This document shows, piece by piece, positions 1 through 64,000 of a DNA stretch of 64,000 nt. The translations under genes and the position numbers were made by a program. Source of the DNA: Rhodocytophaga aerolata (GTDB taxonomy: Bacteria > Bacteroidota > Bacteroidia > Cytophagales > 172606-1); assembly GCF_030503435.1 (NCBI RefSeq), contig NZ_JAUKPO010000014.1, forward strand, positions 1 through 64,000, read 5' to 3'. Position 1 is the stretch's first letter. Every line of letters starts with the position of its first letter. The notes below the pieces were generated by a model. That model saw only the letters and a program-made list of their open reading frames with translations, did no database searches and had not been told where the DNA came from.

Positions 1-43
1 GGTACTGCCCTCACAAGGTGGGAGAGTAGGTCCCCGCCACCTC
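1..43 (+). rRNA. rrf: 5S ribosomal RNA, 3' end only
   Basis: The window opens inside the 3' arm of a 5S rRNA. The GGTACTGCC and GGGAGAGTAGGTC blocks are the conserved loop E/helix IV and helix I-proximal parts of bacterial 5S rRNA. The 5' part lies outside the window, as would the 23S and 16S genes of the operon. A rho-independent terminator follows directly. The exact 3' end is uncertain by a few bases. Confidence 0.9.
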
Positions 44-56
44 ATTATCAAGCAAG

Positions 57-84
57 AGCCTCCCCACAAAGGAGGCTTTTTTGT
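57..84 (+). terminator. Terminator of the rRNA operon
   Basis: Perfect 7-bp stem AGCCTCC (57-63) / GGAGGCT (71-77) with a 7-nt loop, followed by a T run. It lies 14 nt after the 5S end, as expected for the end of an rRNA operon. Confidence 0.9.
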
Positions 85-170
85 TTCCTATCCCTCCTCC
101 GCATCTCAACTCCCGCTCGTTGCTTCTTTCTTTTTTTGTGCCCACCCCATACCATATTAAATAAAAAACT

Positions 171-203
171 AAAGGTGGAATTATTTATTATAGATCCACC
201 TTT
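171..203 (-). terminator. Terminator of the dienelactone hydrolase gene
   Basis: AAAGGTGGA (171-179) and TCCACCTTT (195-203) form a 9-bp stem. Read on the minus strand it is followed by TTTAGTTTTTTATT. It sits 24 bp beyond the stop codon of the minus-strand hydrolase gene. Confidence 0.8.
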
Positions 204-226
204 TCAAAATGTCTTAATTTGCTTTT

Positions 227-904
227 TTAAAAGCTCTCTTTAAAAAAAGCAATCATCTTTTGCCAGGTATCTGTAGCTGCTTCACGATTATATACTTCCG
301 GACGAGTGTCATTAAAAAATGCATGGCTTGTTCCAGGATAGATGGTGAAAGAATATGTTTTACCTGCCGACTTTAGTTTCTCTTCTAATGCCTCAACCGC
401 TTCTTTAGGCGTAGTTTTATCTTTCTCTCCAAAAAAACCTAGTACAGGTCCTTCTAGCTTACTAAAATCAGGATTTACGCTTGGATGGATACCATAATAA
501 TCTACTGTGGCTCCCACTTTAGTGTTAATTGTAGCGGCATATAAAGCCAATTGACCACCCATACAAAAACCAACAACCCCTATTTTTTTTGTCGATACTC
601 CTTCATGATTTGACAAATACTCTATAGCACTATTTAGTTTTTTTGCTGCTTCATCAATATTTAATGCCATCATCATTTTTCCGGCATCATCTGGAGATTT
701 TGTTGCTTTTCCATCATACAGATCTGGGGCTAATGCTGTAAATCCTGCTTTAGCGAAACGGTTGCAAACATCTTTTATATGGTCTACTAATCCCCACCAC
801 TCTTGAATTACAATTATACCTGGGCCTTTTCCACTCTCAGAAGTTGCCAGATAGCCAGATGCTGTACTTCCATTCGATTTAAAAGAAACCATTGTTCCTG
901 CCAT
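227..904 (-). CDS. Dienelactone hydrolase family protein
   Basis: A 225-residue single-domain alpha/beta hydrolase, the usual size for the dienelactone hydrolase family. The catalytic triad is visible: Cys114 in GFCMGGQ (a Cys nucleophile, typical of this family), Asp162 in GEKDKTTP and His194 in GTSHAFF. The N-terminal IVIQEWWGL stretch around residues 31-39 is also typical. There is no signal peptide, so it should be cytoplasmic. The family hydrolyses dienelactones, but many members act on unknown esters or lactones, so the substrate is open. It is a single gene with its own terminator, separated from the M3 peptidase gene upstream by about 58 bp. Met5 is an alternative start. Confidence 0.88.
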   Translation of the reverse strand: MAGTMVSFKSNGSTASGYLATSESGKGPGIIVIQEWWGLVDHIKDVCNRFAKAGFTALAPDLYDGKATKSPDDAGKMMMALNIDEAAKKLNSAIEYLSNHEGVSTKKIGVVGFCMGGQLALYAATINTKVGATVDYYGIHPSVNPDFSKLEGPVLGFFGEKDKTTPKEAVEALEEKLKSAGKTYSFTIYPGTSHAFFNDTRPEVYNREAATDTWQKMIAFFKESF

Positions 905-962
905 AATTATGAAATATATGTTTTAAGTGATTGTTATGCGACTAGCTTTTAATCTGATATAT

Positions 963-3011
963 TTATTTTTCTGATGTTGCTTTTAGTAAGCCAGCTCTCT
1001 TTAACAAAGCTTTAGCAGAAGGCTCTTTTCCTCTGAATCGTTTATACAGTTCCATAGGTGGTTCACTTCCTCCGGCAGATAATACGTGGGTTCGGAATAA
1101 CCTTGCTGTTTCCCTGTTAAATATTCCCTTCTCCTGGAAAAACTCAAATGCATCTGCATCCAATACTTCAGCCCACTTATAACTATAATATCCGGCGGAA
1201 TAGCCGCCTTGGAAAATATGTGAAAATGAGCAGCTAGTATTGGTGTTTTCGGCAACAGGTAATACTTGTGTGGGCTGTAAAATTTGCTTTTCAAATGTAT
1301 CTACCGATGGAATGGAGGTTGCCGTCGTAGAGTGCCAAGCCATGTCCAATTGTGCAAGGCCAACTTGTCTGACGGTGGCATAGCCGCTTAAGAAATTTGC
1401 GCTATCTCTTATCCGCTGAATAAGCTCCGCAGGTATTTTCTCTCCTGTTTGGTAATGTTTCGCAAATAAATCCAAGCATTCTTTCTCATAAACCCAATTC
1501 TCCATTACCTGAGAAGGTAATTCCACAAAATCCCAGTAAACATTGGTCCCGGTCAGGCTTTCATACGTTCCGTTTGCTAATATACCGTGAAGTGCATGCC
1601 CAAATTCATGAAATAAGGTAGTTACTTCATTAAATGTAAGGAGAGAAGGTTTTGTAAGAGTGGGCTTTGTAAAATTGCATACAATAGAAATATGTGGCCG
1701 TTTATCTATACCTGCTTGCTTGTTTTGCCCACGGTAAGAAGTCATCCAGGCTCCGTTCCTTTTTCCCTCTCTGGGGAAGAAATCGGCATAAAAGACAGCC
1801 AGGTGTTTTCCATCCTCGTCTTGTACTTCGTATGTAACTACATCGGGATGGTATGTAGGAATGCTTTTATTTTCTTTAAACTGAATGCCATATAAGCGGT
1901 TAGCTACTTCAAATACACCTTGAACTACGTTTTCCAGCTGGAAATAGGGTTTTAACATTTCATCGTCTATGGAATATTTTTCTTTCTTCAGTTTTTCTGA
2001 AAAGAAAGCAAAATCCCAGCGTTGTAGGGAAGGTAAATTTGCCTGTTGCTGCGCATAATCAGTTACTTCTTCTACATCCAGTAAGGCTACTGGCTTGGCA
2101 TGAAACAGTAAATCATTTAAAAAGCTAATTACTTTTGCCGGTGACTCAGCCATACGTTCTTCTAAAATATAATCAGCATGACTGGCATAGCCCAATAACT
2201 TTGCTCTTTCTTCACGCAAGTGGACAATCGTCAGAATTACTTGTTGGTTATCATACTCATTCCCTTGGAAGCAACGTGACCCATAGGCATAAAAGAGTTT
2301 TTCGCGTAAACTGCGGTTTTCAGCATATGTCATAAAGGGCAGATAGCTGGGCAGATGCAAGGTAAATACCCAACTTCCTTCTTTGTCTTTTTCTTTAGCT
2401 GTTTGTGCGGCTGCTTCTACCACACTTTCCGGCAGCCCTTTCAAGTCATCTTTAGCTGTGACTTCCATTTGAAAGGCATTGGTCTCATGCAGTAAATGTT
2501 CGCCAAACTCGAGGGAAAGTTGGGAAAGTTGCGTATCAATTTCCCGTAGGCGTGTTTTTCCTGTTTCATCCAGATTGGCACCATTGCGGACAAAGCTTTT
2601 ATATGTTTTGTCCAGCAGCATGCTTTCTTCTTTAGAAAGTTTTAATGAGGCTTTTTGCTGATAAACGGCCTGCACTCTTTTGAAGAGGGCTTCATCTAAT
2701 AATATATCGTTAGAGTAGGCTGTTAACAAAGGAGATATTTCTCGTGCTATGCGCTGAATTTCTTCATTGGTCTCCGCTGCATTCAGATTAAAGAATATAG
2801 AAGAAATAGTGTTTACTAACTTACCGCTTCTTTCCAGCGCTTCAATTGTATTGGTGAAGTCAGGGGTGTTTCCTGTAGCCGTTATGCTGGCTATCTCCTG
2901 TTTTGCCTGAGCAATTGCTTCTTGTACAGCAGGCAGGAAATGCTCATTTTTTATACGATCGAACGGAGCAGTTTCAAAAGGAGTATTAAAAGGTTCTAAG
3001 AGTGGGTTCAT
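963..3011 (-). CDS. M3 family oligopeptidase (Dcp/OpdA-like)
   Basis: Zinc metallopeptidase of family M3, which degrades short peptides in the cytoplasm. The HEFGH motif gives zinc ligands His468 and His472 and catalytic Glu469, numbered from the ATG at 3011. The product is 682 residues, matching bacterial peptidyl-dipeptidase/oligopeptidase A length. The C-terminal region (QGGYSAGYYSYKWAEVLDAD) is the conserved M3 tail that lines the active site. The reading frame extends upstream to a GTG at 3089, but that would add 26 unrelated residues. The ATG before NPLLEPFNTPF starts right at the conserved N-terminus. It follows the esterase gene on the same strand after 108 bp. There is no signal peptide. 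Confidence 0.92.
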   Translation of the reverse strand: MNPLLEPFNTPFETAPFDRIKNEHFLPAVQEAIAQAKQEIASITATGNTPDFTNTIEALERSGKLVNTISSIFFNLNAAETNEEIQRIAREISPLLTAYSNDILLDEALFKRVQAVYQQKASLKLSKEESMLLDKTYKSFVRNGANLDETGKTRLREIDTQLSQLSLEFGEHLLHETNAFQMEVTAKDDLKGLPESVVEAAAQTAKEKDKEGSWVFTLHLPSYLPFMTYAENRSLREKLFYAYGSRCFQGNEYDNQQVILTIVHLREERAKLLGYASHADYILEERMAESPAKVISFLNDLLFHAKPVALLDVEEVTDYAQQQANLPSLQRWDFAFFSEKLKKEKYSIDDEMLKPYFQLENVVQGVFEVANRLYGIQFKENKSIPTYHPDVVTYEVQDEDGKHLAVFYADFFPREGKRNGAWMTSYRGQNKQAGIDKRPHISIVCNFTKPTLTKPSLLTFNEVTTLFHEFGHALHGILANGTYESLTGTNVYWDFVELPSQVMENWVYEKECLDLFAKHYQTGEKIPAELIQRIRDSANFLSGYATVRQVGLAQLDMAWHSTTATSIPSVDTFEKQILQPTQVLPVAENTNTSCSFSHIFQGGYSAGYYSYKWAEVLDADAFEFFQEKGIFNRETARLFRTHVLSAGGSEPPMELYKRFRGKEPSAKALLKRAGLLKATSEK

Positions 3012-3119
3012 TGATGGTGTAGCGTAAGGTTTGTTGTAGAAAACTGGTTGAATATATGATAAAACTAAAAAATATTCTGCAAAATTCACAAAAGCTGCTA
3101 TTCTTGTCTAGTATTTTGG

Positions 3120-3707
3120 TTAATCGAGAATGGCACTTAATACTTCCCATACATTTTCGGCCAGAATATGATGGCCTTGGGCATTAGGATGGATGCGGTC
3201 CATCAGGTTGAGATGGGCAATACCTGCTACTCCTTTGAGCAAGAAAGGAATATAAGCCATATTGTTTTTTCTGGCTATTTCTCCAAATATATTCCGGAAA
3301 GCGGCCACTACCGGATCATTTAAAAACATAGAAATTTCTCTGGGAATTACTAAGCTAGGCACTTCCATACCAGCCAGTACCATTCTGCTTTTGGGGTGAG
3401 TCTCTTTAACACGGTCTATAATCTTTTGGAGATTTGCCGCTGTTTGCGTAGGTAAAATACCTCTGGGAAGATCATTAATGCCTAGTTCCAAAATAAAAAC
3501 GTCAATAGGGTCAGGTAAATACTGCTCAATACGGAGTACACCTCCTCCGGAAGTATCACCATTACGTCCTCCATTGATAATATGATAAGGCATGCGAAAC
3601 GCGTGGAGGCGTTGTTGGATAAGGGTAGGCCAGGCTTGTGAAGAAGATAATCCATAACCGGCCGTTAAACTGTTTCCAAAACACAAAATATTTTTAATCC
3701 TTGGCAT
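3120..3707 (-). CDS. SGNH/GDSL-type esterase (TesA-like arylesterase)
   Basis: A 195-residue SGNH hydrolase. Block I is FGNSLTAGYG with nucleophile Ser13. Block II is the glycine-rich GGRNGDTSGGG stretch near residues 46-56. Block III is ELGINDLPRG with Asn78, and block V is DRIHPNAQGH with Asp170 and His173. This arrangement matches TesA-like lysophospholipase/arylesterases. Unlike periplasmic TesA there is no signal peptide, so a cytoplasmic role is likely. It may be cotranscribed with the M3 peptidase gene downstream. The natural ester substrate cannot be told from sequence. Confidence 0.88.
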   Translation of the reverse strand: MPRIKNILCFGNSLTAGYGLSSSQAWPTLIQQRLHAFRMPYHIINGGRNGDTSGGGVLRIEQYLPDPIDVFILELGINDLPRGILPTQTAANLQKIIDRVKETHPKSRMVLAGMEVPSLVIPREISMFLNDPVVAAFRNIFGEIARKNNMAYIPFLLKGVAGIAHLNLMDRIHPNAQGHHILAENVWEVLSAILD

Positions 3708-3888
3708 GGCATCTGGTCAAAGTAACCCTTACTAACGGTCATTTGGATACAGGGTTATCTATTTGAAAAGCAGGATATTTTGTATAAATTAAAATTTGGG
3801 TGCCTACGTTCTGGCTTTGTTGTGAAAGCCAAATGAATAATTAACAGTCGTAGAGCAATTTTATCTGAATAGTAGCCTTGTGTTTCCA

Positions 3889-3906
3889 ATTCCTGTTTAC
3901 AGGAAT
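3889..3906. repeat. Near-perfect palindrome upstream of an unknown exported-protein gene
   Basis: ATTCCTGT (3889-3896) and ACAGGAAT (3899-3906) are exact inverse complements separated by two T residues. It ends 35 bp before the ATG at 3942. It has no T tail, so it looks more like an operator than a terminator. Confidence 0.45.
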
Positions 3907-3941
3907 GACAGTTTACTTGCCTAAAAATCAACTTTCTATCT

Positions 3942-4667
3942 ATGAAATTTTTTACTCTAGTACTTGTATTGATTCTGCATATTACTGCATTCCCTGGTTA
4001 CAGCCAGGAAATTACACCGGCAGCTATTTTAGGTGAAAAATACAAGGCTGGGTTATTTCCTGAAAAGTTTGAGTACCTACAGCAGATAGCAACCTATAAG
4101 CAAGCTTTAAAAGAAAAAAGTACGAATATGAGAAAACTAGATAGCCTGGCTTTGCTGGAAACATTTTCCATGTGGCCTGAGGAAGAGCAGCAAAAGTTTA
4201 AACAGATTATCAGCCTGGCAAAAAACGATTTATCAGAAGATACTTACGACTATATTAAAGAACTAGGGTCTGATTATGCATTTACGTTGAATAAAGTGCT
4301 TAATCTAAATGAGCTTTATCAACTGGAAAGAATTATTATAAAATCAAATAAAGAGATAAAAGATGTTGAAGAGTGGGCAGCAAACATAGCAAAAGTTGTT
4401 ACTTATTTTTATGATGATTTCATAGCTGATAAGCTGGAAGAAGATATGTTTTATTACCAGACGGTATTGTATGTAGAAGATAAACTACAAACCGTTAGTA
4501 AAAAATACCATCAGGATATTGGCTTATTTCTTTTAGCTAATGAAGAAGAAGCCCGAAGTCTGTATTATACGTGGAAGAAATGGAAACCAGCCATGAAGCC
4601 ATCGCCGGCCAGGGAATTGCTATTCCTTCAGCTTGAAAAGAGGTTTACAAAAACGTTTACCGACTAA
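3942..4667 (+). CDS. Exported protein of unknown function
   Basis: A 241-residue protein with a clear Sec signal peptide: MKFF, a hydrophobic run to about residue 18, and likely cleavage near Ser-Gln (GYSQE). I do not recognise the mature part. It is rich in Lys, Glu, Leu and Tyr and predicted mostly alpha-helical, with no metal-binding or catalytic motif visible. The gene stands alone, in convergent orientation to the HD/DUF5706 gene with a 13-bp gap. A palindrome lies just upstream. A periplasmic or lipid-free surface location is inferred from the signal peptide only. Confidence 0.7.
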   Translation: MKFFTLVLVLILHITAFPGYSQEITPAAILGEKYKAGLFPEKFEYLQQIATYKQALKEKSTNMRKLDSLALLETFSMWPEEEQQKFKQIISLAKNDLSEDTYDYIKELGSDYAFTLNKVLNLNELYQLERIIIKSNKEIKDVEEWAANIAKVVTYFYDDFIADKLEEDMFYYQTVLYVEDKLQTVSKKYHQDIGLFLLANEEEARSLYYTWKKWKPAMKPSPARELLFLQLEKRFTKTFTD

Positions 4668-4680
4668 TGCAAAATGGTAG

Positions 4681-5961
4681 CTACACCGGAAAAAATACAA
4701 TGGCAATAATATAGGATATAAAAGAAATAACTAAACCAAACATAAAAATGGTGTAGGCTACCCGCAAAAGTTTATATTTTTTTCCGAGTACTTTGCCCAG
4801 AAAGTAATTATCCCGGATCATGCTGCCATACAGGTAGTCACTGTCTTTCATCATCTCCTGAATACCCCATTCATAATCGTCCAGGTTCATGCTGTGGAAA
4901 TTGCCAAAGAACAGCAAATTAGTCCGCTTTTTATACACATCTTCCTTAGAAAATACGCCTGAAGTTACATTGGGCCGGGTAGCCAGCACAGCAAAAATAA
5001 TTGTTAGCAAACAGGCTAATGTTAAAATAAGGGTAGGAATATAAAAATTAGGATATTCTTCCAGCCGCCGGCCTAACACAGATACCACAATGGAAAGAAT
5101 AATTGAATTAACCGTAATCATAATGTTTGCCTTATTGTCGGCAATGGCACTCAACTCCATCTGATTCACTGACATTGTCCGAAACATGGTCTCTATACCT
5201 CTGACAGGCGTATGGATGTCCTTATCCATATGTTTATCTTTCTTTTTCTCCTTTTTTTCTTTTTTCCACTCCTTAGCCTGCAAATGTTCTGGCGAATCAG
5301 GATGCAAATGAGGTATAATGTGTGAGTGCTCTGGTGAAATAAATTCTGGTTGTCCGTTTTCCATTTCTTTAAGAGCTTTTTTTAGTTTTTTAACATTCTT
5401 TTCTTTTGCGGCTTCCATTTCTGTTTTCCCATACTGCGTAAAAAATAGATGGGACTTCAAAAATTCCCGGTTAGTAGCTATCCATTCACGGCGGCCAATC
5501 TGCTTATTTTTAACATGAGTCAACTCCAGGCGAAGCTGCTCAGCTCTTTCAAAATAATTGTCCAGGGTGATATGGTACATATCGGCATCACATAATACTT
5601 CTTCCAGCAGCGTATGCGGTTGTTGGGGATATCGGGTAGCCCGGATACAGCCCAGCACTTTTTCGGTTTTTTCAGAGGCCGCTTGCTGCTCTGTCAGAAA
5701 TTTACGGGCTAGCCGTATACTATCTTCTTCATGATTGTCGTAACGGCAGCAATATCCGGCATCATGCAGCCAGGCAGCCAGCAATACAACTTCCTGTTCG
5801 TCTTGCGTTAAATGCGTTTTATCTGCAATTAGTTGAGCAGCCGCAACTACTTCTTTCGTATGTTGTAAATTATGATACGTATATTGGTCAGGAAGCTGCT
5901 TTTGAAACAGAGATTCCACAAACTTTTTAGTTTCTTCTAGCAAGGATGTTTGCTGAATCAT
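4681..5961 (-). CDS. HD-domain phosphohydrolase fused to a DUF5706 (Pycsar effector-type) membrane module
   Basis: A 426-residue two-module protein. Residues 1 to about 160 form an HD-superfamily domain: His34 in NLQHT, His66-Asp67 in WLHDAGY, and Asp125/Asp127 in CDADMYH. A Lys/Glu-rich charged linker (about 190-255) follows. The C-terminal part begins with the NQMELSAIADNKANIMITVN signature of DUF5706, a family that includes the PycTM membrane effectors of Pycsar defence. Transmembrane segments lie near 280-298, 308-330 and 403-424. HD domains often hydrolyse nucleotides or cyclic nucleotides, but the substrate is unknown here. No nucleotide cyclase gene is adjacent. The frame opens at a TTG at 5970; the ATG at 5961 was chosen. 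Confidence 0.85.
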   Translation of the reverse strand: MIQQTSLLEETKKFVESLFQKQLPDQYTYHNLQHTKEVVAAAQLIADKTHLTQDEQEVVLLAAWLHDAGYCCRYDNHEEDSIRLARKFLTEQQAASEKTEKVLGCIRATRYPQQPHTLLEEVLCDADMYHITLDNYFERAEQLRLELTHVKNKQIGRREWIATNREFLKSHLFFTQYGKTEMEAAKEKNVKKLKKALKEMENGQPEFISPEHSHIIPHLHPDSPEHLQAKEWKKEKKEKKKDKHMDKDIHTPVRGIETMFRTMSVNQMELSAIADNKANIMITVNSIILSIVVSVLGRRLEEYPNFYIPTLILTLACLLTIIFAVLATRPNVTSGVFSKEDVYKKRTNLLFFGNFHSMNLDDYEWGIQEMMKDSDYLYGSMIRDNYFLGKVLGKKYKLLRVAYTIFMFGLVISFISYIIAIVFFPV

Positions 5962-6151
5962 AAAGGGCAACAGGTTATGTGTGTATAAAACATGCTTAAC
6001 GGAAAAGATGTATAGGCTTGTTAAAAGAATATAAAGTATAAGAGCTAATAAAACCTATAAACTCTATGTAAGAACATTGTTATTAAAAGAAATCTACTGT
6101 AAGATTACATTTTTTAAAATAAACAGAAGCTGGCACTGTAAATATAGAGAA

Positions 6152-7015
6152 ATGAAAAGATTTTTGTTAAAGGTTGTTATTCTCTTTATGCTATATATAC
6201 ATACTGCCTGTACTGGTTCATCTACCGACCAGTCGTCAGGTGAAGGAGAACTTTCGAAGGCATTTCCATACCGCATTAATGAGCCATCAGAAAGATTCTG
6301 GTTGCCCTCTGAGCTGGAAGAAATTTCAGGCGTAATGTATGTGGAAGATGGGATACTGGGAGCCGTACAAGATGAAAAAGGCATACTTTATATATACGAT
6401 ACCAAAAGTACAGCTGTTATCAACCGGATCAGGTTTGGTGCCTCAGGAGATTATGAAGATTTAACTCTGGCCGGAGAGGCTGTTTATCTTGTTCGCAGTG
6501 ACGGAAATTTGTATAAAACCTCACTAACCGGAACAACCCCTGCAGAAATAATAGATACGCCCCTTTCTGGTAAAAACGATGTAGAGGGTTTGGCCTACGA
6601 TGCTGAAAACAACCGTTTGTTATTGGCATGCAAAGGCATATCGGGTATAGAAAAAGATGATTCTGGCAACCGGGCGGTATTTGCTTTTGATTTAAAAAAT
6701 AATACCCTCCAGCCAGATCCCGTGTTTGTACTATCAGTAAAAGAGGTAAAACAATTAACCAAGAGCAAAGAAAGTTTCCGTCCTTCAGGGATTGCTATTC
6801 ATCCGGTAAACGGGTTGGTATACGTCCTTGCTTCGGTAGGAAAAGTATTGGTTGTGTTGAATAAAAATGGTAGTATTGAAGCCGTACAGCCACTTCCTGC
6901 ACGGTATTTTAAACAACCTGAAGGTATCTGTTTTGCTCCTAATGGAGACCTGTTTATTTCTAATGAAGGCAGAGGCAGTATGGCAAGCATTCTCAGGTAT
7001 AATTTTGCACCATAA
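6152..7015 (+). CDS. SdiA-regulated/YjiK-like beta-propeller lipoprotein
   Basis: From the ATG at 6152 the product is 287 residues with a lipoprotein signal: MKRFLLKVVILFMLYIHTAC, lipobox IHTAC with Cys20. The mature part has repeated strand motifs such as EISGVMYVEDG, GDYEDLTLAG, DVEGLAYDAENN, RPSGIAIHPVNG and QPEGICFAPNGDLFISNE. These are characteristic of the SdiA-regulated (YjiK) beta-propeller family. The frame extends upstream to 6077, but that would bury the signal peptide. The stop overlaps the start of the phosphoesterase gene (TAATG at 7013-7017), suggesting translational coupling. Function is unknown beyond a probable envelope location. Confidence 0.82.
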   Translation: MKRFLLKVVILFMLYIHTACTGSSTDQSSGEGELSKAFPYRINEPSERFWLPSELEEISGVMYVEDGILGAVQDEKGILYIYDTKSTAVINRIRFGASGDYEDLTLAGEAVYLVRSDGNLYKTSLTGTTPAEIIDTPLSGKNDVEGLAYDAENNRLLLACKGISGIEKDDSGNRAVFAFDLKNNTLQPDPVFVLSVKEVKQLTKSKESFRPSGIAIHPVNGLVYVLASVGKVLVVLNKNGSIEAVQPLPARYFKQPEGICFAPNGDLFISNEGRGSMASILRYNFAP

Positions 7016-10000
7016 TGAAGTATTTCCTACCTATTCTTATTCTGCTCTTTGCATGCATCTCTTTCACCTTTGCACAACCGGCTACTCAGCCAGCTGTGCC
7101 GGTTGCTTACACCGTTTATCTGATAGGTGATGTGGGTGCCCCTTCCCTAACTATACAAGAACCAACGCTTGCCTTGCTGCAAAATCAACTAGAGGTAAGT
7201 GATACAGCCAGCGCCGTTATTTACTTGGGAGATAATATTTATCAGAAAGGGTTACCGGATTCAGCGGAGAGGAAGCGGAAAGAATCTGAGCAGTATTTGC
7301 TGGAGCAGTTGAAGATCACTGATCATTTTCCGGGCCAGGTATTTTTTATACCAGGCAACCACGACTGGGCTAGAAGTGGCAGAAAAGGCTGGGAACGGAT
7401 AAAAAACCAGGAATTTTTTGTAGAAAACTATCTGAAAAGAGGCAATGTTTTTCTGCCAGACAATGGGTGTCCCGGACCGGTGGAAATTCCGTTAGGCGAC
7501 AGCCTGGTATTAATCGTACTGGATACGCAGTGGTTTATTCATGCCTGGGATAAACCTGGGGAAGATTCCGATTGTGAAGCCAAAACGGCCGATCAGGTAT
7601 TGGTACAGCTGGACGATATAGTAAAAAGAAACCTGCACAAACAAATACTGGTTACTTCGCACCACCCCATGTATACGTATGGGTCGCATGGCGGGTATTA
7701 TACAGCTAAGCAACATCTTTTCCCGCTGACTGATTTGAATGAAGATCTATATATTCCTTTGCCAGTTTTGGGGTCTATCTATCCTTTATACCGAACACTT
7801 TTTGGCGATCCGCAAGATACCCCTCATCCCAAATACCGCCTAATGCGCAAAGCGCTCATCAATATATTTTCACAGCATCCAAGTATCATTCATGCGGCAG
7901 GCCATGAGCATACCTTACAACACATTGTACGCGATAGTATGAACTTTATCGTAAGCGGAGCAGGCTGTAAGCAGAGCCATGTAGCAGACGGCAAGTATGC
8001 CCAGTTTGCAGATATTGGCGAAGGCTTCGGAAAACTCAAGTACTATGCCAATGGAGAAGTATGGCTGGAGTTCTGGAAACCTGAGATGGAAGGGCCAGAA
8101 GGTACGTTGGTTTATGCAAAAAAACTTCAAGTACGCCCTCTAAAAGATCAGTTATCAGAAGAAGAAAAATGGAAGAATATAGATCTTACCGATAGTACAG
8201 TAACCGTGCAGGCAAGTAATCAATACAAGACAAGCGTTTTAGGGAAAACATTTTTAGGAGAAAATTACCGGGCTATATGGTCCCAGCCAGTAAAAGTCCC
8301 CTTGCTAGACATAGGGCAGGCTCAAGGCGGGTTAACTATTTTGCAACGGGGAGGCGGTATGCAGACCAAATCGTTGCGGCTGGAGAATCCGGCAGGCCGG
8401 GAATATACCTTGCGCTCGATAGAAAAATATGCTAGTGGAGCCGTACCCGAAGCATTAAAAAATACATTTGCCGTCGATCTGGTGCAAGATCAAATTTCTG
8501 CCTCTCATCCCTATGCCTTTATGGTAATACCTACGCTGGCAAAGGCAGCAAATATTTATCATACCAACCCTCGTCTGGTATATATTCCCGACGACCCCAG
8601 GCTAGGCAAACAAAGGTCCGCCTTTGCCAATACATTAGCCTTATTTGAAGAGCGGCCAGCTGGCGAAGGAGAAGATATTACTATTGAAGGGCTCAAAAAT
8701 GCCAAAAAGCTTTATAGTACAACTAAAGTGCTGGAAAAACTTCAAGAAGATCACGACAATCACATAGATCAGCTAGCGGTATTGCGGGCCCGTCTGTTCG
8801 ATCTGGTTATTGGCGACTGGGACCGACACGACGACCAATGGCGGTGGGCAGGTTTTGATCAGCATAAAGATATGGTATTTAAACCGATACCCCGCGACCG
8901 CGATCAGGCTTTTTTTGTAAATGAAGGCTTGTTACCTAAGCTTGCCAGCCGCAAATGGATTATGCCTAAAATTCAGGGATTTGGGAGCCGCGTACGCGAT
9001 GTAAATACATTTATGCACAATGCCCGCTATTTCGATAGATCTTTCCTTACGGAACCTTCTTTGGAACAATGGACGGCCATGGCTGATTCTTTGCAACAAG
9101 ACCTGACAGATGAGGTAATTGCAACAGCATTACGCCAATGGCCCGAATCTATCTATAAACTATCGGCAGATAACGTAGCAGCTAAACTCAAATCTCGCCG
9201 CGATCAGCTACAGCGGGAAGCCACCAAGTATTACCTGTTTTTAGCAAAGGCTGTAGACATAACCGGTAGTGATAAAAGGGAATATTTTGAAGTAACACGT
9301 CTCAACAATAAGCAAACACAGGTTACAGTATCTAAAATGGATAAGCACGGTAAACGTGGCGAGGTAGTATATAGCCGTGTATTTAACAAAGGAGAAACTA
9401 AAGAAATCCGCTTATATGGCTTTGGAGGAGAAGATATTTTTCAGGTCAGCGGTCAGGTAAGTAAGGGCATTCTGGTGCGTATAATTGGCGGAAACGAGAA
9501 CGACCAGATTACCGATGTATCAAAAGTAGGCGGGCTTTTCAAAAAGACCAAAGTATATGACACCAGAAAAGGCAATCAGTTAGTATTGAACAGCGAAAGC
9601 CGAAACCTGACGTCGGATGACCCGGATATAAATGCCTACAACCGCAAAGCATTCCAATACAATTACATTGGCCCGCTGGCTTCTATAGAGTATAATTTAG
9701 ACGATGGTATATTTTGGGGAGCCGGTGTTTTATACCGTACGCATGGCTTCCGTAAAGAACCGTATGCCATGCAACACAGTTTGATGTTTAATTATGCGCC
9801 CCTTACGTCTTCTTACCATCTGCGGTACCGTGGTATTTTTACAGATGTAATTGGTAAAATGGACTTGGATGTAGACTTTGACAGAAAGAAGCCGAACTAT
9901 GTAACCAATTTCTTTGGTCTTGGCAATGAAACTCCCTATAGTCTGCCTGAAGAAGGCATTGATTATTACCGTGTCCGCTTTACACATACCACCTTAAAAA

Positions 10001-10707
10001 CATTGTTGCGGTCACAAATTGGAGGCTTTGGTACTGTATATTTCGGCCCAACATACCAGAGTGTGGATGTGGAAAGTACGCCAGGCAGGTTTGTCGCTGA
10101 TTTTTCCCGGAATGGGTTAACGCCTGATAGCTTTGAAGAAAAGCATTATGCTGGTGCTAATGTAGGCCTATTGCTAGATAAACGTGATAATACCCAGATG
10201 CCTACCGAAGGCATTGTACTAGGTATAGATGCTAATGTGAACAAAGGAGTTAAGCCAACGGCAAATGATTTTGGGCAGATTTATTCTTCTCTGGCCTTGT
10301 ATTTTACCTTCCGGGTACCTGCCCAAATAACCATGGCTACCAGAGTAGGAGCCGGACGAAGTTTTGGGAATTACGAATTTTTTCAAGCGCAGGTATTAAG
10401 TGGCAATACTAATCTGCGGGGCTTCCGGAAAACCAGGTTTGCCGGCGAGAGCAGTTTCTTTCACAACCTTGAGCTGCGGATGAAGTTGTTTAGTTTCCGT
10501 TCGTATCTTTTTCCGGGGCAAGTAGGTTTAATCGGATTTAACGATGTAGGCAGAGTATGGCTGGATGGAGAAACTTCCGCTAAATGGCATCATGGTTACG
10601 GTGGCGGAATATATGTTGCCCCGCTTAGCAAAGTAGTTTTATCAGCAATGGTAGGTTTTTCGAAGGAAGAGGTTTTGCCTTTAATTAAAGCAGGTTTTCT
10701 ATTCTAA
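7015..10707 (+). CDS. Exported calcineurin-like phosphoesterase fused to a BamA/D15-like beta-barrel
   Basis: A 1230-residue protein with a Sec signal peptide ending near FTFAQ. Residues about 33-370 carry the metallophosphoesterase motifs: GDVG, YLGDN, GNHDW, SHHPMY and GHEHT. The middle (about 400-760) contains GDWDRHDDQW (from Gly600) followed by PRDRDQAF (from Pro626). Acidic/His spacing of this kind recalls the catalytic and metal-binding loops of kinase-like folds, but I cannot confirm that. From about 880 to the C-terminus the alternating aromatic strands and the final GFLF look like a 16-stranded D15/BamA-type barrel. A protein anchored in the outer membrane with a phosphoesterase domain is inferred. 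The gene overlaps the preceding lipoprotein gene and converges on the next one. Confidence 0.85.
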   Translation: MKYFLPILILLFACISFTFAQPATQPAVPVAYTVYLIGDVGAPSLTIQEPTLALLQNQLEVSDTASAVIYLGDNIYQKGLPDSAERKRKESEQYLLEQLKITDHFPGQVFFIPGNHDWARSGRKGWERIKNQEFFVENYLKRGNVFLPDNGCPGPVEIPLGDSLVLIVLDTQWFIHAWDKPGEDSDCEAKTADQVLVQLDDIVKRNLHKQILVTSHHPMYTYGSHGGYYTAKQHLFPLTDLNEDLYIPLPVLGSIYPLYRTLFGDPQDTPHPKYRLMRKALINIFSQHPSIIHAAGHEHTLQHIVRDSMNFIVSGAGCKQSHVADGKYAQFADIGEGFGKLKYYANGEVWLEFWKPEMEGPEGTLVYAKKLQVRPLKDQLSEEEKWKNIDLTDSTVTVQASNQYKTSVLGKTFLGENYRAIWSQPVKVPLLDIGQAQGGLTILQRGGGMQTKSLRLENPAGREYTLRSIEKYASGAVPEALKNTFAVDLVQDQISASHPYAFMVIPTLAKAANIYHTNPRLVYIPDDPRLGKQRSAFANTLALFEERPAGEGEDITIEGLKNAKKLYSTTKVLEKLQEDHDNHIDQLAVLRARLFDLVIGDWDRHDDQWRWAGFDQHKDMVFKPIPRDRDQAFFVNEGLLPKLASRKWIMPKIQGFGSRVRDVNTFMHNARYFDRSFLTEPSLEQWTAMADSLQQDLTDEVIATALRQWPESIYKLSADNVAAKLKSRRDQLQREATKYYLFLAKAVDITGSDKREYFEVTRLNNKQTQVTVSKMDKHGKRGEVVYSRVFNKGETKEIRLYGFGGEDIFQVSGQVSKGILVRIIGGNENDQITDVSKVGGLFKKTKVYDTRKGNQLVLNSESRNLTSDDPDINAYNRKAFQYNYIGPLASIEYNLDDGIFWGAGVLYRTHGFRKEPYAMQHSLMFNYAPLTSSYHLRYRGIFTDVIGKMDLDVDFDRKKPNYVTNFFGLGNETPYSLPEEGIDYYRVRFTHTTLKTLLRSQIGGFGTVYFGPTYQSVDVESTPGRFVADFSRNGLTPDSFEEKHYAGANVGLLLDKRDNTQMPTEGIVLGIDANVNKGVKPTANDFGQIYSSLALYFTFRVPAQITMATRVGAGRSFGNYEFFQAQVLSGNTNLRGFRKTRFAGESSFFHNLELRMKLFSFRSYLFPGQVGLIGFNDVGRVWLDGETSAKWHHGYGGGIYVAPLSKVVLSAMVGFSKEEVLPLIKAGFLF

Positions 10708-11720
10708 TGCCGGCTCATAAATTTCCTGGGCGGCACAGCAAACAAGCTAAAACTAATTAAAGAAGCATGATTTAGCTGGTTCTGAATAAGTGCATGGCGG
10801 GCAGGGCCCATTTTATTGGACAAAGTGAAGTTGATATTAGATTGCATACCCGCTTCCAGGCTAAACCAGAGCCAGTCGTGTATTTCTTTTTCCAGGCTTA
10901 CTACATACCGGACAGCTGCCCGCCGCAAAAACAGATCTTGCTGAGGCAACGCAGCATTTCCAAAATTTACCCGGTACCGTGCGCCGTTCAGCTCAGTAGA
11001 GGCATATAGCAGCGTACGGTCATTAATTGTGTAGCGCAGCTTTACTTTAGAAGGTAGCAAGGCTTCTACCCCCCAGTTCTTTGTGAACGTATGGTTATAG
11101 GAGATTACTGGAGAAATAAGATTGCGGCCAAAAATATTGCCATAGGTAAATCCGATTCCATACGATAAGTTTTCGTTTCTTTTCCAACCAAAAACCGGAG
11201 CTATGTTAAACTGCAGAAAATTAGTTTTTGAATAGCCATTCATCTGATAGTCTCCGTTCAAATCGCCGCTAAGCCGTAACAATATAAATTTATTTCCACG
11301 CAGAGGTTTTACTACATATAAGGCTCCGCCAATAGTCTGCAAAGATTTATCTTCCATGCTACTGAACAAGGGAACATCCGTAGTAGGTTGTTCCGGTTTT
11401 TCGAAGTAGTAGTTTTCTTTGGAGTAATGAAAACCGGCAGCTAAAGCAAAACCAGGCTTGGAAATAATGGGTAAACGCATTTTAAATTCCAGGCGGCTGC
11501 TGGCACCAATCTCTCCGTTGGCTACCGTACCATCTTTGGCGATAGACCGGATGCCATAATCCATCAGATATTCCTGGCGTAGTATAATGCCTTTGGTGCG
11601 GGGCATACCAATCACGCTGGGCACACAAAAGCTGGTGTCTGCAGAATGTGTTTTGCTTATTTGTGCACATACAAGCTGTGCTATTAGCAAACTCAGTATT
11701 ACCAGAAATAGGGGCTTCAT
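10704..11720 (-). CDS. Outer-membrane beta-barrel protein (DUF6268-like)
   Basis: A 338-residue protein with a signal peptide (MKPLFLVILSLLIAQLVCAQ). The mature part alternates polar and aromatic residues in about 10-residue strands, for example FALAAGFHYSKENYYF, LSYGIGFTYGNIFG and WFSLEAGMQSNINFTLS. This is typical of an outer-membrane beta-barrel and resembles the DUF6268 family. No catalytic motif is seen. The 3' end overlaps the phosphoesterase/barrel gene by 4 bp in convergent orientation. Specific function unknown. Confidence 0.72.
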   Translation of the reverse strand: MKPLFLVILSLLIAQLVCAQISKTHSADTSFCVPSVIGMPRTKGIILRQEYLMDYGIRSIAKDGTVANGEIGASSRLEFKMRLPIISKPGFALAAGFHYSKENYYFEKPEQPTTDVPLFSSMEDKSLQTIGGALYVVKPLRGNKFILLRLSGDLNGDYQMNGYSKTNFLQFNIAPVFGWKRNENLSYGIGFTYGNIFGRNLISPVISYNHTFTKNWGVEALLPSKVKLRYTINDRTLLYASTELNGARYRVNFGNAALPQQDLFLRRAAVRYVVSLEKEIHDWLWFSLEAGMQSNINFTLSNKMGPARHALIQNQLNHASLISFSLFAVPPRKFMSRH

Positions 11721-11899
11721 AGAGTAGAGAAGTATCAGCTAAACAAGTATAAGCAAATTTAGTTCCGTTTTCATTAACTATTTTTTTTGTTCCTGATGGG
11801 TTGTACAATAAAGCTGCTGATTTTTTTGTATCTCTGTCGTTTCTGGCTTGCGAAATCATCATTTATTTTGATAAATTACTGTACCTAAGTAATTTATTT

Positions 11900-14737
11900 A
11901 TGCGTCTGCTTTTGTTCCCTATACTATTCCTGCTTATGAACTACGGATACGACTCCGACCACTTACGAGATGAAGAACGCAAAGCCAGGCTCGAAAAAAC
12001 GATAGAAGCCAGCCATCAGCACACAAGTAATGAAGCACAGGTTAACTCTGCTCTTTCACAGGCATTAGCTAACTATGTGGCTTTTATCAGTTATGCGGCA
12101 GACGAGGCCGAATCCATTGTTACTCATTTGCAAACCTATTATGAATCAGCAGAAGCCTGGAAAAAAGGTAAAGCAGCGGCTGTACGGCTTCCAAGGCCTT
12201 CAGGATCACTGGAAGAATATCAGTATCAAAAATCAATAAAGGAGAGCACTAGCCTGGCTGTTGCGGATAGCAAAATGCTGAACCAGAAAGCTCAGGAACT
12301 ATGGCAATCGCTTGGGAAATTAGACGAGCAGTACAAATCGCTGGAGGTGTATATCCGCTTAGATGAATACAAAGGCGACAAATTACAACAGGGAGATAAA
12401 TTGCTCATTCAAATGCAGGCACAGCTTGCAGAACTACGTAAAGCTAGCAGCAGTTTATACCAGCAAGTATCCAACATTTATCACAAATCAGCTATTTATC
12501 AGGAGTCTAATCCATATCAGCAGGCAGCTAAAACCATGCAGGCCGTACTAGCTGATGAACAAGAATTGTTAGATGCCTGGTCCTATAACCTGGCGGAGGA
12601 AGTGCCCACTGGTTGGCCCATAGAAACTTTTCAGCAAAGTATCACTGCTGAGGAAAATCGGGTAACTGCGTTTAAACAAAGCCCAAAGAATATAGAATAT
12701 CCGGCTTCCAGTATGTACACTGGTTTTGGAGAATCTATATATTCGCTACAAGAAGCCAAACGAAATGCGGTAGATAACTATACATATCAGGCCAAACAAT
12801 CGGATAAGCATGGAAATGAAGTTTATAAAAACCTGCTGAACTATTATAATAATGATCTGCTGGTAAATTATAACCAGTTTGTATTGTATGCGGCGCAGCA
12901 AGGGCAATATTTGTTAACGGCTCCCAAGTACTGTCCCCTTTTTGAAATCCGTACAAAAGGCAAACAAGCAACAAGCACTGCTCAGACAAAGCCCTTCCGG
13001 GATATGGATACGCCAACCTTGAAAATAATTCCAGAGAAAACGCCTATTTCAGCACCTGCGTCTCTTGCCTTAAACCAATATGTAGACTTTATCAATGAAT
13101 CGGTACGGGCTATGCACATGTTACAACTGGGTATGCGAAATTATCAGGCAACAGCGGAGTATGCCAAAGGAAAAGCTTCTTCACAGAACCGGAATGCTAT
13201 CTATTATTCCCATCAAGATTTTAAAATTCCGCTGTCGGCTTATCAGCAAACGCTACAAGGGAGCAACACCTTGCCAGCCGGTGTAAAACCTGCTCTAACT
13301 ACTCAAGCGGAAGTGCTGCTAAATATGCTCAAAGAAATGGATGGATTAAGTGTAGAACTAACAGAATATGCGGCCGGGAAAACATACGTCCAAGATCAGT
13401 TTCGCCGGTCAGATGAGATTGTAAATAGATATGCTCTGCTATTTGAGCTGTTCGACAAGAAAAAAGAAGCATTGTATACAGATGTGCGGAAAGTGTTTGA
13501 AAACTATCCACCAGCTGAAGCTAATAGCCCATGGTACGTATCTGGTAAAGCTTTGCTACGAGCACTGGATAACGACAGGCAAGGCCTAACAGGTGTTAAA
13601 CTATATATAACAGGTAAAACCCCTACACTGCCTGTCACTGATCAGATTACAGCCAATGTCCGTGAGCTAATTGCTAAAGAATACACAAATCTAAAAGGAT
13701 TACAGCGGATTGGCCGTAATAATGGTCTGTGTCCCTATAATCCTTATGAAGACCTGGCAGAAAACTCCCGGGCTTTTGCTGAAAAAATAAATACAGGTTC
13801 TCAACCTAGCACCTATACCAAAACCATTAACTACGAAGATTTTATCTATTTATACAATAACCAGTTGGTGTATGAGTACAATAAGTTTTGTGAGTTATCT
13901 AAAGTGCCGCTTTTAAAATCCGTTTTACAGCCTCATTACTTTATTAAACAGACAGTGGCTGCAACTCAACCTGCCCAGCCAGTAACGCATACACCGGAAA
14001 CTACAGCTCCGGCTAATCCCACTATGGTTCAACAGCAAAACCCAACTACACAAACGAATACTCCGCCAGTGCAAAATCCGGCGATCCATACCAGAGATAC
14101 GGTGTATATTGAGAAAACGGTTGAAAAAACAAGGGTGGATACTGTATACATTTCTACTTCTGGTGGAGAAAGTACCGGAAACTCCATGGAGGGATATGCC
14201 TACAACAATATGGTGCTGTTGCTGGATGTGTCTGGCTCCATGAATTCGCCCCATAAGCTGCCATTGCTTAAAAAATCAGTAAAAAACCTGTTGCACATGT
14301 TGCGTCCGGAAGACGAAGTAGCCATTGTGGTATATTCAGGTAATGCCCATGTACTGCTGGAACCTACACCAGGCAACCAGATCGACAAGATCAGCCAAGC
14401 TATAGATAAACTAAAATCGGATGGTGGAACCGATGGAAACGCCGGCTTAAAACTAGCCTATAAAGTAGCTGATAAAAACTATAAACGTGGCGGCAATAAC
14501 CGTATTATCCTGGCAACCGATGGTGAATTTCCGATTAGCAGCCAGAGTTATGACCTGATAGAGAAGGGAGCCAGGGAAGATATATACCTTACTGTGTTTT
14601 CCTACAGCCCCAAAGAGAGCATTACTAGTAACCTGCAGCGGCTAAGTGAGCGGGGTAAAGGCCGTTTTGAGCATATTACCCCCGAAAACTCCGATAGCCA
14701 GCTAGTCCGGGAAGCCAAAGCCAAGCGTGCCCGGTAA
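11900..14737 (+). CDS. Large von Willebrand factor A-domain protein with duplicated N-terminal half
   Basis: 945 residues from the ATG at 11900, where a short hydrophobic segment (RLLLFPILFLLMNYG) could act as signal peptide or anchor; the frame is open from 11801. Two related alpha-helical halves follow. NYVAFISYA (about residue 55) resembles QYVDFINES (about 391), each followed by a KGKA motif. Each half ends with a Tyr/Asn-rich NNxLVxxYNxF segment. A Pro/Thr/Gln-rich linker covers about 700-755. A vWA domain closes the protein, with a complete MIDAS: DVSGS near residue 775, Thr in GGTDGN and ATDGEF. Such domains bind proteins through Mg2+. The function of the helical repeats is unknown. 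Confidence 0.8.
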   Translation: MRLLLFPILFLLMNYGYDSDHLRDEERKARLEKTIEASHQHTSNEAQVNSALSQALANYVAFISYAADEAESIVTHLQTYYESAEAWKKGKAAAVRLPRPSGSLEEYQYQKSIKESTSLAVADSKMLNQKAQELWQSLGKLDEQYKSLEVYIRLDEYKGDKLQQGDKLLIQMQAQLAELRKASSSLYQQVSNIYHKSAIYQESNPYQQAAKTMQAVLADEQELLDAWSYNLAEEVPTGWPIETFQQSITAEENRVTAFKQSPKNIEYPASSMYTGFGESIYSLQEAKRNAVDNYTYQAKQSDKHGNEVYKNLLNYYNNDLLVNYNQFVLYAAQQGQYLLTAPKYCPLFEIRTKGKQATSTAQTKPFRDMDTPTLKIIPEKTPISAPASLALNQYVDFINESVRAMHMLQLGMRNYQATAEYAKGKASSQNRNAIYYSHQDFKIPLSAYQQTLQGSNTLPAGVKPALTTQAEVLLNMLKEMDGLSVELTEYAAGKTYVQDQFRRSDEIVNRYALLFELFDKKKEALYTDVRKVFENYPPAEANSPWYVSGKALLRALDNDRQGLTGVKLYITGKTPTLPVTDQITANVRELIAKEYTNLKGLQRIGRNNGLCPYNPYEDLAENSRAFAEKINTGSQPSTYTKTINYEDFIYLYNNQLVYEYNKFCELSKVPLLKSVLQPHYFIKQTVAATQPAQPVTHTPETTAPANPTMVQQQNPTTQTNTPPVQNPAIHTRDTVYIEKTVEKTRVDTVYISTSGGESTGNSMEGYAYNNMVLLLDVSGSMNSPHKLPLLKKSVKNLLHMLRPEDEVAIVVYSGNAHVLLEPTPGNQIDKISQAIDKLKSDGGTDGNAGLKLAYKVADKNYKRGGNNRIILATDGEFPISSQSYDLIEKGAREDIYLTVFSYSPKESITSNLQRLSERGKGRFEHITPENSDSQLVREAKAKRAR

Positions 14738-14751
14738 TTAGCTTGGTGCGT

Positions 14752-15441
14752 TTACTGGCTTCCGTATGGAACAACTCTGAACCGGTACCGGAGCATGAGG
14801 CTTTGGGGCAACAACTCATCGTCAGTTGAAGTTGGGTTAGACCATTCAGACCAGATCATCGTATGTGCTGGCTCCTTGGGTAAGTTCAGCACAAACGTAA
14901 CCAGCTGGTCGTGCAGAAATACACGTACTTCCCATTCTTTTACAGTGAACAAAGTAGTTTCCCAGGGTAAAATAATAGCATCTTCTTCTTTTCTCACTCG
15001 TTCCGGGTGGGGCAAGTTGAAGTTTTCCCCACCTGTAAACTGAATGTAACAGGCATCTTCAATAGATTTTCCCAGTAACACGGAAGCGGATGCCCGTAAT
15101 TCTACCTCAAGTATAGGGCGACTCTGGGCATACGTAAACTTTTGCGGCTGCCTGTCCAGGTGCATCCACCAGGCCAGTAACCAGCCAGCCAATAAAGCGG
15201 CATCCACTAGCTGTATATATTTTAGAAAAGGGGCGGAGAGAAAACGGTTAGCTACAAAATAAAGTAAAAATACCCAGGCTACGGCTGCAACCATGCCTAG
15301 CAGGGCACTTGAATAAGCATAGCCTATCACTATATCCGAGCCACCTTTTCCAGCCATAGAGGCGGTAAGCCACGCAAAAAGAAGAAAGGCCAAGGGGGCC
15401 GTAAGTAATGCTGTAACAGCTAAGGTAAGAGAGCGTTCCAT
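14752..15441 (-). CDS. Membrane protein of unknown function
   Basis: A 229-residue protein with four hydrophobic segments in its first half: about residues 5-28, 38-62, 70-76 and 82-94. A soluble C-terminal half follows, rich in beta-strand patterns (VELRASASVLLG, ILPWETTLFTVKEWEVRVFLH). I do not recognise the family. It is followed upstream on the same strand by another small membrane protein gene after 19 bp, so the two are probably one transcript. Confidence 0.6.
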   Translation of the reverse strand: MERSLTLAVTALLTAPLAFLLFAWLTASMAGKGGSDIVIGYAYSSALLGMVAAVAWVFLLYFVANRFLSAPFLKYIQLVDAALLAGWLLAWWMHLDRQPQKFTYAQSRPILEVELRASASVLLGKSIEDACYIQFTGGENFNLPHPERVRKEEDAIILPWETTLFTVKEWEVRVFLHDQLVTFVLNLPKEPAHTMIWSEWSNPTSTDDELLPQSLMLRYRFRVVPYGSQ

Positions 15442-15460
15442 AACAGTGTAATGAAGTGTA

Positions 15461-15742
15461 TTATCTCCATTCCTTTATAAATAACATAGAGATCGTCATT
15501 AGGCCAAATAAAAAGCCCGGGACAGCAAGAACACCTAGCAGCAACTTGGCTATACCTAGGTAATCAATTTTCATCAGTCCTAAACTACCAAGTAGTATTG
15601 CAGCAAGTCCGGCCAAAATCAGCATCCATAAACCTATATTGAAGGAAGATACAGAGCCATCGGTCAGGCCAATAAAAAAGAAATAAAGAAAGATTAATGC
15701 AATGAAGGCATCGAAGCCCCAAAGTATCCAGAAAAATGTCAT
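15461..15742 (-). CDS. Small membrane protein of unknown function
   Basis: From the ATG at 15742 the product is 93 residues with three predicted membrane helices: FFWILWGFDAFIALIFLYFF, IGLWMLILAGLAAILLGSL and LLLGVLAVPGFLFGLMTIS. The frame could extend to 15832, but the added 30 residues do not look like part of the protein. It is probably cotranscribed with the larger membrane protein gene that follows 19 bp later. No family recognised. Confidence 0.6.
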   Translation of the reverse strand: MTFFWILWGFDAFIALIFLYFFFIGLTDGSVSSFNIGLWMLILAGLAAILLGSLGLMKIDYLGIAKLLLGVLAVPGFLFGLMTISMLFIKEWR

Positions 15743-16066
15743 AGGTGTAAATTGTTTGAGTATGAGTGTTATAGTGAATGGATACAAAGGTATACTCTGG
15801 AAGTATAGCCAGTAAATTTTACTGGTATTCAAAAGGTTAACAGGCTTAACAAAATGGTGTACAAAAGGTTATACTGCCCTACAATCATATTGGATGCCCA
15901 GTAATCTTCAACAAAATGAGTGTTACAGATTGGCAGATAGAAGTAAATAAATGCGTAGCTGGTAAGCCTGGAAACTAAAAATAAAGGCAAGAATAACTCT
16001 GCCGTATTGGGAGACACTGCTGTAGTAGCAAGCATGAAAAACTGCAAAAAACAGGCAAAACAGCTT

Positions 16067-16117
16067 GTTTACCTTTTGCTTACCTTCTTTTTTTCTGCTT
16101 GTTCACCTTTTGCCTAC
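16067..16117 (+). promoter_or_regulatory. Two operator-like direct repeats upstream of lanC
   Basis: GTTTACCTTTTGCTTAC (from 16067) and GTTCACCTTTTGCCTAC (from 16101) are imperfect direct repeats 34 bp apart. The same motif occurs three times upstream of each of two precursor genes in this locus (from 18298 and 19600). The last copy lies at nearly the same distance from the -7 box in all three places. This is best explained as binding sites for one shared regulator, not encoded in the window. Confidence 0.7.
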
Positions 16118-16150
16118 TCTGGTTAATAGGATATACATGCCTTTGTCGCT

Positions 16151-16158
16151 TTTCTTTG
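16151..16158 (+). promoter_or_regulatory. Candidate -7 box of the lanC promoter
   Basis: TTTCTTTG followed by TATCATCA aligns with TATGTTTG-TATCATCA of the first precursor promoter (18413). It is close to the Bacteroidota -7 consensus TAnnTTTG. No clear TTG at -33 is seen, consistent with dependence on an activator at the upstream repeats. It supports the lanC start at 16231, downstream of this box. Confidence 0.55.
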
Positions 16159-16230
16159 TATCATCATCCATCACCAAATCATAGCATCATAACTAACACT
16201 CTAATATTTACCCATCACCACATCGTACAC

Positions 16231-17469
16231 ATGGAAACACTACAACTTGCCACCCCACAAACTCAATCTGATATACAAGCAGACGCCCAAACCATTTTAC
16301 ACCGCATTTACAAACATATAATGGCTCAGCCTGTGGGGCAGGATTTTTCTCTGCTTGGTGGAGAAATGGGCTTTGCACTTTTTGAACGCTACTACCAGCA
16401 TCATTTTAACTTGCCGGAAGAGAGCCGTACCTGGGAACGCATAGAAGCCAGCTTAGAAGCCATAGCTGAAGGAGATCAGCTACACACATTTGCTGGAGGA
16501 GTCGCCGGAATGGCCTGGAGTTTTTTACATCTCACCAATGCAGGACTGCTTTCAGGTTTGGAGTCTGATGCACAACGCATTGTAGAGGATCTGGACGAAC
16601 CTTTGTTTAACGCATCTATGAAGTGTTTGCAAGAAGCGGAATTCGACTATCTGCATGGAGGCTTAAGTGCAATGCTTTATTTCCTGGAACGTACGCCCAG
16701 TCCCAGAATCCATCAGTACATCACAGCCATGGTACTGCAACTGGAAAATATATCAATTCTTAGCCTCCATGGCGGTATTACCTGGCTTTTTAAAAAACAT
16801 GGCCTTTACAAACCAGGGGATACGCCTGAGTATAATCTTAGTCTGTCACATGGGGTAGCCAGTATAGTTGCTGTGCTTGCCTTAGCGTACGAAAAAGGGT
16901 ATGAACGGGATCGATGCCACAAACTTATTCGTCTGGCTTTGCGGTGGATGTGGAATGTACGCAACAAACAAGATACCTCTCTATTTCCATACATAGTAAC
17001 CGATGTGCTGCAAGATCAGCACAGCCGCCTGGCCTGGTGTTATGGCGATTTGGGTGTAGCCAGTGCTTTTTACCTGGCTGGTGAAAAGCTAGACTACAAA
17101 CCCTGGAAAGATACAGCACTGCATACCATATATAAATCCACGTTGCGCCGCGAGTTTGCCGATACACATGTACGCGACGCCGGAGTATGTCATGGATCAG
17201 CAGGGATTGCCTATATTTATCATAAATTTAGCAAAGTTTCCACCAACCCCATTATTAGCTCTGCAGCCCGGTGCTGGTTAACCAATACACTGCAAAGGAG
17301 CTTGCCAGAGACGGAAGAGGCTGTATATGTACAATTAACGCCCACCAAAGAAGGGTTTGTGCCTTATCAGAGTAACGGACTATTAGAAGGGGAGACAAGT
17401 ATTGGGATGGTTCTGCTTTCTATGCTGGGAACTCCTACCGGGTGGGACCGTTTTCTGCTGCTATCTTAA
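16231..17469 (+). CDS. lanC: Class I lanthipeptide cyclase LanC
   Basis: 412 residues from the ATG at 16231, the usual LanC length. LanC adds Cys thiols to dehydroalanine/dehydrobutyrine in the precursor core, making (methyl)lanthionine rings. The zinc ligands are visible: Cys270 in WCYGDLG and the Cys320-His321 pair in VCHGSAG. The double alpha-barrel glycine motifs also appear (FAGGVAGMAW, LHGGLSAML, SLSHGVAS). The frame extends to 16099, but that would cross the promoter repeats. The gene is transcribed alone, between a promoter with shared operators and a strong terminator. It is about 1 kb upstream of the precursor genes and 2.8 kb upstream of lanB, unlike the common lanBTC order. Confidence 0.93.
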   Translation: METLQLATPQTQSDIQADAQTILHRIYKHIMAQPVGQDFSLLGGEMGFALFERYYQHHFNLPEESRTWERIEASLEAIAEGDQLHTFAGGVAGMAWSFLHLTNAGLLSGLESDAQRIVEDLDEPLFNASMKCLQEAEFDYLHGGLSAMLYFLERTPSPRIHQYITAMVLQLENISILSLHGGITWLFKKHGLYKPGDTPEYNLSLSHGVASIVAVLALAYEKGYERDRCHKLIRLALRWMWNVRNKQDTSLFPYIVTDVLQDQHSRLAWCYGDLGVASAFYLAGEKLDYKPWKDTALHTIYKSTLRREFADTHVRDAGVCHGSAGIAYIYHKFSKVSTNPIISSAARCWLTNTLQRSLPETEEAVYVQLTPTKEGFVPYQSNGLLEGETSIGMVLLSMLGTPTGWDRFLLLS

Positions 17470-17524
17470 CTAGTATGTTATAAACCGGCTCACTATCAAG
17501 CAACACATTTTTTATCAATACCCT

Positions 17525-17566
17525 GAACCGGCTTTTAAGCATTTGCTTGAAAGCCGGTTCTTTTTT
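17525..17566 (+). terminator. Strong terminator after lanC
   Basis: GAACCGGCTTT (17525-17535) pairs with AAAGCCGGTTC (17550-17560), with an inner AGC/GCT pairing and a TTTTTT tail. It separates the lanC transcript from the precursor genes. Confidence 0.9.
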
Positions 17567-17569
17567 AGT

Positions 17570-18290
17570 AAAGTCACCCGGAGAGCACTGACTACCTTGC
17601 TCGAAACAAACCCCCTGTTATTACACCTCTTGTACCATCTGTTAAGTTAGCCAGGTATTGGCTGAAAGCATGGTGGTAATTCCTTAGAATGAGATATCTT
17701 TTGGTAAGGGCAAATTATACTTTGATATACTTGAAAAAATGCTGTGCGTTTTTAAAAACATATAGCCTTTAGATTGAAATATATACTGCTGATGAATTTT
17801 ATATGCTTCTAGTCGGGTATAGATTAGCTATACTAACAGGTTCAATACGGTGACGGAGTAACGTAACAGATTACTAATAAATCAGGAATTATTTTAATGC
17901 CTGTTCTTACAGGCAAGAGACTATTTGAAAGCTAAATACCATTTCCTTTCTATCTGTATTCTTCGCAGATTCTGCTACTGTTCCTTCCATTTACTGCGTA
18001 GTGTGTCTGTACTGTAAAAAAGCAGGCATTGTTTTGAATATAATTTTTCTAAGTCAGGTAAAAGAATGTATCAATAGATATCCTACTGATACATTCTTTT
18101 ATTATCTCATCATCTACGCACCACCCAATTCAATAATACCTGGAATTTTCTCAGGTCTGTTTACCAGAGTTACCTCTTTTTATATCAGCATTTTCTAATT
18201 TTTATTATTTCTTCCAATGAGTGGACAAAAAACCATCAAGATGAAAAAAATATAAAAAGGGCTTTTATGATGAAAATGAGGTGTTTTTAT
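17570..18290. other. Intergenic region between lanC and the precursor genes, no gene seen
   Basis: About 720 bp with no convincing coding sequence; the one 65-codon frame here (18001-18198) lacks coding character. It holds a short hairpin, TGCCTGT (17898-17904) / ACAGGCA (17909-17915), and the larger inverted repeat at 18060-18101. Its last part begins the block duplicated upstream of the fifth precursor gene. Confidence 0.6.
18060..18101. repeat. 14-bp perfect inverted repeat in the lanthipeptide intergenic region
   Basis: AAAAGAATGTATCA (18060-18073) and TGATACATTCTTTT (18088-18101) are exact inverse complements around a 14-nt loop. The A and T ends could make it a weak bidirectional terminator; it could also be a protein-binding site. 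Confidence 0.6.
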
Positions 18291-18297
18291 CTCCTGT

Positions 18298-18380
18298 GTT
18301 CACCTTTTGATACCGTTACTAACAGTCATGTATACGCGCTGTATACCCTTTTTTTGCCATCCGTTCACTGTTTGTATACC
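18298..18380 (+). promoter_or_regulatory. Triple operator-like repeat upstream of precursor gene 1
   Basis: Three direct repeats start at 18298 (GTTCACCTTTTGATACC), 18330 (GTATACGCGCTGTATACCC, degenerate in its first half) and 18363 (GTTCACTGTTTGTATACCC). Spacings are 32 and 33 bp, about three helical turns, so all sites face one side of the DNA. The last repeat starts 26 bp before the TTGAC element. The arrangement is repeated almost exactly from 19600. Confidence 0.75.
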
Positions 18381-18388
18381 CCTAAAAA

Positions 18389-18420
18389 TTGACATGGGGC
18401 CAGGCCGTGTGCTATGTTTG
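18389..18420 (+). promoter_or_regulatory. Promoter of the precursor gene array
   Basis: TTGAC at 18389 and TATGTTTG at 18413 match the Bacteroidota sigma factor pattern (TTG at -33, TAnnTTTG at -7) with a 21-nt spacer between TTG and TA. The inferred transcript would have a leader of roughly 110 nt before the ATG at 18537, containing the first CAGGG-type element. Confidence 0.75.
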
Positions 18421-18450
18421 TATCATCAAAACGACAACAACACAACCACA

Positions 18451-18488
18451 CAGGGACAGCCGAAAACCTGAAAACAAAGTAGGCCAAA
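18451..18488 (+). repeat. Leader element copy 1 (CAGG...CCTG...GTAGGC)
   Basis: First of four copies of a 37-38 nt element in the precursor array: CAGGGACAGCCGAAAACCTG, then AAAACAAAGTAGGCC. CAGG pairs with CCTG, and the loop GCC can pair with GGC downstream, which would give an H-type pseudoknot. It lies in the 5' leader of precursor gene 1, about 50 nt before the ATG. Confidence 0.65.
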
Positions 18489-18536
18489 ATATAACTTATA
18501 TAACAAAACAATCAAACTCTCTAAACAAGTAAAACT

Positions 18537-18695
18537 ATGAAAAAGCAAGTAAAGAAAATCACCTTAAGAACAGACAAAATAGTAAACCTGTCTAATACTC
18601 AGGCAATGAATATACAAGGCGGAAGGGCGGGAATCTGTCCAACTTCCCGCCTAAATGCCAATGGGCTTATTAGTTGCTATGATGGTCCTAAGTAA
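18537..18695 (+). CDS. Class I lanthipeptide precursor 1 (two-Cys core)
   Basis: A 52-residue peptide. The leader MKKQVKKITLRTDKIVNLSN carries the L-x-K/T-x-x-I-x-x-L pattern of Bacteroidota class I lanthipeptide leaders and ends in Gly28-Gly29, a C39-protease double-glycine site. The predicted 23-residue core begins at Arg30 and contains Cys34 and Cys47, with dehydratable Thr36, Ser37 and Ser46. It is the only one of the five with two cysteines, so up to two thioether rings are possible. The start is fixed by alignment with the four sister peptides. It is the first gene after the shared-operator promoter. Confidence 0.85.
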   Translation: MKKQVKKITLRTDKIVNLSNTQAMNIQGGRAGICPTSRLNANGLISCYDGPK

Positions 18696-18703
18696 TCGTC
18701 CAT

Positions 18704-18740
18704 CAGGGGTAGCCGAAAACCTGAGATAGAGTAGGCAAAC
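18704..18740 (+). repeat. Leader element copy 2
   Basis: CAGGGGTAGCCGAAAACCTG followed by AGATAGAGTAGGCAAAC. TCAGG/CCTGA gives a 5-bp stem here, with the same GCC/GGC pairing potential. It begins 9 nt after the stop of precursor gene 1 and precedes precursor gene 2. Confidence 0.7.
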
Positions 18741-18789
18741 AACAAATCATCTAAAACACAATCACAAACTCTATAAACAACAAAAAACT

Positions 18790-18909
18790 ATGAAAAAGCA
18801 AATTAAAAAGGTTGCTCTGAAAACAGAAAAAATTGTTAGTCTATCTACTGCACAAGCTCAAAATGTGCAAGGCGGCAGGATGCACAAACCATTCGTATTA
18901 ACTATGTGA
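18790..18909 (+). CDS. Degenerate lanthipeptide precursor-like peptide 2 (no Cys in core)
   Basis: A 39-residue peptide with an intact family leader (MKKQIKKVALKTEKIVSLST) ending in Gly28-Gly29. The core, RMHKPFVLTM, is only ten residues with one Thr and no Cys. It cannot form a thioether ring. It could be a decayed copy, a linear dehydrated product or a regulatory peptide. It was identified by its leader, as it is too short for ordinary gene calling. The leader differs from its sisters (Ile5, Val8-Ala9, Glu13), so it has diverged longer. Confidence 0.7.
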   Translation: MKKQIKKVALKTEKIVSLSTAQAQNVQGGRMHKPFVLTM

Positions 18910-18965
18910 ATAATCACCACTCTCTATTTAAACAAAATAATTCCAACTCTCTAAACAAAACAATT

Positions 18966-19109
18966 ATGAAAAAGCAAGTAAAAAAAATCACATTAAAAAC
19001 TGACAAAATTGTCAACCTGTCTACCACGCAAGCTCAGAACGTTGTAGCTGGTGCCAGACCTTCTGGTAACACTACTGAGTGGGTAAACACAAGACCAACC
19101 TGCTTGTAA
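18966..19109 (+). CDS. Class I lanthipeptide precursor 3
   Basis: A 47-residue peptide. The leader is almost identical to peptides 1, 4 and 5 and ends Ala28-Gly29-Ala30, so cleavage would follow AG or GA and not GG. The core RPSGNTTEWVNTRPTCL has one Cys (Cys46) near the end and dehydratable Ser33, Thr36, Thr37, Thr42 and Thr45, allowing one ring. It pairs with peptide 4 in core sequence. The frame is open to a GTG at 18906; the ATG at 18966 is chosen because the leader begins there in all copies. The leader element is absent here, though the nearer AACTCTCTAAACAA segment is kept. Confidence 0.85.
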   Translation: MKKQVKKITLKTDKIVNLSTTQAQNVVAGARPSGNTTEWVNTRPTCL

Positions 19110-19133
19110 AAACCAATGACTGTAATCAGTCAT

Positions 19134-19171
19134 CAGGGGTAGCCCAAAACCTGACAACAGAGTAGGCAAAC
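19134..19171 (+). repeat. Leader element copy 3
   Basis: CAGGGGTAGCCCAAAACCTG followed by ACAACAGAGTAGGCAAAC. Nearly identical to copy 2, with one base change in the loop (GCCC for GCCG). It lies between precursor genes 3 and 4. Confidence 0.7.
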
Positions 19172-19225
19172 TTTTAAATCATTCAAAACAAAACAATCAC
19201 AAACCCCTTTAAAACAACAATAATT

Positions 19226-19375
19226 ATGAAAAAGCAAGTAAAAAGAATCACTTTAAAGACTGATAAAATTGTAAATCTGTCTAATACACAAGCTCAGCAA
19301 GTAGTAGCCGGTGCTAGACCTTCCGGTAGCGGTAATACTACTAAGTGGGAAAACGGAATTCCTACCTGCCTGTAA
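19226..19375 (+). CDS. Class I lanthipeptide precursor 4
   Basis: A 49-residue peptide with the family leader (MKKQVKRITLKTDKIVNLSN) and an Ala-Gly-Ala cleavage region at 28-30. The core RPSGSGNTTKWENGIPTCL is a variant of peptide 3: a two-residue SG insertion, and conserved NTT, Trp41 and a PTCL end with Cys48. Ser33, Ser35, Thr38, Thr39 and Thr47 could be dehydrated. Peptides 3 and 4 may act as a related pair or be recent duplicates. It lies beyond the reach of conventional length cut-offs and was found from the repeated leader. Confidence 0.85.
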   Translation: MKKQVKRITLKTDKIVNLSNTQAQQVVAGARPSGSGNTTKWENGIPTCL

Positions 19376-19383
19376 TCAATTAT

Positions 19384-19420
19384 CAGGGGAAGCCGAAAAC
19401 CTGCAACAGAGTAGGCAAAT
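19384..19420 (+). repeat. Leader element copy 4, orphan
   Basis: CAGGGGAAGCCGAAAACCTG followed by CAACAGAGTAGGCAAAT. It is not followed by a precursor gene: the next one starts 428 bp away and has its own promoter in between. This copy probably marks a lost precursor or the point where the second promoter block was inserted. Confidence 0.7.
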
Positions 19421-19599
19421 CTTAAATTATCTATTGCCACTGTACATACCTTCTAGGTAAGATGGATTCTTTCTCCAGTAGCAACGTTCAATAGTGTATG
19501 ACCAGAATCTTTGCTTGTTCTGGACTATATAATAACCGGACGGCTGATTACCTGTAAAAGTGCCTTTTTGGTGAAATTTAGGATGTTTTTTGGGCCCAT

Positions 19600-19681
19600 G
19601 TTCACCTTTTGCTACACACTTTTAGGCACAGTTCAATGTTTGTATACCCTTATTTTCCCGCTGTTCACCGTTTGTATACGC
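19600..19681 (+). promoter_or_regulatory. Triple operator-like repeat upstream of precursor gene 5
   Basis: Direct repeats start at 19600 (GTTCACCTTTTGCTACAC), 19631 (GTTCAATGTTTGTATACCC) and 19663 (GTTCACCGTTTGTATACGC), 31 and 32 bp apart. They match the array at 18298-18380 in order, spacing and distance to the promoter. Similarity continues some 45 bp further upstream and into the promoter, so the whole block is a duplication of about 175 bp. Confidence 0.78.
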
Positions 19682-19688
19682 CCAAAAA

Positions 19689-19720
19689 TTGACTTGGGGC
19701 CGGGTAGTGTAGTATGTTTG
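19689..19720 (+). promoter_or_regulatory. Promoter of precursor gene 5 and probably of lanB-lanT-hlyD
   Basis: TTGAC at 19689 and TATGTTTG at 19713, with the same spacing as at 18389/18413. No other promoter is evident before lanB at 20252, so the enzyme and transporter genes are probably read from here through the hairpin at 20140-20179. Confidence 0.75.
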
Positions 19721-19847
19721 TTTCATCAGAACGGCAACAAACAAAAGGAATTTGATAGTAGATTACTGGCAACAAACATTTAGGATAGTCCACTTACCTT
19801 CAAAAACAAACCATCTAAAACAAATACTCTTTAAACGAGCAATAACT

Positions 19848-19991
19848 ATGAAAAAACAAGTAAAAAAAATCACCTTGAAAACAGATAAAATAGTAAACTT
19901 AACAAAAAGCCAGAGCCAGCAAGTGGCAGCCGGACGCTCCATTATCACTGGCTTCCTTTTGTGCGAGATTCTGACAACAAAAACTATCTAA
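19848..19991 (+). CDS. Class I lanthipeptide precursor 5
   Basis: A 47-residue peptide. The leader (MKKQVKKITLKTDKIVNLTK) is that of the family, and the cleavage region is Ala28-Gly29. The core RSIITGFLLCEILTTKTI is hydrophobic with a single central Cys39 and possible dehydration sites at Ser31, Thr34, Thr43, Thr44 and Thr46. It is unrelated in core sequence to peptides 1-4. The frame is open upstream to 19752, but the ATG at 19848 matches its sisters. It has its own operator-promoter block and is the precursor closest to the processing genes. Confidence 0.85.
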   Translation: MKKQVKKITLKTDKIVNLTKSQSQQVAAGRSIITGFLLCEILTTKTI

Positions 19992-20139
19992 TACCCAACT
20001 AATATAACCTACCTGCCCACAGGTATAGTACTCGTCCGGAGCATCAGCAAAAGCTATCCATTATCAACCTCAGACGAGCCAACACTTTCTTATTCCAATA
20101 ACATTACGATAATTTAATAAGGTACGATGCACCAAACAT

Positions 20140-20179
20140 CAGCGGAGGCGGAGCTGTGTCCGTTGACCACGCCCCGCTG
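20140..20179 (+). terminator. Hairpin between precursor 5 and lanB (possible attenuator)
   Basis: CAGCGGAGGCG (20140-20150) pairs imperfectly with CGCCCCGCTG (20170-20179), followed by CTGTTTTATTT. A GC-rich stem with a short, interrupted T tail would terminate only some transcripts. That would give more precursor than enzyme mRNA. The role is inferred from structure and place. Confidence 0.55.
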
Positions 20180-20251
20180 CTGTTTTATTTGCCGTATCGC
20201 TGCCTTCCAGTAAAAATTTGAATTCTGCGTACCTGTATCACATCGAACCTT

Positions 20252-23200
20252 ATGAAAACGACATCTTTTGAACAAGCCTTTGTGCGCGTTCCCCTGGCTG
20301 GCTACTCAGCCATTGAAAATCTTACCTGGGCTACTTTATCGGCACAGCTACAAGACCCGGCTTTTTTAGAAGCCTTATTTATAGCTTCTCCTTCTCTCTA
20401 TGAGGAGGCAATTAAACTGGATCTGATTAAAGAGCCAGACGAGAAAAACCGCAAGGTAATTTACTCTTTAATCAAATACTTATCCCGCTATGCCACTCGT
20501 TGTACCCCTTTTGGCTTGTTTAGCGGGTTCTCAACCTTACCCATTGATACGAATTCTACACATGTAACAGTAAAAACCGAAGACCAGGTACGCAAAGTAA
20601 TCCGTCTGGATATGAACTACCTTTGTGCATTAGCCCAAGACCTGGAGAAGCATCCGGCAGTAAAACCTTATCTGCACTTTTACCCTAATTCCAGTCTCTA
20701 TGAGATTAACGGGCAGTACCGCTATGTAGCGTATCAGTATAATGCGGCCAATATGCGTGTTCACCACCTGAGCAGCGCAGAAAAAACACCCTATCTGGAA
20801 ACCTTATTTGAAAAAGCACATGCTGGCGCACGTATCAGTGAGCTGGAGGCTATTCTGGTAGGCGAAGAAGTAACTAATGAAGAATCCCAGGAGTTTGTAG
20901 CCCAGGTACTCGATTCCCAATTGCTAGTGAGTGAACTGGAACCTTCGTTGACCGGAGAAGATTTCCTGCTGCAAATTATAACAACGTTAGAAAAGGTACA
21001 GGCACAGTTTCCTTCCGTAGAACTGGAGTTCATTATTGGATTGCTTAGCGAAGTAAAAGCGGATTTAAAACGCCTGGAAACGGAAGGCCAGACCCACAGC
21101 ACCGGAAAATTTATAGCTATAGAACAAAAACTGGCTGCACTGCCAACACCCATTAACCGCAAAGCCCTCTTTCAGATAGATACATACCTGCCGGAAACCA
21201 ACGGCAGTTTGAATAAAGGCCTCATTAATAAGCTCATTGCCAAGATTCCGGCTCTCCTCAAGTTAACTCCTCATGGCGAAGGAATCTTAGGCGATTTTAA
21301 AAATAAATTCACGCAAAAATACGAAGACGAAGAAGTGCCGCTGGTAGTAGCCTTAGACCCTGAATTGGGTGTAGGCTTCCCGGCCGGAGGAGAGAAAGCA
21401 GATCTTTCACCTCTGGTGGAAGGTGTACCCATGGGAAGTGAGGGAGCCAGAAGCAGGTCTTTGACCATTCCTAAAGAACACGAATTTATTGTGCAGAAAG
21501 TGGCCGAGGCGCAGTTAAGCCGCCAGTTCCAGATTACTCTTTCCGAAGAAGACCTACGCGGCATAGATACGGTTGAACAAAACCTGCCGCTGACTAATAC
21601 GGCTATGTTTTCGGTACTGCGTGAAGGAGGAAAAGAATACATCGTACTGGATACCTTTGGCGGCACTACCGGCACCTTTTTGCTCGGCCGATTTGGCCAC
21701 ACAGATCCTTCCGTGCTGAACCTCTTAAAAGATATCAGCCGCGCCGAAGATGAAGCCATGCCTGAAGCTATTTTGGCAGACATTGTACACCTGCCAGAAG
21801 CCCGCACCGGCAATGTGATTATCCGCCCGGCATTGAAAAACTATCAAATCCCTTATCTGGGTAAAGCCTCTGTTGACCGGAAACACCAGATTCCTCTGAC
21901 TGATCTTTTTATCAGTGTCCGCGGCAACCGCATTATTCTGCGGTCTAAATCCTTAAACAAGGTAATTATACCGCGTCTTTCCAACGCCCATAATTTCTCT
22001 AATCCAGATTCACTGGATGTCTACCACTTTTTGTGTGCTCTGCAGTCTCAGGGAGTGCGTACCAGCCTCAGTGGCGTAGTGAGTAGCTTTAGTTCCCTAT
22101 TTGTATTTACACCTCGTATTGTGCTCGACAATATTATTCTGGCTGAAGCCCAGTGGAATTGCCGGGCCGGACAACTGAAAGAAGTAGTAGCTGCGGCAAA
22201 AAAAGGAGAATGGACAGCCCTGAAAGTGCAAATAGACCAGTGGCGGCAAAAATACGGGATTCCACAGCACATCTGCTTAGTAGATTTCGACAATGAGTTA
22301 TATATCGATTTAGAAAACCAGTGGCTAGCCCAAACTTTCGTTCAGGAAATAAAAGCAAGGGAGATATTTACAATTAAAGAATACTTATTCCATCCTGGTA
22401 ATGCGGTTGTGGAATCACAAAAAAGTAAGCATAGCAACCAGTTTGTGGTAGCTTTTCAAAATCAGCCTTCAACGGCAGCACAGTCAGTACAACGCAGCAC
22501 AGCTTCAACTACTTCCCAGCAAGCAATAGCCCGTAAGTTTTTCTCCGGCTCCGAGTGGCTGTATTATAAAGTATACACTGGCGTTAAAACCGCAGATAAC
22601 CTGCTAACTGAAGTGCTTTATCCGCTTACCGAGCATTTCAAAGCCAAAGGATGGATAGATAAATTCTTCTTTATCCGCTATGCTGATCCTTCACAGCACT
22701 TCCGTTTCCGCTTCCACCTGACACATCCCAAATATACTGGCAAAGTAATCGGAGAATTGCACAAGCATTTGTCGCCTTACCTGGATAGCAAAGCCGTTAC
22801 AGCTATTGTGAATGATACCTATAACCGCGAACTGGAACGTTACGGCAGTAATTCCATAGATGCGGTGGAAGAGTATTTCCATACCGATAGCCAAATGATT
22901 TTGCAGTTTTTAAGTATGATTGAAGGGACCGAAGGGGAGGAGTGCCGCTGGCGCTTCGGCATGCAAATGCTCAATGATTTACTCAACCTGTTTGGCTTTG
23001 ATCTGAAACAGAAATTAGACTTTACAGAGCTAAATGCCATGTATTTCGGCAAAGAGTTTGGCTACAATCAGGACTTGAAAAAGAATCTGGATGCCAGATA
23101 TAAAGAAATTGAAGCAGCTATGGTGGAGCTCTTCGCAGAAGCAAATGAAGAACATACCTTCTTCTACCAGTTGAGCCATCAGCGCAGCAACCAGTTTGTG

Positions 23201-23428
23201 GATTTTGCCCAGAAGATACAAGCTCTGTCTGCCATGGGAGAGCTACAGATCTCTGTTCAAAGTCTGTTAGGAAGCCTCATTCATATGAATGTCAACCGCT
23301 TGTTCCGCAGCCGTCAGCGGTTTGTAGAGTACTCCCTCTATTATCACCTAAGCAAGTATTACCGCATCCAGTATGGCCGCACGGTATTAGCAGGAAAGAA
23401 AGGTCAACCTCAACTAGCCACTGCTTAA
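20252..23428 (+). CDS. lanB: Class I lanthipeptide dehydratase LanB, full length
   Basis: 1058 residues. LanB uses glutamyl-tRNA to glutamylate Ser/Thr in the core and then eliminates glutamate to make Dha/Dhb. Residues about 1-740 match the glutamylation (Lant_dehydr_N) domain, including RYATRCTPFGLFSGF near residue 80, the class signature. A Ser/Thr/Gln-rich linker near 745-765 leads to the elimination (thiopeptide-type) domain, about 768-1050, with FIRYADPSQHFRFR at 807-820. Both domains are in one chain, unlike the split dehydratase described for pinensins. It is the first gene of a tight lanB-lanT-hlyD operon (13-bp and 4-bp gaps). Confidence 0.93.
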   Translation: MKTTSFEQAFVRVPLAGYSAIENLTWATLSAQLQDPAFLEALFIASPSLYEEAIKLDLIKEPDEKNRKVIYSLIKYLSRYATRCTPFGLFSGFSTLPIDTNSTHVTVKTEDQVRKVIRLDMNYLCALAQDLEKHPAVKPYLHFYPNSSLYEINGQYRYVAYQYNAANMRVHHLSSAEKTPYLETLFEKAHAGARISELEAILVGEEVTNEESQEFVAQVLDSQLLVSELEPSLTGEDFLLQIITTLEKVQAQFPSVELEFIIGLLSEVKADLKRLETEGQTHSTGKFIAIEQKLAALPTPINRKALFQIDTYLPETNGSLNKGLINKLIAKIPALLKLTPHGEGILGDFKNKFTQKYEDEEVPLVVALDPELGVGFPAGGEKADLSPLVEGVPMGSEGARSRSLTIPKEHEFIVQKVAEAQLSRQFQITLSEEDLRGIDTVEQNLPLTNTAMFSVLREGGKEYIVLDTFGGTTGTFLLGRFGHTDPSVLNLLKDISRAEDEAMPEAILADIVHLPEARTGNVIIRPALKNYQIPYLGKASVDRKHQIPLTDLFISVRGNRIILRSKSLNKVIIPRLSNAHNFSNPDSLDVYHFLCALQSQGVRTSLSGVVSSFSSLFVFTPRIVLDNIILAEAQWNCRAGQLKEVVAAAKKGEWTALKVQIDQWRQKYGIPQHICLVDFDNELYIDLENQWLAQTFVQEIKAREIFTIKEYLFHPGNAVVESQKSKHSNQFVVAFQNQPSTAAQSVQRSTASTTSQQAIARKFFSGSEWLYYKVYTGVKTADNLLTEVLYPLTEHFKAKGWIDKFFFIRYADPSQHFRFRFHLTHPKYTGKVIGELHKHLSPYLDSKAVTAIVNDTYNRELERYGSNSIDAVEEYFHTDSQMILQFLSMIEGTEGEECRWRFGMQMLNDLLNLFGFDLKQKLDFTELNAMYFGKEFGYNQDLKKNLDARYKEIEAAMVELFAEANEEHTFFYQLSHQRSNQFVDFAQKIQALSAMGELQISVQSLLGSLIHMNVNRLFRSRQRFVEYSLYYHLSKYYRIQYGRTVLAGKKGQPQLATA

Positions 23429-23441
23429 ATTCCCGGAAGCC

Positions 23442-25679
23442 ATGACCAATTTTCTTAAAACCATTACTGGTGGGAAGATGAGCCCCTATGCGCTCGTAGA
23501 TACCTTTCCGCACATCAGCCAAGGTGCTTCCATGGACTGCGGCCCTACCAGCCTTGCGATGATCTTCCGCTACTACGGAGCAGAGAATACACAGTACCTG
23601 CTCACCAGGCTCAGCGAAGTAACTACGGAAGGTACCAGTTTATACGACTTGATGTCCGTAGCCGAGAGCTTTGGTTTTAAAGCAGAAGGCTACGAACTGG
23701 ATTATGAATACCTGCAAAAGATTCAATTGCCTTGCATTGCTCATTACGACGGACAGCATTTCGTAGTCGTGTACGAAGCCACCGACAGCTATGTACGCGT
23801 GGCTGATCCGGCCTTTGGCAAGGCCCGTTACACCCGCGAGCAGTTTACCAATAAGTGGAGCGGCGTAGTGCTGGAACTCAAACCTACCGACAAGTTCAAA
23901 GAAAATACAGAGCTGAAAGAAGCAGTAGCCAAACACAAAGAGGAGAAACAGTCTATTTTCAGGCAACTATACTTGCCCATTATCAAGGAAAATAAAAAGG
24001 TACTTCTCGAAATTGCCCTTTTCTCACTGTTGCTGGAACTAGTAGGTCTGGTATTACCGCTGTTCACACAGACCATGCTCGACAATGTGCTCATTAACCA
24101 GAACAAGAAGCTGCTGGTAGGTATTTTGGTAGGCTTGATGCTGGTATTTGTAGTGCAAGTGGTGCTCACCTACACCCGCAGCATGCTGATGGTGCATTAC
24201 CGCTTTCGGTTTGAGATGGACTTTATGAGTAAGTTCTTTGAGCGGTTCATTTCCCTGAAGCAGAAATATTACGATAACCGCAAGCGGGAAGAATTTATGT
24301 CCCGCTTTCAGGAAGGGGTAGGTATCCGGCAATTAACCAATCCGGTAATTATCCAGAACTTTCTGGATGTATTGTTCATGATGGTGTACTTTCCGGTGCT
24401 CATCTGGTTTAACAGTGCCTTGGGCTTTGTGGCGCTGGGCTGCTTTTTAGCTTACTGCCTTACTACAGTCTATTTCATTCCTATCGTTAAAAACCTGCGG
24501 TCCAAAGTCTATCACAAAAACCAGGCATCTCTGGGAGGCTTTCTGGATGCCCTGTTGGGTATCAAAACCGTAAAACTACTTTCCTTAGAAAAATATAAAT
24601 TGTCCCGCTGGAAGCATATTCATCGAGAGTCCATTAACTCGGTAATGGACGATGAGCAGAAGCAAATCCTGATTAATTCTGTACAACGGCTCATTTTTAT
24701 CTTTTCCCAGGTAGCCATCTACTGGCTGGGTGCCTACCAGGTATTTACCTCTCAGCTGAGCATTGGCCAGTACATGGCTTTTACCTCCATCTTTATGACA
24801 GTGATGAACTCTGTGAACAGTGTGAGTATGCTCTGGATGATGGTGACGCAGCTAAGTGTGAGTTTTGAAAAAGTAAATGAAATTTTCCTGGAAGAGAAGG
24901 AAGAGACAGATGTACAGGGGAAATCACACCGCTTTTCTGATGAAGTAATCCGCTTTGAGAATGTTTCTTTCAAATACAATAAAAAAGACGAAAAGTATAT
25001 CCTGAAAAATTTGAACTGCCAAATACGCAAAGGCGAACGCATTGGTATTGTAGGCCGTAACGGAGCCGGAAAATCTACCTTTGTTAAACTGCTTATGAAC
25101 CTGTATCCGGATTACGACGGCAATATTTGGTGCGATGGTACAGAATTGCGGCAGGTACATCCCAAGGTCTTGCGCAAGCATATACATATGTTTCCGCAGG
25201 AAACCTACATTTTCAATGACACTATCAAGGAAAATATCCGCTGCGCTAACCTGTCAGCCAGCACCGAACAAATTGTAGAGGCAGCCCAACTAGCCGACTT
25301 GCACGACTTTGTAAAAGCGAATCATCTGGGCTATAACCATATGGTGGGCAATTTTGGTAGTAATCTGTCTGGTGGGCAAGTACTGAAAATTGGCTTTGCC
25401 CGCTTGTTTGTTACCAGTCCTGAGCCAGATGTAATTATTCTGGATGAAGCCAGTAGTGCCCTGGATGTGGAAACTGAGAAAAAAATCCTGGAGAATATCT
25501 ATGAACGGTATGCTGGCAAAACCATCATTTCTATTGCCCACCGCTTACATACGCTTAAGAATGCCGACCGTATCCTGGTGTTTGACCAGGGAACCATTGC
25601 TGAGCAAGGCAAACACCAGAGCCTGTTAGCACAAAAGGGCATCTATTATGATTTCATGAAAACCTATGTAGACTATTAA
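23442..25679 (+). CDS. lanT: Peptidase C39-containing ABC transporter (LanT), leader-cleaving exporter
   Basis: 745 residues. Residues about 20-140 form a C39 cysteine protease: Cys33 in SMDCGPTSL, His106 in GQHFVVV and Asp122 in ADPAFG, with Gln27 for the oxyanion hole. This domain cuts double-glycine leaders, matching the GG/AG ends of the precursors. A six-helix membrane domain follows (about 165-450), then the ATPase: Walker A GRNGAGKST, signature LSGGQ, Walker B VIILDEASSALD and H-loop SIAHRL. It should cut and export the modified peptides. No separate leader protease gene is seen. It lies 13 bp after lanB and 4 bp before hlyD. Confidence 0.95.
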   Translation: MTNFLKTITGGKMSPYALVDTFPHISQGASMDCGPTSLAMIFRYYGAENTQYLLTRLSEVTTEGTSLYDLMSVAESFGFKAEGYELDYEYLQKIQLPCIAHYDGQHFVVVYEATDSYVRVADPAFGKARYTREQFTNKWSGVVLELKPTDKFKENTELKEAVAKHKEEKQSIFRQLYLPIIKENKKVLLEIALFSLLLELVGLVLPLFTQTMLDNVLINQNKKLLVGILVGLMLVFVVQVVLTYTRSMLMVHYRFRFEMDFMSKFFERFISLKQKYYDNRKREEFMSRFQEGVGIRQLTNPVIIQNFLDVLFMMVYFPVLIWFNSALGFVALGCFLAYCLTTVYFIPIVKNLRSKVYHKNQASLGGFLDALLGIKTVKLLSLEKYKLSRWKHIHRESINSVMDDEQKQILINSVQRLIFIFSQVAIYWLGAYQVFTSQLSIGQYMAFTSIFMTVMNSVNSVSMLWMMVTQLSVSFEKVNEIFLEEKEETDVQGKSHRFSDEVIRFENVSFKYNKKDEKYILKNLNCQIRKGERIGIVGRNGAGKSTFVKLLMNLYPDYDGNIWCDGTELRQVHPKVLRKHIHMFPQETYIFNDTIKENIRCANLSASTEQIVEAAQLADLHDFVKANHLGYNHMVGNFGSNLSGGQVLKIGFARLFVTSPEPDVIILDEASSALDVETEKKILENIYERYAGKTIISIAHRLHTLKNADRILVFDQGTIAEQGKHQSLLAQKGIYYDFMKTYVDY

Positions 25680-25683
25680 CCCT

Positions 25684-34507: not shown

Positions 34508-35422
34508 TTGAAACTTGCCGCAATTGACATTGGCTCCAATGCAGCCAGGCTACAAATTACAAATGTATTACACGACGGACCAGATGTTCATTTCAAAAAA
34601 GTAGAATACGTCCGTTTTCCCCTCAGGCTAGGCCACGATGTATTTACCATTAAAAGAATAAGTCCCGAACGTGAAGAAAAGTTAGTGAAACTATTGCACT
34701 CTTTTAAGCTGCTAATGGAACTTCACGAGGTAAAAGATTACTACATCTGCGCTACGTCGGCCATGCGGGAATCGGCTAACTGTTCAGAAGTCAGCGCACA
34801 TGTACAAAGCCGATTAGGCATGAAAATCCATGTGATTGATGGGAGCAAAGAAGCCGAACTCACCAACAAAGCTATTATCACCTATCTATCGCCGGATAAA
34901 AATTATATACATATAGATGTAGGTGGGGGAAGTACAGAGCTTAATTTGTACATTAACAAAGAAAAAGTGGCTGCCAAGTCGTTTAAACTAGGTTCTGTGA
35001 GGCATTTGGAACATAGTGAATCTCCGGTAACCTGGCGCAAAATGAAAGAATGGATAGAAGACCATGTGCTATCGGTACAAGGCACAATAATAGCGGTAGG
35101 CACCGGGGGGAATATAAGTAAGATTTATGATATGGCGGAAAGGAAAGAAGGTAATGCTATTCCGCGGGAAGAAGTGGTACGCGTGCAAACCTATATTGCC
35201 GGATATACATTAGAAGAGCGGATTAATCACCTGCAACTTAATCCTGACCGGGCCGATGTGATTGTGCCCGCCACTGATATTTACTTGTCTGCCATGAAAT
35301 GGGCCAAAGCCACCGAAATTATTGTACCCGATGTAGGCCTCAAAGATGGCATTATTCAAATGTTGTTTGAGAAACATAACCAGCCCCGGCAAATTAAGGC
35401 AGCCAACCGTAGCAGTATTTAA
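34508..35422 (+). CDS. ppx: Exopolyphosphatase/GppA family phosphatase
   Basis: 304 residues, the length of single-module Ppx/GppA proteins. The ASKHA-fold phosphate motifs are visible: AAIDIGSNAARLQI at the N-terminus, ATSAMRES near 87, HIDVGGGSTEL near 138 and AVGTGGN near 198. The family hydrolyses inorganic polyphosphate and/or pppGpp; which one cannot be told. It starts with TTG at 34508, since the conserved N-terminus begins right there. accA follows 44 bp downstream. Confidence 0.9.
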   Translation: MKLAAIDIGSNAARLQITNVLHDGPDVHFKKVEYVRFPLRLGHDVFTIKRISPEREEKLVKLLHSFKLLMELHEVKDYYICATSAMRESANCSEVSAHVQSRLGMKIHVIDGSKEAELTNKAIITYLSPDKNYIHIDVGGGSTELNLYINKEKVAAKSFKLGSVRHLEHSESPVTWRKMKEWIEDHVLSVQGTIIAVGTGGNISKIYDMAERKEGNAIPREEVVRVQTYIAGYTLEERINHLQLNPDRADVIVPATDIYLSAMKWAKATEIIVPDVGLKDGIIQMLFEKHNQPRQIKAANRSSI

Positions 35423-35431
35423 TTAAAATTC

Positions 35432-35439
35432 TAACTTTG
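35432..35439 (+). promoter_or_regulatory. Candidate -7 box upstream of accA
   Basis: TAACTTTG matches TAnnTTTG and would give a short leader of about 20 nt before the ATG at 35467. No clear -33 element is seen. Confidence 0.4.
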
Positions 35440-35466
35440 CAGACTATTTTATTTAAGTAACGAAAG

Positions 35467-36414
35467 ATGCTCCTTGACTTTGAGAAACCTATTGCAGACC
35501 TAGAGGCAAAATTGGCAGATATGAAACAGCTGGCACAAGACAAACATGTGGATGTACATACAGCTGTGAAATTTCTGGAAGAAAGTATAATTAAATTAAA
35601 GAAAGAAACGTACCAGAACTTAACCCGCTGGCAACGTGTGCAACTTTCGCGCCATTCCGAAAGGCCCTATACTTTAGATTATGTTTATAATATTACCGAT
35701 CAGTTTATTGAACTGTTTGGCGACCGCACAGTAAAAGACGATAAAGCCATGGTAGGCGGGTTTGGTGCTATTGATGGGCAAACCTTTATGATTATTGGGC
35801 AGCAGAAAGGCCGCAACACTAAGCAACGCCAGCAGCGTAATTTCGGCATGGCCAACCCGGAAGGCTATCGAAAAGCATTGCGGTTAATGAAAATGGCCGA
35901 GAAATTTAATAAGCCCATAGTTACCTTTATTGATACCCCAGGTGCCTATCCTGGTATTGAAGCAGAAGAACGCGGCCAGGGCGAGGCCATTGCCCGTAAC
36001 CTGCGGGAAATGTTTATGCTGAAAGTGCCTGTTATTTGTATCATTATTGGTGAAGGCGCTTCAGGCGGTGCCTTAGGTATAGCTATCGGCGATAAAGTAT
36101 TGATGCTGGAGAATACCTGGTATTCGGTGATTTCTCCTGAATCTTGCTCATCTATTTTGTGGAGAAGCTGGGAATATAAAGAACAGGCGGCAGAAGCTTT
36201 GAAACTAACCGCCGAAGATATGATGAAGTTCAAGCTGATAGATGGCATTATTGAAGAGCCTCTTGGAGGAGCACATACCGATATCAATCGTATGTCGCAA
36301 ACAGTAAAGCAGGAAATTATTCGCAACCTGGATATACTCAACCAGCTCACACCGCAGGAACGCATTAACCTTCGCATAGAAAAATTCTGTTCTATGGGTG
36401 TGTATATCGAGTAA
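35467..36414 (+). CDS. accA: Acetyl-CoA carboxylase, carboxyltransferase subunit alpha
   Basis: 315 residues, typical of AccA. Together with AccD it transfers the carboxyl group from biotin to acetyl-CoA, giving malonyl-CoA for fatty acid synthesis. The N-terminal coiled coil ([17 protein letters not shown]), [25 protein letters not shown] and YSVISPESC motifs are all present. It carries no zinc-finger motif, as expected for alpha. The MBL hydrolase gene follows after 25 bp. Confidence 0.96.
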
Positions 36415-36439
36415 CAGCAGTAGTTAATACATTATTTTC

Positions 36440-37288
36440 ATGCAGCTCCATACTATAGATACCGGTTTTTTTAAGTTGGATGGCGGAGCTATGTTTGGTG
36501 TAGTGCCCAAAACCATCTGGCAGAAAACCAACCCAGCCGACGAAAATAATATGTGTACATGGGCTATGCGGTGCTTGTTGGTAGAAGATGGAAACAAGCT
36601 GATTCTGATTGATAATGGCATAGGTACTAAACAAGACTCAAAATTTCTGAGCTATTACTACCTGCATGGCGAAGCCGACTTAATTTCTTCCATTCATAAA
36701 GCCGGGTATTTACCTGACCAGATTACCGATGTTGTTCTTACCCACCTCCACTTCGATCATTGTGGGGGCGGGGTACAATATAATGCCAGCCGGACAGGCT
36801 ATGAGCTTACGTTTAAAAATGCTAAATACTGGACAAATTCCTCTCACTGGCAATGGGCAACTCATCCCAATCCGCGTGAAAAGGCTAGTTTCTTAAAGGA
36901 AAACCTGCTGCCGATGCAGGAAAGTGGCCACCTGCATTTTATAGAAACAGACCAAGCTTCTCCCTTCACACATATAGATTTTATTTTTGTAGATGGCCAT
37001 ACAGAAAAAATGATGCTGCCCAGAATTAATTATCAGGGTAGAAAAATTCTGTTTGTAGCCGATCTGTTTCCTTCTACCAGCCATATTCCTATTCCCTATG
37101 TAATGGGTTACGACACCAGGCCCCTGCTGACTATGGAGGAGAAAACAAATGTACTTCATCAGGCAGCCGACGAAAACTATCTCCTGTTTTTTGAACATGA
37201 CCCTTTTGCTGCTTGTGCTACCGTAGCATATACCGAAAAAGGTATCCGTGTTAAAGAAAAAGGGCAACTAACCGATTTCCTTTCGTAA
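36440..37288 (+). CDS. MBL-fold metallo-hydrolase
   Basis: 282 residues with the metallo-beta-lactamase signature THLHFDHCGGG (HxHxDH), a later Asp in VADLFPSTSHIP and a terminal His in FFEHDPF. It binds two metal ions and hydrolyses an unidentified small ester, lactone or thioester. There is no signal peptide. It lies 25 bp after accA, so cotranscription is possible, though no functional tie is evident. Confidence 0.88.
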   Translation: MQLHTIDTGFFKLDGGAMFGVVPKTIWQKTNPADENNMCTWAMRCLLVEDGNKLILIDNGIGTKQDSKFLSYYYLHGEADLISSIHKAGYLPDQITDVVLTHLHFDHCGGGVQYNASRTGYELTFKNAKYWTNSSHWQWATHPNPREKASFLKENLLPMQESGHLHFIETDQASPFTHIDFIFVDGHTEKMMLPRINYQGRKILFVADLFPSTSHIPIPYVMGYDTRPLLTMEEKTNVLHQAADENYLLFFEHDPFAACATVAYTEKGIRVKEKGQLTDFLS

Positions 37289-37609
37289 GCGCGTTTCCTA
37301 TTAGTTCATAAATAATCCCCTCCTGCTAGACTTATTTTCATTTTCTACGTGTTTATAAACATAGAAGCATTAATTGTTTTACCTCTATACATAAGGCCGT
37401 ATTCATACTAAAGGTAGCTTACCTTCTTTCATAAACTTATCTCATGCAGAGAATTTTGCTTAATGGGTAATTTAGATCCATACAATTTCTCCCAATAGCC
37501 GGAATAATACAGATTTGAAAGAAAAGGTTAAATAGCTGACCGGGTATTTTTAAGGCTTAATGCCTTTTTGTGTAGCTAACAACCTTAATAAAACGTAACA
37601 AAATAACCG
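37289..37609. other. Non-coding stretch before the patatin gene
   Basis: About 320 bp without a gene. It holds the 12-bp palindrome TGTTTATAAACA (37350-37361). A promoter for the patatin gene must lie here but is not clear. Confidence 0.5.
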
Positions 37610-38383
37610 ATGAAAATAGGACTCGCATTATCTGGGGGTGGTGCCAAAGGATTTGCCCATTTGGGGGTAATGAAAGGCCTGCTAGAACAGGGATTTCAGC
37701 CGCAGATTATTTCAGGTGTAAGTGCCGGAGCCGTTGCAGCAGCTCTGTATGCAGCAGGCTATCATCCGGACAAAATTCTGGAAATATTTATTGCATCCAA
37801 GTTTCACCGGTTTATGCGAATTTCGGTAAGCTTTACCGGTATCCTGCGTATGGAACGGGTGGAGAAATTATATGAGATGTACCTTCCGGCTACTTTTGAA
37901 GATCTAAAAATTCCGGTAGTTGTATCAGCAACAGACCTTCAGGCTGGTAAAACTGTTTTTTTTGATAAGGGACCTTTAGTAAAGCCACTGATTGCCACTT
38001 GTTGTATACCTGGCATGTTTGAGCCTATGCGGATCGATGGCCGGATGTATGTAGACGGAGGTATATTGAATAACCTTCCTGTAGAACCTCTGATAGGCAA
38101 ATGTGACTATATTATTGGAGTACATACGAATCCCATAGACCCTGAGATGCCATTGCGGTCTATCCGGGCAATTATGGAAAGGACTTTATTATTGGCTGTT
38201 CAGAATAATGTAAAAGAACGGGCAGCTAAATGCAACCTGGTAATTGAACCTCCCACTTTACATCAATTTACTTCCTACGATGGCCGGAAGGCACGCCAAA
38301 TTTTTGAAATAGGCTATGAATACACGATGCAGTTAACCGAAAAACTAGCTTCATTTAAAAATCCTTTGCCAGTAGATTCGTAA
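37610..38383 (+). CDS. Patatin-like phospholipase
   Basis: 257 residues, a minimal bacterial patatin (RssA-like). The oxyanion-hole loop SGGGAKGFAHLG (8-19), nucleophile Ser38 in GVSAG and Asp149 in VDGG form the Ser-Asp dyad. There is no signal peptide, so it probably acts on the inner face of the membrane. An acyltransferase gene follows 90 bp downstream, suggesting a lipid-remodelling pair. Confidence 0.92.
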   Translation: MKIGLALSGGGAKGFAHLGVMKGLLEQGFQPQIISGVSAGAVAAALYAAGYHPDKILEIFIASKFHRFMRISVSFTGILRMERVEKLYEMYLPATFEDLKIPVVVSATDLQAGKTVFFDKGPLVKPLIATCCIPGMFEPMRIDGRMYVDGGILNNLPVEPLIGKCDYIIGVHTNPIDPEMPLRSIRAIMERTLLLAVQNNVKERAAKCNLVIEPPTLHQFTSYDGRKARQIFEIGYEYTMQLTEKLASFKNPLPVDS

Positions 38384-38473
38384 TTAAATTCCTTTCCCTG
38401 TTTTGTCGGTAAATAGATGAGAATACCAGAATCTTTCTAAATTGCACTATTTTCCGGGAAAATACGACAATTC

Positions 38474-39019
38474 ATGAGAGCAATTGCCAGGATTTATTTT
38501 GCCATTATCGGGTGGAGAACATACAATGGTATTCCTGCAGAGGTAAAAAAATATGTAATGATTGGGGCGCCACATACCAGCAATTGGGATTTTCCCATAG
38601 CCATGGCTGCTCTGTTACTAATGCGTGTTAAGGTTAATTATCTGGCTAAAAAGGAGTTATTTAAATTTCCTTTAGGAATTATTATGCGGTATTTTGGCGG
38701 TATATCCGTCGACCGCAGTAAAAATACCCGCATGGTAGATAGCATGATCAGCGAATTTAAAAAGCATAATGACTTGGTATTATTAGTGCCTCCGGAAGGT
38801 ACCCGTGGTTATGTTAAAGAATGGAAATCTGGGTTTTATTATGTGGCTTTGGGTGCCGGTGTACCAATTGCCCTAGCCTACCTGAACTATGCCAAAAAGG
38901 AAGCAGGTATTGCTAAGCTATTTTACCCAAGCGGCGATTATGCCAAAGATATTGAAGAGATAAAAAGCTTCTACAGAGGTATAACTGCCAAACATCCCGA
39001 AAGATCCAGTGTGCATTAG
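38474..39019 (+). CDS. Lysophospholipid acyltransferase-like protein (PlsC family)
   Basis: 181 residues. The acyltransferase HX4D motif is His34-Thr-Ser-Asn-Trp-Asp39, and the second block reads PPEGTRGY. It should acylate a lysophospholipid or related glycerol derivative at the membrane. The short length resembles the 1-acyl-glycerol-phosphate acyltransferase-related proteins common in Bacteroidota. It follows the patatin gene in the same direction and converges on the cobalamin-binding-like gene. Confidence 0.88.
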   Translation: MRAIARIYFAIIGWRTYNGIPAEVKKYVMIGAPHTSNWDFPIAMAALLLMRVKVNYLAKKELFKFPLGIIMRYFGGISVDRSKNTRMVDSMISEFKKHNDLVLLVPPEGTRGYVKEWKSGFYYVALGAGVPIALAYLNYAKKEAGIAKLFYPSGDYAKDIEEIKSFYRGITAKHPERSSVH

Positions 39020-39079
39020 CTAGTTATGTCATTCAGCCGGCAGCAGAAAATTGAATGCTTGTTGCTAGCAAAAAAATTG

Positions 39080-39859
39080 TTAGAACGCCTGTCTAATTTC
39101 TGCGTTGATGCTACGAATCAATTCCTTAAAATAAGCCGGTGAATAAAGCAGGCGGCTGCCATACCAGGAAAACATTTCGCCATCCACCAATTTTACAATT
39201 GCCTGTGGATATATTTCTTTAAAATAAGTCAGATGCTCTTCTTTAAACGGGTAAGGCTCAGATGATAAGAAGATATATTCAGGATTTGCCTCTGTCAATT
39301 GCTCTTTAGTGATCTGCGGGTACCTCTTTAGATGAGCAAATACATTGATAAACCCACATTTGCTTAGCATTTGATCAATAAAGGTGTGCGACGCAGCTAC
39401 CATATACGGATTTTGCCAGATAAAATACGCTACCGTTGGTGGATGTTTAAGTTGTGTAAGATCCTGAAAGGAGGTGAGAATAGTTTTTACCAACTCAGAG
39501 GCTTGTTGCTCTTTACCAGTTAGGCTCCCTATTTTATGTATCATGGCTAAAGCGTCTTCCATGGTCTTTATATCACTAATCCAGACAGGATACCTTTGTT
39601 GTAAAGCTTCTATGCCTTCTTTGTAGTTCTCCTCCTTATTCCCAATAATTAAGTCTGGTTGTAGCTGGTCGATCCGGGAGAAGTTGAAGTTTTTAGTGCC
39701 ACCAATAATTGTTTTTGTTTTTAATAAATGAGGCGGGTGAATACAAAATTTGGTAATGCCCACTATCCGTTCTTCCAAACCTAAATCTACCAGTAACTCC
39801 GTTTGAGAGGGAACCAGAGAAATAATGCGTTTTGGCAGACTAGGCAGAGTCATAGGCAA
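39080..39859 (-). CDS. BtuF-like helical-backbone metal/cobalamin-binding protein
   Basis: 259 residues with the substrate-binding fold of vitamin B12/siderophore ABC systems: RIISLVPSQTELLVDLGLEERIVGIT at the N-terminus, then QPDLIIGNKEEN and YIFLSSEPYPF. There is no signal peptide or lipobox, so it may be cytoplasmic and not a transport receptor. No permease or ATPase is adjacent. It follows the pseudouridine synthase gene by 17 bp on the same strand. Ligand unknown. Confidence 0.82.
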   Translation of the reverse strand: MPMTLPSLPKRIISLVPSQTELLVDLGLEERIVGITKFCIHPPHLLKTKTIIGGTKNFNFSRIDQLQPDLIIGNKEENYKEGIEALQQRYPVWISDIKTMEDALAMIHKIGSLTGKEQQASELVKTILTSFQDLTQLKHPPTVAYFIWQNPYMVAASHTFIDQMLSKCGFINVFAHLKRYPQITKEQLTEANPEYIFLSSEPYPFKEEHLTYFKEIYPQAIVKLVDGEMFSWYGSRLLYSPAYFKELIRSINAEIRQAF

Positions 39860-39876
39860 AAATGATCAGTTTTGTG

Positions 39877-40593
39877 CTATTTATTTTTTTCGAGTTGCTT
39901 AATTAATACAGCAAAATCTTTGGGATAAGGCGCCTCTACCGTGATGCGTTCACTATTCATTAAACTGAAACTTAAAGAGAAAGCATGCAATGCAACTCTT
40001 TGAATGAGGGGTAGTTCTTCTGTATCTTTTTTCAAATTAAACTTGCGTTTGATGCTAGATAAATAAATATACTCGCCGCCATACTGAGGGTCGCATACAA
40101 TGGGAGCTTTTAAAGCAGTTAGGTGAATACGGATCTGGTGCATACGGCCGGTAACAGGCCGGCATTGTACGAGCGTATGCTTGTGGTATAATTGCAGCGT
40201 ATCAAAAAAGGTTTCGGCTTCTTTACCCCGCTGCCGGTCTATTTTTACGCTACCATTGGTTAGTGGATAGATAGGCAGATAAACACAGATGCCTTCAAAT
40301 ACATGGATTCCACTTACTACTGCATGATATACCTTGTCTACCTGCCTCTTTTCAAACTGAATAGATAATGCCCGGTAAGCTTCCGGATGTTTAGCCAGGG
40401 CCAGGATACCAGAAGTTTCTTTATCCAGCCGGTGATTTACCTGAATATCTCCAAAATAGTCTCTGGCCATCCGTAGAATACTGGTGCCTTCGCCGGTACG
40501 CTCGTCCAGAGAAGCAATATGTGGAGGCTTATTTATGAGAATATAATCTTCATTTTCGAAAATAATTAAGTCTTTAAACGGTATGACGGGCAT
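39877..40593 (-). CDS. RluA-family pseudouridine synthase
   Basis: 238 residues. The RluA motif HRLDKETSG has catalytic Asp57. Other conserved blocks are NKPPHIASL near 21, GRMHQIRIHL, and the tail with HAFSLSF. It converts uridine to pseudouridine in rRNA or tRNA; the exact site is not predictable. There is no N-terminal S4 domain. It is probably cotranscribed with the BtuF-like gene downstream. Confidence 0.92.
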   Translation of the reverse strand: MPVIPFKDLIIFENEDYILINKPPHIASLDERTGEGTSILRMARDYFGDIQVNHRLDKETSGILALAKHPEAYRALSIQFEKRQVDKVYHAVVSGIHVFEGICVYLPIYPLTNGSVKIDRQRGKEAETFFDTLQLYHKHTLVQCRPVTGRMHQIRIHLTALKAPIVCDPQYGGEYIYLSSIKRKFNLKKDTEELPLIQRVALHAFSLSFSLMNSERITVEAPYPKDFAVLIKQLEKNK

Positions 40594-40684
40594 AGGTGAG
40601 ATAAAAGCAGTTAATAAAAAATGTAAAGGTAATGATTATGGTAAACATACCACTTGCTTAAGCTGTAAACTTTGGTATAAAACG

Positions 40685-40717
40685 AAATAGGCTGTATTGT
40701 AGAGATACAGCCTATTT
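40685..40717 (-). terminator. Terminator of the small heat-shock gene
   Basis: AAATAGGCTGTAT (40685-40697) and ATACAGCCTATTT (40705-40717) form a 13-bp stem. On the minus strand the tail reads CGTTTTATACC. It lies 28 bp beyond the stop of the Hsp20 gene. Confidence 0.8.
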
Positions 40718-40744
40718 ATATGCTTACTTATAAACTAAAACAGT

Positions 40745-41191
40745 TTAGGAAATACTGATCTGACGGGCAGATTTTTCTTTGGATTCTTCCCGCTTTGGTA
40801 AGCGTACATTTAATATACCATCGGTATAATTCGCTTCAATTTTCTCAGTATCAACTGTATTTGGTACTGTAAACGAACGTTGGAATGAAGTATACCCAAA
40901 CTCTTTGCGGGCATATTTACCTTTAGTATCTTCTGTAGAATGCTCGGTTTTAGAACCAATCGTTAATACATTGTTGTGAAAAGTTATCTGAAAATTCTCC
41001 TTCTTTAAACCTGGAGCAGCCACTTCAACTTTAAAAGCATCTGCAGTTTCTACCACGTTTACGGCAGGTACGGAACTAGTAAAATCCCGGCCTACAAAAT
41101 CTGATAAATCTCTGCCAAAAAAGTTTTCCAACAAATTTGAGAATGCAGGCAGATTTGAATTTTCATTAGAATTCCATTTTACGAGTGTCAT
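40745..41191 (-). CDS. Hsp20/alpha-crystallin small heat-shock protein
   Basis: 148 residues. An alpha-crystallin domain spans about 45-140: VNVVETADAFKVEVAAPGLKKENF, then FQRSFTVPNTVD and the GILNVRLPKREE edge strand. It holds unfolding proteins in an ATP-independent way. It is preceded by an unusually strong Shine-Dalgarno sequence for this phylum and followed by its own terminator, so it is a one-gene transcript. Confidence 0.95.
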   Translation of the reverse strand: MTLVKWNSNENSNLPAFSNLLENFFGRDLSDFVGRDFTSSVPAVNVVETADAFKVEVAAPGLKKENFQITFHNNVLTIGSKTEHSTEDTKGKYARKEFGYTSFQRSFTVPNTVDTEKIEANYTDGILNVRLPKREESKEKSARQISIS

Positions 41192-41199
41192 AGTTTTAT

Positions 41200-41208
41200 C
41201 CTCCTTTT
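41200..41208 (-). promoter_or_regulatory. Strong Shine-Dalgarno site of the Hsp20 gene
   Basis: On the minus strand AAAAGGAGG ends 8 nt before the ATG at 41191. A full anti-SD match is rare in Bacteroidota, whose genes mostly lack one; other starts in this window show none as clear. Confidence 0.75.
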
Positions 41209-41373
41209 ATATAAGTTGTTTACTATTCAATTGATGTACGTATACCCTTTAATCAACTTGAATGCCATCCCCTCAAATAAAACATTTTGACTACTCTTTG
41301 AGACATTTTGTCTTAAAATACTCAGTATGCAATGAATAAAACTGTCATTATGGCCTGACTGAGCAGTAAATAA

Positions 41374-41408
41374 CAAAAAAAGCGCAGCCTACTAGAAGCT
41401 GCGCTTTT
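41374..41408 (-). terminator. Terminator of the OmpH-like gene
   Basis: AAAAGCGCAGC (41378-41388) and GCTGCGCTTTT (41398-41408) form an 11-bp stem. The minus-strand tail is TTTTTTTGTTA. Confidence 0.88.
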
Positions 41409-41427
41409 GCAAAAGATGGAAGTAAAT

Positions 41428-42069
41428 TTATTTTTTAGGAGCTATTGGTGTGGCCGCCTTGGGTTGTTTATCATTATACTGTTTGTTCAATCCGGTCAAT
41501 ACTTCATTGGTTATCTCCAGGCTATTGTCGGCGAACAAAATGCCTCCGCCCCGGCTATAGCCCAACACTAGTCGGTAGGGCTTATCTTTCGTATATTCTT
41601 TCAGGTATTCAGTAATATTGCTATATAAATCTTCAATTTTACTTTGTTCTTCCTGTGCCAGCTGCTGACTTACTCTATCACGGTACTGCACTAATTCCTG
41701 TTGCTTTCTGTATAGATTCTGCTCGGTAAGTTGAGCTTGCTCCAGGGTCATGTTTCTGCCTTTTTGCTGATACGACACTGCTTCATTTTCCAAAGAACGG
41801 GCTCTTCCGCTTATATCTGTTTCCAGTTTTTTGCGTTTCTCTTCCAGTTCTTTAATAGAACTTTTGTAATAATCATAATTAAACAGCAGAGAATCAGAGT
41901 TGACATAAGCAATTTGTTGCATGGTGCCATCTGCCTTTACTAATGTATCTGCTTTGGTAGGAGTGGCCGTAGTAGCGGCTTTACTGGAGTTGCTTGAGAA
42001 GTGTAGGTAATACAATACAGCTACAGCTACCAGAAGCACGGCATTCAGGATTAATGATAAATTTTTCAC
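41428..42069 (-). CDS. OmpH/Skp-like periplasmic coiled-coil protein, membrane-anchored
   Basis: 213 residues. One N-terminal hydrophobic segment (LSLILNAVLLVAVAVLYYLHF) looks like an anchor, not a cleaved signal. The body matches OmpH/Skp: IAYVNSDSLLFNYDYYK, then a long coiled coil (KELEEKRKKLETDI to QLAQEEQSKIEDL), and a C-terminal strand with YRLVLGYSRGGGILFADNSLEIT. Skp chaperones hold outer-membrane proteins. It stands alone, unlike the two ompH genes next to bamA. Confidence 0.85.
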   Translation of the reverse strand: MKNLSLILNAVLLVAVAVLYYLHFSSNSSKAATTATPTKADTLVKADGTMQQIAYVNSDSLLFNYDYYKSSIKELEEKRKKLETDISGRARSLENEAVSYQQKGRNMTLEQAQLTEQNLYRKQQELVQYRDRVSQQLAQEEQSKIEDLYSNITEYLKEYTKDKPYRLVLGYSRGGGILFADNSLEITNEVLTGLNKQYNDKQPKAATPIAPKK

Positions 42070-42186
42070 GATTTAAGAATATTGTTAACTAGATAAGCAA
42101 AGATAGGTAAAAGAAATTATTTGTTTGAGCATAGACAACCATGTACCTGAATATCCTTTCCTACAGGTATAGTTTTACGAGGAGTA

Positions 42187-43146
42187 TCAGCCTTGTTTTA
42201 TTAAATAACCGATATAGACCATATACGCTACGAGTAGAACGGCTGCTTCCCATCGGTCAAGTTTACGGGCTTTGCCTGCAAACATAGCTATAAAAAGAAG
42301 GGCTGTGCCTATAACTACAACCAGAATATCCTGGTTCATAGCCGGGTTATAGGGTATAGGTTTAATAAGTGAACAAATAGAAAGAATTAAAAAGATATTG
42401 AAGATATTAGAACCTACTACATTACCTATGGCTATGTCGCTTCTGTTTTTGAGGGCAGCCACTACCGAGGTAGCTAATTCTGGCAGCGATGTACCGGCGG
42501 CTACGATGGTAAGGCCAATAAGTTTTTCACTTACACCAAATGTCTGAGCTATTTCTATGGCATTGTCTACAACCAGTTTGCCCCCAAGAATTAACCCGGC
42601 CAAGCCTGCCGCAATGAAGGCAATAGTTTTGGGCAATCCATAAATTTTTATGGGAGAGTCAGCTGCTGCCGGGTCATTTTCAATACTGACAAATACATAC
42701 CATATAAAAGCTGCAAAAAATACCAGTAAGATCAATCCATCCATCTGGCTAAGCACATTCTCTGTAGTATTAAATAGCCATACATCGTTGGCTAATATGA
42801 ATAAGAGTATGGCCGCTACTAAAGAATAGGGAATTTCTTTCCATACCGTACTAGACTGCACCAGAATGGGGTAAATAACACCTGCACAGCCCAGAATCAT
42901 GTATAAGTTGAAAATATTACTGCCAATAATATTACCAAAAGCTACTTCATTATGGCCTTGCACGCTGGAGATAGCACTCACAATAAGTTCAGGAGTAGAG
43001 GTGCCAAAAGCTACTACTGTTAAGCCAATGGCTAATTCAGATACCTTAAACCGTTTAGCCAGAGAGGAGGCGCCATTCACTAAAAAATTAGCCCCATAAA
43101 TTAACACAATAAAACCTATAATCAGTAGTACAAAATTCAGAACCAT
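42187..43146 (-). CDS. Calcium/sodium antiporter (YrbG-like CaCA family)
   Basis: 319 residues with about ten membrane helices. The two inverted alpha-repeats of the family are clear: GTSTPELIVSAI ... GNIIGSNIFN in the first half and GTSLPELATSVV ... GNVVGSNIFNIF in the second. The family exchanges Na+ for Ca2+ across the inner membrane. It is a single gene, divergent from the pabA-type gene. Confidence 0.94.
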   Translation of the reverse strand: MVLNFVLLIIGFIVLIYGANFLVNGASSLAKRFKVSELAIGLTVVAFGTSTPELIVSAISSVQGHNEVAFGNIIGSNIFNLYMILGCAGVIYPILVQSSTVWKEIPYSLVAAILLFILANDVWLFNTTENVLSQMDGLILLVFFAAFIWYVFVSIENDPAAADSPIKIYGLPKTIAFIAAGLAGLILGGKLVVDNAIEIAQTFGVSEKLIGLTIVAAGTSLPELATSVVAALKNRSDIAIGNVVGSNIFNIFLILSICSLIKPIPYNPAMNQDILVVVIGTALLFIAMFAGKARKLDRWEAAVLLVAYMVYIGYLIKQG

Positions 43147-43311
43147 AAAGAAAGAAGCCAGATAAATGAAAACCGTAATTTAATGGCGAAGGTAAACATA
43201 AGTAAACCTACTGAGTTGCTTATGCAGAAAAAATAGCGGCCAACCACAAACATTTCTTATACAAGCTGCATAACACCGGAAGAGAAGCAGATAATGTCCT
43301 ATCTTTGCTGC

Positions 43312-43881
43312 ATGGTGTTACTCCTGGATAATTTTGATTCGTTTACCTATACCCTGGCCGATTATATAGCCCAATGCGGAGCAACCTATAAAATAGTGCG
43401 CAATAATATAGCTTTAGAAGACATTATAGCTGAATCGTATCAAGGAATTATACTCTCTCCAGGGCCTCAAACGCCACATAAGGCAGGGAATTTAATGCAG
43501 GTAGTAGACTATTATGCGTTTAAACTGCCCATTCTAGGTATATGTTTAGGCCATCAGGCGCTGGGTATCCATTTTGGTGCCCAACTAACAAAGGCTATCC
43601 GGCCAATGCATGGTAAGTTATCTGCTGTAAGCTACCAGCCTGATTATTTATTTGACGGCCTACCAAAATCAGCGACAGTAGTTAGGTATCATTCGTTAAT
43701 TCTGGAAAATATACCTCAACCCTTGCAAACCATAGCTACTACAAGCAGTGGGGAAGTGATGGCCTTGCGGCATGGGGAGTTACCTATCCGTGGAATTCAG
43801 TTCCATCTGGAAGCCGCTCTTACATCACATGGATTGGCAATAATGCAGAATTGGGTAAAATTTAATAAAATAGCCTGTTGA
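43312..43881 (+). CDS. pabA: Aminodeoxychorismate/anthranilate synthase glutamine amidotransferase subunit
   Basis: 189 residues from the ATG at 43312 (LLLDNFDSFTYTLADY). It is a class I glutamine amidotransferase that supplies ammonia to chorismate enzymes. Cys78 in GICLGHQALG is the nucleophile, and His165 and Glu167 complete the triad. The usual FHPES block reads FHLEA here, so the Pro and Ser are changed while His and Glu stay. The partner synthase is not in the window, so folate versus tryptophan use is unsettled. A TATCTTTG box at 43300-43307 lies unusually close to the ATG, hinting at a very short leader. Confidence 0.88.
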   Translation: MVLLLDNFDSFTYTLADYIAQCGATYKIVRNNIALEDIIAESYQGIILSPGPQTPHKAGNLMQVVDYYAFKLPILGICLGHQALGIHFGAQLTKAIRPMHGKLSAVSYQPDYLFDGLPKSATVVRYHSLILENIPQPLQTIATTSSGEVMALRHGELPIRGIQFHLEAALTSHGLAIMQNWVKFNKIAC

Positions 43882-43940
43882 AGTTTTTAAACTTTATTTT
43901 ACTTTGCATAGTAAAAGTAGTAAATTAAGAATATTGTCAT

Positions 43941-44726
43941 ATGAATTATACTCCAAAACAGGAAGCAGGTTTTAAATACCTCGACGAAGGTAAAGGTGAA
44001 ACTTTGCTGCTACTTCATGGATTATTTGGTGCGTTGAGCAACTGGGATAGCGTAATACGTGAATTTTCTACCAGGTATCGAGTAATAATTCCTGTTATGC
44101 CGATCTATGAAATGCCTATTAAAACGGCTAGCCTGGATGGGCTGGTTTCTTTCATAGAAAGCTTTGTTGCCTTTAAGGGCTTGAATAATTTAACACTGTT
44201 AGGTAATTCGTTGGGTGGACACGTTGCCCTGATCTATACCTTAACTAACAAAAAGAATGTAAAACGGCTTGTCCTTACCGGCAGTTCAGGTTTATTCGAA
44301 AACTCTATGGGTGGCTCGTTTCCCAAAAGGGGAAGTTACGACTACATTAAAGAAAGAGTGGCCTACACATTTTACGACCCAGCTACAGCCAGCAAAGACC
44401 TGGTAGACGAAGTTTTTGATATTACCAAAGATATTCCTAAATGTATGCGGATTGTAGCCATCGCTAAGTCAGCTCAGCGGCATAATATGGCCAAAGAAAT
44501 AACTAAAATTGAAGTGCCCACCTTGTTGGTATGGGGATTAAACGATACCATTACTCCACCAATGGTAGCACATGAGTTTAATAAATTAATACCTAATTCT
44601 GAATTGCGGTTTATTGATAAATGTGGCCATGCTCCAATGATGGAACATCCGGCAAAATTCAATAAGTTGCTCTCCGAGTTTATGGAAGCAGAACATGTGG
44701 ATAATCTGGAAAAAATGAAAGTTTAA
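43941..44726 (+). CDS. Alpha/beta hydrolase
   Basis: 261 residues. The nucleophile elbow GNSLGG has Ser90, the oxyanion-hole motif is LHGLFGALSNW, and the Asp and His are in WGLNDTITPP and KCGHAPMMEHP. It belongs to the MhpC-like group of esterases and C-C hydrolases. No substrate can be given. It is cytoplasmic, 59 bp after the pabA-type gene. Confidence 0.9.
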   Translation: MNYTPKQEAGFKYLDEGKGETLLLLHGLFGALSNWDSVIREFSTRYRVIIPVMPIYEMPIKTASLDGLVSFIESFVAFKGLNNLTLLGNSLGGHVALIYTLTNKKNVKRLVLTGSSGLFENSMGGSFPKRGSYDYIKERVAYTFYDPATASKDLVDEVFDITKDIPKCMRIVAIAKSAQRHNMAKEITKIEVPTLLVWGLNDTITPPMVAHEFNKLIPNSELRFIDKCGHAPMMEHPAKFNKLLSEFMEAEHVDNLEKMKV

Positions 44727-44955
44727 GTAAGGCATCAGCAATTATTTGCTTGCTGAGCGTAAACAATTAATTGCTTATATATGTAGTATAGAAGCTAACA
44801 CTTCTTTTAGTATCCAAGTAATTAAAGCCGGATAAACAGGGCGGGAGGCTGCGGTATACATTCAATAAAAAGAAAATGTAGAAAGACTTCCTAAGAATCA
44901 GGATTTAGAAAAGTCTGCACATTTTTTGTTTGCTTCTATTATTATCTATACTTCT

Positions 44956-45618
44956 ATGATTGCAGAAGAGTTAATTAACCAAATGATTCCACCATTAAAA
45001 GTGACAGACACTGCTGAAAAAGCACTGCGCTGGATGGAAGAATTACGTGTACCGCAGTTGCCTGTGCTGGAAGGCCAGGAATATGTGGGACTTATCAGTG
45101 AAGAAATAATTTTTCAGATTAATGATCTGTCTTATTATTTGAGTGAGATGCCGCTAACTGCACAGGATGTATATGCGCTTAATTATCAGCATTTTTACGA
45201 TGTTCTCAAACTAGCCCTGGATCATCACATACAAGTAGTTGCTGTCCTTAACGACGATAAGGAGTTTATGGGAGTAATTACCGTACATAGTACTATAATT
45301 GCTTTTGCACAATCTGCTGTACAGGAACCAGGAGGTATCATCGTATTATCACTTTATGAACGGGACTATTCCTTAAGTGAGATCAGTCGCTTGGTGGAGT
45401 CTAATGATTCTAAAATATTAAGCAGCTATGTTTGCCCGGATAGATCAGATCCGTTGAAAATAAAACTGACCATAAAGCTTAATAGAAAAGATATATCCAG
45501 AGTGGTAGCTACTTTTGAACGGTTCGATTACCGGATCATTGCTAAGTTTCAGAATGCGCCTGATTCTGGAGAAGATAAAGAACGCCTGGATTTGCTGCTT
45601 AAATACCTGAATATGTAA
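44956..45618 (+). CDS. CBS-domain protein with ACT-like C-terminus
   Basis: 220 residues from the ATG at 44956; the frame opens at a TTG at 44926. Two CBS motifs (MIPPLKVTDTAEKALRWMEE and a second near 75-125 ending in GVITVHSTI) form a nucleotide-sensing pair. The C-terminal about 75 residues (GGIIVLSLYERDYSLSEISRLVES) resemble an ACT domain. It is located ahead of nadK, a neighbourhood common in Bacteroidota. Ligand and role are unknown. Confidence 0.85.
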   Translation: MIAEELINQMIPPLKVTDTAEKALRWMEELRVPQLPVLEGQEYVGLISEEIIFQINDLSYYLSEMPLTAQDVYALNYQHFYDVLKLALDHHIQVVAVLNDDKEFMGVITVHSTIIAFAQSAVQEPGGIIVLSLYERDYSLSEISRLVESNDSKILSSYVCPDRSDPLKIKLTIKLNRKDISRVVATFERFDYRIIAKFQNAPDSGEDKERLDLLLKYLNM

Positions 45619-45800
45619 TAGGCCAAACACCATTTGCTATATCTTTTATACATATCCATTCTCAAAACATTTACTAACCCTCATCGAAAATTTACAATAG
45701 ACAGCAGCATGCGAGATAGCCTATAACTTATTATAATTTGCCGGCAATTCTTACATTCTTATATTTCTGCCTAATCTCACCTTACATTCGTTTGTGCCTC

Positions 45801-46679
45801 ATGAAAATCGCCATCCATGGAAGAAATTTTAAGGAAGAAGCTAAACCGCAAATACAGGCTATGTTTGATGAGCTGGCCACCAGAAATGTAGAGTTACAAC
45901 TATCCGAAGCTTTCCATACGTTTATTCATAAAGCAGGTATTAAAAAATTACCTCCAGTAAGCCTTTTCAGCCATTATAGAGATATTTTTGACGCGAGCCT
46001 GGTGTTCAGCGTTGGTGGAGATGGCACGCTACTCGAAACAGTAACCTATGTGGGCGAACGTGAAATTCCTATATTGGGAATTAATACAGGCACCCTTGGC
46101 TTTCTGGCCACAACCTCCCCTTTGCAGATAAAAACCGCAATAGATTGCATTTTTAATGGCTATTATAGCTACGATGACCGCTCGCTGATCCGGCTGGAGT
46201 CTGACCGGGATATATTTGACGGGCTTAATTTTGGCTTGAACGAGTTTACCGTAACTAAACGGGATACCTCCTCAATGATTATTGTAAATACTTTTATTAA
46301 TGGTGAATACTTAAATTCTTATTGGGCAGATGGCCTTATTGTAGCCACGCCTACAGGTTCTACAGGGTATTCATTGAGTTGCGGTGGGCCGGTTGTAATG
46401 CCTCAAACCAATAATTTTATTATTACTCCGGTAAGTCCGCATAATCTGAATGTACGTCCTTTAATAGTTTCTGATGACAGTATTATTTCTTTTGATATTC
46501 AGGGTCGCGGAAAGAACTACTTAATTTCTCTTGATTCCCGTTCCAAAGTGGTAGATGCCACAGTGCAATTAGCTGTAAAAAAGGAAAGATTTATAGCCAG
46601 GTTAATGAAATTAAATGGAGATAATTACTTGAGCACACTACGGAATAAACTTAACTGGGGGTTTGATAAACGGAATTAA
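45801..46679 (+). CDS. nadK: NAD kinase
   Basis: 292 residues from the ATG at 45801; the frame extends to 45738, but the conserved protein begins at MKIAIHGR. It phosphorylates NAD to NADP. The catalytic GGDGTLLE motif and the substrate loop TPTGSTGYSLSCGGP are present. It precedes the PorG-like genes. Confidence 0.95.
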   Translation: MKIAIHGRNFKEEAKPQIQAMFDELATRNVELQLSEAFHTFIHKAGIKKLPPVSLFSHYRDIFDASLVFSVGGDGTLLETVTYVGEREIPILGINTGTLGFLATTSPLQIKTAIDCIFNGYYSYDDRSLIRLESDRDIFDGLNFGLNEFTVTKRDTSSMIIVNTFINGEYLNSYWADGLIVATPTGSTGYSLSCGGPVVMPQTNNFIITPVSPHNLNVRPLIVSDDSIISFDIQGRGKNYLISLDSRSKVVDATVQLAVKKERFIARLMKLNGDNYLSTLRNKLNWGFDKRN

Positions 46680-46702
46680 ATTTTTTTTATGCCTTTTACT
46701 GC

Positions 46703-46710
46703 TATATTTG
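46703..46710 (+). promoter_or_regulatory. Candidate -7 box before the PorG-like genes
   Basis: TATATTTG matches TAnnTTTG. A T-rich tract lies about 20 bp upstream in place of a clean TTG. It would start a transcript about 65 nt before the ATG at 46781. Confidence 0.45.
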
Positions 46711-46780
46711 TAGCTTATCACGCTTTAGTACTATTTCGATACACCCGGTTTGCAAAGTTTCTGATTATATTGTTTTCTAT

Positions 46781-47791
46781 ATGAAAAAAAGTACACTGTT
46801 CTTGTTTCTGATTTGCTTCATTTGGGCTATACCCCAGTCTTTTGCGCAGAAATACACCAGAAACAAGCAATATACCAGTGTTGGCGGCAGTATTAATGCA
46901 ATGAATTATTTTGGGGATATTACGCCGAGTTCATCGTTTACCAGTGCCGATGTCCGGTTTACCCGTCCGAACTTAGGCGCTTATATACAACATAGGTATA
47001 CGCCGAGGCTTAGTGTAAGAGCAGCTTTTTCCTGGGGCCGTTTAAAGGGCGACGATTTTATTTCAGCTAATCCAACAGATGTGAACGGAAGATATCGTTA
47101 TGTTCGAAACAACCACTTCCGTAATGATATAAAAGAATTGTCAGTAGTAGGGATTTGGGATTTGTTTGAGAACCGGAATACGTTTTTAAGAAGACCCGAT
47201 TTTGTTCCTTATGTATTTGCAGGTATTGCACTGTTTCATCATAACCCAAAAGCACGTACGCCAGAAGAAGACGGCCGTAACTGGGTAGCCTTACAACCTT
47301 TGGGTACTGAAGGGCAATTTATTTCAGGACAGAATAATCCTAACCCCTATAGCCGTATACAAATAGCTTTACCAGCAGGTGTAGGGGTGCGGTATAAACT
47401 TTCTTCCAGAATCGATTTAGGTTTTGAAATAGGTTACCGCTACACATTCACTGATTATTTGGATGATGTAAGCGGAAACTATCCGGATATGGCTGCTTTA
47501 CGTACAGCAAGTGGAGATTTGGCCGTTAAAATGTCGAACAGAACCCTGGAAAACATAGCTGCCAATACTGGAGAATCCAGAGAAGCTACCCTAAATAGAA
47601 TTTTAAATGATACTGGACTTAGAGCCATCACCTATGTAGGTTCAGATGGGAACCTCTATGAAACAGTAAATGGCTATGGAATAAGAGGCGATCAGCGGGG
47701 TAAGCCCTCCGAAAAAGACTGGTATCTGGTGACTGGCTTCCAGATCAATTACATCCTGATAAAAGGGGTGCGATGTCCAAAATTTAGATAA
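46781..47791 (+). CDS. PorG-like (DUF6089) outer-membrane beta-barrel protein, copy 1
   Basis: 336 residues with a Sec signal peptide (FLFLICFIWAIPQSFAQ). The mature part has YTSVGGSINAMNYFGDITP, RPNLGAYIQHRYTPRLSVRAAFSWG and PYVFAGIALFHHNP, as in DUF6089 proteins, plus a C-terminal barrel strand ending GVRCPKFR. DUF6089 includes PorG of the type 9 secretion system. A loop of about 70 residues (roughly 235-300) is extra relative to copy 2. The place before uppS-bamA-ompH fits PorG. Confidence 0.85.
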   Translation: MKKSTLFLFLICFIWAIPQSFAQKYTRNKQYTSVGGSINAMNYFGDITPSSSFTSADVRFTRPNLGAYIQHRYTPRLSVRAAFSWGRLKGDDFISANPTDVNGRYRYVRNNHFRNDIKELSVVGIWDLFENRNTFLRRPDFVPYVFAGIALFHHNPKARTPEEDGRNWVALQPLGTEGQFISGQNNPNPYSRIQIALPAGVGVRYKLSSRIDLGFEIGYRYTFTDYLDDVSGNYPDMAALRTASGDLAVKMSNRTLENIAANTGESREATLNRILNDTGLRAITYVGSDGNLYETVNGYGIRGDQRGKPSEKDWYLVTGFQINYILIKGVRCPKFR

Positions 47792-47805
47792 AAACCAACA
47801 CACCT

Positions 47806-48534
47806 TTGACTGTTAGTAATTCATACAAAAGCTTAAATAAAATAATCCATTTCAAGTTTGTACATGCATACAAAATACTCAGTGTGATTTTGATATGTTG
47901 TGTATGTACCCACGTAAATGCCCAAAAACTGGAAATAGGTGCCGGGGGAGGTATAGCACTTTACAAAGGAGATCTGTCGCCTGCCCTAGATCCGAGATTT
48001 GCCCGCCCAGCTGCAAATATATTTTTGCGCCATACCCCTAAGCGTGCCGTAACCTTGAAATATAGTTTCATGCTGGGAAAAATTCATGCAGACGATAGCC
48101 GGGCAACCGATCAGTTTGCTAACAGACGCAACCGGTTTTTTAATGCCCGCCTTACAGAGCTTTCTGCTACAGCCGAATATAATTTTTTAGATTACCGGAA
48201 CGAACAAAGCCGCAAGCCATGGACTCCTTATTTGTTTGGTGGTATTGCTGTATTTAAGTTTGATCCGGTAGAAAACTATAGGCCTGATTACCAGCTTACA
48301 CAGCTAGCTTTACCCTTTGGTATTGGTATAAAATATGTTTTAACTGGCCAGTGGAATCTAGGCCTGGAGTTTGGAGCCCGCAAAACGTTTACCGATTATC
48401 TGGATGGCGTTGGTCCGTTGGATACTACCAATAAATTTGCCAACGGCAACCCATATAATAACGATTTATACACCTACACTTCCCTATCTATCAGCTACAC
48501 GTTTTATAGTGTAAAATGCCCCAGGTTTTATTAA
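47806..48534 (+). CDS. PorG-like (DUF6089) outer-membrane beta-barrel protein, copy 2
   Basis: 242 residues, homologous to the previous protein. Shared features are IGAGGGIALYKGDLSP, RPAANIFLRHTPKRAVTLKYSFMLGK, PYLFGGIAVFKFDP and the ending SVKCPRFY (copy 1: GVRCPKFR). The signal peptide ends near THVNAQ. No in-frame ATG precedes the signal peptide; the TTG at 47806, 14 bp after copy 1, is the likeliest start. Being shorter and closer to uppS, it could be the true PorG with copy 1 a paralogue, or the reverse. Confidence 0.82.
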   Translation: MTVSNSYKSLNKIIHFKFVHAYKILSVILICCVCTHVNAQKLEIGAGGGIALYKGDLSPALDPRFARPAANIFLRHTPKRAVTLKYSFMLGKIHADDSRATDQFANRRNRFFNARLTELSATAEYNFLDYRNEQSRKPWTPYLFGGIAVFKFDPVENYRPDYQLTQLALPFGIGIKYVLTGQWNLGLEFGARKTFTDYLDGVGPLDTTNKFANGNPYNNDLYTYTSLSISYTFYSVKCPRFY

Positions 48535-48597
48535 TAATTTGTTGAATAGCAGCAACAATCTTCGTAACTTGCATTTTATTTGCAGCACAACGGGGGC

Positions 48598-49335
48598 ATG
48601 AAACAACAGATTGACGTAAACAATTTACCTAGACATATTGCCGTTATAATGGATGGTAATGGCCGATGGGCAAAAAACCAGGGGGCAGCCAGGGTATTTG
48701 GTCATAAAAATGCAGTAAAAGCCGTGCGAGATACGGTAGAGTCTTGTGCAGAATTAGGTATTGGCTATTTAACTCTATATGCTTTTTCTACAGAGAACTG
48801 GTCCCGGCCGAAAGATGAAATAAATGCCTTAATGCAGTTACTTGTCTCCACAATTCGTGGTGAAACCCAGACGTTAATAAAAAACAATATCCGGCTTAAA
48901 TGCATTGGTAATATTGAGAACTTACCCAAGGTTTGTCAGCGGGAGTTACGGGAGGCAATAGATATTACCAGTCAAAATACAGGGCTTACCGTGGTACTGG
49001 CCTTAAGTTATAGCGGACGCTGGGAAATTCTGGAGGCTACCCGGCACATAGCTGCGGATGTAGAAAAAGGCAAGTTACAGGTAAGTGAAATTACAGATGA
49101 AACCTTTGCACACTACCTGAATACAAAAGACATTCCAGACCCTGAACTGTTAATCCGGACAAGTGGTGAAATGCGCATCAGTAATTTTCTGCTCTGGCAA
49201 ATAGCCTATTCAGAACTATATATGCCGGATGTATTGTGGCCTGATTTTAGAAGAGAGCACTTATATGAAGCCATCCTGGCATATCAAAAGCGTGAGCGTA
49301 GATTTGGTAGAATCAGCGAGCAAGTAAAATCTTAA
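48598..49335 (+). CDS. uppS: Isoprenyl transferase (undecaprenyl diphosphate synthase)
   Basis: 245 residues from the ATG at 48598; a TTG at 48580 would add six. It makes the C55 lipid carrier for peptidoglycan and polysaccharide assembly. Motifs: VIMDGNGRWAKNQG with the catalytic Asp, FSTENWSRP, and PDPELLIRTSGEMRISNF near the end. bamA follows after 8 bp. Confidence 0.95.
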   Translation: MKQQIDVNNLPRHIAVIMDGNGRWAKNQGAARVFGHKNAVKAVRDTVESCAELGIGYLTLYAFSTENWSRPKDEINALMQLLVSTIRGETQTLIKNNIRLKCIGNIENLPKVCQRELREAIDITSQNTGLTVVLALSYSGRWEILEATRHIAADVEKGKLQVSEITDETFAHYLNTKDIPDPELLIRTSGEMRISNFLLWQIAYSELYMPDVLWPDFRREHLYEAILAYQKRERRFGRISEQVKS

Positions 49336-49343
49336 AAAAAGTA

Positions 49344-51920
49344 ATGAAAAACTTATTAGTTATCCTCACGTTGCTGCTTGTTCCGGCTCTTGCGCAAGCA
49401 CAGTTCAAACTTAATCCTTCTGCGGGTTCTGCTACTCCTTCGGTCAGTTACAGTGAACCTAAGGAATATGAGATAGCAGAAATTACCGTAAGTGGAGCCC
49501 GCTTTTTAGACCCTAATGCGTTAATTTCTATTTCTGGCTTAAAAGTAGGCGACCGTATAAAAGTACCAGGAGACGATATTAGTAATGCCATAAAACGCCT
49601 TTGGGATCAGGGGATTCTGGGCGATGTACGGATATCTTATACTAAAATTGAGGGAGATAAAATCTACTTGGATGTATTCCTAAAGGAACGCCCCCGCTTG
49701 TCTAAGTTTACGTTTAAGGGAATTAAAAAAGGAGAAATTGACGCGCTGACAGAGAAAATTAAACTTATTCGAGGAAAGGTTGTAGATGATGCGCTTGTTA
49801 AAAATACCCAGATGACCATTAAAAAGCACTTTGAAGAAAAAGGGTTTTTAAATACATCTGTAAATATGGTGCAGGTAGAAGATACAGCCAGAGGCAATAC
49901 CATTACGCTGAGAATCAATGTAAATAAGAAAAAGAAAGTAAAGATTAATGAACTGGCTATTAATGGCAACGAAGTTTTCGCAGATAACAAACTGAGAAGA
50001 AAACTTAAAAAGACCAAGCAAAAGAATCCTTTACGTATTTTTACGCCTTCCAAATTTATAGCTTCCCAGTATGAAGAAGATAAAAAGAAACTGATTGCTT
50101 TTTATAATGAAGAAGGCTACCGGGATGCCCTTATCGTATCCGATAGTGTGTATGCCCATGATGAAAATACCATAAATGTGGTAATTAACCTGGAAGAAGG
50201 GGAAAAGTACCACTATCGCAATGTAACCTGGGAAGGAAATTATGTGTACACCGATACACAACTAGCCGCTGTATTAGGCATCAATAAAGGAGATGTATAT
50301 AATATAGCGGAACTTGAGAAAAAATTAACTTTTAATCCAAATGGATCAGACATTACCTCTCTCTACATGGATGATGGGTATCTGTTTTTTAATATAGAAC
50401 CAGTAGAAGTAGCCATTGAAGGGGATTCCGTAGATATAGAAATGCGGATTGTAGAAGGCCCTCAAGCTACTATTAATCAAGTGCGAGTAGTTGGAAATAC
50501 GAGAACAAGTGACCATGTAATTCTACGTGAGATCCGGACCTTGCCAGGCCAGAAGTTCAATCGTTCTTTATTAATACGTACTCAACGCGAAATATCTACC
50601 TTAGGGTATTTTAACCCAGAAACTGTAAATCCGGTGCCCATACCTAATCCGGCTGATGGAACGGTAGATATTGAATACCAGGTAGAAGAGCGGCCAAGCG
50701 ACCAGATAGAGCTTTCTGGTGGTTGGGGCGGTGGCGGCCGCAATGGGATAGGCGTAGGCTTTGTAGGTACGCTGGGCGTGGTATTTAATAACTTCTCTAC
50801 CCGTAAATTATTTAAATGGGGTGAATGGGGCGGCGTATTACCTTCCGGAGACGGACAACGCTTAGCGGTACGGTTCCAGGCAAGCGGCCGGCAGTACCAA
50901 ACGTATTCTTTCTCTTTTACAGAACCCTGGTTAGGTGGCAAAAAACGTAACTCATTTACGTTAAGCCTTAACCATACAGTTAGTCGGCCATCAGCTGGTT
51001 ATGAACGGTATTATGAAAGCCTAGGATATAATGTTAATACGTTTGGCTCTTTCCAAATAAGTGGTGCTTCTCTGAGTCTTGGCCGGATGTTAAAATGGCC
51101 AGACGATTATTTCAGCTTAACACATGCCCTATCGTATCAGCGGTATCAGTTAGATAATTATGATATATTCAGAATACAATTTGGAAATGGGGTTGCACAT
51201 AATTTAACGTTCAATACAACCATAGCCCGGAATAGTGTAGATAACCCTATCTTCCCAAGAGGTGGATCAACCATTTCCTTAAGTGCCACTTTTACGCCTC
51301 CTTATTCAGTATTAGGTATAACTGGGCAGATTAAAAGCACCGGTGAAAATGGTACAAGTCCTGACGATATAAGCATGGAATACCATAAATGGATGTTTGA
51401 TTCCAATTGGTTTACTCCTTTAGGCTTAGGCGGTAAATTAGTTTTGAGCGCGCGTGCACATATGGGCTTTATAGGTAGATACAATAAAGATTCACCATAC
51501 ACCTTTGCAGAGCGTTTTATTATGGGTGGTTCTGGTATGGCTGGGCAAGGGGTGTTTTTTGCGGCAGACATTATTGGCCTAAGAGGTTATCAAGATCAAT
51601 CGTTACTGGGCGGACCAGCTTTACCAGGGCAACCGCAAAGTGGTATTGTGTATAATAAATTTGTCACTGAATTACGTTATTTAATTTCACCAAACCCATC
51701 GGCTACAATATTTGTTCTCGGATTCTTGGAAGGTGGCAACAACTGGAATAATTATTCTGAGTTTAATCCGTTTAAGATACGGAGGTCAGCAGGGATTGGC
51801 GCCAGAATTAATATGGCTGCTTTTGGGTTGTTGGGAATAGATTACGGATGGGGCTTCGATCCGCTTCCAGGTCAGAAAGGCGGCCAGTTCCACTTTACGA
51901 TCGGGCAGCAATTCCGTTAA
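49344..51920 (+). CDS. bamA: Outer-membrane protein assembly factor BamA
   Basis: 858 residues with a signal peptide (LLVILTLLLVPALAQAQ). Five POTRA-like domains occupy about 40-450 (for example EYEIAEITVSGARFLDPNAL and QATINQVRVVGNTRTSDHVI). A 16-strand barrel follows, ending FHFTIGQQFR with C-terminal aromatic residues. The lid region has the RFIMGGSGMAG motif. It inserts beta-barrel proteins into the outer membrane and lies directly before two skp-like genes. Confidence 0.95.
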   Translation: MKNLLVILTLLLVPALAQAQFKLNPSAGSATPSVSYSEPKEYEIAEITVSGARFLDPNALISISGLKVGDRIKVPGDDISNAIKRLWDQGILGDVRISYTKIEGDKIYLDVFLKERPRLSKFTFKGIKKGEIDALTEKIKLIRGKVVDDALVKNTQMTIKKHFEEKGFLNTSVNMVQVEDTARGNTITLRINVNKKKKVKINELAINGNEVFADNKLRRKLKKTKQKNPLRIFTPSKFIASQYEEDKKKLIAFYNEEGYRDALIVSDSVYAHDENTINVVINLEEGEKYHYRNVTWEGNYVYTDTQLAAVLGINKGDVYNIAELEKKLTFNPNGSDITSLYMDDGYLFFNIEPVEVAIEGDSVDIEMRIVEGPQATINQVRVVGNTRTSDHVILREIRTLPGQKFNRSLLIRTQREISTLGYFNPETVNPVPIPNPADGTVDIEYQVEERPSDQIELSGGWGGGGRNGIGVGFVGTLGVVFNNFSTRKLFKWGEWGGVLPSGDGQRLAVRFQASGRQYQTYSFSFTEPWLGGKKRNSFTLSLNHTVSRPSAGYERYYESLGYNVNTFGSFQISGASLSLGRMLKWPDDYFSLTHALSYQRYQLDNYDIFRIQFGNGVAHNLTFNTTIARNSVDNPIFPRGGSTISLSATFTPPYSVLGITGQIKSTGENGTSPDDISMEYHKWMFDSNWFTPLGLGGKLVLSARAHMGFIGRYNKDSPYTFAERFIMGGSGMAGQGVFFAADIIGLRGYQDQSLLGGPALPGQPQSGIVYNKFVTELRYLISPNPSATIFVLGFLEGGNNWNNYSEFNPFKIRRSAGIGARINMAAFGLLGIDYGWGFDPLPGQKGGQFHFTIGQQFR

Positions 51921-51952
51921 TCGGGTGAACTAAAAAGAAGAATAAGTGATTT

Positions 51953-52561
51953 ATGAATAAAGTAAGTTTTGGTATAATATTGGCAGTACTTTTCAGTGTT
52001 TGTAGTATATTGCCACTACAAGCACAGAAATTCGGGTACATAGATACGGATTTTATCCTGAGTAAAATGCCTGATGCAACCAAGGCTCAAAGTGAGATAG
52101 AGGCATTTGCCAGTAAATGGCAGCGTGAAATTCAGGCAAAATACGACGAAGTTAATCAGATGGAGCAGGATTTTAGAGCCGAAGAAATTTTGTTAACGGA
52201 CGAAATGAGAAGCCAGCGCCTTTTAGCTATTGAGCAGAAAAAGAAGGAAGTCAGTGAGTATAACAACAAGGTGTTCGGATTTGAAGGCATGTTGTATCTG
52301 AAAAAGAAAGAGCTGATGCAGCCTCTACGCGATCAGATTTATGAAGCTGTGCAAAAAGTAGTAAAAACCAGAAAATTAGAGTTTATGTTTGATAAAGCAG
52401 CAGACTTAGTAATGATCTACTCTGATCCCCGCCACGACTATTCTGATTATATTTTAGAAGAATTAGGTTTGGCTGAGAACAAAGATGGTCAAGGCCCTGC
52501 TAGTCAAACGTCTCCCAGTGCGCCACCCAGAGCTGGTGGGGCTCCAGTAAATAAGAATTAA
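51953..52561 (+). CDS. OmpH/Skp family periplasmic chaperone, copy 1
   Basis: 202 residues. The signal peptide ends near LPLQAQ, followed by FGYIDTDFILSKMP (the usual Skp start), a helical coiled-coil body (about 50-125) and the ending strand LEFMFDKAADLVMIYSDP. A Pro/Ser/Gly-rich tail closes it. It should hold unfolded outer-membrane proteins on their way to BamA, whose gene is 32 bp upstream. Confidence 0.93.
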   Translation: MNKVSFGIILAVLFSVCSILPLQAQKFGYIDTDFILSKMPDATKAQSEIEAFASKWQREIQAKYDEVNQMEQDFRAEEILLTDEMRSQRLLAIEQKKKEVSEYNNKVFGFEGMLYLKKKELMQPLRDQIYEAVQKVVKTRKLEFMFDKAADLVMIYSDPRHDYSDYILEELGLAENKDGQGPASQTSPSAPPRAGGAPVNKN

Positions 52562-52608
52562 TCAAAATCTAAACCCTTTATACAAATTTTATCACTATTT
52601 TATTTATC

Positions 52609-53214
52609 ATGAAAAATCAGATGAGAATATTAATTGCCCTGTTTTTTATCTTTGGTATTGGTAGCATAGCAAATGCACAGACTGCTGTAAAAATTGGTTA
52701 TGTTGATTCACGTGCGGTGTCTGATAAGTTGCCCGAAGTAAAGCAAGCCTATGCCCAGTTATCTGAATTCCAGAAGCAAAAACAGAACGAATTGCAAAAA
52801 GAGGAAGAAGCTTTTCAAAAAGAGGTAGAAAAATATCAGCAGGATGGTCAGGGGATGGATGCTGCTATGAGAGCATCTAAAGAAAGAGAATTGCAAGCCA
52901 AGAATGAGCAATTACAGTTAAAAGCTACCAATGCCCAGGCTGATATTCAAAAAAGACAACAAACAATTTTCGATCCTATTGAGAAAAGAATTCAGGAGGC
53001 TATTACTGCTGTAGCAAATGAGAATGGCTATACCTATGTTTTAGCTAAAGAAGTATTATTGCATTCACCTGCCGGAGATGATATTTCTGATCTTGTTGCC
53101 AAAAAATTATTAGCTAGTTCACCAACCAGCAACAACAATCAAAAGCCAGCCGGCGCTACTACAACTCCTGCTAACAATCAGAAGCCAGCTAATACGCCTG
53201 CACCAAAAAAATAA
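52609..53214 (+). CDS. OmpH/Skp family periplasmic chaperone, copy 2
   Basis: 201 residues, paralogous to the previous gene. The signal peptide ends near SIANAQ, followed by KIGYVDSRAVSDKLPEVKQA, a long Gln/Glu/Lys-rich coiled coil (about 50-125) and YTYVLAKEVLLHSPAGDDIS. The C-terminal about 30 residues are low complexity (Asn, Pro, Thr, Gln). The gene ends the bamA cluster and is followed by a terminator. Confidence 0.93.
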   Translation: MKNQMRILIALFFIFGIGSIANAQTAVKIGYVDSRAVSDKLPEVKQAYAQLSEFQKQKQNELQKEEEAFQKEVEKYQQDGQGMDAAMRASKERELQAKNEQLQLKATNAQADIQKRQQTIFDPIEKRIQEAITAVANENGYTYVLAKEVLLHSPAGDDISDLVAKKLLASSPTSNNNQKPAGATTTPANNQKPANTPAPKK

Positions 53215-53236
53215 CGTATAATTTATTTTTATTTAA

Positions 53237-53270
53237 AACCTTCTTTAATTGAATTTAAAGAAGGTTTTTT
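53237..53270 (+). terminator. Terminator of the bamA-ompH cluster
   Basis: AACCTTCTTTAA (53237-53248) and TTAAAGAAGGTT (53254-53265) form a 12-bp stem followed by a T run. Confidence 0.92.
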
Positions 53271-53344
53271 TATGTGTATAAACTAAGCTTTTTTGCAGAA
53301 AACATTGTTTAAAAGGTATAGTTACATAATAAAAGAACAAGCAG

Positions 53345-53935
53345 ATGCCAAGCTACCTCACTAAACGAAGAGAGCCTTTTAAATTTATGATGGGCGTATC
53401 TATTATAGGGATTATTTTATTGTTTGTCTCTCTGTCATTTCTGTATCTGCTACGTAAATCGAGCCCAGACTGGCATAATTTCAAGTTGCCGGCTATTTTT
53501 TGGCTAAGCACAGCCATTATTCTAGCTAGCAGTGGCTCTTTGTATGTAGCTGTTCAATCCTTTAAACGAGATAAGTTTATTGCCTATAAATGGTTAATTG
53601 GGCTTACTTTACTACTAGGCGTATCGTTTATTCTAACCCAGATCGTTGGATGGAAACAGTTATTTAATACAGGAGTCTATATGCATAATAATATAGCCGG
53701 TGCTTTTTTATATACCTTATCTGGCTTACATATTCTGCATATTCTGGGTGGAATTATCTACTTAGGCGTTACATTCTCTCATGCTTTAAAAAGAGTAACT
53801 TACGTAGATTCTTTTGTGTATAGTGTAAATCCTCCTACGCAATTGAAATTACAGATGGTGTCGATCTACTGGCATTTTATAGACATCCTATGGATTTATT
53901 TATTTGTCTTTCTTCTCTACCACCACGGCCATTAG
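53345..53935 (+). CDS. Heme-copper oxidase subunit III-like membrane protein
   Basis: 196 residues with five predicted membrane helices, the short form of cytochrome c oxidase subunit III. Conserved features are SGLHILHILGGIIYLG in helix 4 and YWHFIDILWIYLFVFLL in helix 5. It would belong to a terminal oxidase of the respiratory chain. No subunit I or II is next to it, so it is either a stand-alone accessory subunit or works with genes elsewhere. Confidence 0.88.
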   Translation: MPSYLTKRREPFKFMMGVSIIGIILLFVSLSFLYLLRKSSPDWHNFKLPAIFWLSTAIILASSGSLYVAVQSFKRDKFIAYKWLIGLTLLLGVSFILTQIVGWKQLFNTGVYMHNNIAGAFLYTLSGLHILHILGGIIYLGVTFSHALKRVTYVDSFVYSVNPPTQLKLQMVSIYWHFIDILWIYLFVFLLYHHGH

Positions 53936-53940
53936 CAAGA

Positions 53941-53973
53941 AGCAGGAAAATTTACATAGAAAACTTTCCTGCT
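53941..53973. terminator. Bidirectional hairpin between the oxidase and uvrA genes
   Basis: AGCAGGAAA (53941-53949) and TTTCCTGCT (53965-53973) pair between two convergent genes. Confidence 0.7.
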
Positions 53974-53978
53974 CTTGT

Positions 53979-56876
53979 TTATACACTTTGTTTTAATTCT
54001 TCTTTTACAAACGTAGCTGTATAAGAGTTTTTACATTTAGCTACTTTTTCCGGGGTTCCTTCACATAGAATCATTCCTCCTTTGGCACCGCCTTCTGGGC
54101 CAAGGTCAATAATATAGTCTGATACTTTAATAACATCCAGGTTATGCTCTATGATCAGTACGGTGTTGCCCTTGTCAACTAACTTATTCAGTACATCCAA
54201 CAACTGTTTTATATCCTGAAAGTGCAAGCCGGTAGTAGGTTCATCCAGAATGTACAGCGTTTTGCCCGTATCTTTCTTAGAAAGTTCCTGCGCTAGTTTA
54301 ACCCGTTGGGCTTCTCCACCAGAAAGGGTAGTGGCATGTTGGCCTAGCGTAATATAACCCAGTCCAACATCAAACAAGGTTTTTATCTTGCGCAGAATCT
54401 TCGGCTGATTTTCAAAAAAGTCTACAGCTTGCTCTACCGTCATGTCCAGGACATCAGATATGGATTTGCCTTTAAACCGGACTTCCAGCGTCTGGCGGTT
54501 ATAACGTTTACCTTTGCAGGTTTCACAAGGTACGTATACATCCGGTAAAAAGTCCATTTCAATCAGCTTCATACCGGCACCTTCACACGATTCGCAACGG
54601 CCGCCTTTTACATTGAAAGAGAACCTGCCGGGTTTATACCCTCTGATTTTAGACTCAGGCATTTCAGTAAATAAGCTGCGTATATCTGAGAATACACCAG
54701 TATAAGTAGCCGGATTGGACCGGGGTGTACGGCCAATAGGTGATTGGTCTACCTCAATAACTTTATCTATATGCTCCAAACCCTCGATACTTTTGTAAGC
54801 CAAAGGTTCTCTCCTGGAGTTATAGAAATAATTATTCAGAATCGGAAACAAGGTATCATGAATGAGTGTAGATTTTCCGCTGCCGGAAACACCAGTGATA
54901 GAAATCATTTTACCCAACGGCAGCTTTAATGTTACATCTTTTAGATTGTTGCCACTTGCATTGCGTAATACCAGTTCAAGGCCATTTCCTTTTCTACGTT
55001 CCTTTGGGACTTCTATACCTGTTTTTCCGTTCAGAAAAGCAGCCGTCATGCTGTTATTTTTAATGAAATCCGCCGGAATACCCTCGGCTACTACTTGTCC
55101 GCCATGTCTGCCTGCTCCAGGGCCAATATCCAGAATATAGTCGGAGTGTAGCATCATATCTTTGTCATGCTCCACTACCAAGACCGAGTTTCCTACATCA
55201 CGCAGCCTTTTTAAGGCATCTATCAGCTTTACGTTATCCCGTTGGTGAAGCCCTATACTCGGTTCATCTAAAATGTACAGCACACCTACCAATTGGGTAC
55301 CTATTTGCGTAGCCAGGCGGATACGCTGGGCTTCTCCGCCGGAAAGCGTACGTAAGGGGCGGTCTAAGGTCAGATAATCCAGACCAATATCCAGTAAGAA
55401 GCCTATTCGTTTACGTATTTCTTTCAGAACTTCTGAAGCAATCATATTCTGTCGGTCACTCAGGCGGGTTTCCAGATCGCTGAACCAAGTGGCCAGTATC
55501 CGGATATCCATTTGTGCCAGTTCAGCTATATTTTTATGATCAATTTTAAAATGCAAAGATTCTTTTTTCAATCTGGCTCCGTGGCATTCCGGACATACAG
55601 TAGTTACCATATAGTCTTGAATCCAGGTTTGCATTTTATCAGAACCGGTTTCCTGCTGCTTTTTTAGGAAATTAATGATTCCCTCAAACTTAAAGCTATA
55701 ATTGGCTCCTGCCCCTTTTTCATTAGCTGCCTTATTTACTGCATCAGAACCATATAATAATACATCCAGGGCTTCTCTGGACATATCTTTAACTGGGGTA
55801 GATAAGCTAAATTTGAACTTTTTAAGTACAGTAGCCATCTCTTTAAAGATCCAGATATCGCGGTATTCGCCTAGTGGAGCGATTGCACTTCTGGTAATAC
55901 TCAGTTCACGATCAGGAATAACGGCATCCTCTGTAATTTCTTCTATTACGCCCAAGCCGTTGCAAACTGGGCAAGCGCCGTAGGGAGAGTTAAAAGAAAA
56001 ATTGTTAGGGGCAGGTTCATCATAAGCTATACCAGAGGTGGGGCACATTAAAAACTTAGAAAATTGAACAGGCTTACCATCATCGCCTAGAATCATCATG
56101 GTACCTTTGCCATGTTGTAAGGCTGTTTGTACAGATTGTGATATCCGGAAGCGTTCATCTTCTCTGGCTACCAACCGGTCAATTACAATTTCAATATCGT
56201 GTGTTTTATAGCGGTCCAGCTGCATTTTGGCAGTAATATCCTGTACCACTCCATCTATCCGGACTTTAGTAAACCCCATTTTACTGATCTGAACGAACAA
56301 TTCGCGGTAATGTCCTTTACGGCCTTTAACAACAGGTGCCAGCAATACCAGCTTCTGATTTACAAAGTTTTGCAGAATATGTTCAATAATCTGATCCTGT
56401 GACTGGCGGGTCATTTTTTCGCCGGTTACGTATGAGAAGGCTTCTGCTGTACGTGCAAAAAGCAAACGCATAAAATCGTAAATCTCCGTTACGGTACCTA
56501 CGGTAGAGCGGGGATTGCGGGAAGTCGTTTTCTGCTCAATAGAGATCACTGGACTCAATCCATTAATCTTATCCACATTTGGCCGTTCCATATTTCCCAG
56601 AAACGAGCGGGCATAGGCAGAAAAGCTTTCCATATACCTTCGTTGACCTTCAGCATACACCGTGTCAAACGCAAGCGAAGATTTGCCGCTTCCGCTAATG
56701 CCAGTAATAACTACTAGCTTATTTCGGGGAATAGTAACATCTATATTTTTAAGATTATGCTCTCGGGCACCGTAAATCTCTATATTTTCATAACCGGTAG
56801 CATCGGCGGCTACTGTCTGAACAGGTGCTGAATTAAGGTCAGGATTGCCTGTTGCAAGCGGGTGGTTCATCTGCAT
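53979..56876 (-). CDS. uvrA: Excinuclease ABC subunit A
   Basis: 965 residues, full length. It is the damage-recognising ATPase of nucleotide excision repair. Two ATPase modules are seen: Walker [11 protein letters not shown] (first) and [10 protein letters not shown] (second), and two LSGGEAQR signatures. Zinc-binding cysteines occur as CPxC-type pairs: CPTSG...CPVCNG, and in the second half CESCEG...CETCKG. It is a single gene on the minus strand; Met3 is an alternative start. Confidence 0.97.
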
Positions 56877-57095
56877 TGGATTGTAAACAATCTGTAAAAC
56901 TACTCAATTTTCTGCTGATTCTGTAACAATTAACGAAACGTATATGAACTAAGTAGCCAATTGCAAATAGCTGGCTTTTTCATGCCATTTCTTTAATAAT
57001 GCCAGCTTTTAATTCAGCTTATGCATGGAGTATTTACAGGTAATTAATTTGCTTGTATGTTGGGCATGTAACACCAATAACAAAGCAGATAGTTT

Positions 57096-58103
57096 CTATC
57101 GGCGGGAGAGGGTAGAGTCAGTAACAGAAATTTTAATAGAATCTGTTTGCGCCTGCTGGGGAGAAGCATTTTTAGTCTCTTTTTTAACCAACATTTCCGG
57201 ATTTCTGGGTACTAGAAGTGTATAGGTTTTTTCCGGATCTTTAATGGTAAGACTGTTTTTCAGTAACCAGGCATTGTGTTCTCGTAAGATTTCCAGGGTG
57301 ATGCCATGTTCTTCAGCAAACACTGCCAGGTCAGGAATGGATTCCTTCACAGGAATTCTTTTCATGGGAATGGCATATGGATTATACCGGGGAACATTGT
57401 AACCAAACTCTTTCGGATGCTCCAGTAATTGTTTAATGGCTACAATCCGGAAAATATAATCTGCTGTCTGGCTATTGAGGTTTAACTTATAATATGAAGT
57501 TTCGTTCTGGTTACGCAAGGCCCTACTTAAGCCGCTCATGCCTATATTATACGAAGCGGCAACACTGGTCCAGTTACCAAACTTTTTGTAAGAATCTTTA
57601 AAATACTGGCAGGCCACATGGGTTGCTTTAATCGGATGGTACCGTTCATCTACTTCCTCATTGATCTCCAACCCATATTCTGCTCCGGTACTGGCCATTA
57701 TTTGCCAGAAGCCCGCTGCCGATTTGGGAGACTCTACATTGTTGAGCATGCTTTCCACCACTGCCAGATACTTGAAATCTTTCGGTATGCCATGTTGCTT
57801 CAGAATAGGTTCCAGCTGAGGCAACCAGTGTCTGGCGCGTTTAATCAGGGATATTTTGCTGTAGTTCCAGAAGGTTTGTACTTGCAGCTCATTTTCAAAT
57901 TTTTTAGCCACTACTTTGTCTTCCAGCGGCATTTCCTCTCCGGCAAAATAAATTTTTTCCGGTGGGTCTTCTACAGAATATACCTGGTAGCGAGAATCAT
58001 ACTCATAAAAAAAATCATACTCTTCCGATAAACGGGAGTATATTCCGTAGGTGACGAGCGAAATAATAAATCCGAATATTAATATGAGCTGAAACTTCTT
58101 CAA
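57096..58103 (-). CDS. Lytic transglycosylase with LysM-like tail (MltD-like)
   Basis: 335 residues. An N-terminal membrane segment (LILIFGFIISLVTYGIY) anchors it. The SLT domain (about 85-235) has catalytic Glu117 in AVVESML, AAGFWQIMASTGAEYGL and VAASYNIGMSGLSRA. The region about 255-315 (LAVFAEEHGITLEILREHNAWL) resembles a LysM peptidoglycan-binding module. It cuts glycan strands of the cell wall. It lies 3 bp from the LOG gene on the same strand, so the two are cotranscribed. Confidence 0.9.
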   Translation of the reverse strand: MKKFQLILIFGFIISLVTYGIYSRLSEEYDFFYEYDSRYQVYSVEDPPEKIYFAGEEMPLEDKVVAKKFENELQVQTFWNYSKISLIKRARHWLPQLEPILKQHGIPKDFKYLAVVESMLNNVESPKSAAGFWQIMASTGAEYGLEINEEVDERYHPIKATHVACQYFKDSYKKFGNWTSVAASYNIGMSGLSRALRNQNETSYYKLNLNSQTADYIFRIVAIKQLLEHPKEFGYNVPRYNPYAIPMKRIPVKESIPDLAVFAEEHGITLEILREHNAWLLKNSLTIKDPEKTYTLLVPRNPEMLVKKETKNASPQQAQTDSIKISVTDSTLSRR

Positions 58104-58106
58104 ACA

Positions 58107-58841
58107 TTAAAAATTTGGTTGCAATAAATATTTAGAGTAGAAGTCATCTATGACTTTTACTGCATCGGTAGGCGTATCTACGATATTTATCAACTTTAGG
58201 TCTTCTTCACTAATATTCTTTTCCCGGCCCAGCATTACTTGTTCTATCCAATCCATTAAGCCCTGCCAGTAATCCCTGCCCACCAGAACAATAGGGAACC
58301 GGCCAATCTTTTGTGTCTGAATTAAGGTAATAGCTTCAAAAAGTTCATCTAATGTACCCATACCACCAGGCATGACAATAAAACCTTGGGCATACTTCAC
58401 AAACATTACTTTTCTAACGAAGAAATAATCGAAGGTGATAATTTTATCCGGATCTATATATACATTGTGAAACTGCTCAAAAGGCAAATGAATGTTCAAA
58501 CCTACTGACTTACCTCCCTGCTCAAAAGCGCCTTTATTGCCAGCTTCCATAATGCCTGGGCCACCGCCAGTAATAACTCCATAGCCATGCCGTACCAATT
58601 TGGCAGCTATTTCTTCCGCCATTTTGTAGTAAGGATTGTCGGGCTTGGTACGGGCAGAGCCAAATATGGATACACATGGACCTATTTTGCCTAGCTTTTC
58701 AAAGCCGGTTACAAACTCAGCCATTACTTTAAATATAGCCCAGGAGTCTGCTATTTTAATTTCATTCCAATCTCTGTCTTTGAATGCCTGTCTGATGCGG
58801 TGTTCTTCCGGGCTGATATTCTCCTGTTTAACTTTTTGCAT
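58107..58841 (-). CDS. LOG family protein (nucleotide 5'-monophosphate phosphoribohydrolase type)
   Basis: 244 residues with the LOG motifs GGGPGIMEAGNKGA (92-105) and MPGGMGTLDE. The family, often misnamed lysine decarboxylase, splits the ribose-base bond of nucleotide monophosphates. Which base is used here is unknown. It precedes the lytic transglycosylase gene by 3 bp. Confidence 0.92.
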   Translation of the reverse strand: MQKVKQENISPEEHRIRQAFKDRDWNEIKIADSWAIFKVMAEFVTGFEKLGKIGPCVSIFGSARTKPDNPYYKMAEEIAAKLVRHGYGVITGGGPGIMEAGNKGAFEQGGKSVGLNIHLPFEQFHNVYIDPDKIITFDYFFVRKVMFVKYAQGFIVMPGGMGTLDELFEAITLIQTQKIGRFPIVLVGRDYWQGLMDWIEQVMLGREKNISEEDLKLINIVDTPTDAVKVIDDFYSKYLLQPNF

Positions 58842-58974
58842 AGTCTATTAACTAAATCTTATTCTATTATTTATTCAATACAAATTTATTTCTTTCCAAA
58901 GGGCTGCAAAGATACCTCTTTTTTAACTAAAAAGCTTAGCTACTAACGAGTTACTCCTGCTACTTGTTTTATAC

Positions 58975-60018
58975 CTACAACAGAGGGTTTTTATAAATGA
59001 AAAGCGTATCGTCTTGTATGGCTTGTATATAGTGCAATTGGCTCTGTAATAAGGGTGCGGCTATTCCTTTGCTAAAAACCTGGCTACTCTTGAAGACTCT
59101 TGCTTCATCCCATAAACGCAGTTCTATAAAACTATTTAATAACTTGCTTCCTCCTTCTATAATTACCGATTGTATCTTACGTGCGTATAAATCCTGGATA
59201 ATTTCTTCCAAGAAAAGGGGCGAATCAGCAAGTTTGATAAACTCTAAATTGTCCTGCCTTTCTGTTTTTAGGGTGTTATAGCAAAGGGTAAGCACTTTTT
59301 TGTCAAACATATGCAAGGAAGAGGGTAACCGTAAAGACTTATCTATGACAATTCGCACCGGGTCAGTTCCCGACCAATCACGCACAGTTAGTTGCGGATT
59401 ATCATACAAAGCTGTTTGGGTACCTACCATTATGGCATCTTCCGAAGCCCGCCAACTATGAACGAGGGTGCGGGAAATACTATTGCTTATCCACTTAGAA
59501 GAATAGTCTTCCCGGGCAACTAGCCCATCTGCCGTTTGTGCCCATTTAAGAATGATATAAGGCCGCTTTTGCTCCATATAGGTAAAAAACCGTTTATTCA
59601 GTTCCCTTCCTTCTTTTTCGAGTACACCCGTTTGAATATCTATACCTGCCTGCTGTAGCTTCTGTATGCCTTTGCCGCCTACCAACGGGTTAGAATCCAC
59701 ATTACAGATTACTGCCTTTTTTAGCTGATGCTTAATTAACAAATCGGCGCAGGGAGGTGTTTTGCCAAAATGGGAGCAGGGTTCTAAGGTTACATAAGCG
59801 GTGCTTTCTCTTAATAAAGCTTTATCATCTACTGCATTTACAGCATTTACTTCCGCATGCCAGTCTCCGTATTTTTTGTGCCAGCCTTCACCAATAATTT
59901 TGTTCTGATGCACAAGCACACAACCCACCATAGGATTGGGGCTTACCTGTCCGCTGCCCAAAGCTGCCAGTTCCAGAGCTCTGCGCATAAAAAGTATCTC
60001 TGATGAAGAATTACCCAT
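58975..60018 (-). CDS. ribD: Bifunctional riboflavin biosynthesis deaminase/reductase
   Basis: 347 residues. The N-terminal deaminase domain has zinc ligands in HAEVNA (His54, catalytic Glu56) and EPCSHFGKTPPC (Cys81, Cys90). The C-terminal reductase (about 150-345) shows RPYILKWAQTADG and VIIEGGSKLLNSFI. It carries out two successive steps from the GTP-derived pyrimidine toward riboflavin. It is divergent from prmC, with only 55 bp between the two starts. Confidence 0.95.
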   Translation of the reverse strand: MGNSSSEILFMRRALELAALGSGQVSPNPMVGCVLVHQNKIIGEGWHKKYGDWHAEVNAVNAVDDKALLRESTAYVTLEPCSHFGKTPPCADLLIKHQLKKAVICNVDSNPLVGGKGIQKLQQAGIDIQTGVLEKEGRELNKRFFTYMEQKRPYIILKWAQTADGLVAREDYSSKWISNSISRTLVHSWRASEDAIMVGTQTALYDNPQLTVRDWSGTDPVRIVIDKSLRLPSSLHMFDKKVLTLCYNTLKTERQDNLEFIKLADSPLFLEEIIQDLYARKIQSVIIEGGSKLLNSFIELRLWDEARVFKSSQVFSKGIAAPLLQSQLHYIQAIQDDTLFIYKNPLL

Positions 60019-60073
60019 TACTGTTATGATAAATAATTTACCTGTACATTCGTAATCTTACGAAAAAATCTGT

Positions 60074-60931
60074 ATGAATTACTCTTCCAGACAACTGCTA
60101 CACCGGATTACGCTTGAACTTCAACCCATCTATGACACAGAAGAAGCCAGAAGCATGGCATTTTTGTTACTGGAACATTTCTATGGGCTTACCCGTTCAG
60201 CTGTTCTAACAGATAAAATACTGGAACTTCCGGAAACCTTTCAACTAGAAAATGCCCTGGAGCGGTTGAAAAAACATGAGCCTATACAGTATATTATCGG
60301 TTCAACTGAGTTTATGGGTAGAGTGTTTGAAGTGAACCGCCATGTATTAATTCCCCGGCCGGAGACAGAAGAGCTGGTAAACCTCATTATTGAAGAGAAC
60401 AGACACATGTTTCCGTCTAAACTAGTAGATATTGGTACTGGCAGCGGCTGCATTGCTGTTAGCCTGGCTGCGGCATGGCCAAAAGCAGAAATACTAGCAG
60501 TAGATGTATCTCCAGAGGCCTTGCAAGTAGCAAAAAAGAACGCAGAAAAATATGTGCAGAATGTACGATTTATGCAGGCAAGCATTCTGGACACGCAATG
60601 GCAAGCAGATATGGATGCTATGGAATTAGATATAGTAGTGAGTAATCCTCCCTATGTAACCTATGCCGAAGAGCCGCTCATGCGAAAAAATGTAACTGAG
60701 CATGAACCTCGTTTGGCCTTATTTGTAGAGAACAATGATCCGTTGCTGTTTTACAGACATATAGCTTGGTTTTGCAAAAGACACTTAAAAAAAGAAGGGA
60801 TGTGTTATGTAGAAATTAATGAGCAATATGGGGAAGAAGTAAAACAGTTATTTTTAGGAAATGGCTTCTCGACGGCTGTGGTTTTGCAAGATATGTTTGG
60901 TAAAAATAGATTTGTCAAAGGCATACAATAA
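60074..60931 (+). CDS. prmC: Peptide chain release factor N5-glutamine methyltransferase
   Basis: 285 residues. An N-terminal helical domain of about 90 residues is followed by a SAM-binding Rossmann fold: VDIGTGSGCIAVSLA and the catalytic NPPYV motif. It methylates the GGQ glutamine of release factors. The divergent ribD neighbour is common in Bacteroidota. Confidence 0.95.
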   Translation: MNYSSRQLLHRITLELQPIYDTEEARSMAFLLLEHFYGLTRSAVLTDKILELPETFQLENALERLKKHEPIQYIIGSTEFMGRVFEVNRHVLIPRPETEELVNLIIEENRHMFPSKLVDIGTGSGCIAVSLAAAWPKAEILAVDVSPEALQVAKKNAEKYVQNVRFMQASILDTQWQADMDAMELDIVVSNPPYVTYAEEPLMRKNVTEHEPRLALFVENNDPLLFYRHIAWFCKRHLKKEGMCYVEINEQYGEEVKQLFLGNGFSTAVVLQDMFGKNRFVKGIQ

Positions 60932-60965
60932 ATAGCAGGTACAGAACGTGATCTGTGCCTGCTAT
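60932..60965. terminator. Bidirectional terminator between prmC and the DJ-1 gene
   Basis: ATAGCAGGTACAGA (60932-60945) pairs with TCTGTGCCTGCTAT (60952-60965) over 14 bp with one G-U pair. It lies between convergent genes. Confidence 0.85.
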
Positions 60966-60976
60966 TTGTTGGTCTG

Positions 60977-61570
60977 TTAATAATTTGCTCCGGCTACTGC
61001 TTCCTGAGATTGTTTTTCTTTTTCTTTCAGGCAAGCGAATACTTCCCGGTAAAATTCCGGATGCGATTGCCAGGTTTGGGCAGTAACTATATTTTTATCC
61101 CGTACGGCCTGTGCTGTATCATATTTCCCTCCACCCATTTCTATTTCTGCCCGTACGTGTTCATAGGCAGTCATACAGTTTCCCTGGGCAAGTCCGGCTG
61201 TTACGAGTATCTGCACGCCGTGGCAAATAGCAAATACCCATTTACCGCTGTTGTGAAATTCCCGGACTATGTTTAATAGCTTCCGGTTGTTGCGTAAATA
61301 TTCTGGAGCCCGTCCGCCAAGCAATACAATGGCTTCATAGTCTTCTACAGCTACTTCTTCAAAAGTGAGATTAGCTTCCAGGCCATAGCCTTTCCGTTCG
61401 ATATAGGTATCCCAACCTGGCTCAAAATCATGAATAACCAGATTAAGTGCGCGTTTACTTGGAGCAGCAATTACAGGTTTGTCGCCCTCTTCCAGAAAAC
61501 GGTGATAGGCATATAACGCTTCGTAGCTTTCGCCACCATCGCCAGTAACAATTAAGATGTTGCGGTTCAT
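60977..61570 (-). CDS. DJ-1/PfpI family protein
   Basis: 197 residues. Nucleophile-elbow Cys116-His117 in FAICHGVQ and Glu15 in DGGESYEA give the PfpI-type active site. The family includes glyoxalases, protein deglycases and proteases. The precise activity cannot be assigned. It stands alone on the minus strand. Confidence 0.9.
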   Translation of the reverse strand: MNRNILIVTGDGGESYEALYAYHRFLEEGDKPVIAAPSKRALNLVIHDFEPGWDTYIERKGYGLEANLTFEEVAVEDYEAIVLLGGRAPEYLRNNRKLLNIVREFHNSGKWVFAICHGVQILVTAGLAQGNCMTAYEHVRAEIEMGGGKYDTAQAVRDKNIVTAQTWQSHPEFYREVFACLKEKEKQSQEAVAGANY

Positions 61571-61731
61571 AGGTAAAAATTAGTATAAAATGGAAAAAGA
61601 TAAATTTATCGAAAAATAAATCAAAAACATATACTATACCCTGCCTAAAAGTGAACTTGCTGGCTACTATCCTGAATCTATATTGCCTTTCTGGTTGTTC
61701 AACTTTTCATATTTTCGCCTTACCTTTGCTC

Positions 61732-63009
61732 ATGTTTCATACACCAGCCATACCACCCTTAGCCGAGCGGATGCGTCCGCGGAATATAGATGAGTTATTA
61801 GGGCAAGCACACTTAACGGGTAATACCTCTGCTTTACGCAAATCCCTAACTGCAGGCAATGTACCTTCCATGATTTTGTGGGGGCCTCCGGGCGTCGGAA
61901 AAACCACACTCGCCTCTATAGTTGCTAACCATACACATTTGCCATTTTTTACCTTGAGTGCCATTAGTGCGGGTGTAAAAGAAGTACGCGAGGCTATTGA
62001 AAAAGCAAAAGTAGCTGGTAAAGCCATTCTGTTCATAGATGAAATTCACCGCTTCAACAAATCGCAGCAGGATGCCTTACTGAATGCTGTAGAAAAAGGA
62101 ATTATAACGCTGATTGGTGCTACTACGGAGAATCCTTCTTTTGAGGTAAATGGAGCATTGCTTTCCCGCTGTCAGGTATATACGTTGAAGTCTTTGCAAG
62201 AAGATGAACTAATCCGGTTGTTGCAGCGGGCTATGCAGGAAGATACGTATATAAAACAGAGAACGATCCAACTGAAAGAGACAGCAGCGTTGCTTAACTT
62301 ATCTGGCGGCGATGCCCGTAAATTGCTGAATTTGTTTGAACTAGTGGTTAACTCTTTTGCTCCTGGAGAGGAAATGAGGGTAACAGATGCTTTGGTGATG
62401 GATGTGGCCCAGCGGAAAGTTGTGATATATGATAAGAGTGGGGAGCAGCATTACGATGTTATTTCAGCCTTTATTAAGTCTATCCGGGGCAGCGATCCGA
62501 ATGCTGCCGTATATTGGCTTGCCCGGATGATAGAAGGCGGTGAAGATGTAAAATTTATTGCCCGGCGCTTGCTGATCCTGGCTTCTGAAGATATTGGCAA
62601 TGCTAACCCTAATGCTTTGCTAATGGCTACCAATTGCTTTCAGGCAGTAACTATGATAGGATATCCAGAATCTGACATTATTTTATCTCAGACGGTGGTA
62701 TATCTGGCTTCTTCTCCTAAGAGCAATGCTTCCTATATGGCCATCCGGGAGGCACAGGCATTAGTGAGAGAAAAAGGTAGTATGCCAGTGCCGCTGCACT
62801 TACGGAATGCCCCTACCAAGTTTATGAAAAACCAGGGCTACGGCAAAGGCTACAAATATGCCCATGATTTTGAAGGTAATTTCACCCCTCAGGAATATTT
62901 TCCGCAAGGGTTGGAAAATACTAAACTTTACGAACCAGGCCACAATGCCCGGGAGCATGAACTCCGTAGAAGCTTAAAAAACTGGTGGGGGGATAAGTAT
63001 GACTATTGA
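61732..63009 (+). CDS. rarA: Replication-associated recombination protein A (RarA/MgsA)
   Basis: 425 residues from the ATG at 61732; the frame extends to 61651 without conserved sequence. It is a clamp-loader-like AAA+ ATPase acting at stalled forks. Walker [11 protein letters not shown] near residue 51, Walker [19 protein letters not shown] and sensor [11 protein letters not shown] are clear. The C-terminal MgsA domain holds [18 protein letters not shown]. Confidence 0.95.
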
Positions 63010-63046
63010 GAAAGACTTATTAAAAGATAGTGTTTAATGCTCTGTA

Positions 63047-63790
63047 TTATCTTTTAATTAATTTACCCGTGCCTTTAATGGTACTAGTTAATTTTTCCGG
63101 TTCATGGTAGTAAGCCACGTTTCCATTTTGCAAAATGGCTACTGATAACTCTTTCATAGGAAGTACCCGTATTTCATTGCTTCCCCCATGTTCGACTGAA
63201 CATTGCTGTACAGATAAATTTTCTGCATGTACCCGGCCAATGGATTTGTTAAGCCATATAGAAGCCGTAGTGGCTTGTCCGGATAATTCAATAAGTGCAT
63301 GGCTGTTACTGTAGAGAATTAATGAGTTGGTCTGTAGCTTAAGATTAATATTTCCTCCGGCATCTAAAGAAAGAATGTATGCATCCGGTACGGATAAACC
63401 CTCCGAACTGGTAACTTTCCCATATCCCCGGTGAAATAGTGTAAAACTTTCAGGCGTAATAGTTAGGGTTACAGAAACCGGATATTTATAGCTTCTTACC
63501 CATTCACAGGTATTTTTATTAGAGATAAATAAGGTATCATCTTTCTGCCGAAGCTCTATCTTTGGTATCAGATTTTTTCCTGCTTCAATGGTAGCTAGTC
63601 CGGAAGTAGCTGGTTTTAACTGTAAGTTGATATTGTCTTCCAGAATAATGGTGTGAAAGGGGGCAAGCTTTCGTTCTTCCTGTACTATACTGCCTGTGCT
63701 TTTTACACAATCAAACGCATTTTCCTGGTTGCAGGATTGAAAGGAGAAGTTCAACAAAAATAAATAAGCCAGTAATCGCCAGGTATTCAT
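63047..63790 (-). CDS. GIN-domain (DUF2807) lipoprotein
   Basis: 247 residues from the ATG at 63790; the frame opens at a TTG at 63805. The signal MNTWRLLAYLFLLNFSFQSC ends in a lipobox-like FQSC, so it is probably lipid-anchored. The mature part (STGSIVQEERKLAPFHTIILEDNINLQLKP) matches the head GIN domain (DUF2807), a beta-helix-like fold common in Bacteroidota. Its function is unknown. It is convergent to rarA. Confidence 0.85.
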   Translation of the reverse strand: MNTWRLLAYLFLLNFSFQSCNQENAFDCVKSTGSIVQEERKLAPFHTIILEDNINLQLKPATSGLATIEAGKNLIPKIELRQKDDTLFISNKNTCEWVRSYKYPVSVTLTITPESFTLFHRGYGKVTSSEGLSVPDAYILSLDAGGNINLKLQTNSLILYSNSHALIELSGQATTASIWLNKSIGRVHAENLSVQQCSVEHGGSNEIRVLPMKELSVAILQNGNVAYYHEPEKLTSTIKGTGKLIKR

Positions 63791-63927
63791 CAGAAATTTA
63801 AGCAAAACGAACCTATAAATTTACAGCTTCTGATTAAAATGTAGTGAGCCTAAAGTAAAACTAATCATTTTTGCTCAACTTATCTGGTACTTGCAACGCT
63901 TAGCCCACCTATTGCCAGTGCTGAATT

Positions 63928-64000
63928 TTAGAATAGTTTCTGCCATTCTTCCATCATTTCCGGCAGATTATATAATTTGTTAGGGATAGTCATAGGTAAA
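63928..64000 (-). CDS. Possible C-terminal end of a gene running out of the window
   Basis: The minus strand has an open frame from the window edge to a TAA at 63928-63930, reading PMTIPNKLYNLPEMMEEWQKLF at its end. About 23 codons are visible, too few to name a family. An ATG within it (63993) could also be a start, but a partial gene is likelier. Confidence 0.35.
   Translation of the reverse strand, partial: LPMTIPNKLYNLPEMMEEWQKLF

What the first reader, a model, noticed from the sequence alone, without database searches (positions are those of the whole stretch)
18537..19991. Five-member lanthipeptide precursor family with shared leader and divergent cores
Leaders are almost identical for about 27 residues, while cores range from two-Cys (peptide 1), through one-Cys threonine-rich (3, 4) and hydrophobic one-Cys (5), to Cys-free (2). 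One enzyme set would thus make several different products. Peptides 3 and 4 share an NTT-x-W...PTCL pattern. The small number of cysteines relative to Ser/Thr predicts products with few rings and many free dehydrated residues.
Basis: partly seen in the sequence, partly recalled or inferred. Interest (0 to 1): 0.8.

Follow-up and report, generated by a model that had tools for sequence, protein, structure and literature searches.

The report
Lanthipeptide gene array with RNA tags
A bacterium, probably of the Bacteroidota, carries five small genes for ring-forming peptides that share one start region but differ in their product part; such arrays are known, but here and in related bacteria most of these genes are preceded by the same small folded RNA of unknown function, which hints at a shared switch.

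Summary
The five precursor genes are real and of a known kind: class I lanthipeptides with an L1b leader, beside intact LanC, LanB, C39-ABC transporter and HlyD genes. All five pass the NCBIfam NF038158 cut-off; the leaders are under purifying selection. "Almost identical" leaders is too strong (16 to 24 of 27 positions). The same gene set is in 12 of 12 close LanB loci (Fibrisoma, Runella, Spirosoma, Larkinella). All 36 L1b precursors detected there have two or more core cysteines; the window has 2,0,1,1,1. Cys-free peptide 2 lies at a probable deletion junction.

Each spacer except the shortened one holds a copy of Rfam DUF805b, a 35-nt RNA with no function given. In the close loci 25 of 36 precursors carry one 19-40 nt before the start codon: 25 of 26 outside Runella, 0 of 10 in Runella. 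Hairpin and pseudoknot covary. Elsewhere in the phylum, 67 of 110 elements examined precede signal-peptide-like or GG-leader-like genes (rough rules, no background measured). Only 8 of 67 more distant LanB loci have a hit. I infer a translation-level cis-regulator; its function and the peptide products are untested.

The parts
16099..17469 (+). LanC cyclase (ORF from TTG; the true start probably lies further in)
   Evidence: Pfam LANC_like 109 bits over residues 82-452; CYG and CHG motifs align with MadC-like entry 8byk
18255..18446 (+). promoter segment of the array; a near copy lies before P5
   Evidence: local alignment with about 19556-19745
18363..18379 (+). operator-like repeat GTTCANNGTTTGTATAC
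   Evidence: 3 exact copies in the genome, all before P1 or P5
18389..18420 (+). Bacteroidota-type -33/-7 promoter of P1
   Evidence: pattern scan of the sequence; the consensus is recalled
18450..18485 (+). DUF805b RNA before P1
   Evidence: Rfam RF02914, 33.6 bits, below the gathering score 35.6; own model R1 47.1 bits, but R1 was trained on this copy
18537..18695 (+). P1, lanthipeptide precursor, 2 Cys in core
   Evidence: NF038158
18703..18737 (+). DUF805b RNA before P2
   Evidence: RF02914, 43.1 bits
18790..18909 (+). P2, precursor with Cys-free 10-residue core, probably cut short
   Evidence: NF038158; junction analysis
18966..19109 (+). P3, precursor, 1 Cys in core; no DUF805b of its own
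   Evidence: NF038158
19133..19168 (+). DUF805b RNA before P4
   Evidence: RF02914, 37.0 bits
19226..19375 (+). P4, precursor, 1 Cys in core
   Evidence: NF038158
19383..19417 (+). DUF805b RNA after P4, 430 nt before P5; probably parted from P5 by the promoter segment
   Evidence: RF02914, 45.9 bits; distance
19556..19745 (+). second copy of the promoter segment
19631..19647 (+). operator-like repeat
19663..19679 (+). operator-like repeat
19689..19720 (+). Bacteroidota-type promoter of P5
   Evidence: consensus recalled
19848..19991 (+). P5, precursor, 1 Cys in hydrophobic core
   Evidence: NF038158
20252..23428 (+). LanB dehydratase, full length with both domains
   Evidence: Pfam Lant_dehydr_N 446.9 bits and Lant_dehydr_C 216.4 bits; NisB and 9g04 among 4 PDB matches
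23442..25679 (+). C39-peptidase ABC transporter (leader cleavage and export)
   Evidence: Pfam Peptidase_C39, ABC_membrane, ABC_tran
25684..27045 (+). HlyD-type adaptor
   Evidence: Pfam HlyD_3

Best explanation
A class I lanthipeptide cluster of the Bacteroidota GG-leader type. Shown by sequence: five L1b precursors lie with one LanB, one LanC and one C39-ABC/HlyD exporter. Inferred: LanB dehydrates core Ser/Thr, LanC closes the few possible rings, and the C39 domain cuts after GG or AG during export. P1-P4 are probably read from one promoter with an operator-like repeat next to it; P5 has a duplicate of that promoter. The precursor gene evolves as a module of RNA element, leader and core: a DUF805b RNA (hairpin plus pseudoknot) lies before P1, P2 and P4, was probably lost before P3 by a deletion that also cut off the core of P2, and was probably parted from P5 by the promoter duplication. 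The RNA most likely acts on the mRNA near the start codon and sets translation of each precursor separately; this last step is inference.
For: Families of precursors and enzymes. Same genes in 12 of 12 close loci. Purifying selection on the leaders. Four DUF805b copies in the array and one other over the cut-off in 9.07 Mb (one search scored 150 of 5380 first-look candidates). In the close loci 25 of 36 precursors carry the RNA 19-40 nt before ATG: 25 of 26 outside Runella (the 26th has what looks by eye like a decayed copy) and 0 of 10 in Runella. Of 37 model hits with E up to 0.01 in the 79 LanB loci, 34 lie directly before a peptide with a GG-type leader end (GG, GA or AG). Covariation: 97.3% of cells paired in 37 copies from lanthipeptide loci, 99.6% in 79 other copies, pseudoknot alone 99.2% with 38 double-change cells, in an alignment fitted to a model without the pseudoknot; for cells paired, double-change cells and covariation score 0 of 500 shuffles reach the observed value. 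The first ORF starts 0-29 nt after the element in 102 of 109 surveyed cases. Junctions and promoter duplication; promoters; operator repeat.
Against: No product, transcript or RNA data. Window copies lie 46-52 nt (model end to ATG) from the start codon, longer than the 19-40 nt of kin and the usual 0-29 nt elsewhere. One of four copies is below Rfam's gathering score and most kin copies are too: only 5 in the 12 close loci pass it. R1 was trained on 34 copies, four of them the window's. Runella arrays lack the RNA before 10 of 10 L1b precursors; only 8 of 67 more distant LanB loci have a hit; none was listed on the contig of this genome's second LanB. So the RNA is not needed for lanthipeptide production as such. 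P3 and P5 lack one nearby. The survey rule takes the first ORF of 30 aa or more within 200 nt, which itself favours short distances. Weaker covariation measures: further pair types were reached by 468 of 500 shuffles and 118, and pairs with a double change by 18 of 500 and 8; most of the pseudoknot signal comes from one of its three pairs.
Confidence: 0.72

Rival explanations
1. The DUF805b copies are mRNA processing or stability elements that cut or protect each precursor message in a polycistronic array, not translational switches.
For: Three copies lie between or after genes of one array; folded spacers of this sort can be processing sites (general knowledge).
Against: In the survey the element stands before genes of many families with the first ORF 0-29 nt downstream in 102 of 109 cases, which suits initiation control better than processing.
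Confidence: 0.2
2. The repeats are DNA-level cassette boundaries: recombination between copies shuffles leader-core cassettes, and the fold is incidental.
For: Copies flank gene units; the P2/P3 junction looks like a deletion and the P5 promoter like a duplication.
Against: Compensatory changes in hairpin and pseudoknot and a fixed direction and mostly short distance to the start codon point to RNA. No copy was found at the P2/P3 junction. No integrase among the 9 window genes scanned with Pfam; the other window genes were not scanned.
Confidence: 0.07
3. The array is decaying: the low-Cys cores are losing function and only P1, if any, gives a ring-bearing product.
For: 4 of 5 cores have fewer than two Cys against 0 of 36 detected in kin (Fisher p 5e-5, not corrected for shared descent); P2 at a probable deletion junction; RNA missing from P3 and parted from P5.
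Against: The five ORFs are open, pN is far below pS in the leaders including P2 and P5; P3 and P4 cores share the W and PTCL positions; LanB, LanC and transporter are full length. One Cys suffices for one ring.
Confidence: 0.3
4. Cys-free P2 is a real substrate that is only dehydrated, a dehydropeptide rather than a lanthipeptide.
For: Cys-free small peptides with the RNA also occur in other LanB loci: L104 directly before LanB, L140, and L137 without a clear GG.
Against: The P2 core has one Thr and no Ser and lies at a probable deletion junction.
Confidence: 0.08

Closest known systems
Bacteroidetes class I LanA with GG leader and C39 transporter (Walker et al. 2020, PMC7268733; section 6 and passages seen)
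   Same: Class I enzymes, leader ending in GG or alike, a C39 peptidase in the cluster; clusters with several precursors are reported there (one class I cluster of Tumebacillus with 10 distinct ones)
   Different: The paper's leader motif is LxLxKx5L; the L1b leaders here resemble it but I ran no test of that motif. Cores here are poorer in Cys than those of close kin. The parts I saw name no RNA element
Pinensins (named in passages of PMC7268733; otherwise recalled)
   Same: Class I lanthipeptides of Bacteroidota; per that 2020 paper the only ones then isolated from the phylum
   Different: Core or precursor similarity was not tested here
Prochlorosins, class II one-enzyme many-cores (recalled; named in a passage of PMC7268733)
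   Same: Conserved leader, divergent cores, shared modifying enzyme
   Different: Class II enzyme and Nif11-type leader; unrelated machinery
Rfam RF02914 DUF805b RNA
   Same: Three of four window copies pass its gathering score; typed Cis-reg in Rfam
   Different: Found here before lanthipeptide precursors. The paper I recall as its source (10.1093/nar/gkx699) was not held, so I do not know whether it mentions such genes

Membership tests
Class I lanthipeptide cluster | LanB with glutamylation and elimination domains | tested here: met
   Pfam N and C domains full length; PDB sequence matches to NisB and 9g04; single catalytic residues not checked one by one
Class I lanthipeptide cluster | LanC cyclase with Cys/Cys-His zinc site | tested here: met
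   LANC_like; CYG and CHG motifs aligned with 8byk; zinc triad C-gap-CH stated in a passage of PMC10352776
Class I lanthipeptide cluster | precursor leader of a known class I family | tested here: met
   5 of 5 above the NF038158 cut-off
Class I lanthipeptide cluster | core with both Cys and Ser/Thr | tested here: inconclusive
   met by 4 of 5 precursors; P2 has no Cys
Class I lanthipeptide cluster | dehydrated and cyclised product | not testable with these tools
   needs mass spectrometry
DUF805b RNA (RF02914) | score at or above the gathering cut-off | tested here: met
   3 of 4 window copies; the fourth 33.6 against 35.6 bits
DUF805b RNA (RF02914) | conserved hairpin (with a pseudoknot as I read it) | tested here: met
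   the Rfam structure line shows only the hairpin
DUF805b RNA (RF02914) | cis-regulatory activity | not testable with these tools
   no expression data

The most novel reading that the evidence does not exclude
DUF805b is the RNA tag of a Bacteroidota regulon for exported and antagonistic products: a small pseudoknot just before the start codon that one cellular signal or RNA-binding protein reads to switch on translation of lanthipeptides, other GG-leader bacteriocin-like peptides and surface or type IX-secreted proteins together.
Probability: 0.35. Interest if true: 0.75.

Novelty: new variant of a known kind. Interest (0 to 1): 0.5.

Why it matters
The array itself adds one more set of lanthipeptide cores, from a phylum of which a 2020 survey said that only the pinensins had been isolated (passage of PMC7268733). 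The RNA link is the useful part: an RNA family without a known function gets a repeated, directional, close association with genes for exported peptides, so its function can be tested on a small reporter. If the RNA gates translation (speculation), it could help explain silent clusters in culture and would give a sequence tag for finding unannotated peptide genes in Bacteroidota.

Tried and rejected
Rfam matches mir-2985 (18050-18109) and snoR29 (17734-17800) are far below their gathering scores and were set aside. A universal link of DUF805b to lanthipeptides was rejected: 8 of 67 distant LanB loci have a hit, and 0 of 10 Runella L1b precursors. One search read five minus-strand loci in the wrong direction and two others (L032, L035) from the wrong position; it was replaced. 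The four L128 Hymenobacter precursors (E<0.01) were left out of the kin counts because L128 is not one of the 12 close loci; all four have two core Cys and no RNA hit. The kin count depends on a leader model made from the window's five leaders, so kin precursors with other leaders (such as the Cys-free one in L104) are not in it, and its leader-core cuts follow a simple pattern rule.

In one search I gave 37 copies: 4 of the window and 33 of the 37 non-window hits with E up to 0.01; left out were L093 9484, L101 8267, L122 15439 and L167. In some searches I fetched 40 stretches covering part of the list, and that list was itself cut by the tool. One search took 115 elements, 110 after removal of duplicates; its signal-peptide and GG classes are my own rough rules (two of its SP class, L204 and L206, look like GG-leader peptides) and no background rate was measured. 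One search got 108 of 109 downstream proteins (one ORF stands behind two tandem elements). In one search I left out L192, L197 and L204 to avoid duplicates, which also dropped one L204 copy (79 of 85 hits remain). In one search the ten genomes were picked because they are rich in the RNA; 30 of its 90 matches came as loci.

Literature: no paper in the held library contains DUF805b, DUF805 with RNA motif and Bacteroidetes, lanthipeptide with Bacteroidota and riboswitch, or bacteriocin with cis-regulatory RNA and Bacteroidetes; one Streptomyces paper has lanthipeptide and structured RNA (listing only); listings only. PMC7268733: passages and section 6. PMC10352776: passages. The library lacks most subscription journals.

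Full report
Observation. The window holds five small + strand ORFs at the stated place. All five leaders pass NCBIfam NF038158, class I lanthipeptide leader L1b. Pairwise leader identity is 16 to 24 of 27, with 12 of 27 positions invariant, so "almost identical" fits P3/P4 and not P2/P5. Over the ten leader pairs pS is 0.47-0.95 (0.60 or more in nine) while pN stays at 0.06-0.24. The leaders are therefore old duplicates kept by selection. In the genome five matches pass the cut-off, all of them these. The source is unnamed; that it is of the Bacteroidota is inferred from the closest LanB relatives and the promoter type.

Surroundings. LanC lies upstream (16099-17469); LanB, a C39-peptidase ABC transporter and a HlyD protein lie downstream, all with clear Pfam matches. 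LanB is full length and matches NisB and the structure 9g04 by sequence; LanC aligns with 8byk through its CYG and CHG motifs. A genome-contig scan with a LanB alignment found 290 relatives, of which the best 80 (79 loci) were kept. Twelve are close (56-63% identity): Fibrisoma limi, two Runella, two Spirosoma, seven Larkinella. All 12 hold LanC, ABC and HlyD as well.

Cores. With a leader model made from the window's five leaders, the 12 close loci give 36 L1b precursors with 27 distinct cores, every one with two to six Cys. The window's cores have 2,0,1,1,1. The contrast is significant as a count (4 of 5 against 0 of 36), but the genes share descent, so the p value is only indicative. P2's core is 10 residues with one Thr. 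The end of P3's 5' region (about 18931-18968) aligns with that of P1 (about 18502-18539), and the P2-P3 spacer (56 nt, against 94 for P1-P2 and 116 for P3-P4) lacks the RNA element, as expected from a deletion. I read the Cys-free core as a likely by-product of that deletion. Cys-free small peptides with the RNA do occur in other LanB loci (L104, which is one of the close ones, L137, L140), so the other reading is not excluded.

The RNA. Rfam finds DUF805b (RF02914) at 18703-18737, 19133-19168 and 19383-19417 above its gathering score and at 18450-18485 just below. The genome search lists one more copy over the cut-off (150 of 5380 first-look candidates scored), before a gene with a signal-peptide-like start and an HEIGH motif, probably the M57 peptidase of the Pfam tally. 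A model R1 built from 34 copies, four of them the window's, was run on the window and the 79 LanB loci. Outside the window it gave 37 hits with E up to 0.01; 34 lie directly before a peptide with a GG-type leader end. The other three: a peptide without clear GG (L137), a signal-peptide-like protein (L122) and one with no small gene next to it (L167). In the close loci 25 of 36 precursors have a copy 19-40 nt before ATG: 25 of 26 outside Runella, the exception having what looks by eye like a decayed copy, and 0 of 10 in Runella, although one extra Cys-free peptide in R. defluvii has one. No kin copy was in the training set. Rfam's own cut-off is passed by only 5 copies in these loci. Of the 67 more distant loci, 8 have a hit.

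Structure. The hairpin and a three-pair pseudoknot covary. In the 34 copies of A2, with a fourth hairpin pair, 96.3% of cells pair. In 37 copies from lanthipeptide loci 97.3% pair, with 39 double changes. In 79 other copies, aligned to a model without the pseudoknot, 99.6% pair overall and the pseudoknot alone has 99.2% with 38 double changes. For cells paired, double-change cells and covariation score no shuffle of 500 reaches the observed value. Other measures are weaker: further pair types were reached by 468, 118, 16 and 0 of 500; pairs with a double change by 47, 8, 3 and 18 of 500. Most of the pseudoknot signal comes from one pair (columns 15/45). This supports an RNA rather than a DNA repeat.

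What it precedes elsewhere. In a phylum sample 93 of 395 genomes have it at E up to 1e-6, a lower bound because of the tool's stricter filters. I examined 110 distinct elements: 46 precede proteins with a signal-peptide-like start, 21 small GG-leader-like peptides, 9 other small proteins, 33 others, 1 at a contig end (own rough rules, no background rate measured). The first ORF starts 0-29 nt after the model end in 102 of 109, with the caveat that the rule favours near ORFs. Among 108 proteins scanned, NCBIfam matches 10 to bacteriocin-like leader_Chryseo, 3 to CCPGW putative bacteriocins, 2 to L1a lanthipeptides and 4 to the type IX sorting domain; Pfam gives 7 DUF6520 and one DUF805. Conversely, of 30 leader_Chryseo loci (of 90 matches, in genomes picked for being rich in the RNA) 7 have a copy just upstream. 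So the link with exported peptides recurs in unrelated families, yet is neither exclusive nor universal.

Transcription. Two Bacteroidota-type promoters precede P1 and P5 (consensus recalled). The P5 promoter region is a near copy of the P1 region that ends just before the P1 RNA element, which would explain the RNA copy stranded after P4. The repeat GTTCANNGTTTGTATAC occurs three times without mismatch in the genome, all here, and twice more with one mismatch; the reversed control gave one match with up to one mismatch. This suggests a dedicated regulator, which I did not look for.

Judgement. As a lanthipeptide array this is a new member of a known kind; Walker et al. describe Bacteroidetes class I GG-leader precursors and multi-precursor clusters (PMC7268733, section 6 read). 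With one RNA element per precursor it is a new variant, as far as my searches of a partial library show. The proposed role in translation is inference.

Noticed in passing
G000:C131:50273-53365 and 58835-58909 (L006): A second LanB (35% identical) and, about 5.5 kb away on the other strand, a GG-leader ORF below the L1b cut-off; no DUF805b match was listed on this contig.
   Followed up: partly
window 18363-18379, 19631-19647, 19663-19679: Operator-like repeat GTTCANNGTTTGTATAC, three exact copies in the whole genome, two of them ending 9 bases before the TTG box of the P1 and P5 promoters.
   Followed up: partly
L104 9644-9687 and the ORF that follows: Runella defluvii: a Cys-free GG-leader peptide with its own DUF805b directly before LanB, while the ten L1b precursors of the two Runella loci have none.
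   Followed up: no
window 18446-19225: Distance from the RNA model's end to the start codon is 46-52 nt here against 19-40 nt in kin and usually 0-29 nt elsewhere; unexplained.
   Followed up: no
   Followed up: no
L196, L176, L209, L233, L236: Small secreted Cys-containing peptides downstream of DUF805b look like one family; Pfam assigns DUF6520 to 7 of 108 downstream proteins, probably these among them.
   Followed up: no
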